Shown piece after piece: positions 1-36,341 of a stretch of DNA of 36,341 nucleotides. Made by a program: the position numbers and the translations under genes. Within the stretch, counting starts at the first letter, position 1, and every line of letters starts with the position of its first letter. A model generated the notes under the pieces. That model was not told where the DNA came from, searched no databases, and worked only from the letters and a program-made list of their open reading frames with translations. This stretch comes from Pseudobutyrivibrio sp. Lineage in GTDB: Bacteria; Bacillota; Clostridia; Lachnospirales; Lachnospiraceae. The stretch spans positions 1 through 36,341 of the forward strand of contig NZ_SVEV01000033.1 in NCBI RefSeq assembly GCF_015057185.1, in the 5' to 3' direction.

Positions 1-665
1 CTGCAGTTGATTTCCTTTCACTTAATGAAAAAGTAGATCCTGACAGGATTGGAATCATCGGTATCTGTGGATGGGGAGGCATGGCTGTAAATACAGCAGC
101 TCTTGATACAAGGATCAAAGCTACAGCTGCAATGACAATGTATGATATGACAAGAGTAAACGCTAAAGGCTATTTTGACTCGGAGGACAGTGAAGAGGCG
201 AGATATCAGCATAAGGCTGCCATGTGCGCCCAGAGACTTGAAGACCTTAAGGCTGGTGAATATAAGCTGGGCGGTGGTGTAGTTGATCCGCTTCCTGAAG
301 ATGCACCTTTCTTTGTAAAAGACTATTATGATTACTATAAGACTGACAGAGGTTATCACAAGAGAAGTCTTAATTCAAATGGTGGATGGAATGTAATCGG
401 TTGTGAGTCATTTGTTAATCAGCCAATCCTTAAGTATAGTAATGAAATCAGAAGCGCAGTTTTACTTGTTCATGGAGAAAAAGCCCATTCATGTTATTTT
501 TCCAAAGATGCATATGCCGATATGATTAAAGACAGTAAGTATGCTGACAATAAAGAACTGATGATAATACCTGATGCGGTACATACAGATTTATATGATG
601 GTGGAGATAAAGATTATATTCCTTTTGACAAGCTGGAGACATTTTTTAAAGAGAATCTGAAGTAA
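1..665 (+). CDS. Alpha/beta hydrolase, 3' part (5' end outside window)
   Basis: The reading frame is open from the window edge (codons in phase with base 3), so the start lies upstream; the internal ATG at 81 is not the real start. The nucleophile elbow reads GICGWGG at about 60-80, with Cys in the place where many relatives have Ser, as in dienelactone-hydrolase-like enzymes. Later landmarks are LVHGEKAHS (about residue 130 after the internal Met) and IPDAVHTDLYD, which should carry the acidic residue and the catalytic His. This matches the soluble alpha/beta hydrolases of the YcjY/dienelactone hydrolase group. The substrate cannot be read from sequence. The stop is followed at 695 by a Shine-Dalgarno site for the next gene, so the two may be cotranscribed. 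Confidence 0.8.
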   Translation, partial: AVDFLSLNEKVDPDRIGIIGICGWGGMAVNTAALDTRIKATAAMTMYDMTRVNAKGYFDSEDSEEARYQHKAAMCAQRLEDLKAGEYKLGGGVVDPLPEDAPFFVKDYYDYYKTDRGYHKRSLNSNGGWNVIGCESFVNQPILKYSNEIRSAVLLVHGEKAHSCYFSKDAYADMIKDSKYADNKELMIIPDAVHTDLYDGGDKDYIPFDKLETFFKENLK

Positions 666-708
666 GGAGCAATTTTGGGGTAGGTCTTTATGGTAAGGAG
701 TGATTGCA

Positions 709-1182
709 ATGAAAACTAAAATGATTTTGTTAGTATTCTGCATAACCACAATGCTTTGTATGAGCGCTTGCATAGGTAATACCGAAATATCAGTGGAAGC
801 AGCTACAACTGATACTAGTATTGGAGATGATACTATGGTGATGAAAATCGATGATACGCAAGTCAGTGTGGATTGGGAAAACAATAAGGCAGTAGAAGCA
901 CTGAAAGAGATGGCAAAAAATGGTGATATTACTATTCAGATGTCCATGTATGGCGGGTTTGAACAGGTGGGACCAATTGGTCAGAACCTTCCGCAAGAGG
1001 ACGTGAAGATGACAACGTCAGCAGGAGATATTGTTCTCTATGCTGGTAATCAAATGGTGGTGTTCTACGGCTCCAATAGCTGGGCCTACACAAAGCTTGG
1101 TCATATTTCTGACAGAGATGAAGCAGAGATGGCAGAGCTTCTTTCAAATGGTGATGTTACTATAACCATAAGTATAGATTAA
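709..1182 (+). CDS. Cyclophilin-like fold lipoprotein
   Basis: About 157 residues. AAGGAG at 695-700 lies 8 nt before ATG 709, so this start is preferred over the in-frame GTG at 700. The N-terminus has a Lys-containing head, a hydrophobic core and a lipobox-like MSAC, so the protein is probably a surface-anchored lipoprotein. The C-terminal two thirds match the bacterial cyclophilin-like family: a GPIGQNLP stretch, SAGDIVLYAGNQMVVFYG and SWAYTKLGHI. Members have a cyclophilin fold but no demonstrated general prolyl isomerase role; enzymatic function is unknown. A strong intrinsic terminator follows directly. Confidence 0.75.
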   Translation: MKTKMILLVFCITTMLCMSACIGNTEISVEAATTDTSIGDDTMVMKIDDTQVSVDWENNKAVEALKEMAKNGDITIQMSMYGGFEQVGPIGQNLPQEDVKMTTSAGDIVLYAGNQMVVFYGSNSWAYTKLGHISDRDEAEMAELLSNGDVTITISID

Positions 1183-1190
1183 TATTTGCA

Positions 1191-1224
1191 AATGGAGTCT
1201 ACACATAGTAGACTCCATTTTTTA
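1191..1224 (+). terminator. Intrinsic terminator after the cyclophilin-like gene
   Basis: An 11-bp perfect stem, 1191-1201 paired with 1209-1219 (AATGGAGTCTA/TAGACTCCATT), has a 7-nt loop and runs into a T tract ending at 1223. It lies 9 nt after the stop codon. Confidence 0.9.
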
Positions 1225-1293
1225 ATAGCTTCTTGTTTAAATTACTGCCCTAAATAATTATAATGTGAACAACATGTATTATAGGAGGAGGCT

Positions 1294-1350
1294 TTTGGTA
1301 TCGCAGGAATCACAAATGTTTAAGATGATATTAAGACATTGATTGGCTAA
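1294..1350 (+). pseudogene. Fossil of the hydroxylamine reductase (hcp) C-terminus
   Basis: Read in phase from 1294, the bases encode FGIAGITNV, a TAA stop, then DDIKTLIG and a second TAA. The intact hcp gene at 30754-32385 ends [17 protein letters not shown]. The match covers the last 17-18 codons, with one Glu codon changed to a stop. Just upstream is an AGGAGG at about 1284-1289, and just downstream is a terminator, so the ends of a former gene survive while the middle is missing. This is not a functional gene. Confidence 0.8.
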
Positions 1351-1370
1351 GATACCTTAGTCAGTTTTTT
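1345..1370 (+). terminator. Terminator of the hcp fossil
   Basis: GGCTAAG (1345-1351) pairs with CTTAGTC (1356-1362) over a 4-nt loop, with one G-T pair, followed by AG and six Ts. It overlaps the stop codon of the hcp fossil, consistent with being its original terminator. Confidence 0.7.
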
Positions 1371-1397
1371 CTTACTAGGTCAATAATTATTGCGTAC

Positions 1398-1425
1398 TTG
1401 ATAAGTTTTCCGTACCACATATAAT
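1398..1425 (+). promoter_or_regulatory. Predicted sigma-A promoter for trxA-ccdA
   Basis: TTGATA (1398-1403) and a perfect TATAAT (1420-1425) are separated by 16 bp. It stands about 55 bp upstream of the thioredoxin start, beyond the preceding terminator, so it most likely drives the redox gene pair. Confidence 0.65.
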
Positions 1426-1479
1426 AGAATTATCAGCTGACAAATGCAAAGATAATAAAGATATAAGTGAGGTATAAAT

Positions 1480-1797
1480 ATGGAATATAAGTTTACAACG
1501 GAAAACTTCGAGGCTGAAGTGTTAAATAGTGATAAGCCAGTACTTGTTGACTTCTATGCGGATTGGTGCATGCCATGCAAGATGATGGGTGCGGCGGTTA
1601 AACAGCTTGCTGATGAGTACGATGGCCAGGCTAAGGTAGGTAAAATCAATGTAGATGAACAGCCAGAGCTTGCAGGCCAATTTGGAGTTAGATCCATTCC
1701 ATTCTTTGCAATTATCAAGAATGGCAGGTTAATAGATAGCGCGTTAGGTGCTATGCCTAAGGAAGCACTTGAAGATAAGTTAAAGAAAGCATTATAG
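1480..1797 (+). CDS. trxA: Thioredoxin
   Basis: 105 residues, normal for thioredoxin. The active site is DWCMPCK (about residues 28-34): the family's WCxPC motif with Met-Pro rather than Gly-Pro between the cysteines. The cis-Pro loop is RSIPFFAI (about 72-79). It has no signal peptide, so it acts in the cytosol as a dithiol reductase. The gene is preceded by a GTGAGGT-like Shine-Dalgarno site and a good promoter. It sits 30 nt before the CcdA-TlpA fusion gene; the pair suggests that thioredoxin supplies electrons to the membrane protein, which passes them outside. The WCMPC variant means a specialised rather than housekeeping thioredoxin is possible. Confidence 0.92.
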   Translation: MEYKFTTENFEAEVLNSDKPVLVDFYADWCMPCKMMGAAVKQLADEYDGQAKVGKINVDEQPELAGQFGVRSIPFFAIIKNGRLIDSALGAMPKEALEDKLKKAL

Positions 1798-1827
1798 AAA
1801 AAAACATTTGGAAGGATTAGGTGAGGA

Positions 1828-3129
1828 ATGGATTTATCTACAAGCATTAATATATCGACTATAACAGTTTTTTTAGAGGGACTGCTTAGTTTCTTTTCTC
1901 CATGTGTGTTGCCATTATTGCCAGTTTATATCGGCTATCTATCAGGTGGGACAGTATCAGTGGATAAGGACGGTAATCGAATATATGACAGGAAAAAGGT
2001 CCTAGTCAATACAATATTCTTTGTGATTGGAATTAGTATGGCATTCTTAGTTCTAGGACTTGGTATGAGCGCAATAGGTAAGTTTTTTAGCGGCAACCAG
2101 ATTATTTTTGCTAGAGTAGGTGGAATAATCATTGTCTTACTGGGGCTATTCCAGCTGGGCTGGCTGGGTGAAAGCAAGCTACTTAATGGAACTCATAGAC
2201 TCCCCCTTAATATAGAAAAAATGACGATGTCTCCAATCACTGCTTTCGTGATGGGATTTGTAATTAGCTTTGCTTGGAGCCCTTGCGTAGGACCAGCCCT
2301 ATCTTCAGTGCTTATTCTTGCATCTTCTGCTAGCTCAAGCGTAACAGGCTTTGCATTAATAGGCATTTACACATTAGGATATGTAATTCCATTTCTCCTA
2401 GTAGGATTATTTACCACAACTCTTATGGATTTCTTCGGTAAGCATAGGAATATTGTGAAATACACAGTTAAAATAGGCGGAGTTCTCCTGATTATCATGG
2501 GACTCCTCATGTTTACTGGCAAGATGAATAGCATCACAAGCTATCTATCAACAGTTAGTAATCAGGAAGTTTCCACAGAAGAGACCAATGCCGAAAAAGA
2601 TACTGGGGAAGATATAGAGTCATCAGAAGATCAAGATGAGGATAATAGTGCAACTGAATCTTCAGAGGAAAACACTATGGCAGCCGTTGATTTTACACTT
2701 GTAGATCAATACGGTGAAACACATTCCTTGTTAGATTATAGAGGCAAGATTGTATTTTTAAACTTCTGGGCTACTTGGTGTCCGCCTTGTAAGGCAGAAC
2801 TCCCATATATTCAGGAGCTCTACGAAGAATATCAAGCTATGGAAGACCCTGACGTTGTATTCTTGGGTGTGACATTCCCAGGAAATGGCGATGAGCAAGA
2901 TATTGATGGTGTAACACAATTTTTAGAGGAAAACGGATATACCTTTCCAGTACTTATGGATACGGAAGCTTCGCTAGCATTGCCTTACTATATAACTGCA
3001 TATCCTACCACTTATTTAATTGATCCTGATGGAAATGTATTAGGCTATGTGCCTGGCGGCATGACCAAGGACATTATGGAAGACGTGATAGCCCAAGCAA
3101 AAGAAGCAAGCTATACGAAACTTGACTAA
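1828..3129 (+). CDS. CcdA-type thiol transporter fused to an extracytoplasmic TlpA/ResA thioredoxin domain
   Basis: 433 residues. Residues about 10-235 are a CcdA/DsbD-type membrane domain with six likely helices and the two hallmark motifs SPCVLP (24-29) and SPCVGP (151-156), whose cysteines relay electrons across the membrane. A very acidic Ser/Glu linker (about 247-285) leads to a TlpA-like domain with WCPPC (317-321) and the cis-Pro at TAYPT (390-394). The protein is therefore a self-contained transmembrane reductase: cytosolic thioredoxin, probably the product of the adjacent gene, to CcdA domain, to the outside thioredoxin domain. Related fusions occur in anaerobes without a large cytochrome c apparatus, where they are thought to keep exported thiols or peroxidases reduced. 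No cytochrome gene is nearby. Confidence 0.9.
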   Translation: MDLSTSINISTITVFLEGLLSFFSPCVLPLLPVYIGYLSGGTVSVDKDGNRIYDRKKVLVNTIFFVIGISMAFLVLGLGMSAIGKFFSGNQIIFARVGGIIIVLLGLFQLGWLGESKLLNGTHRLPLNIEKMTMSPITAFVMGFVISFAWSPCVGPALSSVLILASSASSSVTGFALIGIYTLGYVIPFLLVGLFTTTLMDFFGKHRNIVKYTVKIGGVLLIIMGLLMFTGKMNSITSYLSTVSNQEVSTEETNAEKDTGEDIESSEDQDEDNSATESSEENTMAAVDFTLVDQYGETHSLLDYRGKIVFLNFWATWCPPCKAELPYIQELYEEYQAMEDPDVVFLGVTFPGNGDEQDIDGVTQFLEENGYTFPVLMDTEASLALPYYITAYPTTYLIDPDGNVLGYVPGGMTKDIMEDVIAQAKEASYTKLD

Positions 3130-3138
3130 CACAACCAA

Positions 3139-3171
3139 GGTTAGTGAAAGCTGACCAAATGTGATATTATT
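3139..3171 (+). promoter_or_regulatory. Shared promoter/operator dyad, copy 1
   Basis: GGTTAG-N6-CTGACC (3139-3156) is an imperfect dyad. Its CTGAC arm is followed after 4 nt by TGTGATATTATT (3160-3171). Copies at 15707-15739 and 24305-24337 have the same spacing and the identical 12-mer. The dyad covers a weak -35 (TTAG..), and TATTAT inside the 12-mer could be the -10 at 18 bp. This arrangement fits a repressor- or MerR-like operator. Confidence 0.6.
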
Positions 3172-3187
3172 TGTTAAGAAAGATAGT

Positions 3188-3223
3188 TGGATTGTGCCGG
3201 ATAAGATTGATAATCCGAAATAG
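3188..3223 (+). pseudogene. Fossil of the ATC-hydrolase C-terminus
   Basis: The bases read WIVPDKIDNPK and then TAG. The ATC-hydrolase-family gene at 16030-16671 ends WIVPDKIKNPK, and the nucleotides are also nearly the same. The fossil lies 16 nt behind copy 1 of the shared promoter dyad, so the promoter and tail of a gene remain while the body is gone. Confidence 0.75.
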
Positions 3224-3297
3224 AAAAGATAATATTTTTGTTGAAAATTACCTTGGACAAGGAAAAGAATATTTGATAATTTAGCTTTTAGATTATA

Positions 3298-3359
3298 AAG
3301 CGTGTGTAGCGAAAGCGTAAGTCCAGCGTCTGGCGGCGGTCGTTACATACGCTTTTTTT
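3298..3359 (+). terminator. Terminator-like leader hairpin directly before the MATE gene
   Basis: AAGCGTGTGTA (3298-3308) pairs with TACATACGCTT (3344-3354, one G-T pair), followed by seven Ts. Within the loop CCAG/CTGG forms a small inner hairpin around CGT (about 3323-3333). The T tract ends only 5 nt before the Shine-Dalgarno site GGAGG (3364-3368) of the MATE gene, leaving no room for a promoter. Transcripts must read through it, so it may be an attenuator. A candidate upstream promoter is TTGGAC (3253-3258), 16 bp, GATAAT (3275-3280). I do not recognise a known riboswitch class. Confidence 0.65.
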
Positions 3360-3374
3360 ATGTGGAGGTATGAC

Positions 3375-4745
3375 ATGAACAATCCTATGAAAGAAGCACC
3401 AGTTAATTCACTGATGCTAAAAATGGGAACACCAATTATTATATCTATGATGATGCAGGCCCTTTACAATATTGTGGATTCTGCATTCGTATCAAATATG
3501 GGCGCTAACGGTGAGATGGCACTTAATGCGTTAACCCTGGCATTTCCTGTGCAGGTGTTATTAATTGCACTGGGAATAGGAACCGGAGTAGGAATGAATG
3601 TTGTTGTGGCTAGAAGCCTTGGACAGCGTGATTTTGAGAAAGCATCAAAAGCGGCCGGAACAACAAAAGTTTTGGCATTCATTATTTTTGCAGTGTTTTT
3701 CCTGTTTGGTGCATTTGGCGTAAAGTTCTATATAGGAACTCAAACATCAAATTCTACTATTTCAGAAATGGCTGTAGTTTATCTTAGGATATGCTGTATG
3801 TTATCCTTGGGAAACGCATATTTTACAGTTTATGAAAAATTGTTGCAGGCACATGGACGTTCAAAGTATTCAACAATCGCCCAGCTTGCTGGCGCACTAA
3901 CAAATATTGTGTTAGATCCTATTTTGATATATGGATTGCTTGGACTTCCAAGAATGGAAGTAGTAGGTGCTGCACTTGCTACAGTAATAGGACAGTTTGT
4001 ATCAATGGGACTAGGATGGTATTTCCATCGTAAATACGATAATGAAATTTCAAATGATAGAAAGTATTTAAAGCTGAGCGGTTCTATGATTAAAGAAATC
4101 TATTCAATAGGTGTTCCGGCAATCATTGCGCAGGCTCTCATGTCAATAATGACATATTTATTGAATGTTATCTTTGTTCGTATTGGAGAAAATGTGGTTA
4201 CTGCATATGGTCTCTACTATAAGATTCAGCAGTTCATACTTTTTGCTGCATTTGGAATGAGAGATACAATTACACCTATTGTATCTTTTGCTCATGGAAT
4301 GAAGGATGAAAAAAGAATTAAAGAAGGAATGAAATGGGGAATACTTTATACATCAGTGATTATGCTGTTTGGAACATTGCTTTTAGAAGTATTTGCAAAC
4401 CCATTTGCAAATATGTTTGGACTATCAGGAGAGACTGAAACGATATGTGTTGCAGCTATGCGTATTGTTTCAATTAGTTTTTTATTTTCAGGTTTTAATA
4501 TTTCTTTTCAGGGAATATATCAGGCACTTAATGCTGGTCCTCAGTCACTTGTGATTTCAATTTTAAGGCAATTTGTGCTAGTTATTCCCGTTGCTTTTGT
4601 ATTTTCAAATATGGTCATTTCAGGGAGCGCATCGAAGTCAATAATATGGATAACATTTATAATCGCTGAGGTTTTAACTGCAGTGGTCGGATATATTATG
4701 CTTATGAGAATCGTTAAGGCTAGTTTAAGTGTTAAAGTAATTTAA
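3375..4745 (+). CDS. MATE-family multidrug exporter
   Basis: 456 residues from ATG 3375, chosen because GGAGG lies 6 nt upstream; the ATG at 3360 is inside the T tract of the leader hairpin. The protein has about 12 hydrophobic segments in two homologous halves. The N-terminus NPMKEAPVNSLMLKMGTPIIISMMMQALYNIVDS is typical of clostridial MepA/NorM-like exporters, which extrude cationic drugs or metabolites using Na+ or H+. The conserved pattern recurs in the second half (IKEIYSIGVPAIIAQALM). It is preceded by a terminator-like leader, suggesting control of transcript elongation, and followed by a structured 128-nt repeat and a convergent HxlR repressor gene. Its substrate is unknown. Confidence 0.9.
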   Translation: MNNPMKEAPVNSLMLKMGTPIIISMMMQALYNIVDSAFVSNMGANGEMALNALTLAFPVQVLLIALGIGTGVGMNVVVARSLGQRDFEKASKAAGTTKVLAFIIFAVFFLFGAFGVKFYIGTQTSNSTISEMAVVYLRICCMLSLGNAYFTVYEKLLQAHGRSKYSTIAQLAGALTNIVLDPILIYGLLGLPRMEVVGAALATVIGQFVSMGLGWYFHRKYDNEISNDRKYLKLSGSMIKEIYSIGVPAIIAQALMSIMTYLLNVIFVRIGENVVTAYGLYYKIQQFILFAAFGMRDTITPIVSFAHGMKDEKRIKEGMKWGILYTSVIMLFGTLLLEVFANPFANMFGLSGETETICVAAMRIVSISFLFSGFNISFQGIYQALNAGPQSLVISILRQFVLVIPVAFVFSNMVISGSASKSIIWITFIIAEVLTAVVGYIMLMRIVKASLSVKVI

Positions 4746-4747
4746 CG

Positions 4748-4875
4748 CATAGGTTTTTGTTTTTCATCAGAAAAACAAGAACCGGACATAGACCAATATT
4801 TTCTGAAAGAAAATATTGCTTGGCGAAGCCGAGTTCTTGTGGGCTTTTTCTTTAAGTAGCCCACAAGAAGTCATA
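4748..4875. repeat. 128-nt structured element, copy 1 (candidate ncRNA)
   Basis: Identical in length to 34865-34992, with 7 differences in 128 positions. Predicted helices on the plus strand: 4759-4765/4770-4776, 4777-4782/4833-4838, 4795-4803/4809-4817, 4819-4824/4828-4833, and an alternative 12-bp helix 4834-4845/4858-4869 that competes with the closing helix. One pair is swapped exactly between copies (T4760-A4775 becomes A34877-T34892), and T4821-G4831 becomes T-A. Here it follows the MATE stop by 2 nt. On the minus strand it would be the 3' region of the HxlR transcript. The transcribed strand is undecided, and no protein-coding potential is evident. Confidence 0.75.
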
Positions 4876-4986
4876 GATTTGAGACCAGCTTTTCCAGACC
4901 TTCTATATACAATTATTTTCAGACAAAAGAAGAAATCTTTTTAAGTCTACTGACCCGTTAATATATTCAAGATAGTAGTGTAAGAA

Positions 4987-5310
4987 TTAATTATTTTTTT
5001 TATAATCAGTGCCCCATTTTTCCATGGATTTAATTATAGGGCGCATGGATTCGCCGAGTTCTGAAAGGGCATATTCAACTCTAGGTGGAACTTCTGGATA
5101 AACAGTTCTTGTTATAATACCGTCTTCTTCCATGGAACGGAGAGAATCAGTGAGAACCTTTTGGCTGATTCCATCTAAGCTGTTTTTTAATTCGTTGAAT
5201 CTCCATGGACGAACTAGGAGATTTCTAATTATAAGTAATTTCCATTTACTGCCGATTAGGCTAACAGTTGTAGCTACTGGGCATTCTGGTAATTCGTCTT
5301 TTGTTTTCAT
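4987..5310 (-). CDS. HxlR-family transcriptional regulator
   Basis: 107 residues with the HxlR winged-helix pattern: ECPVATTVSLIGSKWKLLIIRNLL near the N-terminus, RFNELKNSLDGISQKVLTDSLRSMEEDGII (recognition helix and following segment) and a wing with EVPPRVEYALSELG. Cys10, in ECPV, is the redox- or aldehyde-reactive position in several relatives. HxlR proteins usually repress a neighbouring gene. Candidates here are the divergent ACGX peptide operon (starts 5540) and the convergent MATE gene. A dyad at 5415-5432 lies between this gene and the peptide gene. Confidence 0.88.
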   Translation of the reverse strand: MKTKDELPECPVATTVSLIGSKWKLLIIRNLLVRPWRFNELKNSLDGISQKVLTDSLRSMEEDGIITRTVYPEVPPRVEYALSELGESMRPIIKSMEKWGTDYKKNN

Positions 5311-5414
5311 AAGAGCTCCTTTCTCTTTCTATATAATCCAATAGTATCAAATGTAATGTAACATCATTTTTTAATATAAGTTCAATATAACACCATCATA
5401 AAATAAAGTCGATA

Positions 5415-5432
5415 AGTTACAAAAAGGTAACT
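5415..5432. promoter_or_regulatory. Possible HxlR operator dyad
   Basis: AGTTAC-AAAAAG-GTAACT is a perfect 6-bp inverted repeat with a 6-bp spacer in the divergent region between the HxlR gene and the ACGX peptide gene. A second imperfect dyad (AAAAAGGTGCGTACTTTTT, about 5440-5458) follows. HxlR dimers bind short dyads of this type, so the assignment is by position and symmetry only. Confidence 0.5.
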
Positions 5433-5539
5433 ATGTAATAAAAAGGTGCGTACTTTTTTATTTGTTGACGGGGGATTATATTGAAATCACAGAAAGCAAT
5501 AACGCTTCTGATGATTTTTTATAACAGGAGGATTTACAA

Positions 5540-5668
5540 ATGGCATTATCAAATCTTAATGGATGGGTTAACGGAAATTCACAGTCAACAGCTGCTGGCA
5601 CAGGTTGCGGTGCTGGTGATGAGAAACCTTCAGCATGTGGATCAGCATGTGGCGCAGGTGACAAATAA
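5540..5668 (+). CDS. ACGX-repeat RiPP precursor peptide
   Basis: 42 residues. ATG 5540 has AGGAGG at 5526-5531, 8 nt upstream. The leader MALSNLNGWVNGNSQ is followed by a Gly/Ala/Cys-rich core with GTGCGAGDE and two ACGX repeats (ACGS, ACGA) before GDK. Its three cysteines are all followed by Gly. This matches the ACGX-repeat peptides, substrates of a dedicated radical SAM/SPASM enzyme; such a gene follows. The final product and its activity are not known to me. A terminator between the peptide and enzyme genes would make the peptide transcript much more abundant, as is usual for RiPP precursors. An overlapping frame from 5481 is longer but has no composition or context in its favour. Confidence 0.85.
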   Translation: MALSNLNGWVNGNSQSTAAGTGCGAGDEKPSACGSACGAGDK

Positions 5669-5692
5669 TTAGAGACATAAATATTTAACCTA

Positions 5693-5723
5693 GGCCACCG
5701 GATAATCTGGTGGCCGTTTTTTT
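5693..5723 (+). terminator. Terminator between RiPP precursor and maturase
   Basis: GGCCACC (5693-5699) pairs with GGTGGCC (5709-5715), with extra inner pairs possible, and runs into GTTTTTTT. It probably terminates most transcripts after the precursor gene and lets a fraction continue into the maturase, setting substrate:enzyme stoichiometry. No clear separate promoter is visible between it and the maturase. Confidence 0.85.
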
Positions 5724-5779
5724 GAAAAGAACAAGCAAATAGCTTTTTATCATAGATGAGTAATAAATGGAGGTAAGTG

Positions 5780-6835
5780 ATGATGAAGCCATATTTTTCA
5801 TTTCAGTGGCATATTACAGATGAATGCGATCAGAGATGTAAGCATTGTTATATATATTCCAGTGGGGAACATACATGTCTTGAATCCATGAGTTGGAAGC
5901 AAATGGAAGATACTTTCTATAATTGTTTAGATTTTTGCAAGGTTTATGAACGAACTCCTTACTTTTATATCACAGGCGGTGATCCAATATTACACCCGGA
6001 TTTTTGGAAATTATTGGATTTGATGCATGAACATGAAATAAAGTTTACGATTTTGGGAAATCCATTTCATCTGAATGACCAGATATGCAGGGAGCTTAAA
6101 TGGTACGGATGTGAAAAATATCAGCTTTCGCTTGACGGACTCCGTGAAACTCATGATTGGTTTAGAAAGCCAGGTTCTTATGATTGCACATTAGAAAAAA
6201 TTGGGTGCCTTAATCGAGCAGGGATTAGAAGTGTGATTATGACTACTGTATCTAAAACCAATCGAATGGAAGTACCTGGAATAATAGATGAGGTGGTAAA
6301 AGCTGGAGCAAATGTATTTGCATTTGCGAGATATGTACCGAGTGGCGGTGATTTAGATGCGTCCATGACAGCCAAAGAATATAGAGCGCTTCTTGAAATG
6401 TGTGACAAAAAGTTTAAGGAATATCAGTCTGAGGGGTGCCAAACATACTTTAATAGAAAAGACCATCTTTGGACCCTATATAAGTATGAAACTGGAGAAT
6501 TCAAGATCCCAGAAAATGTAGAGCCAGGCACGATTTATGAAGGATGCAACTGTGCTAATTGCCATATGACGATTTTACCAACTGGTGATATCTATGCATG
6601 CAGACGTGTTGCAGATAGTAAAGTTGGTAACGTTTTTACGGATAGAATCGCAGACCTTTGGGAAACATCATTTGAGGAATACCGTGATTACGAAAAATTT
6701 GAAAAATGCAGTAGATGTAAACTGAAGCCTTGGTGTAGAGGTTGTCCTGCAGTAGCAAATGGCACAAATGGTAGTTTCTATAGCGATGATCCTCAGTGCT
6801 GGGCAGATGAAAATAGTGAATTGTTTGATTCTTAA
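5780..6835 (+). CDS. Radical SAM/SPASM maturase of the ACGX peptide system
   Basis: 351 residues from ATG 5780 (GGAGG at 5769-5773). The radical SAM cluster motif is CDQRCKHC near residue 16 (Cx3Cx2C), in the context FQWHITDECD, followed by ITGGDP for SAM binding. The C-terminal SPASM domain supplies many cysteines: CNCANC, ILPTGDIYACR, and CSRCKLKPWCRGCP, then a late QCW. These should hold auxiliary [4Fe-4S] clusters. SPASM enzymes of this kind install thioether or C-C links on peptide substrates. The direct partner is the ACGX peptide 110 nt upstream. Only 14 nt separate it from the MDR oxidoreductase, so it is cotranscribed with the sirtuin/macrodomain genes. Confidence 0.9.
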   Translation: MMKPYFSFQWHITDECDQRCKHCYIYSSGEHTCLESMSWKQMEDTFYNCLDFCKVYERTPYFYITGGDPILHPDFWKLLDLMHEHEIKFTILGNPFHLNDQICRELKWYGCEKYQLSLDGLRETHDWFRKPGSYDCTLEKIGCLNRAGIRSVIMTTVSKTNRMEVPGIIDEVVKAGANVFAFARYVPSGGDLDASMTAKEYRALLEMCDKKFKEYQSEGCQTYFNRKDHLWTLYKYETGEFKIPENVEPGTIYEGCNCANCHMTILPTGDIYACRRVADSKVGNVFTDRIADLWETSFEEYRDYEKFEKCSRCKLKPWCRGCPAVANGTNGSFYSDDPQCWADENSELFDS

Positions 6836-6849
6836 TAAAGAGAGGTTTT

Positions 6850-7815
6850 ATGGAACATATGATGAATGCAGTGGTACTGACGAAGAAAACTAGTGTTAAA
6901 GATGTGTGTGTGTCACAGGTTGAAATACCAAAGGTTGTTTCAGGATGGGTTCTTATTAAGGTGAAAGTCTTTGGAATGAATCATTCTGAACAAATGCTAC
7001 GAGAATTCGAGATAGAAAGTGATTATATAAATAAGCCAGTTATTCCAGGCATAGAATGTGTGGGGGTAGTTGAAGACCCATCAGATACAGACTTGCAAAA
7101 GGGTCAAAAGGTAATTGCTATGATGGGTGGAATGGGAAGGAGTTTCGATGGAAGTTATGCAGAATATGCTCTTCTTCCAAGACATCATGTATTTACAGTA
7201 GATAGTGATTTGAGTTGGGAAAAGCTGGCTGCTATTCCTGAAACATATTTTACAGCATGGGGCTCTTTGTTTGAGTGTCTTCGATTAAAAAAAGATGATA
7301 TATTACTTATTAGAGGAGCAAGCTGTGCATTAGGTTATGCTGCTTTGCAGATAGCGAAGGCAGTGGGCTGCAAAGTAGTAGTAACAACTCACAGAGAAAA
7401 ATATTTTTCTTCATTAAAAGACGCTGATGAAATACTCATGGACAAAGGAATACTTACGGGAAATGTGAAGGGAATTACAAAAGCGCTAGATCTAATTGGT
7501 CCTAGAAATATTTTAGATACGCTTACAGCGGTGGAAAAAGGAGCAACAGTATGCCAGACAGGAATATTAGGTGGAGTGTATGTCTTAGATGGATTTGATC
7601 CAATTAAGGACATTCCAAACGGAGTGTATCTTACAGGGTTCTATTCCAACTTTCCTACACAAGAAATTGTGGATGATATGTTTGCATTTATCAGTGAGAA
7701 CAAATTGGAACCAATTTACGGTCCAGTATATAGATTTAGGGATATTAAAGAGGCTATGTGTATGCAGGAATCTGGAAAAGCAGGCGGTAAGATAGTTGTT
7801 GTGGTGGAGGAATAA
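6850..7815 (+). CDS. Zinc-less MDR-family NADPH oxidoreductase (quinone-reductase-like)
   Basis: 321 residues of the medium-chain dehydrogenase/reductase fold. The N-terminal GroES-like domain contains VKVFGMNHSEQM and PGIECVGVV, and the Rossmann domain has the nucleotide-binding loop RGASCALGYAALQIAKAVG (about 155-173). The zinc ligands of classical alcohol dehydrogenases are missing, as in quinone oxidoreductases. The start at 6850 (AAGAGAGG ending at 6845) is close to its ribosome site, so Met4/Met5 remain possible. It sits between the radical SAM enzyme and the sirtuin with gaps of 14 and 2 nt. Described SirTM-macrodomain operons can also carry a redox enzyme, which may be the role here. 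The substrate is unknown. Confidence 0.85.
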   Translation: MEHMMNAVVLTKKTSVKDVCVSQVEIPKVVSGWVLIKVKVFGMNHSEQMLREFEIESDYINKPVIPGIECVGVVEDPSDTDLQKGQKVIAMMGGMGRSFDGSYAEYALLPRHHVFTVDSDLSWEKLAAIPETYFTAWGSLFECLRLKKDDILLIRGASCALGYAALQIAKAVGCKVVVTTHREKYFSSLKDADEILMDKGILTGNVKGITKALDLIGPRNILDTLTAVEKGATVCQTGILGGVYVLDGFDPIKDIPNGVYLTGFYSNFPTQEIVDDMFAFISENKLEPIYGPVYRFRDIKEAMCMQESGKAGGKIVVVVEE

Positions 7816-7817
7816 TA

Positions 7818-8795
7818 ATGGAGCATAGAAAAAATGGCTATAGAGATTCGATAGAAAGAGGCATGGCAGCTGTGAGATATTTTAGCAGTGGTGTATCTTA
7901 TGGAAAAGGCAATTTCGAAGAGAATGTAAGTAAGCTTCAATGGGAGCTTGATAAGGCAGATGCAGTAATAATCGGTGCTGGTGCTGGCATGTCCACCGCA
8001 GCTGGTTTCATATACACAGGTGCTAGATTTGATAGATATTTTTCAGATTTTTCTAAGAAATATGGGTTTATCGATATGTATTCTGGTGGATTTTATCCAT
8101 ATCCTAAAAAGGAAATTTTTTGGGCATATTGGGCACGATATATCTATATGAATAGATATATGAATCCACCTAAGAATACCTACAATAAGCTATATAAATT
8201 AGTTAAAGACAAAGATTATTTTGTGATTACAACTAACGTGGATCACTGTTTCCAGAAGGCTGACTTTGACAAAAAGAGATTGTTTTATACACAGGGGGAT
8301 TATGGTTTGTTTCAAAGCATTAACCCAGATATCAGACAGACTTTTGATAATGAAGAGTGGGTAATGAAGGCTATGGAAGCTCAGGGATTCGTAAGAAATG
8401 AAGACGGTATTTTTGAAGTTCCTGTAGACAAGAATATTAAAATGGAAATTCCAACAGAACTTATACCAAAATGTCCTGTGGATTGCAGCCCGGTTACTAC
8501 AAATCTTAGAGCAGATGATAATTTTGTTGAGGATGATGGATGGCACAGGGCATCGGCAGCATACTCAGACTTTCTTAGAAGACATGAATCATTGCATGTA
8601 TTATACTTAGAATTAGGTGTAGGGAGTAACACTCCTGTAATAATCAAATATCCGTTTTGGCAAATGACCTCAGCAAATCCTAAAGCAGTTTATGCTTGTC
8701 TAAATTATGGTGAAAGCTATTGCCCAAAGGATATTGAGGATCAGAGCATTTGCATAGATGGTGATATAGATGAGATTCTGAATAAGCTTAGTTAA
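7818..8795 (+). CDS. Class M (SirTM-like) sirtuin, predicted protein ADP-ribosyltransferase
   Basis: 325 residues. The NAD-binding Sir2 motifs are present: GAGAGMS (53-59), TTNVD (138-142) and GVGSN (267-271). At the position of the catalytic His of deacetylating sirtuins (normally before Gly in HG) the sequence is TQGD, that is Gln159. This Gln is the mark of SirTM enzymes, which ADP-ribosylate protein targets instead of deacetylating them. The zinc-ribbon region keeps only CPVDC (219, 223) close together, followed by TTNLR. It is followed by the macrodomain gene that would remove the modification. The usual partners of SirTM, a GcvH-like carrier and lipoate ligase LplA2, are absent. The start is supported by GGAGG at about 7806-7810. 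Confidence 0.85.
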   Translation: MEHRKNGYRDSIERGMAAVRYFSSGVSYGKGNFEENVSKLQWELDKADAVIIGAGAGMSTAAGFIYTGARFDRYFSDFSKKYGFIDMYSGGFYPYPKKEIFWAYWARYIYMNRYMNPPKNTYNKLYKLVKDKDYFVITTNVDHCFQKADFDKKRLFYTQGDYGLFQSINPDIRQTFDNEEWVMKAMEAQGFVRNEDGIFEVPVDKNIKMEIPTELIPKCPVDCSPVTTNLRADDNFVEDDGWHRASAAYSDFLRRHESLHVLYLELGVGSNTPVIIKYPFWQMTSANPKAVYACLNYGESYCPKDIEDQSICIDGDIDEILNKLS

Positions 8796-8811
8796 TTGGG
8801 AGGGGTTTCTT

Positions 8812-9594
8812 ATGAATCATTCAGAACAAAGAATTTGGTTGATTCAACAATTGATGGCGGAGGATGATTATTATCGCAATTACGATATTCCTCAGGATGA
8901 AAGAGGACAAAAGGATTTTCTAAGAGCCCTTATGAATGTGAGAGAGCCAAAAGATATTAGCATTGAGTTTTTGGAAATCCAGGATGAATATTTGCAGGTT
9001 GAAAACGAAGGGACTGGAGTTGTTTCCATACATGAATTAAAGCCAGTATCATCAAATCCAAAGCTATATGTCTGGCAGGGAGATATTACCCGTCTTAAAG
9101 TAGATGCTATCGTAAATGCGGCCAATTCTCAGATGTGTGGATGTTTTCAGCCTCTTCACAACTGCATAGACAATATTATTCACTCGAAATCCGGAATACA
9201 GCTTCGTTTGAAGTGCGCAGATATAATGAGGCGCCAAGGACATGAAGAGCCTACGGGACAGGCTAAGATTACCCCAGCTTACAATTTGCCATGTGACTAT
9301 GTTATTCATACTGTAGGTCCTATAGTTCAAGTAGCTTTGACCGAAAGGCATGAAGAACTCTTGGCATCTTGCTATAAATCATGTCTTAATCTAGCAGCAG
9401 AAAATAAAGTGAAGTCCATCGCATTTTGCTGCGTATCAACCGGAGTATTCATGTTCCCAAATCAAAGAGCCGCTGAGATTGCTGTAGAAACAGTCAAAAC
9501 CTGGCTTGATGAGACAGGAAGTGAGATGAAGATTGTGTTTAATGTATATAAAGATATCGACCTTGATATCTATGACAAGCTTCTCAAAAAATAA
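8812..9594 (+). CDS. Zinc-containing macrodomain ADP-ribosyl hydrolase (SirTM partner)
   Basis: 260 residues. An N-terminal helical segment of about 85 residues precedes the macrodomain, as in the staphylococcal and streptococcal SirTM-linked proteins. The core has VWQGDITRLKVDAIVNAANS (86-106), then GCFQPLHNCIDN with the expected zinc ligands Cys111, His116 and Cys118, and the phosphate loop CCVSTGVFMFP (206-216). The zinc-type macrodomains reverse the mono-ADP-ribosylation made by SirTM. The gene is 16 nt after the sirtuin stop with a GGGAGGGG ribosome site, so it is the last gene of the RiPP/sirtuin operon. A separate decayed macrodomain gene is at 35970. Confidence 0.9.
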   Translation: MNHSEQRIWLIQQLMAEDDYYRNYDIPQDERGQKDFLRALMNVREPKDISIEFLEIQDEYLQVENEGTGVVSIHELKPVSSNPKLYVWQGDITRLKVDAIVNAANSQMCGCFQPLHNCIDNIIHSKSGIQLRLKCADIMRRQGHEEPTGQAKITPAYNLPCDYVIHTVGPIVQVALTERHEELLASCYKSCLNLAAENKVKSIAFCCVSTGVFMFPNQRAAEIAVETVKTWLDETGSEMKIVFNVYKDIDLDIYDKLLKK

Positions 9595-9619
9595 ATATTA
9601 TTATCAAGAAAAAATAATG

Positions 9620-9649
9620 TTGAATTTTTAAAAATATATAGAGTAGAAT
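9620..9649 (+). promoter_or_regulatory. Predicted promoter for second MATE gene
   Basis: TTGAAT (9620-9625), 18 bp, TAGAAT (9644-9649), about 31 bp before the MATE start. The surroundings are A/T rich, which raises the chance of a false match, but no other promoter lies between the macrodomain stop and this gene. Confidence 0.45.
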
Positions 9650-9680
9650 AGGTCCAAACATAAGCTAGGAGAATAAATTA

Positions 9681-11009
9681 ATGGAGAAAAATCTTACACA
9701 GGGAAGCTTACTAAAAAATATTATGATTTTCTCGGGACCATTTCTGCTTTCTTATTTTTTGCAGACATTGTATGGAATGGCTGATTTGTTTATAGTTGGT
9801 CAATATAATGGTGCAGCATCTATATCAGGAGTATCTATAGGTTCTCAAGTGATGCACATGATTACTGTCATGATTGTAGGTCTTGCTATGGGAGCTGTGG
9901 TTATGATTGCCAGGGGTGTTGGCGCTAGAGACCGAGCTAAAATATCAAAGACAATCGGAAATACAATAGTGTTATTTGTTATAGTTGCCCTGATTGTGAT
10001 GGTCATTTTATTAGGATTGGTGAATCCAATAGTTTTGGTTATGAGCACACCAAAGGAAGCTATTGAGGAGACTACAGCATATCTTTTAGTTTGCTTTGCA
10101 GGTATTCCTTTTATTGTTGCTTATAACGTAATTGCAGCAATTTTTAGGGGGCTTGGAGATTCCAAAAGTCCTATGATTTTCATAGCTATTGCATGTGCTG
10201 TAAACATTGCATTGGACTATCTTCTTATTGGCGGATTGGGAATGAAGGCGGTAGGCGCAGCATGGGCAACAATTATTGCACAGGCTTTCAGCGTTTTGAT
10301 TTCTATTATTGCTATTTACAAAATGAAATTGGTGACAATAGCTAAAACGGATTTACGAATTGATAAATCAGTTTTATGCAGCATTTTAAGAGTAGGAGTT
10401 CCAGTCAGTCTACAGGATGGCTTTATTCAGGTTTCATTCCTAATAATCACTATTATTGCAAATACAAGAGGAGTTGAAATATCTGCAGCGGTAGGTATTG
10501 TAGAAAAAATCATTTCGTTCCTGTTTTTGGTGCCATCATCGATGTTGTCGACTATTTCAACGATTTCGTCTCAGGCAATTGGAGCTGGAGATAAGCCTTT
10601 GGCGAGAAGGGCACTGTTCTACGGTATGACTATAGCCGTATCAATAGGTTTAGTGTTTGCGATTGCATTCCAGTTTATTGCAGAGCCAGTAATAGGAATG
10701 TTTACAGATGATATGGTGGTAGTTGCACTTGGTGTGTCATATATTAAATCATACGTATTTGACTGCACAGTTGCGTCCTTCCACTTCTGTTTTAGTGGAT
10801 TCTTTGTGGCATCAAACTATTCTTATATTTCATTTATTCATAATGTGGCGTCAATTATTTTGATGAGAGTTCCTGGCGCATACTTTGCATCGATATATTA
10901 CCCAGATACTCTTTTCCCAATGGGTCTTGCAGCACCACTCGGTGGAGTGATACAGCTAATCATCTGTGTGATGGCATATATGATCTTGCGAAGAAGAGAG
11001 AAAATATAA
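9681..11009 (+). CDS. MATE-family efflux transporter
   Basis: 442 residues with about 12 hydrophobic segments. The N-terminus (LTQGSLLKNIMIFSGPFLLSYFLQTLYGMADL) and the internal repeat around SILRVGVPVSLQDGFIQVSF are characteristic of DinF/NorM-type MATE exporters. It belongs to a different subgroup from the exporter at 3375, with little direct similarity beyond the family pattern. A ribosome site (TAGGAG, about 9667-9672) precedes ATG 9681. It lies 86 nt after the macrodomain gene with its own possible promoter. It could export the modified ACGX peptide or protect against other compounds; this is inference from position only. It ends before a 9-bp hairpin without a T tract. Confidence 0.9.
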   Translation: MEKNLTQGSLLKNIMIFSGPFLLSYFLQTLYGMADLFIVGQYNGAASISGVSIGSQVMHMITVMIVGLAMGAVVMIARGVGARDRAKISKTIGNTIVLFVIVALIVMVILLGLVNPIVLVMSTPKEAIEETTAYLLVCFAGIPFIVAYNVIAAIFRGLGDSKSPMIFIAIACAVNIALDYLLIGGLGMKAVGAAWATIIAQAFSVLISIIAIYKMKLVTIAKTDLRIDKSVLCSILRVGVPVSLQDGFIQVSFLIITIIANTRGVEISAAVGIVEKIISFLFLVPSSMLSTISTISSQAIGAGDKPLARRALFYGMTIAVSIGLVFAIAFQFIAEPVIGMFTDDMVVVALGVSYIKSYVFDCTVASFHFCFSGFFVASNYSYISFIHNVASIILMRVPGAYFASIYYPDTLFPMGLAAPLGGVIQLIICVMAYMILRRREKI

Positions 11010-11015
11010 TTAATA

Positions 11016-11040
11016 ATAGCGATAGGGGTTTTATCGCTAT
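11016..11040 (+). terminator. Hairpin after the second MATE gene
   Basis: ATAGCGATA (11016-11024) pairs perfectly with TATCGCTAT (11032-11040) over a 7-nt loop. No T tract follows, so it may be a decayed terminator or an RNA-stability stem rather than an active terminator. Confidence 0.5.
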
Positions 11041-11041
11041 A

Positions 11042-11158
11042 GACTTACTAACATATCTGCAACTAAATATTGAAGGTGTAAATAAGACAACTGTATATAG
11101 AAATTTGGATAGACTATGCGAACAGTGAACCATCTATAAATATATGAAAAATAACGAC
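11042..11158 (+). pseudogene. Fossil of a Fur-family regulator
   Basis: One frame reads LNIEGVNKTTVYRNLDRLCEQ, a TGA stop at 11126, then TIYKYMKNND. KTTVYRNLDRLCEQG-IYKY is the recognition helix and following strand of Fur/Zur-type repressors; the TGA would be GGA (Gly) in an intact gene. The N-terminal start and the metal-binding C-terminal half are missing. It is a remnant between the MATE and isochorismatase genes. Confidence 0.6.
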
Positions 11159-11192
11159 CGTGAGGGAGGCAGAAAATCTAGGTTAATACTAT

Positions 11193-11645
11193 ATGGAAAT
11201 ACTTCTTGTGATTGATATACAACAAAAATATATGAATAGCTACGAACCAAGCTTACTTGAGAGAGTTAACGTGCGTATTCATGAGGCTGTTGCTTCAGAC
11301 ATGCCTGTAGTTTATGTGCGAAATGTAGGAAAGCTTGAGAATGAGGATAAGTATGTACTGGCAGAAGGTCTTGACGTAGTATCTGAATTTGTATTTGCTA
11401 AAAGATGGCCTAGTGCTTTTTCTTCGGAAGAGTTTGTTCAGTTCATAGAACGACTTAATGTAGATACTATCAATATGGTTGGTGTTGACGGTAGATGTTG
11501 TGTAGCTCGAAGTGCCATGGATGCTAAGAAAAAAGGTTATGAAGTAAGGCTGTATTTAGATTCTGTGGCTGCTACCAATGATAATTTCTTTTTAAAAGAG
11601 CTTCCTGAAATGCAGAAAGCAGGGATAGAAATAGTATCTGATTAA
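11193..11645 (+). CDS. Isochorismatase/nicotinamidase-family cysteine hydrolase
   Basis: 150 residues. The catalytic triad of the family can be placed at Asp8 (LLVIDIQQKYM), Lys70 (FAKRWPSAF) and the Cys in VGVDGRCCVARSAMDAKKKGYEV (about 107). This superfamily includes nicotinamidase, isochorismatase and N-carbamoylsarcosine amidase; the small size and missing family-specific residues leave the substrate open. The ATG at 11193 starts at the normal place for the fold, though only a weak AGG is close upstream. A nicotinamidase role would connect to NAD use by the nearby sirtuin, but nothing in the sequence proves it. Confidence 0.82.
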   Translation: MEILLVIDIQQKYMNSYEPSLLERVNVRIHEAVASDMPVVYVRNVGKLENEDKYVLAEGLDVVSEFVFAKRWPSAFSSEEFVQFIERLNVDTINMVGVDGRCCVARSAMDAKKKGYEVRLYLDSVAATNDNFFLKELPEMQKAGIEIVSD

Positions 11646-11670
11646 ATAATCAATTTACAGGGGATAGATA

Positions 11671-12612
11671 ATGCAAAACGCGGAGTTTGAAAAGAGTCGT
11701 AGGTTTTATGAGAATCAAGTGGCTCCTATGATACATGAGAAGTTTCCTAAATATGAATCAAAAATAGCAGTAGGCTTAGTGGGAGAGGGTTCAGATTGTT
11801 TTGGTTATGATGATTACATGTCTCGTGATCATGATTTTGGCACTGGTGTATGCTTATGGCTTACTGACGAAGACTTTGATGAAATAGGATGTCTTTTATC
11901 CATAGCATACAATGAGCTCGCTATGCAGTATGGTGGTGAAAACCTTACTGAACGACTTCAAGAGCGAAGAGGAGTTATGACTACAAGGTCATTTTACTCA
12001 AACATTCTTTATATTGATTGCAATACTAAGGACTGTATGCTTACGGAAAATGATTGGCTTAATCTAGAGCATAGCTGTCTTGCTACAGCAACAAATGGAG
12101 AGGTTTTTAGAGATGACTTAGGAGAGTTTACGAGATTTAGGAATCTTCTTTTAAGCTACTATCCAGATAGTATATGGAGAAGAAGAATAGTAAATGAGCT
12201 CCATCAATTTTCGGCATCCCTTCAAGTAAACTATGCTAGATGTATGACTAGAAATGATATAGTGGCAGCGGAGCTTTGTAGAGTAAAAGGTCTTGAGTCT
12301 GCTATGGAGCTTTACTTTTTGCTTAATAGAAAGTTTGCGCCATATTATAAATGGACTTACAGAGCCTTATCTGAACTAGATAATGACGGTGAGTATGCAA
12401 TGCTTGTTAAAAAGCTTGCCTCTACTGTAAGCGATGATGCGGCTTGGAGATTTAATACGTATAATCCTAGAAGCATCAATATGAAAGATAAAGTAATTGC
12501 TACTGCTGAAGAAATAGCAAAAGCTTTAGTGGAGCTTCTTAAGAAAAACGAGTTGATAGGTGGTAGTGATTCCTACTTGGAAATATACATCGATGAAATA
12601 TTAAAGATATAA
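11671..12612 (+). CDS. DUF4037 nucleotidyltransferase-like protein, copy 1
   Basis: 313 residues. The N-terminus has GLVGEGSDCFGYDDYMSRDHDFG: the GS motif followed by DHD is the nucleotidyltransferase-like signature of DUF4037 proteins. The rest is helical, with a WRRRIVNELHQFSASLQVNYARC segment in the middle. The family has no proven substrate; a role in transferring a nucleotide to a small molecule or RNA is inferred from the fold. It has a GGGGATAGATA leader. The gene and its downstream flank are duplicated at 27470-28574; the two proteins differ mainly in the first 50 residues (Q/R2, A/T4, Q/H16, K/R31) and are otherwise almost identical. Confidence 0.85.
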   Translation: MQNAEFEKSRRFYENQVAPMIHEKFPKYESKIAVGLVGEGSDCFGYDDYMSRDHDFGTGVCLWLTDEDFDEIGCLLSIAYNELAMQYGGENLTERLQERRGVMTTRSFYSNILYIDCNTKDCMLTENDWLNLEHSCLATATNGEVFRDDLGEFTRFRNLLLSYYPDSIWRRRIVNELHQFSASLQVNYARCMTRNDIVAAELCRVKGLESAMELYFLLNRKFAPYYKWTYRALSELDNDGEYAMLVKKLASTVSDDAAWRFNTYNPRSINMKDKVIATAEEIAKALVELLKKNELIGGSDSYLEIYIDEILKI

Positions 12613-12627
12613 AGAACAGGGAAGAAT

Positions 12628-12927
12628 ATGGTAAATAGAAATAGATGTACACAAAAGGAAATTGGCATTGTAAAAGAGAAACGAGTAAAAAGCAATCATG
12701 TCACCATAATGACAGTTGCATATTTAATTGATGGTGTAGAGTACGAAATCACGGAAAGGCTAAAATATAAAGGTGAAGCCATAAAAATAGGGCCTATTCC
12801 TATTGGACAAAGACGTTTTCCTGTAATAGGAACAAAAAAGGTGTTGGATGAAGTAGATATTTGTTATAATCCTGAAAATCCTGCCGAGGCTTATATAGTC
12901 GGAAACGATGGAATTTGGACATCTTAA
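12628..12927 (+). CDS. DUF3592-like small protein
   Basis: 99 residues. Pattern VAYLIDGVEYEITERLKYK, then GPIPIGQRRFPVIG and VDICYNPENPAEAYIV, the beta-rich core of DUF3592 proteins. Most relatives have flanking membrane helices, but this one has none, so it may be a stand-alone domain. The function is unknown. It follows the DUF4037 gene by 15 nt. Its last 52 codons are repeated as a headless fragment at 28414-28568 behind the second DUF4037 copy. Confidence 0.75.
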   Translation: MVNRNRCTQKEIGIVKEKRVKSNHVTIMTVAYLIDGVEYEITERLKYKGEAIKIGPIPIGQRRFPVIGTKKVLDEVDICYNPENPAEAYIVGNDGIWTS

Positions 12928-12985
12928 ATATGGATATGAAATATTCTAAATTAGAGAAAAAATAAAGAGGCGAATAACTGTAATA

Positions 12986-13669
12986 GTGTTTATTGCTCTA
13001 TTGACAATTATCATAGCTACACTATTATTTACGCAGAAAATAGCAACTAGCATAGGATCTAAGTACGCTATACAGGGAGTAGATGTTTCGCATTTCCAAG
13101 GAGATATAGACTGGAATGTGTTAGAAAAACAAGGAATATCTTTTGCTTATATAAAAGCAACAGAAGGAAGTAGTTCTGTGGATTCTTGTCTTAATCAAAA
13201 CTACCAAGGTATACAGAATACCGGGCTTGAATATGGTTTTTACCATTTCTTGAGTTTGGAAAGTACGCCTGAAGCGCAACTTGAAAACTTTAAAGCCGCT
13301 ACAGGTGAGTATCATATGGATTTGATTCCCGCCATAGATATTGAATGGTATGGTGACGAGAGACATAATCCACCAGAAAAGGAAGAAGTATTAAACAGCC
13401 TTTTTCAAATGGTCTCGCTCTTCGAAAAAGAATACGGCCAAAAACCTGTTGTGTACACTACTCAGAGCTATTATCTTAAATATTTTTATGGCGAAAAACT
13501 GGATTTCCCGATTTGGATTAGAAACGTCTATTTCAGTCCTTTCCAAGAATGGGCAATTTGGCAGTACACAGACCGAGCCGTTATAGATGGATACTGTGGT
13601 GATGAAATATATATTGACCGCGATGTTATTAAAGATTCAGAATATAAAAACATTCGACTAAATGATTGA
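12986..13669 (+). CDS. GH25 lysozyme with N-terminal membrane anchor (start probably frameshifted)
   Basis: 227 residues from GTG 12986. An uncleaved-looking hydrophobic helix (residues 2-15) precedes a GH25 muramidase domain: GVDVSHFQGDIDW (about 30-42), YIKATEGSS, YGFYHFLS, AIDIEWYG with the catalytic DxE (about 118-120), WQYTDR and YIDRDV. It would hydrolyse peptidoglycan at the cell surface. The GTG lacks a properly spaced ribosome site. Upstream, ATG 12930 opens a Lys-rich frame (MDMKYSKLEKK) that would join this one if a run of six A's (about 12957-12962) had one more A. This would give a normal cytoplasmic head before the helix. It is either a sequencing error, a recent frameshift or a slippage site. 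Confidence 0.85.
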   Translation: MFIALLTIIIATLLFTQKIATSIGSKYAIQGVDVSHFQGDIDWNVLEKQGISFAYIKATEGSSSVDSCLNQNYQGIQNTGLEYGFYHFLSLESTPEAQLENFKAATGEYHMDLIPAIDIEWYGDERHNPPEKEEVLNSLFQMVSLFEKEYGQKPVVYTTQSYYLKYFYGEKLDFPIWIRNVYFSPFQEWAIWQYTDRAVIDGYCGDEIYIDRDVIKDSEYKNIRLND

Positions 13670-13689
13670 TGTCGCTCTAAATTAATCGC

Positions 13690-13725
13690 AAAAAACCTCT
13701 ATCCCTTATAAGATAGAGGTTTTTT
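13690..13725. terminator. Bidirectional terminator between lysozyme and SGNH genes
   Basis: A 14-bp perfect stem, 13690-13703 with 13712-13725 (AAAAAACCTCTATC/GATAGAGGTTTTTT), carries A/T tracts on both sides, so it can stop the convergent transcripts from either direction. The SGNH stop codon lies in the loop. Confidence 0.92.
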
Positions 13726-14290
13726 CTAGGCTTTTTATAAAGCATTCAGCAAATCTTTTATGTCCCTCAATAGAGAAATGAACTCCATCAGAACCCATTT
13801 CAATATTCCACTCGCTGGCATTGATGGCAGGGATGTCATATTGCTTCGCTAGTTCGAGGAATCGCTGGTTCATCTCTATGCAACAATTATGGTAACGCTG
13901 CATTTCTGGTTCAATTACTTTGATGTATGGTGGTGATATTAGGATGAACTGAGTTTTGCAGTTCTCTTTAACATAGCTTAGGATTCTATCAAGTTTTGTT
14001 ACGGCTAGGTCTACGTTGGGATTGTAGGTTAGTAGGATGTCATTAGTGCCAAGCATCATAACAAAGATATCCTCATCTGAAAGTTCAGTAAGAAGGTTGG
14101 TGAAGTAGCCATACTCTACAGAGGGGAGCTGGCGACCGTTAATTCCTTCCTCAATGACATCAAAGTGGTCTGATAGGGAATGGTGAACAATAGTTGCCCA
14201 GCGTTCATCCTCAGCATATCTACCACCAAGGAAATCCCTGGGATCATAACCATATGTATTTGAATCTCCAAATAGAATTAGTTTTCTCAT
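13706..14290 (-). CDS. SGNH/GDSL-family hydrolase
   Basis: 194 residues starting at the ATG whose complement is 14288-14290, which gives MRKLILFGDSNTYG. It overlaps the GNAT stop codon as ATGA, with GAGG 8 nt upstream, so an earlier in-frame Met at 14314 is not needed. Block I is FGDSNTYGYD, block III has GTNDI (MLGTNDI) and block V is SDGVHFSIEGH with the catalytic Asp and His. It lacks a signal peptide. Such enzymes are esterases, acyl-hydrolases or carbohydrate deacetylases; the substrate is unknown. Translational coupling to the acetyltransferase suggests the two act on a common compound. Confidence 0.85.
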   Translation of the reverse strand: MRKLILFGDSNTYGYDPRDFLGGRYAEDERWATIVHHSLSDHFDVIEEGINGRQLPSVEYGYFTNLLTELSDEDIFVMMLGTNDILLTYNPNVDLAVTKLDRILSYVKENCKTQFILISPPYIKVIEPEMQRYHNCCIEMNQRFLELAKQYDIPAINASEWNIEMGSDGVHFSIEGHKRFAECFIKSLEKTSIL

Positions 14291-14769
14291 AGGGTTAACC
14301 TCATTTGATACCAAGTGACATTACCATGGACGGATTCACTTATACCTTCATTTACAAAACCAAACTTTGAATAGTATTTAATTAGCTTATCTTTACAGGT
14401 AAGAACTAGTCCAGATCTACCGTGACTTTTAGCATCTGCTATTGCTGCTTGTATTAGTTCTCCAGCATAACCATGGTTTCTATATGATGGAAGAGTATTA
14501 ACACCAAATATCATCTGCCATTTACCGTCTTCGTTATGCATCTCAGCTTTCGCATACATTTCGTCGGTGAGATTTGGAATATCTGTGCAGAAACCATCAA
14601 CAAAAGCTATAAGCTTATCATTATCAAACATGAGCCAGAAGTGATTAGCATAATGTTCTAAGCGTTCTTTAAATTCTTCAGCTGTAGCAGCTTCTGCAGG
14701 TGGAAAGCATTCTGATTCTACAGCTGCTATTGCAGCTAGATCATCTATAGTAGCAGTTCTGATTTGCAT
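14287..14769 (-). CDS. GNAT-family N-acetyltransferase
   Basis: 160 residues. The acetyl-CoA binding motif A is visible as GVNTLPSYRNHGYAGELIQAAI (RNHGYA pyrophosphate loop), with a C-terminal LIKYYSKFGFVNEG. The general form resembles arylalkylamine/aminoglycoside-type GNATs. AGAGGG precedes the start. The gene is translationally coupled (4-bp ATGA overlap) to the SGNH hydrolase. The substrate is unknown. Confidence 0.85.
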   Translation of the reverse strand: MQIRTATIDDLAAIAAVESECFPPAEAATAEEFKERLEHYANHFWLMFDNDKLIAFVDGFCTDIPNLTDEMYAKAEMHNEDGKWQMIFGVNTLPSYRNHGYAGELIQAAIADAKSHGRSGLVLTCKDKLIKYYSKFGFVNEGISESVHGNVTWYQMRLTL

Positions 14770-14852
14770 AGTTTCCCTCTTGTTTCTTAGTTTTATACAT
14801 AGAGAATATCTATTATTTATTGGATTTTCAAGACTTCTGAGGGGTCCATTTT

Positions 14853-15476
14853 TTAGCTACTCATATCAAATGTTGGCATGGCATCTATGACATCTTGTAG
14901 AGGTGACCAGGTCATTGGGTCAAAATCATGTTCTGATGGTTCAATGCGGTCGTCAGTGTCATTTTGGTCATTATTGGAATTAGGGATGTTTGAGTTTTTA
15001 TGGTTGAGAGCTTCCTCGTTTGTGGCAGGCAGCTTTTGGAAGGCATCAGAATGCTGGAAGTCTTTTACGACTTCATTTAATGCATTGATAATAGCCTCCT
15101 TGTACTCGTCTTTGTCAGAGATACTGTTAAAGGTTTGAAAAATGATATCATTTACTTCTTCCTTGGACTTGGCATGTTTAAGACGTTCTTCAAGACACTG
15201 GGCCATTTTTCTAATACGGAGATACTGCATATAAAGTTCAGGGTTATGCTCCTTAAGGTAGGTTTCTTCTTTAGAGGAGAGTTTTTTACCGCTTTTGATT
15301 TTAGCTTGAATTCTAGCCTCCATTTTTTCGTCTGATTGCTTGCTTGAGTTATTGGCTTCTTCCTGGAGTTTCCTGACAGTATTAGCTAGCTGTTGGCTTA
15401 TTGATTGGTTTGGCTCTGGGGTGGAAAAAGTGTTGGTTGTGATTGAATAAGATATGTTAATCTTGATATCTTGCAT
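14853..15476 (-). CDS. Uncharacterised coiled-coil, charged protein
   Basis: 207 residues, no membrane segment, no signal peptide. The N-terminal 35 residues are polar and beta-prone (INISYSITTNTFS). Residues about 40-110 are strongly helical and charged, including KMEARIQAKIKSGKKLSSKE and NPELYMQYLRIRKMAQ. The C-terminal 60 residues are Asn/Asp/Ser rich and likely disordered. I recall similar charged helical proteins in Lachnospiraceae, without known function. GAGGT lies 7 nt before the ATG. A terminator-like hairpin sits in the leader on this strand (15492-15533). Confidence 0.65.
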   Translation of the reverse strand: MQDIKINISYSITTNTFSTPEPNQSISQQLANTVRKLQEEANNSSKQSDEKMEARIQAKIKSGKKLSSKEETYLKEHNPELYMQYLRIRKMAQCLEERLKHAKSKEEVNDIIFQTFNSISDKDEYKEAIINALNEVVKDFQHSDAFQKLPATNEEALNHKNSNIPNSNNDQNDTDDRIEPSEHDFDPMTWSPLQDVIDAMPTFDMSS

Positions 15477-15491
15477 AGCATTTACCTCACT

Positions 15492-15533
15492 AAAAAAGCA
15501 CTTTCCCTTGGATTCAATCTATTGAAAAGTGCT
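15492..15533 (-). terminator. Leader terminator/attenuator upstream of the 14853-15476 gene
   Basis: On the minus strand AGCACTTT (complement of 15526-15533) pairs with AAAGTGCT (complement of 15497-15504), contains an inner TTCAA/TTGAA hairpin and is followed by a run of Ts (complement of 15492-15497). It lies about 15 nt before the coding start and leaves little room for a downstream promoter. Alternatively it ends a small upstream transcript. Confidence 0.55.
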
Positions 15534-15706
15534 ATCCGTACAAACAATATATCGGCTTAGTGAATGTATTTTATAACAGTATGGGAGTATCTTATACTTA
15601 CAAAAAAATCACTCATCGAGAGGGAAATGGAGGTACTAATGATAACAGATATTTAAAGCTTTGGTTAAAGTTCTTTGAGGGTAAAGGATCTCAAAATTCA
15701 GAATAT

Positions 15707-15739
15707 AGTTAGCAATGCCTAACTTGTTGTGATATTATT
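15707..15739 (+). promoter_or_regulatory. Shared promoter/operator dyad, copy 2
   Basis: A perfect dyad AGTTAG-CAATGC-CTAACT (15707-15724) is followed by TGTGATATTATT (15728-15739). Spacing and 12-mer are the same as at 3139 and 24305. It stands upstream of a decayed gene segment and the ATC-hydrolase gene. Confidence 0.7.
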
Positions 15740-16003
15740 CTATTCAGGAAAGGTGGAAATAATATTGCTAGCATACAGTATAAAACATGTGGGATTAAAT
15801 ATTCCATTACCGGAAAAGCTGGTGCTCCAATCACCTGGACTTCAAGTGTCACCTAGCAAAGAGCAAAAGGATGAAATGAATTTGATTAAGTTTGTTCCAG
15901 AAGCAAAGGCTGTAAGGCTGGAATATTTTGCAGCTCTTAGATAGACGGTCATGCCAGTTTGGCTCCATTTCAGCCAGAGAGATTTATTAAAGCAATAGGT
16001 TAA
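15740..16003 (+). pseudogene. Collapsed operon remnant ending in an alpha/beta hydrolase tail
   Basis: The stretch 15944-16003 encodes GHASLAPFQPERFIKAIG and TAA. The intact hydrolase at 25577-26320 ends GHASLAPFQPERFVEAII, so this is the tail of a paralogue. The preceding 15740-15943 keeps an open frame (…NLIKFVPEAKAVRLEYFAALR) of unknown origin. Its VPEAKAVR resembles VPETKAMR in the membrane protein at 24420. Since the same promoter dyad precedes both places, this looks like a paralogous operon whose middle was deleted. Confidence 0.65.
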
Positions 16004-16029
16004 TTTGTTGTAAGGGGAGGGGCGAGGAT

Positions 16030-16671
16030 ATGATGAAGTACACTGGAAAGTACTATATGGTTTTATCGTTATTATTACGTAAGCACCTAATAAATCAATT
16101 TGGAAAAGAGGTAACCAATAAAGCTCTTAAAGGTGCAAAGCCTATCTATAAAGATATGCTCTTAAAATGTGAGGATATAGGCTACGACAATCCAATGGCA
16201 GGAAACATTTATATGTGCTTTGTTTTTCTTGCCATATGGAAAGCTGCTGATGGGGCTATAGATTATGAGGGATATAGAAAAGTAATTAAAGATTTCATGA
16301 CTACCTCTCCAGTTAGTAAGTTCATGAGTTCAGGAGATTTAAATGATCCAATAACTCTAAAAAAGGGTGATGAAAGGATGCATAAGATGCAGGAATGGGC
16401 TGATGAACATCCAGAATATAAGGATAAGACATGGGATTTCAATTTTGAAAACAAGCACAAGGATGGAATCTATTATCATTTCACTCGTTGCCCATTAAAT
16501 GATTTTGCTAGAAAGAACGGATTCTTGGAAATACTTCCTGTCTGTTGCGAGATAGATCACTATATGACGGAGGCAAAACATGGAGTTTTACATAGAGATT
16601 ATACGTTGGCTACAGGTGGCTCTATTTGCGACTACTGGATTGTACCGGATAAAATAAAGAATCCTAAGTAA
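16030..16671 (+). CDS. L-2-amino-thiazoline-4-carboxylic acid (ATC) hydrolase-family protein
   Basis: 213 residues; a long purine-rich ribosome site GGGGAGGGG is at about 16014-16022. Recognisable family features are the N-terminal YYMVLSLLLRKHLINQFG, the central WDFNFENKHKDGIYYHFTRCPLNDFARKNG and the C-terminal CEIDHYMTEAKHGVLHRDYTLATGGSICDYWIVPD. The conserved Cys/His/Asp set in CPLNDF, CCEIDHYM and CDYW is probably catalytic. The name comes from a Pseudomonas enzyme that makes cysteine derivatives from thiazolines; most relatives in gut Firmicutes are uncharacterised. It lies behind copy 2 of the promoter dyad and a hydrolase fossil. A fossil of another copy is at 3188. Confidence 0.78.
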   Translation: MMKYTGKYYMVLSLLLRKHLINQFGKEVTNKALKGAKPIYKDMLLKCEDIGYDNPMAGNIYMCFVFLAIWKAADGAIDYEGYRKVIKDFMTTSPVSKFMSSGDLNDPITLKKGDERMHKMQEWADEHPEYKDKTWDFNFENKHKDGIYYHFTRCPLNDFARKNGFLEILPVCCEIDHYMTEAKHGVLHRDYTLATGGSICDYWIVPDKIKNPK

Positions 16672-16779
16672 ATAATATTGTCCAACCCTTCTTCTTGAGA
16701 AGCGTTAAGCCATCATGAGATTATGGAACAATTATTATTCTGATAAAGTCATTGTTGGCTGCTCGTGAAAGCTGCATTT

Positions 16780-16892
16780 TGCTCGGAATTAACCGAGTTG
16801 GAAACAACCGAGTAAGTCTTCACTTTTTGCTTGAATAAGTACATAATGAAATTAACTCTGAGGAAACCGAGTCGGAAGGAGCCGACCAAATG
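16780..16892. repeat. Intergenic stretch with three AACCGAGT repeats
   Basis: AACCGAGT occurs at 16791-16798, 16806-16813 and 16865-16872. The first is the right arm of CTCGG-AATTAA-CCGAG (about 16781-16796), and the third is followed by TCGG-AAGGAG-CCGA. The 287-bp gap between the ATC-hydrolase gene and the next gene holds nothing else that I recognise. Small structured RNA or operator repeats are both possible. Confidence 0.35.
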
Positions 16893-16958
16893 AATTGTCA
16901 TCAGGTAATAATACTACAGGCATGAGCATCAACTGTTCATAAGAAAAGGTGGTAAATA

Positions 16959-17291
16959 ATGGATATAAGGAAGCAGGATTGGAAATTATTTAGAGAGAAG
17001 GTTCCGGAATGGCAAGAACTATATATTGAAAAGCTATTAAAGCAATACATAACTCTACTATCAGATAAGAGTAGTTATGCATCCAAGAGATTTTGGGAGC
17101 TTGATGAACGAATAAGGAAAGATAAGCGTACCTCTGGTGTGCAGCTACAGCTAGATAAGTCTGAGATGGAAATAGATACAGCTCATTTAATCATGGATGG
17201 AGCAATTGCGCTTGATGACTTATCAGATTTCAGCCAGGAATTCCAAGATAGTGTTAAAGGATTCATAGAAAGATTTAGTAACTGGGAATAA
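16959..17291 (+). CDS. Conserved hypothetical protein, helical, 110 aa
   Basis: 110 residues, largely helical, with Trp-rich N-terminus (MDIRKQDWKLFREKVPEWQELYIEKLLKQY) and conserved-looking FWELDERIRKDKRTSGVQLQ and LDDLSDFSQEFQDSVK stretches. Similar proteins are common in clostridia, where they are sometimes loosely named multidrug transporters, although there is no membrane helix here; that name should not be used. Function unknown. An AAAAGGTGG ribosome site precedes ATG 16959. It is a stand-alone gene facing the minus-strand XRE gene. Confidence 0.7.
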   Translation: MDIRKQDWKLFREKVPEWQELYIEKLLKQYITLLSDKSSYASKRFWELDERIRKDKRTSGVQLQLDKSEMEIDTAHLIMDGAIALDDLSDFSQEFQDSVKGFIERFSNWE

Positions 17292-17402
17292 TGCATTATA
17301 AAATCTGACAATATAAACAATACTATAGTACGTGAACTTTTGTAAAAAGATTGTTTATTAAATGAACATGATCTGATTGTCACTATAAAAATTGGGTTAG
17401 GT

Positions 17403-17466
17403 GCCATTCCCAGTGGGGGCTTCAGCCCCTGGTCTGCCATCTCCGCAGTTTAGGTGATTCGCTTAA
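17403..17466 (+). ncRNA. Conserved structured element, copy A
   Basis: Shares CCATTCCCAG, CTTC, TCTGCC, CTCC, CAG and CGCTTAA, in order, with 24087-24153. Stem 1 is GGGGC/GCCCC here but GGTCT/AGACC in the other copy; stem 2 is CTGC/GCAG here and TCTG/CAGA there. Changing bases with preserved pairing point to an RNA structure rather than a coding sequence. The class is not recognised. Confidence 0.5.
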
Positions 17467-17488
17467 TTAGTACATATTTACCTTATGA

Positions 17489-18007
17489 TTACTGTTTAAA
17501 GGTCTTCTCAATGCTCTTTAGTTTTTCTTTATTGATTTTGCCATCAGCAATCATGCTTGAGACCCAGAGCTTTAGGGATTCTACAGTCATATCTATTTGT
17601 TCAAGCTGTTTTTCGATAGCAACAAAATCCGCAATTTCATCATCAGAAATAATACCATCTGCTGTAATATCGATAAGACGTTCTTTTTGGTTATTAAGAG
17701 AGTTTAACGCAGAGAGCATGCCAAGAACTATTTCAGGCAGGGATGAAACCTTTACTTCTGGTACTGATTCCTGCCCGATGCGGCATTCATGTGTGCAGTA
17801 ATAGTTGCATAAATCTGGGCGGTTATATGCATTAGCTAAATCTACAACATCTTCTGGATATATGGAAACTTTGCCTGTTTCTAGTTTTTCAAGTCTACTT
17901 TCAGTCATACTTCCAATTAATTCGCTGGCTTGTGCTCTTGTTAATCCAGCGTCTTCGCGAGCCTTGAAATATATGCTTTTATTTTCCTTGATTGATTTTC
18001 TTCCCAT
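17489..18007 (-). CDS. XRE-family regulator with Cys cluster (divergent module 1)
   Basis: 172 residues. An N-terminal HTH (YFKAREDAGLTRAQASELIGSMTESRLEKLETGKVSI, about 13-48) is followed by a short Cys motif LCNYYCTHECRIG (C-x3-C-x3-C) near residue 66, which could bind a metal or Fe-S cluster. A helical domain then contains ITADGIISDDEIADF. The gene at 20219 has the same architecture (LCLDYCAHHCAIG and IAADGKITADEKNDF). Each is divergent from a small protein beginning MTxxERI. A regulator controlling its divergent partner is the simplest idea. A GGAGG site precedes ATG. Confidence 0.8.
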   Translation of the reverse strand: MGRKSIKENKSIYFKAREDAGLTRAQASELIGSMTESRLEKLETGKVSIYPEDVVDLANAYNRPDLCNYYCTHECRIGQESVPEVKVSSLPEIVLGMLSALNSLNNQKERLIDITADGIISDDEIADFVAIEKQLEQIDMTVESLKLWVSSMIADGKINKEKLKSIEKTFKQ

Positions 18008-18162
18008 AGTGATTTCCTCCCATTTTTTATTATTATAACTATTTTGCCAAAAAAGAAAAATAGAACATATTCATTTGCTTAAGTGATGATATATTTAGTC
18101 CTCATTCATTTATAAAATATAATCAAGAAATCACAAAAGACAGTTTCGGAGGTGAGACTGAT

Positions 18163-18321
18163 ATGACAGTTCAAGAGAGGATTAGAAGATGCAAAGTATT
18201 ATTGTTAATGGCTGAATATCCAGAATTTGCAAAAGAGATAGGGCTATCAGATGAATCAAAATATGTGGATAATCGTTCTAAATCCGTGAGTGTCCACAAG
18301 GAGCCAGACAAACAGAGTTAG
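18163..18321 (+). CDS. Small ERI-type protein (partner of divergent XRE, module 1)
   Basis: 52 residues. GGAGGTGA (18148-18155) lies 7 nt before ATG 18163. The sequence MTVQERIRRCKVLLLMAEY, then FAKEIGLSDESKYVD, matches the N-terminus of the product at 20820 (MTLTERISAIETLELMKKQ…FAKKIGLVDKTK). The short helical protein has a single Cys and no recognised domain. It starts 155 bp from the divergent XRE gene and is followed by the PspC gene after 41 nt, so it may head that operon. Confidence 0.7.
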   Translation: MTVQERIRRCKVLLLMAEYPEFAKEIGLSDESKYVDNRSKSVSVHKEPDKQS

Positions 18322-18362
18322 TATTGAAGAATATATTTAATTGGAAAGATGAGGAATTGATT

Positions 18363-18560
18363 ATGAATGGAAGAAGATTATACAAAAGCAATAACAAGAA
18401 AATCTGTGGTGTATGTGCAGGAATAGCCGAATATTTTGATATTGATCCAACTATAGTTAGATTGATATGGGCTGCTTTTACACTTGCTGGTGGAAGCGGA
18501 ATTCTTATTTATATCGTTGCAGCCATAGTAATGGATGATAATCCAAATGGATATTGTTAG
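18363..18560 (+). CDS. PspC-domain small membrane protein
   Basis: 65 residues from ATG 18363, chosen over an upstream TTG because GAGGAA lies at about 18350. The sequence contains the PspC core KKICGVCAGIAEYFDIDPTIVRLIWAAF followed by one long hydrophobic helix (LAGGSGILIYIVAAIVM). PspC proteins are membrane-associated and linked to envelope stress responses. Its partner may be the hydrophobic protein encoded 17 nt downstream. Confidence 0.85.
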   Translation: MNGRRLYKSNNKKICGVCAGIAEYFDIDPTIVRLIWAAFTLAGGSGILIYIVAAIVMDDNPNGYC

Positions 18561-18577
18561 TGTGGGAGGATTTTAAA

Positions 18578-18793
18578 ATGTCAGTTTTATTCTTTTTCTT
18601 TTTTGTTTTGATATTTGGAAAATTGATTGGGTTTGCTTTTAGTGCAACCTGGGGATTATTTAAAGTATTAATGTACGTAGTTTTCCTTCCTGTGATTTTA
18701 ATTGGGATGGTATTTTGCGGATTACTATATATTGCCTTTCCAATCTTGATTGTGGTTGGAATTGTTTCACTGATTGCAGGTTTAGCAGATTAG
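18578..18793 (+). CDS. Small hydrophobic membrane protein next to PspC
   Basis: 71 residues from ATG 18578, with GGGAGG at 18563-18568; an upstream in-frame ATG at 18554 lies inside the PspC gene. Almost the whole chain is hydrophobic, with two to three likely transmembrane helices (VLFFFFFVLIFGKLIGFAF, LMYVVFLPVILIGMVFCG, IAFPILIVVGIVSLIAGL). No family recognised. The tight spacing to the PspC gene suggests a common transcript. Confidence 0.7.
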   Translation: MSVLFFFFFVLIFGKLIGFAFSATWGLFKVLMYVVFLPVILIGMVFCGLLYIAFPILIVVGIVSLIAGLAD

Positions 18794-18833
18794 TGGAGAT
18801 TGTAAGGTAGTAAATTAAAATTGAAAATTTAAT

Positions 18834-18890
18834 AAAACAGGATTGATTGAATATGGTACAACTGGTGTTTGCTCAATCGAAGATTACAAG
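18834..18890 (+). pseudogene. Possible CarD-like fossil
   Basis: One frame reads KTGLIEYGTTGVCSIEDYKSRR, ending in a stop shortly after. YGTTGVCxIED is typical of the start of CarD/CdnL-type RNA-polymerase-binding proteins of clostridia. There is no start codon in phase and no downstream body. The match is short, so this is tentative. Confidence 0.35.
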
Positions 18891-18986
18891 AGTAGAAGAA
18901 GTTGCTAATGGAAATATTATTAGTGATTGGTTTGCAACAAAATGATGAAATTAATCACATTTCCGATAGCTGATGAGGGAATGAAA

Positions 18987-19871
18987 ATGTTAGATGCAAA
19001 AACAATTGGGAATAATATTAGATATTTTAGAGAATTAAGGGGAGAAACGCAAAAACAACTAGGGGAAGTTATCGGTCTTTCTGATAGAGCAATTGGGGCT
19101 TATGAGGCAGGAACGAGACGAAATGAAGATATTTTAAAAAGGATTGCAAAACACTACAATATAAGTTTTAGATTATTGACCACTGTAGATTATGCTAATA
19201 ATGATACACGAATAAATAAAGATAAAGTTTTGTTTTCTGAGAATACTAATCTAGATGACATTGATAATTTTTTGGACGCTACATCATACAAGGTTTTATC
19301 TCAAAAAGCTCTGATGAATCATGATATAAATATGGCACAACATCTTCTAAATAATATAAATTTCTATACAGACGATGAGGAGGAGTTTAGAGATAAATCA
19401 AATAAAATAATCGAATTATTGTATGAAAAAATGTTTGATGAAACATTTGAACTAGAAGATAGGGTTGCAATTGCGATTAATGTTTTTAATCTGATTATTG
19501 ATAATGAAACACATCGAATAGAGAGTAAAGATTATTTAAAATTTTTGAAGAAAAGTTTTGAAGCAGGAGAAGTACCAAACATAGAGGTAAAAAAACTATT
19601 AACCAAAGTTGATGAAATAGAAATTAATGACGTGTCTGAAGATTTGGTAAAGATAGTTATGACATGCATATATGTAATCAGATTGGATAATTCAAAGCTT
19701 GATTTGGCGGAATTCTATAATTGTTATCGTTATATTTATGGATTAGGCAGAATAAAAAGTGATTATGCTGAACAAGCAGATATGGGGTTAGAGTTACTCG
19801 TAGATTTAGCAAAATATAATAATAAATATGCTGCCGAATTAATAAAAATTTGGAAAGAAATATTATTTTAA
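18987..19871 (+). CDS. XRE-family regulator with large helical C-terminal domain
   Basis: 294 residues from ATG 18987 (GAGGGA 6 nt upstream; earlier in-frame Mets at 18927 and 18981 fit the ribosome site less well). The N-terminal HTH is NIRYFRELRGETQKQLGEVIGLSDRAIGAYEAGTR (about 10-44). The remaining 230 residues are acidic and helical with repeated MAQHLLNNINF-like segments, perhaps a TPR-like sensor, as in Rgg/PlcR-type regulators. Codon and base composition is more A-rich than in its neighbours, which hints at acquisition. No peptide pheromone gene was seen next to it. A weak hairpin terminator follows. Confidence 0.75.
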   Translation: MLDAKTIGNNIRYFRELRGETQKQLGEVIGLSDRAIGAYEAGTRRNEDILKRIAKHYNISFRLLTTVDYANNDTRINKDKVLFSENTNLDDIDNFLDATSYKVLSQKALMNHDINMAQHLLNNINFYTDDEEEFRDKSNKIIELLYEKMFDETFELEDRVAIAINVFNLIIDNETHRIESKDYLKFLKKSFEAGEVPNIEVKKLLTKVDEIEINDVSEDLVKIVMTCIYVIRLDNSKLDLAEFYNCYRYIYGLGRIKSDYAEQADMGLELLVDLAKYNNKYAAELIKIWKEILF

Positions 19872-19873
19872 AA

Positions 19874-19904
19874 TGGACCGCACAATATGTGCGGTTCATT
19901 CCTT
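19874..19904 (+). terminator. Hairpin terminator after XRE gene
   Basis: TGGACCGCACA pairs with TGTGCGGTTCA (19874-19884/19888-19898, one G-T pair) with a tight 3-nt loop, followed by TTCCTTTT. The interrupted T tract makes it a moderate terminator. Confidence 0.65.
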
Positions 19905-19973
19905 TTAGCGCGTGGTAAAGTATAGTTAAAGCTAGAGAACGGCTTTAAAACTTGGTAGAGGAGGAATTATTGT

Positions 19974-20222
19974 ATGAAACAAGGTTCTGTACCAGTCACT
20001 ATAGCGGCAAAAGTATATGGTAAAGATCCGGCATGGGTACGAGCGGGTATTGTAAGTGGCTGGCTTCCTATAGGTAGGGCAACAAGGGCTGGTAAGGTTG
20101 TTACATCATTGGAGGAGATGGACTCTAAATTAGGCCGAATAAACTATTACATATCACCACAGAAACTATATGAGGATACAGGATATGAATGGAATGGTGA
20201 AAAAGGCAATGTATTGGATTAG
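19974..20222 (+). CDS. Small HTH/excisionase-like DNA-binding protein
   Basis: 82 residues with a strong AGGAGG site. VTIAAKVYGKDPAWVRAGIVSGWLPIGRAT looks like a MerR/excisionase-type helix-turn-helix reading head, and the C-terminus GRINYYISPQKLYEDTGYEW is typical of small phage- or ICE-borne proteins in clostridia. No integrase or phage structural gene is in the window. Its last bases overlap the end of the convergent XRE gene by 4 bp. This may be a leftover of a mobile element. Confidence 0.6.
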   Translation: MKQGSVPVTIAAKVYGKDPAWVRAGIVSGWLPIGRATRAGKVVTSLEEMDSKLGRINYYISPQKLYEDTGYEWNGEKGNVLD

Positions 20223-20680
20223 GAATAATTTTTTTGAGCCCATAATTTAAGAGATTTGATAGCAAGTTCCATTTTTTCTAATCCATCATTAAAGGTTTTG
20301 AAATCGTTTTTCTCGTCTGCTGTTATTTTTCCATCAGCAGCAATGCTAATCATTCGATCCTTTTGATCTGTAAGAGAATTGAGGGTATCAAGCAGTTCTA
20401 ATGTTATGATAGGCAAATCTTTTGGACTGTTTAGCTCTAATTCATACATAGGGATGGTGTTCTTACCGATAGCACAGTGATGTGCACAGTAATCTAGACA
20501 GAGTTCTGGCATGTCATAAACACCAGAAAGTGAAACTATATCTGCTGGAGTAGGATCTGTGTCACCTTTTTCAATATGTTCAAGACGTTTTGTAGAAACG
20601 ACATCATTTGTAAGGTCAGCAACATCATCACGTGAGAAATGTTTTTCTTTCCTTATAGACATTAGTGTTGAGTAATCCAT
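20219..20680 (-). CDS. XRE-family regulator with Cys cluster (divergent module 2)
   Basis: 153 residues. HTH region about 5-45 (LMSIRKEKHFSRDDVADLTNDVVSTKRLEHIEKGD), then the motif LCLDYCAHHCAIG with three cysteines in C-x3-C-x3-C spacing near residue 62, then a helical domain containing TLNSLTDQKDRMISIAADGKITADEKND. The order and motifs equal those of the 17489-18007 product (ALNSLNNQKERLIDITADGIISDDEIAD). It is divergent from a small ERI-type protein gene at 20820, repeating the layout of module 1. A GGAGGTA site precedes ATG. Confidence 0.8.
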   Translation of the reverse strand: MDYSTLMSIRKEKHFSRDDVADLTNDVVSTKRLEHIEKGDTDPTPADIVSLSGVYDMPELCLDYCAHHCAIGKNTIPMYELELNSPKDLPIITLELLDTLNSLTDQKDRMISIAADGKITADEKNDFKTFNDGLEKMELAIKSLKLWAQKNYS

Positions 20681-20819
20681 TATATATACCTCCCAGATAC
20701 GTGATAGTTACATTTTACCAAAACTTGGGAAATATTGTAATTGTATTACCAATATTGAGGGTGTTGAGTCAACATGGCGGATAATACAATTAAGACATAA
20801 ACAAGGAGGAGGAAATCAT

Positions 20820-21107
20820 ATGACACTAACAGAAAGAATTAGCGCTATAGAGACGTTAGAGCTAATGAAAAAGCAAAAGGGATTTGCAAAAAAAATAGGA
20901 TTGGTTGATAAGACAAAGATGGCAATTAATGAAAGGAGAAAAGATATGTTAACAATGGAAAGCAAAAATCAAACAGAGAACTATGAAAATGAAAAGAAGG
21001 ATTTAAACATCGTGCAGATTACGATTTGCAAGGGCGCAGGATGCATAGCTTGTGATAATCCTACATATCCAGATTGCATGGATTCATGTCCACTATTTGA
21101 TGATTAA
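20820..21107 (+). CDS. ERI-type small protein with Cys-rich tail (partner of XRE, module 2)
   Basis: 95 residues with an AGGAGGAGG ribosome site. The first 35 residues (MTLTERISAIETLELMKKQ, FAKKIGLVDKTK) resemble the 52-residue product at 18163. Unlike that protein it continues with a Lys/Glu/Asn-rich spacer and a Cys-rich end: CKGAGCIACDNPTYPDC and SCPLF, five cysteines in about 25 residues, suitable for metal binding. Function unknown. It is divergent from the XRE gene 139 bp away. Confidence 0.72.
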   Translation: MTLTERISAIETLELMKKQKGFAKKIGLVDKTKMAINERRKDMLTMESKNQTENYENEKKDLNIVQITICKGAGCIACDNPTYPDCMDSCPLFDD

Positions 21108-21217
21108 ATTAGTCCGTTTCTAATCAAATTTAGTATGACCAAGAGACAAGAAGGTGTTAGTTGTATTTTGGAAAAAACCAGATTCAACATCAAAACTAAA
21201 GTATAGGAGGGGGAAAG

Positions 21218-21868
21218 ATGAATACGATAGTCTTAGACCTGGAATTTACAGATATGTACAATCCAACATACAAAAAGATTTGTAGCAATGAAATAATTCA
21301 AATTGGAGCAGTAAAGCTTGATTCTGAAAACAACATAATCGATAGATTCGATAGTTTTGTACGTCCTATGTATTCTAAGATCAACAAAAAGGTCTACAGA
21401 TTAACTGGGATTACTGATGCGATGGTTGAAAGAGCAGCTGTATTTGATGAGGTGTTTACAAGTTTTCTGGATTGGATTGGCGATGATGACTATACAATCA
21501 TTTCTTGGAGTGAAGAAGATTTGAAAGTCATAATTGGTGAGTGTAATTTAAGAGGATTCTTTGATTATCGTATGGAGGTAATGCTTCTCAATTGGGAAGA
21601 TTTACAGGCTGCTGTAGGTAATATACTTGGTATTTCTCAGCATTTATCACTAGAAAAAGTTTTAAAGGCTACCAATATGGAGTTCGAGGGAACTGCTCAT
21701 AGGGCAATTGATGATGCTGAAAATACTGCAAGAATTTATGTGTTAACTACAAATAAGGAAAAAACCAAAATGGTTTTGGGATCTTTAGTTGAACTGTTTA
21801 GCCCAAAAGAGGATTTGACATTCACAATGGGCAATTTATTTGAGGGCTTTATGTGCAAAACAGCATAG
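21218..21868 (+). CDS. DEDDh 3'-5' exonuclease (DnaQ-like)
   Basis: 216 residues. The exonuclease acidic residues fit at Asp7 and Glu9 (IVLDLEFT), Asp101 (SWSEEDLK), His161 and Asp166 (GTAHRAIDDAENT), giving the DEDDh pattern of DnaQ/RNase T-type nucleases. It also has EIIQIGAVKLD and YRLTGITDAMV, typical of the family. It lacks polymerase-binding or helicase domains. It may act on DNA or RNA. It is followed by a series of small genes with 15-40 nt gaps, so it probably belongs to the same accessory unit. GGAGGGGG precedes the ATG. Confidence 0.85.
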   Translation: MNTIVLDLEFTDMYNPTYKKICSNEIIQIGAVKLDSENNIIDRFDSFVRPMYSKINKKVYRLTGITDAMVERAAVFDEVFTSFLDWIGDDDYTIISWSEEDLKVIIGECNLRGFFDYRMEVMLLNWEDLQAAVGNILGISQHLSLEKVLKATNMEFEGTAHRAIDDAENTARIYVLTTNKEKTKMVLGSLVELFSPKEDLTFTMGNLFEGFMCKTA

Positions 21869-21886
21869 GATTATTGGAGGACGATT

Positions 21887-22072
21887 ATGTATATTGTAAA
21901 GATGTACGATGAGGAAGAAATGATAAAGGGCTATTTAACAGATGATAGCGAGTTTGGCGTAAGAAGTGAAGCGGCAGAATTTAATTCTGAGGATGAAGCT
22001 CAAGAAGCTATAGATGAATTTTTAGATGAGTACAGTGAATATAGCTATTCATACAAAATAAAGCGTATTTAA
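21887..22072 (+). CDS. Small acidic hypothetical protein (61 aa)
   Basis: 61 residues; TGGAGGACG precedes ATG 21887. Acidic, with the pattern MYIVKMYDEEEMIKGYL followed by a helix rich in Glu (SEDEAQEAIDEFLDEY) and a YSYKIKR end. No family recognised. It lies 18 nt after the exonuclease gene and 21 nt before the next small gene. Confidence 0.6.
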   Translation: MYIVKMYDEEEMIKGYLTDDSEFGVRSEAAEFNSEDEAQEAIDEFLDEYSEYSYSYKIKRI

Positions 22073-22093
22073 TAATATTATGGGAGGTGCATT

Positions 22094-22321
22094 ATGGCAT
22101 ACAGATTAACTATTACATTTGACAGTGGAGACGAGGAAGAGCAATTTTTTCATGAAAAAAGTAATGCTGAATCTGCTAAGGAAGAATGGCTTTCAACTTA
22201 TACTCAAGGTGGAGAATATTGTGAGGAAGCCGGCGAAAGTTATCCAGGGGGATCAGTTGAAGATGCTGAAATAGATGAAATTGATGATTCGGAAATTGAA
22301 GATTTTGAATATGATGATTAG
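22094..22321 (+). CDS. Small, very acidic hypothetical protein (75 aa)
   Basis: 75 residues; GGGAGG site before ATG 22094. The first 20 residues look like a beta strand pair (YRLTITFDSGDEEEQFF), followed by a helix and a C-terminal tail almost entirely Asp/Glu (DEIDDSEIEDFEYDD). Such acidic proteins can mimic DNA or occupy a basic protein surface; this is speculation. Its layout resembles the neighbouring 61-residue product. Confidence 0.6.
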   Translation: MAYRLTITFDSGDEEEQFFHEKSNAESAKEEWLSTYTQGGEYCEEAGESYPGGSVEDAEIDEIDDSEIEDFEYDD

Positions 22322-22357
22322 GTTTTATAACGAAATATTAAAAATAGGAGGATTGTC

Positions 22358-22582
22358 ATGAAGCTGATACATAAAACAAATACCTGGAAAGGACATGGTA
22401 AACAAAACTATTATCATAATGAATATTTTGAAGAAGGTACTAAAATCATTATGTATAAAATTAACGAATTTAAATCATTTGATGGAAAAGAAAACAAGTG
22501 GAATACAGTAAAGAATGCCGTAAAATTTTGGGATAAAAGTGATATAAATTTACCAGAATGGTTAAAAAAGAAATTAAAATAG
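22358..22582 (+). CDS. Small basic hypothetical protein (74 aa)
   Basis: 74 residues; AGGAGG precedes ATG 22358. Basic and aromatic: TNTWKGHGKQNYYHNEYF, then KINEFKSFDGKENKWNTVKNAVKFWDKS and a Lys-rich end. In contrast to its acidic neighbours it has a net positive charge. No family recognised. Confidence 0.55.
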   Translation: MKLIHKTNTWKGHGKQNYYHNEYFEEGTKIIMYKINEFKSFDGKENKWNTVKNAVKFWDKSDINLPEWLKKKLK

Positions 22583-22612
22583 CACAGTGTGTTTTTTAGA
22601 TGAGGGCCGTTT

Positions 22613-22774
22613 ATGAGCAGAAATATGTATGATGTAAATATTGAGGAGATATCTATACGAAAACTCGATGAAAATTATTTTAAGAACAAGCCTGATAATA
22701 ATTCTGGGATAAGTTTAGCGGATTTATTGCTTAGCTTTAATAATCCCAATATTAGGATAGAGGAGGTAAAGTGA
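22613..22774 (+). CDS. Small hypothetical protein (53 aa)
   Basis: 53 residues from ATG 22613. The ribosome site is weak (GAGGG at about 22602). The sequence MSRNMYDVNIEEISIRKLDE ends with ISLADLLLSFNNPNIRIEEVK, suggesting two short helices. Its end carries the AGGAGG that serves the next gene, which argues that it is translated and coupled. No family recognised. Confidence 0.45.
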   Translation: MSRNMYDVNIEEISIRKLDENYFKNKPDNNSGISLADLLLSFNNPNIRIEEVK

Positions 22775-22778
22775 TCTA

Positions 22779-23012
22779 ATGAAAAAGTGTATTAATTGTG
22801 GGAATAAATTTGATTTAGAAATAGAAGAGGGAGAGTTCATCGATTTGTTTAGTGTACATTTCCCAGGTTGGATTGATGGTATCGGGTATTATGGTTTTCA
22901 AGATAATGGTCCCTTATGTGCAAGTTGTGCGATTGATAGAGTCCGTGAAGAATCTGATGAAGACGATGAAGATTTTGATGACGAAGATGAAGAATATGAC
23001 GAATACGATTAA
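22779..23012 (+). CDS. Zinc-ribbon-like small protein with acidic tail (77 aa)
   Basis: 77 residues. CINCG near the N-terminus and CASC near residue 47 form two CxxC knuckles that could hold one zinc ion. Between them is a segment ending HFPGWIDGIGYYGFQDN. The last 22 residues are nearly all Asp, Glu and Tyr. The ribosome site AGGAGG (22761-22766) lies inside the end of the preceding gene. No family recognised. It ends the run of small genes that begins at 20820. Confidence 0.6.
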   Translation: MKKCINCGNKFDLEIEEGEFIDLFSVHFPGWIDGIGYYGFQDNGPLCASCAIDRVREESDEDDEDFDDEDEEYDEYD

Positions 23013-23215
23013 GAATAATTGCATGGCGTTTTTAATAGCTTAAAAGAGGCTCTACGATATATTATTTTTAGATGGTTGGTGTAGACTCTTGCAAAAAATT
23101 AGAGGATTCATGCTTGCTTCATTTGAAAATCACCTTAATCTAAGGTTATAGTACTAGCAAATGCTAATTCTTTACTCACACCAAGTTGGAAGAAAAGTCT
23201 AAGGAGAAAAAATAT

Positions 23216-24007
23216 ATGAAAAAGTTAGTAAAGACATTACTAGTGTTATGCGTTACATGTTGTCTAAGTTTTTGCGCTTGCGGAGCTGAGAAAACTGAAG
23301 AACAAGAATCATCAGTTAAAAAACAGAATAAAGAAACAGATACAGAAATAAAAGAACCATTAATAGGCACCATTACTAGTTGGAGCGAAGCAGAAAAATA
23401 TATTGATATTGACCTAGATAATACTGCTGGAACATACATATCGTATTTGTCAGATACGAATTGCGAATTTTACATTATTTGTGAAATGACAAATAAATCG
23501 ACTGACAAAGTATTATCGGAAGTAACTGTCAATATAAATATGGAAAATGAGACAACTGGCGACATACTAGAAAGTTCTGAAATAGTAGTAGAGACACTAG
23601 CTCCAGGAGAAACTGGAATAGGAGCTGCTAGATTTAATTGTACACGAGATGCTATTAAACAATCCGATGTCACTACAAATCATTTTGTTAGTATGAAATA
23701 TTATTCTACTGACATATTCGAAGGCTTCAAACAATCTGATTTAACAATATCGGATGTATCAACATCTGGTTATAATGCATATGTTAAAATCACAAATAAC
23801 TCTTCGTCAGAGCTACAATATGGTGGAACAGTGAAAGTAGCAGGTAAAAAAGATGGGAAATATGCTGCTTATTGCTTCGCGCCACTATTATCAAGTGCTG
23901 ATTTCGCACCTGGCAAGGAATATACATTTGAGATGCCAATATCAAAACTATTCCCAACAGATTGCGATGAATATGTAGTATTCGTTGATTATTGTGAACT
24001 GCATTAG
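23216..24007 (+). CDS. Putative secreted lipoprotein
   Basis: 263 residues from ATG 23216 (AAGGAGA at about 23200). The N-terminus MKKLVKTLLVLCVTCCLSFCAC is a lipoprotein-type signal with the modified Cys most likely in CAC-GAE. A Glu/Lys/Gln-rich linker follows, then two beta-rich regions: CEFYIICEMTNKSTDKVLSEV and YNAYVKITNNSSSELQYGG, each like an immunoglobulin-type or FxLYD-like domain that is found in clostridial surface lipoproteins. The two repeats suggest internal duplication. Binding partner unknown. A hairpin terminator follows 15 nt after the stop. Confidence 0.75.
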   Translation: MKKLVKTLLVLCVTCCLSFCACGAEKTEEQESSVKKQNKETDTEIKEPLIGTITSWSEAEKYIDIDLDNTAGTYISYLSDTNCEFYIICEMTNKSTDKVLSEVTVNINMENETTGDILESSEIVVETLAPGETGIGAARFNCTRDAIKQSDVTTNHFVSMKYYSTDIFEGFKQSDLTISDVSTSGYNAYVKITNNSSSELQYGGTVKVAGKKDGKYAAYCFAPLLSSADFAPGKEYTFEMPISKLFPTDCDEYVVFVDYCELH

Positions 24008-24022
24008 CATCATTACTTCAAT

Positions 24023-24044
24023 GACCTCTTCGGAGGTCTTTTTT
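24023..24044 (+). terminator. Terminator after the lipoprotein gene
   Basis: GACCTC-TTCG-GAGGTC (24023-24038) is a compact UUCG tetraloop hairpin followed by six Ts. Confidence 0.92.
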
Positions 24045-24086
24045 ATGTCTACTTATATGATTCTAAAGACAGTAAGTGTTTTGTGT

Positions 24087-24153
24087 ACCATTCCCAGCAA
24101 GGTCTTCCAGACCCAGTTCTGCCCAGCTCCACAGACTAGGCGCTTACGCTTAA
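24087..24153 (+). ncRNA. Conserved structured element, copy B
   Basis: Counterpart of 17403-17466. Stem 1 is GGTCT/AGACC with a short loop; stem 2 is TCTG/CAGA around a CTCC-containing loop. It stands between the lipoprotein terminator and a second terminator (24234-24254), so it could be a short independent transcript. An open frame spanning it is weak and not shared by copy A, which has a stop codon. Confidence 0.5.
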
Positions 24154-24233
24154 GAGGAAGGATTGTATTCGTCTACGCCGATGGGGGATTTATAGGAAAA
24201 CTAAAAGCTAAATCTAAATAGGGCTCCAAATTC

Positions 24234-24254
24234 CCGGCTTCGGCTGGTCTTTTT
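24234..24254 (+). terminator. Hairpin terminator upstream of the 24420 operon
   Basis: CCGGC-TTCG-GCTGG (one G-T pair) followed by TCTTTTT. It separates element B from the promoter dyad at 24305. Confidence 0.7.
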
Positions 24255-24304
24255 GTGTTTTAGGCTTGAAAAATATTCCTGTAAGATTTGATATTTATAA
24301 CCAC

Positions 24305-24337
24305 AGTTAGCAATATCTAACCTAATGTGATATTATT
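24305..24337 (+). promoter_or_regulatory. Shared promoter/operator dyad, copy 3
   Basis: AGTTAG-CAATAT-CTAACC (24305-24322), 3 nt, then TGTGATATTATT (24326-24337). Same arrangement as at 3139 and 15707. It is 83 bp before an intact three-gene operon, which makes this the best copy for judging what the motif controls. Confidence 0.7.
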
Positions 24338-24419
24338 AGTTAAGAGATAGAAAAATTAGAAGCAGGTAAGAAATTTCGAATGCATTTGGTAGCAAGGAAA
24401 TAAAGCATGGGAGGGTAGT

Positions 24420-24920
24420 ATGAGTGTGACAATTGTTATGAGCGTATGTATGATGCTTGGGCTCTTTTTACTTTTGTTAGGTGGAGTCGGGTATATTCAG
24501 GATAAGAAATTTTTTTCTTCTGCGCCGAGAGAGGTTCTTAATGTAGTTCCAGAGACAAAGGCTATGAGATTTGCGGGACAACATATTCTAGGGTGGATAA
24601 TTATTTCACTAGCAGTAGTGCTTATGATTGCTGCTGTTATTATTGAGGGGTATTACGGTGTAATAAATGAATCTAGCTTTTTACAACAGTTTCTTAGATT
24701 TATGCTAATGTTTTTGGGGTTAAAAGCTTTTGATATTGGCTTCTTTGATTGGTTCTTGCTATGCAATGCAGGTCTCAATTTTTTTCCACACTTTTATCCA
24801 GAAACAAAGCCTGTATTAAATAGGCAGTTATTTGGTTATAACTGGAAGACGCATTTACTTCACGTAATATGCATTATTCCATTTTCTGCACTTTTAGCTT
24901 GGATATGTTTATTGTTTTAA
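24420..24920 (+). CDS. Conserved membrane protein of unknown function
   Basis: 166 residues; GGGAGGG precedes ATG 24420. Four likely transmembrane helices (about 5-26, 56-78, 88-112, 143-165). Between helices 1 and 2 lies a soluble loop with FSSAPREVLNVVPETKAMRF; later the distinctive FDIGFFDWFLLCNAG and FFPHFYPETKPV, rich in aromatic residues and His, probably forms the functional site. No named family recognised. The operon continues with a methyltransferase (21 nt) and a hydrolase (14 nt), and the shared promoter dyad stands upstream, so the three products may modify or move one small molecule. Confidence 0.7.
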   Translation: MSVTIVMSVCMMLGLFLLLLGGVGYIQDKKFFSSAPREVLNVVPETKAMRFAGQHILGWIIISLAVVLMIAAVIIEGYYGVINESSFLQQFLRFMLMFLGLKAFDIGFFDWFLLCNAGLNFFPHFYPETKPVLNRQLFGYNWKTHLLHVICIIPFSALLAWICLLF

Positions 24921-24941
24921 TTAGGGTCAGGAGGATTAGTA

Positions 24942-25562
24942 ATGGGATTATTCAGGAATTTTGTAAATCAAACCAGAAAGCCTGAAGGTTTTCTGGGAAA
25001 AATGATGGTTAATGGAATGAACGATGGTCATGCAAAGATGGCTGACTGGGGGATGTCACATCTTTCTATAATGGCTCCCGATGAGATATTGGAGATAGGC
25101 TGCGGGGGAGGAAGAAATGCCTTTGAATTGATGCAGAAATATCCAGCTGCTAAGCTTACAGCTATTGATTATTCCAATGTGTCGCTCGAAAAAGCAAAAG
25201 TATACAATGCAGATATGATTAGTAATGGAAGATGCGAGGTAGAGAAAGGAGATGTGTCTCAGCTTAAATATAATGAACAATATGATTTGGCAACTGCATT
25301 TGAAACTATCTATTTTTGGCCAGGATTAGAAAAATGCTTTGCTGAGGTTAATAAGGCATTAAAGCCTGGCGGAACATTTATGATTTGCAATGAATCAGAT
25401 GGTCGAGATAAAGCTAGTCTACACTTTGAAAGCATAATAGATGGAATGAAATGCCATACTGTTGAAGAAATAGAAGATGCACTTATTAAAGCTGGTTTTT
25501 CACGGGTGAGGGCTGACCATCATGAAAGTAAGCCATGGATTACAGTAATTGCAGAAAAGTAG
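24942..25562 (+). CDS. Class I SAM-dependent methyltransferase
   Basis: 206 residues. Motif I is ILEIGCGGGRNAFELM (about 47-62), motif II LTAIDYSNVSLEKAK, then GDVSQL, and the later KPGGTFMICNE for motif III. The overall pattern is that of Methyltransf_11/25-type small-molecule enzymes. The substrate is unknown. GGAGG before ATG 24942. The gene is in the middle of the dyad-controlled operon. Confidence 0.88.
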   Translation: MGLFRNFVNQTRKPEGFLGKMMVNGMNDGHAKMADWGMSHLSIMAPDEILEIGCGGGRNAFELMQKYPAAKLTAIDYSNVSLEKAKVYNADMISNGRCEVEKGDVSQLKYNEQYDLATAFETIYFWPGLEKCFAEVNKALKPGGTFMICNESDGRDKASLHFESIIDGMKCHTVEEIEDALIKAGFSRVRADHHESKPWITVIAEK

Positions 25563-25576
25563 ATTGAATAAGAGCT

Positions 25577-26320
25577 ATGACAATACATGAATTTGGTAAA
25601 GAAAATGACAAGATAATGGTGTTGCTTCATCCTGCAGTTGTGATGTGGGATTTCTTTGAGTACGTTATTCCAGCGCTTGAAAAAGATTATCATCTAATAG
25701 TTCCTGCAATTCCAGGTTATGATCCAGATGTAAAAAGTGATTTTACAAGTGTAGAAGATATAGCAGAAGAGCTAGAAATATGGCTCACTACGAAGGGGAT
25801 AACGCAGGTTGATTGTATTTATGGTTGCTCTATGGGAGGAGCTTTTATTACAAAACTATTATCAAATGGAGTGATTCATTTTAATCGAGCTGTGATTGAT
25901 GGAGGAATTACGCCGTATCAGTTGCCATGGATAGTTACTAGATTAATCCTAATTAGAGATTTTTTGATGATATCTATAGGTAAACTTGGTGGAGTGAAGC
26001 TTTTAGAAAAGGCATTTGCTACAGAGAATCTTTCTGAGGAAGATATACAGTATGAAGCGAAGGTTTTAGAAATGATAAGCTACAAGACTATCTGGAGAAC
26101 CTTTGATTCTACAGATAATTATTCGATGCCCCAAATTGTAACTACAGATTGTGCCAATATAGAGTACTGGTATGGTGATGGTGAAGAGAAGCAAAGAAAG
26201 TGGGATATAGATTATATCAAAAAGGTATTTCCAAATACCGTATTTAAGAAGTTTGATAATGCTGGTCATGCAAGTTTGGCTCCATTTCAGCCAGAAAGAT
26301 TTGTTGAAGCTATTATTTAA
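25577..26320 (+). CDS. Alpha/beta hydrolase
   Basis: 247 residues. The oxyanion region is LLHPAVVMWDFFEYVIPAL, the nucleophile elbow is GCSMGGAF (Ser at about residue 90), and the C-terminal GHASLAPFQPERF carries the His. No signal peptide, so cytosolic esterase, thioesterase or lactonase activity is plausible. The start has only a weak AAGAG ribosome site, so coupling to the upstream methyltransferase is likely. The tail of a paralogue survives at 15944-16003. Confidence 0.85.
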   Translation: MTIHEFGKENDKIMVLLHPAVVMWDFFEYVIPALEKDYHLIVPAIPGYDPDVKSDFTSVEDIAEELEIWLTTKGITQVDCIYGCSMGGAFITKLLSNGVIHFNRAVIDGGITPYQLPWIVTRLILIRDFLMISIGKLGGVKLLEKAFATENLSEEDIQYEAKVLEMISYKTIWRTFDSTDNYSMPQIVTTDCANIEYWYGDGEEKQRKWDIDYIKKVFPNTVFKKFDNAGHASLAPFQPERFVEAII

Positions 26321-26366
26321 TATCCAATCCCAAATAAATTATATTGTCCAATAATATACCCTTCTG

Positions 26367-26375
26367 TGTTATACT
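26367..26375 (+). promoter_or_regulatory. Extended -10 promoter of the WYL regulator gene
   Basis: TGTTATACT (TG, one base, TATACT) is 40 bp before the WYL gene. A TTGTCC at 26344-26349 is 20 bp away, longer than ideal, which fits an extended -10 promoter. Confidence 0.45.
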
Positions 26376-26414
26376 AAGCTTAGTTTAGTTCGTATATACG
26401 GAGGGGTTATTTTT

Positions 26415-27404
26415 ATGCCAAAAGGGTCTAATCAAAAATTAAAGTTAAGTTATCTTTGCAGAATCATGCAGGAAAAAACCGATGATGAGCATAGCCTTAC
26501 ACTGCAACAGATAATGCATGAGCTTGAAGAAGAGGGCATTACTGCTGAAAGAAAGAGTCTCTATGATGACTTTGCTGTTATGAACGACAAGCTTGGAATT
26601 GAAGTCATCAAAGAGCAGATAGGTAGAGAAACTTATTATCATGTGGGAAGCAGAGAGTTTGAGCTTGCGGAAGTAAAGTTATTAATAGAAGCTATTCAGT
26701 CATCAAAGTTTATAACTAAGAATAAGTCTACTCAGCTTATCAAGAAGATGAAGACTTTTGTTAGTGAGTACCAGGCAAAGCAACTGCAGCGCCAAGTATA
26801 TGTAAACGATCGTATTAAAAATATGAATGAGTCTATCTACTACACTGTAGATGGAATTCACACAGCTATAGAGCAGAACAAACAAATCAAGTTCCAGTAT
26901 TGCGTATGGAATACTAATAAGGAACTCGTGCCAAAGAAAGATGGAGCGTTTTACAAAGTAAGTCCTTGGTTCCTTGCAATGGAAGATGAAAATTACTACT
27001 TAGTTGCTTATGATAGCGAAGCTGGGAAGATTAAGCATTACCGAGTTGATAAGATGCTTAAGATTGGGATTACAGAGGATCTTCGCGAGGGTAAAGAGCT
27101 ATTTAAGAATTTTGATATGGGCGAGTATGTGGTAGAAAACTTCTCTATGTTCCATGGAGAAAAGAGAAGAGTGCATATTGAATTTCCAGATGACAAAGTA
27201 AGTATATTTATTGATAGATTCGGAAAAGACGTGACTATAAGACCTGCAGAAAATGGAAGAAGTTTTGTTGCGGTTGATGTGGCTGTTTCTCAGCAGTTCT
27301 TCGGATGGGTGTTTGGACTTGGTGTTGATGCTAAGATTACAAGTCCAGAGGATGTAGTTGCTGATTACAAGAAAACGCTTAGAGATATATTAGAAGAGTA
27401 CTAA
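26415..27404 (+). CDS. WYL-domain transcriptional regulator (YafY-like)
   Basis: 329 residues. The N-terminal winged HTH (SYLCRIMQEKTDDEHSLTLQQIMHELEEEGITAERKSLYDDFAVM, about 10-55) is followed by a WYL domain (HTAIEQNKQIKFQYCVWNTNKE, KVSPWFLAMEDENYYLVAYDSEAGKIKHYRVDKM) and a WCX C-terminal extension with a final QFFGWVFGLG region. Such regulators sense ligands or nucleic acids through the WYL domain; the target here is unknown. GGAGGGG precedes ATG 26415, and the gene has its own promoter. It is followed by a 16-codon frame and the second DUF4037 copy. Confidence 0.88.
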   Translation: MPKGSNQKLKLSYLCRIMQEKTDDEHSLTLQQIMHELEEEGITAERKSLYDDFAVMNDKLGIEVIKEQIGRETYYHVGSREFELAEVKLLIEAIQSSKFITKNKSTQLIKKMKTFVSEYQAKQLQRQVYVNDRIKNMNESIYYTVDGIHTAIEQNKQIKFQYCVWNTNKELVPKKDGAFYKVSPWFLAMEDENYYLVAYDSEAGKIKHYRVDKMLKIGITEDLREGKELFKNFDMGEYVVENFSMFHGEKRRVHIEFPDDKVSIFIDRFGKDVTIRPAENGRSFVAVDVAVSQQFFGWVFGLGVDAKITSPEDVVADYKKTLRDILEEY

Positions 27405-27422
27405 TTGTACAAGGGGGTAAAA

Positions 27423-27470
27423 ATGATTACTCAGATGAAATGGACTAGGGAGCCTAAAGAGGAAAGATAA
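27423..27470 (+). CDS. Short open frame coupled to DUF4037 copy 2
   Basis: ATG 27423 with AGGGGG 4-9 nt upstream encodes MITQMKWTREPKEER (15 residues); its TAA shares an A with the next ATG (TAATG). It may be a translated leader or the head of a deleted gene. The upstream flank of DUF4037 copy 1 has no equivalent. Confidence 0.35.
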   Translation: MITQMKWTREPKEER

Positions 27471-28411
27471 TGCGAAATACAGAATTTGAAAAAAGTCGCA
27501 GGTTTTATGAGAATCATGTGGCTCCTATGATACATGAAAAGTTTCCTAAATATGAATCAAGAATAGCAGTAGGCCTAGTGGGAGAAGGATCAGATTGTTT
27601 TGGCTATGATGATTACATGTCTCGTGACCATGATTTTGGTACTGGCGTATGCTTATGGCTTACTGACGAAGACTTTGATGAAATAGGATGTCTTTTATCC
27701 ATAGCATATAATGAGCTTGCCATGCAATATGGTGGAGAAAACCTTACAGAGCGACTTCAAGAGCGAAGAGGAGTCATGACTACAAGGTCATTTTACTCGA
27801 ACATTCTTTATATTGATTGCAATACTAAGGACTGTATGCTTACGGAAAATGATTGGCTTAATATAGAGCATAGCTGTCTTGCTACTGCAACAAACGGAGA
27901 GGTTTTTAGAGATGACTTGGGAGAGTTTACGAGATTTAGGAATCTTCTTTTAAGCTACTATCCAGATAGTATTTGGAGAAGAAGAATAGTAAATGAGCTC
28001 CATCAATTTTCGGCATCCCTTCAAGTAAACTATGCTAGATGTATGACTAGAAATGATATAGTGGCAGCGGAGCTTTGTAGAGTAAAAGGTCTTGAGTCTG
28101 CTATGGAGCTTTACTTTTTGCTTAATAGAAAGTTTGCGCCATATTATAAATGGACTTACAGAGCCTTATCTGAACTAGATAATGACGGTGAGTATGCAAT
28201 GCTTGTTAAAAAGCTTGCCTCTACTGTAAGCGATGATGCGGCTTGGAGATTTAATACGTATAATCCTAGAAGCATCAATATGAAAGATAAAGTAATTGCT
28301 ACTGCTGAAGAAATAGCAAAAGCTTTAGTGGAGCTTCTTAAGAAAAACGAGTTGATAGGTGGTAGTGATTCCTACTTAGAAATATACATCGATGAAATAT
28401 TAAAGATATAA
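27470..28411 (+). CDS. DUF4037 nucleotidyltransferase-like protein, copy 2
   Basis: 313 residues, the paralogue of 11671-12612. The GS…DHDFG nucleotidyltransferase-like motif is intact (GEGSDCFGYDDYMSRDHDFG). Substitutions compared with copy 1 are few (R2, T4, H16, R31 and I130 for L). The second half is almost identical at the DNA level, down to one base, so conversion or recent duplication must have acted. The start is coupled by TAATG to a short upstream frame. The downstream DUF3592-like gene is reduced to a fragment. Confidence 0.85.
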   Translation: MRNTEFEKSRRFYENHVAPMIHEKFPKYESRIAVGLVGEGSDCFGYDDYMSRDHDFGTGVCLWLTDEDFDEIGCLLSIAYNELAMQYGGENLTERLQERRGVMTTRSFYSNILYIDCNTKDCMLTENDWLNIEHSCLATATNGEVFRDDLGEFTRFRNLLLSYYPDSIWRRRIVNELHQFSASLQVNYARCMTRNDIVAAELCRVKGLESAMELYFLLNRKFAPYYKWTYRALSELDNDGEYAMLVKKLASTVSDDAAWRFNTYNPRSINMKDKVIATAEEIAKALVELLKKNELIGGSDSYLEIYIDEILKI

Positions 28412-28413
28412 AG

Positions 28414-28568
28414 GTGAAGCCATAAAAATAGGGCCTATTCCTATTGGACAAAGACGTTTTCCTGTAATAGGAACAAAAAAGGTGTTGGATGAAGTAGATA
28501 TTTGTTATAATCCTGAAAATCCTGCCGAGGCTTATATAGTCGGAAACGATGGAATTTGGACATCTTAA
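28414..28568 (+). pseudogene. Headless DUF3592 fragment
   Basis: Same nucleotides as 12773-12927, encoding GEAIKIGPIPIGQRRF to GIWTS and TAA, but with no start codon or ribosome site. The 5' half was lost in the 158-bp deletion. It has stayed identical to the intact copy, so the loss must be recent. Confidence 0.88.
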
Positions 28569-28662
28569 ATATGGCTACGAAAGCTGGTCCAGTCTTTATT
28601 TTTGCAGTTTTTTCATAATATTTGGATATACTTACCTATGATTAATAAGAGGAGGGAAAGTT

Positions 28663-29187
28663 ATGGAGTTTGAATTCTTATATGCTATACCACGTACAGA
28701 AGTATTAGACACTTTCTTTTTAACAATCAACAAGATTACAGGATCTTATGGGCAGCTTTGGGTAATCATTGCTGTGATTCTTCTGTTATTCAAGAAGACT
28801 AGAAAGATTGGTATAGCAGTTTTGGTTTCTTATGTGCTTGTGTTTGTCCTGGGTCAGTATGGACTAAAAAATATGTTTTCAAGAATGCGTCCATGTCAGA
28901 TAGATGAGACTTTTGAGCTTTTGGTTTCACGTCCATCCAGCTCATCATTCCCATCTACTCATTCAGCCTGGGCATTTGGTGGAGCGGTAGCTATTTTCTT
29001 AGGGAATAAGAAGGGTGGAGTAATTGCCTTGATTTGGGCGGCACTTATAGCCTTCAGCAGAATGTACTTATTCCTTCATTTCCCAACAGACGTATTAGCA
29101 GGAATTGTTTTTGGTGTGTTGATGGGTGTAGTTGCTACTAAACTGGTGGAGATTATTTCAAAGAAGATTAGTGCAGGAAAGGAATAG
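28663..29187 (+). CDS. PAP2-family phosphatase (undecaprenyl-diphosphatase-like)
   Basis: 174 residues with five to six membrane helices. The three PAP2 motifs are present: KNMFSRMRP (C1), FPSTHS (C2, catalytic His) and SRMYLFLHFPTDV (C3, His nucleophile and Asp). Members dephosphorylate lipid pyrophosphates such as undecaprenyl diphosphate on the outer face of the membrane, or diacylglycerol pyrophosphate. A GAGGAGGG ribosome site precedes ATG 28663. There is no clear operon partner. Confidence 0.88.
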   Translation: MEFEFLYAIPRTEVLDTFFLTINKITGSYGQLWVIIAVILLLFKKTRKIGIAVLVSYVLVFVLGQYGLKNMFSRMRPCQIDETFELLVSRPSSSSFPSTHSAWAFGGAVAIFLGNKKGGVIALIWAALIAFSRMYLFLHFPTDVLAGIVFGVLMGVVATKLVEIISKKISAGKE

Positions 29188-29235
29188 TCTATGAGAATTT
29201 AGTAGAAAAGTAAGAGCGGAAAACAGAGGGTAGTT

Positions 29236-29337
29236 AATCAGACAGAAGCAACTATCACATTAGAAAAACAAAATTTATTGATAGAAGAATTTCAGAAATG
29301 GGTGCGGACACAACCAACGCGTAAGGAAAGATTGGAG
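29236..29337 (+). pseudogene. Possible helicase fragment
   Basis: One frame reads VNQTEATITLEKQNLLIEEFQ, then KWVRTQPTRKERLE. I recall similar segments in large SNF2/DEAD helicase-methylase proteins of mobile elements (…LLxEEFxxW…P.R…L). No start or body is present. The match is from memory and short. Confidence 0.3.
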
Positions 29338-29389
29338 ATAGTAATATTTGCTCCCCTACGATTTATCTATAGATGAAATGACAAAATTA

Positions 29390-29398
29390 TGCTATAAT
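29390..29398 (+). promoter_or_regulatory. Extended -10 promoter of the toxin-antitoxin genes
   Basis: TGCTATAAT is a perfect extended -10 (TG-N-TATAAT), 28 bp before the antitoxin start. The -35 region is poor. Confidence 0.65.
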
Positions 29399-29426
29399 TA
29401 TGCATGGATAGAAAGGAGTGATATAT

Positions 29427-29690
29427 ATGCCTTTGATTTTGCCTATAAAAGATCTTAGAAATACAAATGAAATATCAGCAATGGCTCACAAGGAGCGTGA
29501 ACCTATATTTATCACTAAAAATGGATATAGCGACCTTGTTGTTATGAGCAGTGAATTATATGATAGCTTTGCACGTGAGAATCGTATCGATCAGGCTATC
29601 TATGATGCTGAAAAAGAATTTGCAGAGACAGGAGAGTTTGTCGATGCCGATGTAGCCTTTGCTGAACTGGAGAAAAAATATTTTGGATAA
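29427..29690 (+). CDS. Phd/YefM-family antitoxin
   Basis: 87 residues from ATG 29427 (AAGGAG at about 29413-29418); the upstream in-frame GTG would lie on the ribosome site. LPIKDLRNTNEISAMAHKEREPIFITKNGYSDLVVMSSELYDSF is the dimerising DNA-binding Phd fold. The C-terminal half is acidic and flexible, suited to wrapping the toxin. It is coupled to the downstream toxin by 8 nt of overlap, and it should repress the promoter at 29390. Confidence 0.9.
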   Translation: MPLILPIKDLRNTNEISAMAHKEREPIFITKNGYSDLVVMSSELYDSFARENRIDQAIYDAEKEFAETGEFVDADVAFAELEKKYFG

Positions 29691-29985
29691 GTATAAAGTA
29701 CGATTGATGAAAAAAGCATATAGAGATTTAGATAGTATCTATAGCTATATTGCTTATGAGAAATTAGCTCCAGAAAATGCCAAAGGGCAAGTAGATAGAA
29801 TAAAAGCTGCTGTTTTAGGATTAGATACACTTCCTCAATCACACCAGGATAGATTAGTCGGAAGATACGCGGGTAAAGGATATAAGCAGCTTCTCGTTGA
29901 CAACTATATTACTATATTCAGAATTGATGAAACTAACAAGGTGGTATGGGTTGTTACAATTCAATACCAAGGCAGAAATTTTTGA
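29683..29985 (+). CDS. RelE/ParE-family toxin
   Basis: About 100 residues. The normal start of the fold (LDKYKVRLMKKAYRDLDSIYSYIA) implies initiation at TTG 29683 with GGAG 10 nt upstream, overlapping the antitoxin stop by 8 nt; an upstream ATG (29659) lacks a ribosome site. Later landmarks are LVGRYAGKGYKQLLVDNYITIFRIDETNKVVWVVTI, with the Arg and Tyr residues typical of the family. ParE members poison gyrase and RelE members cleave mRNA on ribosomes; sequence alone does not settle which. Confidence 0.88.
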   Translation: MDKYKVRLMKKAYRDLDSIYSYIAYEKLAPENAKGQVDRIKAAVLGLDTLPQSHQDRLVGRYAGKGYKQLLVDNYITIFRIDETNKVVWVVTIQYQGRNF

Positions 29986-29994
29986 AAAATAAAA

Positions 29995-30648
29995 TTATTT
30001 GATGACAAAGGTATTTCTATCGAAGTCGATAATTCCTTCGTCACGCATTTTACCAAGCTCTCTTGTCATGGCGCTGCGGTTGATGGATAAGTAATCAGCT
30101 AGTTGCGTTCTTGACAGGGGAGCTTTTATATATTTAGATTTTTGCTGTTGTGCAAGGGTAGAAATATATGCCATAAGCTTTCCGCGAATAGATTCTTTCG
30201 ACATGATTTCTAGCTTATTCATATAGGAAATACTTTTTTCACCTAACAAATGAAACATGTTTTCTGCAATTCTAGCATGGAAGCTACAGGCATTTTCACA
30301 GGTATGGATAATTTTTGAAGCAGCAAGAAATAATACTCTTGTTTTTTCCGCAGCAACAAAAGTAACGGAAGATTCCTGCTCTACACTGACAGCAAAATTT
30401 TCTCCAAACAGTTCCCCTGGACCAACATAGGATAGGAGAGATGAATTACCCCAAACGTCTTCTTTCAAAAGGTGTACATTTCCAAAAAGAACAATTCCTA
30501 TATAAGGGACTTTGTCTTTTTCCATAATGATGGTTTCCCCTTTATCAAAATCTTTTTTAAAGGAGTTGATGCAAATCAGTAGTTTATTCAAATTGTCCGG
30601 ATGAATTCCCTCAAATAGAGGAATATCATTGTAATCTATTTCTTTCAT
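29995..30648 (-). CDS. Crp/Fnr-family regulator, probable controller of hcp
   Basis: 217 residues. An N-terminal cyclic-nucleotide-binding-type beta barrel (DYNDIPLFEGIHPDNLNKLL, then PGELFGENFAVS) is joined by a long helix to a C-terminal HTH (LSRTQLADYLSINRSAMTRELGKMRDEGII, about 178-207). It has no N-terminal Cys cluster for an Fe-S centre like that of FNR. It is divergent from hcp with 105 bp between the starts and a perfect 18-bp palindrome in the gap. Crp/Fnr regulators beside hcp (HcpR-type) respond to nitric oxide or nitrosative stress. The sensing group here is not evident. Confidence 0.88.
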   Translation of the reverse strand: MKEIDYNDIPLFEGIHPDNLNKLLICINSFKKDFDKGETIIMEKDKVPYIGIVLFGNVHLLKEDVWGNSSLLSYVGPGELFGENFAVSVEQESSVTFVAAEKTRVLFLAASKIIHTCENACSFHARIAENMFHLLGEKSISYMNKLEIMSKESIRGKLMAYISTLAQQQKSKYIKAPLSRTQLADYLSINRSAMTRELGKMRDEGIIDFDRNTFVIK

Positions 30649-30668
30649 AAGCTCATTATAAAATCAAA

Positions 30669-30686
30669 TTGTTGCAATTGCAACAA
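30669..30686. promoter_or_regulatory. Palindromic Crp/Fnr operator between the regulator and hcp
   Basis: TTGTTGCAATTGCAACAA is an uninterrupted 18-bp palindrome, 20 bp from the regulator start and 68 bp from the hcp start. It has the TTG…CAA ends seen in many Crp/Fnr operators. Confidence 0.8.
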
Positions 30687-30753
30687 ACTGATCTCTGTTC
30701 TAGCTGTATATTATGAGCATCAAAGAAATCCGGTTAGAAAATGGAGGTAAACA

Positions 30754-32385
30754 ATGGAAAATAAGATGTTTTGTTATCAGTGTCAGGAGACAGCAGGTTG
30801 CACTGGTTGTACAATGGCAGGTGTTTGTGGAAAGAAGCCTGAGGTTGCCAATCTTCAGGATTTATTGGTATACGTTACCAAAGGAATTTCATTTGTGACA
30901 ACAAAGCTCAGAGCTGAGGGCAAGGAAGTATCGGAAGATATTAATCATATGATTTCGGTAAATCTTTTTTCTACTATTACAAATGCAAATTTTGATTATG
31001 ATTCAATAGCGCATAAGATTGAAGAAACTATTAATGCAAAGGAACTATTAATAGAAAAGCTTGCAGACAAGAGCAATCTTCCGAATGCGGCTATCTGGAA
31101 TGGTGCTAAGGCACAGTATGACGAAAAAGCTAAGACAGTAGGTGTGCTTTCGACAAAAGATGAAGACATTCGATCATTGAGAGAGTTGATAACATATGGC
31201 CTTAAGGGGCTTGCTGCTTATTCGAAGCACGCAAATGCTCTTTTAAAGGATAATGAGGATGTGGATGCATTCCTTCAAAAAGCGCTAGCAGCTACTTTAG
31301 ATGATAGTCTTTCAGTAGATGATCTGGTTGCGTTAACTCTTGAGACAGGAAAGTATGGAGTGGATGGTATGGCACTTCTTGATGAAGCCAACACATCGGC
31401 TTATGGTAATCCTGAAATTACAAAAGTAGATATAGGTGTTAGAAATAACCCAGGTATTCTTATTTCAGGACATGATCTGAAGGACTTGGAAATGCTCTTA
31501 GAGCAGACTAAAGGAACTGGTGTAGATGTATACACTCATTCTGAAATGTTACCAGCCCATTATTATCCATTCTTTAAGAAATACGATAACTTTGCAGGAA
31601 ATTATGGTAATGCATGGTGGAAGCAGAAGGAAGAATTTGCTAGCTTCAATGGACCAATTCTTATGACAACAAATTGTATTGTGCCACCAGCAGATTCTTA
31701 CAAAGACAGGATGTTTACAACAGGTGCGGCAGGATATCCTGGATGCAAGCATATTGATGCACCTTATGGTAAGACAAAGGATTTTTCTGAAATCATTGAA
31801 TTAGCTAAGAAATGTCAGGCTCCTACAGAAATTGAAACAGGTACAATTACAGGCGGATTTGCTCATGAGCAGGTATTTGCGCTTGCTGATTCGGTGGTAG
31901 AGGCAGTTAAAACTGGAGCAATCAAAAAGTTTGTTGTTATGGCTGGTTGCGACGGAAGAGCAAAATCTCGCGAGTATTACACAGAATTTGCTAAGGCACT
32001 TCCAAAAGATACAGTGATTCTTACAGCAGGATGTGCAAAGTATAAATACAATAAGCTAAATCTTGGAGATATTAATGGAATACCAAGAGTTTTGGATGCA
32101 GGTCAGTGTAATGATTCATATTCGCTTGCCCTTATAGCTCTTAAACTCAAGGAAGTATTTGGACTTGATGATGTAAATGAACTCCCAATTGTCTATAACA
32201 TTGCATGGTATGAGCAGAAGGCCGTAATTGTATTGCTTGCTTTATTATATCTTGGAGTAAAAAATATACACTTAGGTCCAACACTTCCAGCCTTTCTTTC
32301 ACCAAATGTTGCAAACGTTCTTGTGCAGAATTTTGGCATAGCAGGAATTACTAATGTAGAAGATGATATTAAATCTCTAATATAG
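30754..32385 (+). CDS. hcp: Hydroxylamine reductase / hybrid-cluster protein
   Basis: 543 residues, the expected size. The N-terminal cluster Cys are C7 and C10 (CYQC), C19 and C25 (CTMAGVC), in the Cx2Cx8Cx5C spacing of the shorter class of Hcp. Hybrid-cluster ligands can be placed at [42 protein letters not shown] and WYEQKAV. The enzyme reduces NO to N2O and/or hydroxylamine to ammonia, protecting anaerobes from nitrosative stress. GGAGG precedes ATG 30754. It is probably controlled by the divergent Crp/Fnr regulator. A fossil of a second hcp tail lies at 1294. Confidence 0.96.
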
Positions 32386-32547
32386 GATGATAATTGTCAG
32401 TGTAAGCTTTACTAAAGAACTTAGAAGAAAATAACAACTTTAAATTTTTAGTATACCTATGAAAAGACTACACATTATCGCTATACTTTTTCCAAGTGGA
32501 TGTTTCAGGTTTTTAATAGAACACTCCCTTTCTAAGATATGTAAACT

Positions 32548-34785
32548 TTATAAAGGATATTTAAGTGCGGTTTTATTATTTATGTCATCGAAATCTAATA
32601 ATTCAAAATCAGTTACAGGCATAGGTTTATAAAAATAATATCCTTGCATTTGTTCGCAATCTATATTTAAAAGAAATTGAGCCTGTTCTTTGGTTTCGAC
32701 ACCTTCAGCAATAAAGTTTAATTTAAGCTGCAAAAGCATTTTGATTATATAGTTAATAATGATTTTGCTTTTTTCTTTGTTCTTCTCGTCCTTAAAAAAG
32801 ATGTAATCTAGTTTTATTCCGTCAACAGGAACCTCTTTAAGCATATTTAATGAAGAATAGCCACTACCAAAATCATCCATTTCAACAACAAAACCATATT
32901 TTTGAAGGGCAGTAGTTGTTTTTAGTAGAAGCTCAGTATCTTCAACATATGCTCTTTCAGTAATTTCAATCCTTAGCTGCGACGGAGCGATATTATAATT
33001 TCGTACCAGATTGTTGAAATAGTCCGCAATGTTGTTATTTTTTTCAATGTCATAACGTGATAAGTTTATCGAAATGGAATGTTGGATACCCTTTTCATTC
33101 CATCTATGGAGGTCTTGACATACTTTATCCCATATTAAGCAATCTAAATCATAGATAAGCCCTGCTTGTTCCAATATAGGTATAAATATGTCAGGACTTA
33201 TCCAGCTTAACTTTTCGTGGTTCCATCTACATGAGGCCTCGGCACCAACTATTTTGCCTGTCTTATAATTAACTTGTGGTTGGTACCATACTTGTATTTC
33301 ATTATTCTTTACAGCCGTTGAAAAATGACCACAGATGTCGGCAACCATTTTAGCTTTTTCCCATTGGTCAGTATTGTATATTTCATATCCCCCACCTGAG
33401 ACAGAATTGCGGGCTTTCTTTTCTGCTAAAAGGGCATAATCCAACATCTTATCAACATTAATATCTGAGTAATCATCACTTGTTAGAACGTATACACCAC
33501 TGCATAACTGGACTGTATAGTCGATACCCTGATTTATATAATAGTTTTTTACAGGTTCAAATATAGTCTTTTCTTGATTGAAAAGATTATTGTCATCTGG
33601 AACTAGAGCTAAAACTGCAAAATGATCAGCCCCTATTCTTGCAACAGCTTCTTTGTCAGACAGGTAATTCATGGTTTTATCAGCCCAAAAAACTAAAAGA
33701 TCATTACCTGAATTCATACCCATTTTATCGTTTATAAATTTAAAGTTTTTAATATTGTTATAAGATATTAAATACGTTAAAGTTGGGTTCTCCCTTAATA
33801 GCGTTTTAACTTTTTTACGGAAACCATCAAGACTTAAGGTTCCAGTAAGAGCATCATGCTCAATTAATTGGCGGATTTGCTCATCTTGTTCTTTTCTTAT
33901 TGCATATTGTTTTGAAACGAAATGCAGAATAATAAAAACCAATAATAATCCAAATATAATGATTAGATTGCCATAGATATATAAGTAATCAAAGAAATCA
34001 TTTTTATACAGACGCCGAGATGTATAATCCAATATAATCGTCTGACGTTGATTATCATTAATCTTAGAAATGCCCACATTAATCTGGTTTATTAGCTCCT
34101 GACTTTTGGGGGTATCAACAGCACCAACTCTAAAATCCATTGAGAACATTGTTGTTGGTTGAACTTCTAAATCTGAATATGATGGCTTTTGAAGTACATA
34201 GCTCCAGACATAAGAGTTATGAAGTAATGCATCAACATCACCTTCTCGAAGAGCGTTTACACAATCAGGCATAGTTTCATACAAAACAACATCCATACTA
34301 GGATACAAAGTATGGACAGTGTCAGCAGCACCTGCCATTGATTTTAGCATTCCAACCTTTATTTGTTCTAAAGATTGGATGTAACTGTTATTCAAAGTGA
34401 CAAGAGTGAAGGGAGTCGTCATAAGATTATCAGATATGATTGAAGTTTGCCCTGAGGTACTATTTATCGAGCTACCAAAAGGCATAATCAAATCATAATA
34501 TGAGTTGTCTAGTGCATCTTTTAATGTGGATTCCTCTATAACCCTAAAATCAACACTATAACCAGCATTTTCTGCCGCAAGACGCATTAAATCAATTCCA
34601 ATACCTACAATATTTTTAGACGAATCATCAGTATAAAAAATAGGACATCTATCTGAAGGTACACCAACTATTATGGTTTCCTTATCGGACAAATCTGTAG
34701 CCAAAACTGGCCCATTAAACAGGGAAGCAATCATTAATGAAATAAGTAGAAGTACTATTATATTTCTTTTTGGAAATGTCATCAT
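32548..34785 (-). CDS. Solute-binding/GGDEF/EAL membrane receptor
   Basis: 745 residues. A signal peptide (about 1-30) leads to a periplasmic-type SBP_bac_3 domain (about 33-260: IVGVPSDRCPIFYTD, VGIGIDLMRLAAENAGYSVDF), then a transmembrane helix (about 270-292), a degenerate GGDEF domain (about 310-460; the signature is GADHF instead of GGDEF) and an EAL domain (about 478-735). The EAL signature is EAS, with the Glu kept. The other phosphodiesterase residues also look intact (INLSRYD, EITERAY, MDDFGSGYSS, KLD, GVET, QGYYF). It may bind an amino acid outside and hydrolyse c-di-GMP inside; a catalytically dead binder is possible. A GGAGTGG-type ribosome site precedes. Confidence 0.9.
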   Translation of the reverse strand: MMTFPKRNIIVLLLISLMIASLFNGPVLATDLSDKETIIVGVPSDRCPIFYTDDSSKNIVGIGIDLMRLAAENAGYSVDFRVIEESTLKDALDNSYYDLIMPFGSSINSTSGQTSIISDNLMTTPFTLVTLNNSYIQSLEQIKVGMLKSMAGAADTVHTLYPSMDVVLYETMPDCVNALREGDVDALLHNSYVWSYVLQKPSYSDLEVQPTTMFSMDFRVGAVDTPKSQELINQINVGISKINDNQRQTIILDYTSRRLYKNDFFDYLYIYGNLIIIFGLLLVFIILHFVSKQYAIRKEQDEQIRQLIEHDALTGTLSLDGFRKKVKTLLRENPTLTYLISYNNIKNFKFINDKMGMNSGNDLLVFWADKTMNYLSDKEAVARIGADHFAVLALVPDDNNLFNQEKTIFEPVKNYYINQGIDYTVQLCSGVYVLTSDDYSDINVDKMLDYALLAEKKARNSVSGGGYEIYNTDQWEKAKMVADICGHFSTAVKNNEIQVWYQPQVNYKTGKIVGAEASCRWNHEKLSWISPDIFIPILEQAGLIYDLDCLIWDKVCQDLHRWNEKGIQHSISINLSRYDIEKNNNIADYFNNLVRNYNIAPSQLRIEITERAYVEDTELLLKTTTALQKYGFVVEMDDFGSGYSSLNMLKEVPVDGIKLDYIFFKDEKNKEKSKIIINYIIKMLLQLKLNFIAEGVETKEQAQFLLNIDCEQMQGYYFYKPMPVTDFELLDFDDINNKTALKYPL

Positions 34786-34864
34786 ATTAAACCACTCCTT
34801 GTAAAAATAATATTATTTAAAAAGTAGTTTTTACATGGTTCAAAACAATTCACCCACGATATGC

Positions 34865-34992
34865 CATAGGTTTTTGATTTTCCTCAGAAAATCAAGAACC
34901 GGACATGGACCAATATTTTCTGAAAGAAAATATTGCTTGGCAAAGCCAAGTTCTTGTGGGCTTTTTCCTTAAGTAGCCCACAAGAAGTCATA
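34865..34992. repeat. 128-nt structured element, copy 2 (candidate ncRNA)
   Basis: Same length as 4748-4875 and the same helices, shifted by 30117. It lies in the 367-bp gap between two minus-strand genes. On the plus strand it is followed by a strong terminator at 35100-35138, so a plus-strand transcript of about 270 nt is possible. On the minus strand it would be the leader of the receptor gene. The rest of the gap, including 34993-35099, shows nothing I recognise. Confidence 0.75.
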
Positions 34993-35099
34993 TTTATGTA
35001 AGTATAGCAAATATTTATGAATACTTTGTTAATCACAACAGGAATGATACATTCTTTCAGGAAGAGTAAAAGCTATAAATTTGAGATTATAATTAAGAA

Positions 35100-35138
35100 G
35101 AGCCTCTATCATTTTGTATGACAGAGGCTCATTTTTTT
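35100..35138 (+). terminator. Hairpin terminator next to the DUF6465 gene
   Basis: GAGCCTCT (35100-35107) pairs with AGAGGCTC (35123-35130), extended inside by TCA/TGA after a mismatch, with seven Ts on the plus-strand side. It lies 15 bp beyond the DUF6465 stop; on the minus strand the following bases (TTCTTAATT) are less T rich, so it is stronger for a plus-strand transcript. Confidence 0.75.
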
Positions 35139-35152
35139 ACAAACTGGAATTA

Positions 35153-35383
35153 TTATAAATCTACAGAGCCAACACGGTCTGTATTGCCAACGTAGTAAAT
35201 CTTACGTTCTTCTGGCTTAATATAAACATCAAGAGATTCAAGCTCAACACCCTTGTAGTCTTTCTTAAACTGAGCAGTTGCCTTCTTAACGCAATCTGCT
35301 TCAGAAAATTCAAGACCCTGATACTGGATAACTGATGTACTCTTAACGGCTTTCTTTGTAGTTGTTTTTTTAGTTGTTGCCAT
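35153..35383 (-). CDS. DUF6465-family small protein
   Basis: 76 residues from the ATG complementary to 35381-35383, supported by GGGAGG 9 nt upstream; the longer frame to 35443 adds a head unlike the family. A Lys/Thr-rich head (MATTKKTTTKKAVKST) precedes a compact domain with VIQYQGLEFSEADCVKKATAQFKKDYKGVELESLDVYIKPEERKIYYVGN. DUF6465 proteins are common small proteins of Lachnospiraceae with no known function; the basic head suggests contact with nucleic acid. Confidence 0.85.
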   Translation of the reverse strand: MATTKKTTTKKAVKSTSVIQYQGLEFSEADCVKKATAQFKKDYKGVELESLDVYIKPEERKIYYVGNTDRVGSVDL

Positions 35384-35486
35384 TTCTTTTAACCTCCCCA
35401 ATATGGAATTGAAATAAGTTGATAAATTCTTCGTATGAAGCAATTATAGACATTTGTCCAATAAAATGCAAAAATATAGCATTCTT

Positions 35487-35495
35487 TGTTATAAT
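35487..35495 (+). promoter_or_regulatory. Extended -10 promoter of the flavodoxin leader
   Basis: TGTTATAAT is a perfect extended -10. It opens a leader of about 175 nt before the flavodoxin start. Confidence 0.55.
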
Positions 35496-35527
35496 ATAGG
35501 TGATTTTAGGAAAGGAGGATATTGCTT

Positions 35528-35569
35528 ATGTTCAATACCTCAAAATACCTTCACGAGGTGGAGGCCTAA
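35528..35569 (+). CDS. Leader open frame upstream of flavodoxin remnant
   Basis: AAAGGAGG (35511-35518) precedes ATG 35528 by 9 nt; the frame encodes MFNTSKYLHEVEA (13 residues). The strong ribosome site with so short a frame suggests a leader peptide or the head of a truncated gene. Confidence 0.4.
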   Translation: MFNTSKYLHEVEA

Positions 35570-35614
35570 TTTCAAACCCGGGCTTAAGCTAAGCTTGCCC
35601 GTTTATTTATATTT

Positions 35615-35642
35615 GCTGCATGGCTTCGGCTGTGCAGCTTTT
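35615..35642 (+). terminator. Leader hairpin before flavodoxin remnant
   Basis: A ten-pair stem, 35615-35624 with 35629-35638, capped by a TTCG tetraloop and followed by TTTT. An imperfect hairpin (AAA…CGGGC/GCCCGTTT, about 35575-35603) precedes it. Together they may form an attenuator. Confidence 0.5.
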
Positions 35643-35673
35643 CGATTAAAAAATGTGGGGAGGAAATTATTAC

Positions 35674-35928
35674 ATGAAAACACTTATAGTCTATTATTCA
35701 CATGAAGGAAATACTGATTTTGTAGCAAAGAAAATTGCAGAAAAGACTGGTGCTGATACACTTAGGTTAGTTCCAGCTAAAAAATATCCAGAGAAAGCTT
35801 TTGGAAAATTAAAGGAGAGCATCGGGATAGATTCGCTTGTTACTACACTTATTCTTATTGATCCAAAGGATAAGCCTACTGATGATAATGATAGAAAAAT
35901 AGAAGATTTTTGTAAGGAAATCTTTTAA
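35674..35928 (+). pseudogene. Flavodoxin with large internal in-frame deletion
   Basis: 84 residues versus about 150 in the family. The head MKTLIVYYSHEGNTDFVAKK with the FMN phosphate loop (SHEGNT) is intact, up to KKYPEKAFG. The chain then jumps to KLKESIGID…LILIDPKDKP…IEDFCKEI, which is the C-terminal helix-strand-helix end of flavodoxins. The central sheet and the isoalloxazine-binding loops are missing, so FMN binding is unlikely. The reading frame is open across the join. Confidence 0.8.
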
Positions 35929-35969
35929 GGTAAAAAATGTAGAAAAGCAGTAGAAGGAGAATAGTCTTA

Positions 35970-36267
35970 TGAGCAGTTTTAAATTGATAAATGGATCATG
36001 TGCAGACCAAAAGCCTTTAAGGAATTATTTGAAGCTTATTACAACTCACTGGTTATTCTTAAGGATAATGGACTTCACAGTATTTCATTTCCTTTAATAA
36101 GTTCAGGTATATTTGGTGGTAGTTTAGCCGATGCTCCTGGAGAGTCAGCTAAGCAATGCAAGAGAGCCTATGAGAGTTTTACAAAGGATTATCCAGATTA
36201 TGATGTGAATGTATTACTTTGTGCTTTTACGAGTAGGGAAATGGCATCCGCTCAGGCTCAAATTTAG
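35970..36267 (+). pseudogene. Macrodomain gene with internal deletion and frameshift
   Basis: The head from ATG 35970 (AAGGAGAA site upstream) reads MSSFKLINGSCADQK, the typical start of a macrodomain. The remainder is in another frame (from about 35998): FKELFEAYYNSLVILKDNG, SISFPLISSGIFGG (phosphate loop) and a helical end. The NAAN core is absent. The head and tail match the ends of a stand-alone macrodomain protein; the product is not functional as read. Confidence 0.75.
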
Positions 36268-36341
36268 GAGCATTCCTGTTAGGGTAAAAATATCAGGTTT
36301 GTAAAAAATGAGTGCCTCTCATAGAATAATGATTGTTAACT

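Follow-up and report, generated by a model that had tools for sequence, protein, structure and literature searches.

The window, a 36,341-nucleotide stretch of Pseudobutyrivibrio sp. DNA, raises the question of why the genes for a radical-SAM-modified peptide should lie together with a protein ADP-ribosylation module, and what that module would modify. Positions 5540-9594 of the plus strand hold a single run of genes for an ACGX peptide, a radical SAM/SPASM maturase, an MDR oxidoreductase, a SirTM and a zinc macrodomain. Judged from sequence, the locus is best read as a second type of extended SirTM operon, with the ACGX peptide as the likely ADP-ribosylation target.

Gene content and class features

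The initial annotation had described this five-gene order, its single direction and intergenic distances of 14, 2 and 16 nt downstream of the maturase, all of which were borne out by ORF coordinates and profile matches. A divergent HxlR gene and an operator-like box, absent from that description, belong to the unit as well. The features are:

4987..5310, minus strand: divergent HxlR-family regulator (PF01638, 110 bits) with a single N-terminal Cys (PECPVATT)
5416..5455, plus strand: operator-like element, GTTACAAAAAGGTAACT ... GTGCGTACTT, a likely HxlR site
5540..5668, plus strand: 42-residue ACGX precursor (TIGR04341 match at 40.5 bits, cut-off 28)
5693..5723, plus strand: terminator-like hairpin and T-run in the peptide/maturase gap, a possible attenuator (z -4.5)
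5777..6835, plus strand: radical SAM/SPASM maturase, rSAM_ACGX (TIGR04340, 578 bits, cut-off 400)
6850..7815, plus strand: MDR (PIG3/quinone-oxidoreductase-like) oxidoreductase (PF08240, 47.6 bits; PF13602)
7818..8795, plus strand: class M sirtuin (SirTM), predicted to ADP-ribosylate proteins (PDB 5a3a, phmmer E 1.3e-54)
8812..9594, plus strand: Zn-dependent macrodomain, predicted ADP-ribosyl hydrolase (NF003163, 370.8 bits, cut-off 272)

Two MATE genes flank the cluster. On the plus strand no terminator-like sites were found from the maturase to the macrodomain, and promoter-like matches in 4900-9800 numbered 18, no more than the 20.1 expected by chance. Neither a promoter nor a terminator above chance thus separates the MDR gene from the maturase gene, and the proposed link between the peptide genes and the ADP-ribosylation module survives. 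The hairpin between peptide and maturase is strong in the window, but comparable ones were found in only 11 of 111 peptide-maturase intergenic regions, compared with 2 of 130 stretches downstream of the maturase gene, and a conserved attenuator was rejected.

The adjacent precursor and maturase both score above the curated cut-offs of the NCBIfam ACGX system (TIGR04341, TIGR04340) and are members of it; the link to HxlR, oxidoreductase, SirTM and Zn-macrodomain is additional. Among the papers listed in searches of the openly licensed PMC literature, none dealt with the ACGX peptide and none described this link. The MDR protein reached 130.8 bits against the PIG3-like model TIGR02824, under its cut-off of 296.8.

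The SirTM protein has no Pfam match. PDB 5a3a, deposited as 'SIR2 family protein', is presumably SpySirTM, and its residue numbering fits that protein with an offset of 10. In the alignment to 5a3a, N140, Q159 (in QGDYG), R231 and GVGSNTP of the window protein fall on Spy N118, Q137, R192 and GVGx[NT]TP, and the catalytic columns are invariant among 11 sequences. Class M sirtuins are marked by QG replacing HG, by the catalytic Asn, Gln and Arg, and by GVGx[NT]TP, as set out in the available text of PMC4518038; the window sirtuin carries these residues, and its role as an ADP-ribosyltransferase is predicted. The macrodomain has the marks given for Zn-macrodomains in the available text of PMC11490716: a Cx4HxC loop (CFQPLHNC), NAAN, an Asp/His dyad (Dx3H) and an N-terminal extension, the NF003163 match beginning at residue 4. 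Its PDB relatives are 8rsi and 5kiv.

The window peptide contains two CX3D units (C23-D27, C37-D41) and one CX3C (C33-C37), so that two of its three cysteines lie in CX3[D/E]. Across 117 distinct peptides, leaving out one fusion (L082), the motif was found at 418 of 727 cysteines, whereas shuffles gave a mean of 96 and a maximum of 124. PapB, a ranthipeptide maturase, forms its cross-links at CX3[D/E] (PMC9413430, available text), and the ACGX locus shares with PapA/PapB (freyrasin) a SPASM maturase beside a short CX3[D/E]-repeat peptide, as in ranthipeptides. Cys-to-Asp/Glu thioether links are therefore predicted in the ACGX peptide. The differences from PapA/PapB lie in the highly repetitive Ala/Gly/Lys/Pro core, in the oxidoreductase partners and in the maturase, which reaches only 77.4 bits against the PapB family model NF047865 (cut-off 340). 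No clear motif difference was seen between SirTM-linked (64) and unlinked (30) peptides, and a peptide signature specific to linked loci was discarded.

Recurrence of the linkage and its regulator

The neighbourhood survey of ACGX maturases proposed in the initial annotation was carried out on 132 ACGX-maturase loci; five with identical maturase DNA were removed and near-identical ones kept. Related loci do carry SirTM: of the 89 loci with enough flank (at least 5.5 kb), 54 have it on the maturase strand no more than 5.5 kb downstream, as do 72 of all 132. A downstream, same-strand SirTM is missing at the other 35; at two of these (L078, L089) SirTM lies nearby on the opposite strand. In the window's family, 55 of 397 species genomes have the maturase at E 1e-60 or better, 51 of them above the cut-off. 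At least 29 of the 57 maturase loci in the family sample have SirTM within 8 kb, all 29 downstream and on the same strand, and the linkage was also found at 12 of 16 ACGX loci outside the family. SirTM is present in 50 of 55 maturase-positive genomes versus 148 of 342 others, and remains over-represented where unlinked (17 of 22 ACGX genomes versus the same 148 of 342). HxlR genes away from ACGX served as a control: among the matches listed, SirTM lies within 8 kb of only 7 of 83 of them, versus 33 of 57 ACGX loci. Since SirTM recurs in this way at ACGX loci, within and outside the family and well above the HxlR control, chance adjacency of the two modules was rejected.

An oxidoreductase follows the maturase within 1.2 kb at 119 of 123 loci, the types being PNPOxFd (75), NTR (69), MDR (40) and FdNTR (13), with several per locus possible. 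No macrodomain was found within 5.5 kb at 21 of 72 linked clusters, some of them at contig ends; a Zn-macrodomain above the cut-off occurs somewhere in 30 of 33 linked genomes. The maturase nearest to that of the window (L121, 90% identity) has ACGX and MDR neighbours, and SirTM is absent from the 10 kb downstream of it. Conversely, the maturase is missing and SirTM kept at two loci, and at least 101 SirTM loci of the window's family have no ACGX, one of them bearing an ACGX remnant. The neighbours at these 101 loci include Macro (74), HxlR (22), Rrf2 (21) and PNPOx-ferredoxin (19). They were drawn from at least 116 SirTM loci away from a listed maturase, of which 100 were fetched; L117-L120 are included, and four later loci stand outside the 101. 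The counts leave out L232, L254 and L304, where the SirTM ORF was not called, and an incomplete SirTM lying at the end of its contig (G010:C28). Among those listed, the best full-length matches to the window SirTM (72% and below) are at loci without ACGX.

On the SirTM tree, from which matches below 500 bp were dropped (70 of 72 linked kept) and whose label counts exclude the locus with the ACGX remnant (L243), the ACGX-linkage label changes 27 times, and at least 7 changes are forced by well-supported branches. The pairing has therefore been made or lost repeatedly, and a single origin was rejected. The nearest row to the window SirTM by path, L099, is likewise ACGX-linked. The SirTM label is weakly clustered on the maturase tree (128 of 132 rows, four under 250 aa dropped), with 25 changes against a shuffled mean of 28.9. 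Maturase and SirTM covary (Spearman 0.41, 68 loci; a value reached in 0 of 200 permutations), which species history alone could produce.

A divergent upstream HxlR gene is found at 101 of 114 ACGX loci. Among 84 recovered HxlR proteins, 83 have an N-terminal C[PA][VI] and 73 a single Cys. The box GT[GT][CT]GTACTT occurs in 90 of 101 ACGX leader regions, where shuffles predict 0.05. Of 21 HxlR genes that neighbour a SirTM but no ACGX, only 3 have it. The earlier idea of oxidative-stress control fits the conserved HxlR with its single N-terminal Cys and the oxidoreductases; the regulation itself we infer.

Comparison with lipoyl-dependent SirTM operons

In Staphylococcaceae and Lactobacillales the extended SirTM operon comprises GcvH-L, LplA2, SirTM and Zn-Macro, often with OYE and LLM (PMC4518038, PMC11490716, available text). 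There, GcvH-L is modified by SirTM only once lipoylated, was alone modified among the purified operon proteins tested, and interacts in its lipoylated form with OYE (PMC4518038, available text). The reported absence of a GcvH-like carrier and LplA2 from the window locus holds genome-wide: neither GcvH nor LplA-B_cat had a match in the window's genome, and its two BPL/LplA/LipB matches both score above the TIGR00121 (biotin ligase) cut-off. The locus, having no GcvH-L or LplA2 gene, is thus not of the GcvH-lipoyl operon type. Partial, weak GcvH-model matches (about 20-25 bits, model positions within 15-81 of 122) occur in 16 of 33 linked genomes, in 6 of them above the cut-off of 22.2, and were taken for putative biotin-carrier domains.

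The two operon types share aligned SirTM catalytic residues, the Cx4HxC loop of the Zn-macrodomain, oxidoreductases, and a small carrier-like protein with its modifying enzyme. Both are tied to redox stress, the extended operon by expression data (in the available text) and the ACGX locus presumptively. They differ in having an ACGX peptide and radical SAM maturase in place of GcvH-L and LplA2, in the oxidoreductase families, in the HxlR regulator and in host range, the ACGX type being found in Lachnospiraceae and other Clostridia. With the minimal SirTM/Zn-Macro pairs described in PMC11490716 (available text), the ACGX locus shares adjacent SirTM and macrodomain genes and a lack of lipoyl genes, and it differs from them by the peptide-maturase unit, a candidate substrate. 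According to the same text, macrodomains of pairs outside lipoyl operons were unable to demodify GcvH-L, and the physiological substrates of such enzymes, as said for the Mfs1 fusion, remain to be identified.

Proposed role of the peptide and rival explanations

The proposed model, to which we assign a probability of roughly 0.45, is a redox/electrophile-stress operon whose radical-SAM-modified peptide is a redox carrier switched by SirTM and the Zn-macrodomain. HxlR, with its one N-terminal Cys, would control the operon by acting at the conserved box that precedes the peptide gene. The maturase would install ranthipeptide-style Cys-X3-Asp/Glu thioether links in the short repeat peptide. The mature peptide probably remains cytoplasmic, since it carries this motif, is fused once to a flavin reductase, and has no protease or exporter recurring beside its cluster. 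It would serve as redox carrier or cofactor of its partner enzyme, an MDR oxidoreductase in the window and a nitroreductase or PNPOx-ferredoxin at other loci. SirTM may then ADP-ribosylate the mature peptide, probably on one of the acidic residues or cysteines in the repeat, with the Zn-macrodomain predicted to strip off the ADP-ribose, giving an on/off switch; Cys-ADP-ribose is cleavable by Zn-macros (PMC11490716, available text). In such a scheme the ACGX peptide would replace lipoyl-GcvH-L, the radical SAM enzyme LplA2, and the oxidoreductase OYE/LLM.

These data suggest that in gut Clostridia the peptide acts inside the cell as a switchable redox carrier. The wider notion, that a RiPP with radical-SAM-made redox activity or a locked conformation acts within the cell as a carrier serving flavin/NAD(P)H oxidoreductases, toggled by a reversible ADP-ribosylation that reads its maturation, is put forward tentatively, with about one chance in three. 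To our knowledge, no RiPP has so far been a substrate of the SirTM/Zn-macro cycle, and ACGX would be the first. If the peptide is the target, a reversible NAD-dependent modification would act on a RiPP, redox-role RiPPs would be joined by one that is common among gut Clostridia, and GcvH-L would have a lipoate-free replacement. With the two systems joined, the substrate and peptide questions could be addressed together with a small set of purified components.

Nearly as probable as the switched-carrier model is that the ACGX-oxidoreductase and SirTM/macrodomain units have a redox stimulus in common and are kept together for joint regulation, SirTM acting on another protein and never on the peptide. 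The redox-type regulators and flavin enzymes at the 101 SirTM loci without ACGX point this way, as do the scatter of the SirTM label on the maturase tree and the persistence of SirTM at the two maturase-less loci. However, a shared stimulus accounts poorly for the scarcity of SirTM beside non-ACGX HxlR genes, for its excess in ACGX genomes even when unlinked, and for the rarity of the ACGX-type box at HxlR genes beside SirTM without ACGX; the precedent of GcvH-L as sole modified protein among the purified operon proteins tested also argues for the peptide. The maturase or oxidoreductase could instead be the regulated target, as had been suggested from the tight gaps in the window and as the regular position of an oxidoreductase after the maturase would allow, but this is improbable: the partner switches between unrelated families, so no single oxidoreductase fold can be the general target. 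The maturase is still a candidate, of low probability. Among peptide, maturase and MDR enzyme, the last is the least likely target, since only 40 of 123 loci have an MDR gene close to the maturase.

Products of radical SAM-RiPP pairs are often exported. A secreted bacteriocin or signal, with the SirTM module as self-protection or an unrelated neighbour, would agree with this and with the flanking MATE genes; it is nevertheless the least probable reading, given the conserved oxidoreductases and HxlR and the covalent fusion of an ACGX tail to a flavin reductase. Gene clustering at 61 loci revealed no transporter group recurring beside the maturase, and export was rejected on this ground. A MATE-match group occurs at 6 of these loci and an ABC-ATPase-like group at 14, scattered over stretches up to 16 kb; the latter was named from reading, and six representative proteins were compared with family models. 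The fusion, a single case in genome G071 (L082), stands for both the peptide gene and the oxidoreductase gene, and the listed SirTM of that genome lies on another contig.

The gene cluster and its candidate operator

The cluster is described by the following features of the window, in which the HxlR gene and the operator-like box are additions to the five genes of the initial annotation:

3360-4745, MATE transporter, flanking the cluster
4987-5310, HxlR gene, divergent from the cluster
5416-5455, operator-like box
5540-9594, forward strand, ACGX peptide, radical SAM/SPASM maturase, MDR oxidoreductase, class M sirtuin (SirTM) and zinc macrodomain
9681-11009, MATE transporter, flanking the cluster

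The five annotated genes have correct coordinates, and each passed the family tests relevant to it. The peptide and the maturase score above the curated ACGX cut-offs, while the MDR gene was assigned by Pfam. The sirtuin has no match in Pfam; in the PDB its closest relative, by a wide margin, is 5a3a (E 1.3e-54), which we take to be SpySirTM, followed by 8rsn (4.3e-17). Its residues N140, Q159 and R231 align with N118, Q137 and R192 of SpySirTM, whose importance was shown by mutation (PMC4518038). The macrodomain scores above the cut-off set for the model of protein-ADP-ribose hydrolases and carries the zinc loop Cx4HxC, as defined in PMC11490716.

An HxlR gene lies upstream and divergent at 101/114 ACGX loci. 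The box GT[GT][CT]GTACTT is present in 90 of 101 ACGX leader regions, where shuffled sequences predict 0.05, and its median distance upstream of the start codon is 88 nt. Among HxlR genes adjoining SirTM without ACGX, the box was seen at 3 of 21. It is a candidate site that HxlR may bind. Single-cysteine HxlR proteins are generally known to sense thiol stress, and an N-terminal cysteine motif is present in 83/84 of the HxlR proteins recovered. Since the MATE-matching gene group was found at just 6/61 loci in a first gene clustering, the two MATE genes of the window do not appear to belong to the conserved set.

Linkage of ACGX maturases and SirTM

A family sample of 397 genomes, one per species, was searched from the family of the window. 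The maturase was found in 55 genomes (57 loci used) and a SirTM homologue in at least 198. SirTM lies within 8 kb of the maturase at at least 29/57 loci, on the same strand and downstream in 29/29. A wider set combined these flanks with 80 named loci out of more candidates, giving 132 loci after removal of five exact duplicates. The peptide was detected at 119/132 and an oxidoreductase within 1.2 kb after the maturase at 119/123; SirTM is present at 72/132, with the macrodomain in 51 of these 72. The neighbourhood survey proposed with the initial annotation thus found that related ACGX loci do carry SirTM: it is within 5.5 kb downstream at 54 of the 89 loci with at least that much downstream sequence. 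A class-level search detected ACGX peptides in 17/391 genomes, the window's own and 16 beyond its family. SirTM was found at 12 of these 16 loci; two of the remaining four lie on short contigs. Seven of the 16 duplicate DNA already represented in the locus counts. Three ACGX loci are filed outside Bacillota, in MAGs of Succinivibrio (L124), Chloroflexi (L180) and Flexilinea (L132); binning errors are likely, and transfer may also account for them.

In the family sample, SirTM occurs in at least 50/55 maturase-positive genomes versus at least 148/342 others, and in at least 17 of the 22 maturase-positive genomes without linkage it lies elsewhere; p-values of such co-occurrence tests are indicative only, because species are not independent. 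As HxlR could be a common cause of the pairing, the HxlR genes listed in 60 genomes, 90 in all, served as a control. Among the matches listed, SirTM lies within 8 kb of 3/6 HxlR genes adjoining a maturase versus 8/84 others. One of these eight, in genome G042, belongs to an ACGX locus whose HxlR gene lies farther off; the comparison therefore becomes 7/83 versus 33/57 ACGX loci, again among the SirTM matches listed.

In a quick tree of SirTM (70 linked to ACGX, 100 not), linkage changes 27 times, at least 7 of them forced, against a shuffled mean of 54; a quick maturase tree gives 25 changes, at least 11 forced, against 28.9. The pairing has been gained or lost many times.

A proposed variant of the extended SirTM operon

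Every part of the ACGX-SirTM system is a known family; searches of open-licence papers did not turn up the combination. We interpret the cluster as an alternative form of extended SirTM operon. In the known operon, SirTM modifies GcvH-L solely after lipoylation, probably at Asp27, the macrodomain reverses this modification, and the lipoylated carrier interacts with OYE (PMC4518038). The ACGX operon shares this plan, yet every carrier-side part is exchanged: the peptide for GcvH-L, the maturase for LplA2 and the oxidoreductase for OYE/LLM. The absence of GcvH and LplA2 noted initially extends across the window's genome (99.83% complete), which has no GcvH or LplA-type match; its two BPL/LplA/LipB-family genes are biotin ligases by model. 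With the GcvH model, 16 of 32 other linked genomes gave partial, weak matches only, 6 of them above the cut-off.

Because the operon plan is the same, the carrier-side parts are exchanged and the genome lacks such matches, the mature ACGX peptide is proposed as the SirTM substrate. A bolder reading would make the peptide a RiPP redox carrier under reversible ADP-ribosylation; it is tentative, at roughly one chance in three. Several findings stand against the peptide as substrate. No downstream SirTM is found at 35/89 loci. L121, whose maturase is the nearest to the window's, lacks SirTM in its 10 kb of downstream sequence, and linked and unlinked loci have similar-looking peptides. The best full-length SirTM matches, among those listed, come without ACGX; the match of genome G313 (74%, residues 35-325) is ACGX-linked. 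SirTM is also kept at two maturase-less loci, L349 and L243, where a deletion from the ACGX gene into the downstream oxidoreductase gene appears to have removed the maturase. Nearly as likely as the peptide being the substrate is that the ACGX and SirTM units travel together through a common redox signal, the peptide not being a SirTM target.

Among 117 distinct ACGX peptides, Gly directly follows 721/727 cysteines. Position +4 is Asp/Glu in 418, Cys in 271 (254 in the pattern C-X3-C-X3-[D/E]) and another residue in 38. In shuffled cores the number of CX3[D/E] motifs averages 96 and never exceeds 124, against the 418 observed, which are not independent events because the repeats are related. 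PapB, a ranthipeptide maturase, cross-links this motif (PMC9413430). The window maturase scores 77 bits against the PapB family model, under its cut-off of 340, and is by score not a member, so the cross-link chemistry is a prediction.

At locus L082 (genome G071), a 249-aa protein (oriented 3852-4601) joins an N-terminal flavin reductase part (PF01613, 47 bits) to a C-terminal ACGX tail (ACGX model, 33.7 bits), which puts the peptide on a flavoprotein. Its gene lies between HxlR and the maturase, directly upstream of the latter, with none of four oxidoreductase types downstream. It is the sole clear case in 355 loci scanned and in the 397 family genomes.

Partner enzymes and other contexts

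By Pfam on representatives, the partner oxidoreductase is a nitroreductase, PNPOx-like plus ferredoxin, MDR or ferredoxin-nitroreductase, often more than one per locus; SirTM and the macrodomain occur in both orders. At 101 SirTM loci without a listed maturase, the genes within 3.5 kb include macrodomain (74), HxlR (22), Rrf2 (21) and PNPOx-ferredoxin (19). The sirtuin module is generally redox-linked, with ACGX one frequent context. A second context recurs in the family, with an Rrf2 regulator, PNPOx-ferredoxin protein, macrodomain and SirTM but no ACGX (L117, L119 and others). A DUF1848 protein (PF08902) stands in the same gene row close to SirTM at several ACGX loci (e.g. L070, L091, L100, L102).

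Elsewhere in the window, two nearly identical DUF4037-type genes (Pfam on the first copy) lie about 15 kb apart, and a further divergent pair is named by ORF reading:

11671-12612, DUF4037-type gene, first copy
27470-28411, DUF4037-type gene, second copy
29995-32385, Crp-type regulator, divergent from a hybrid-cluster protein (Hcp)-like gene
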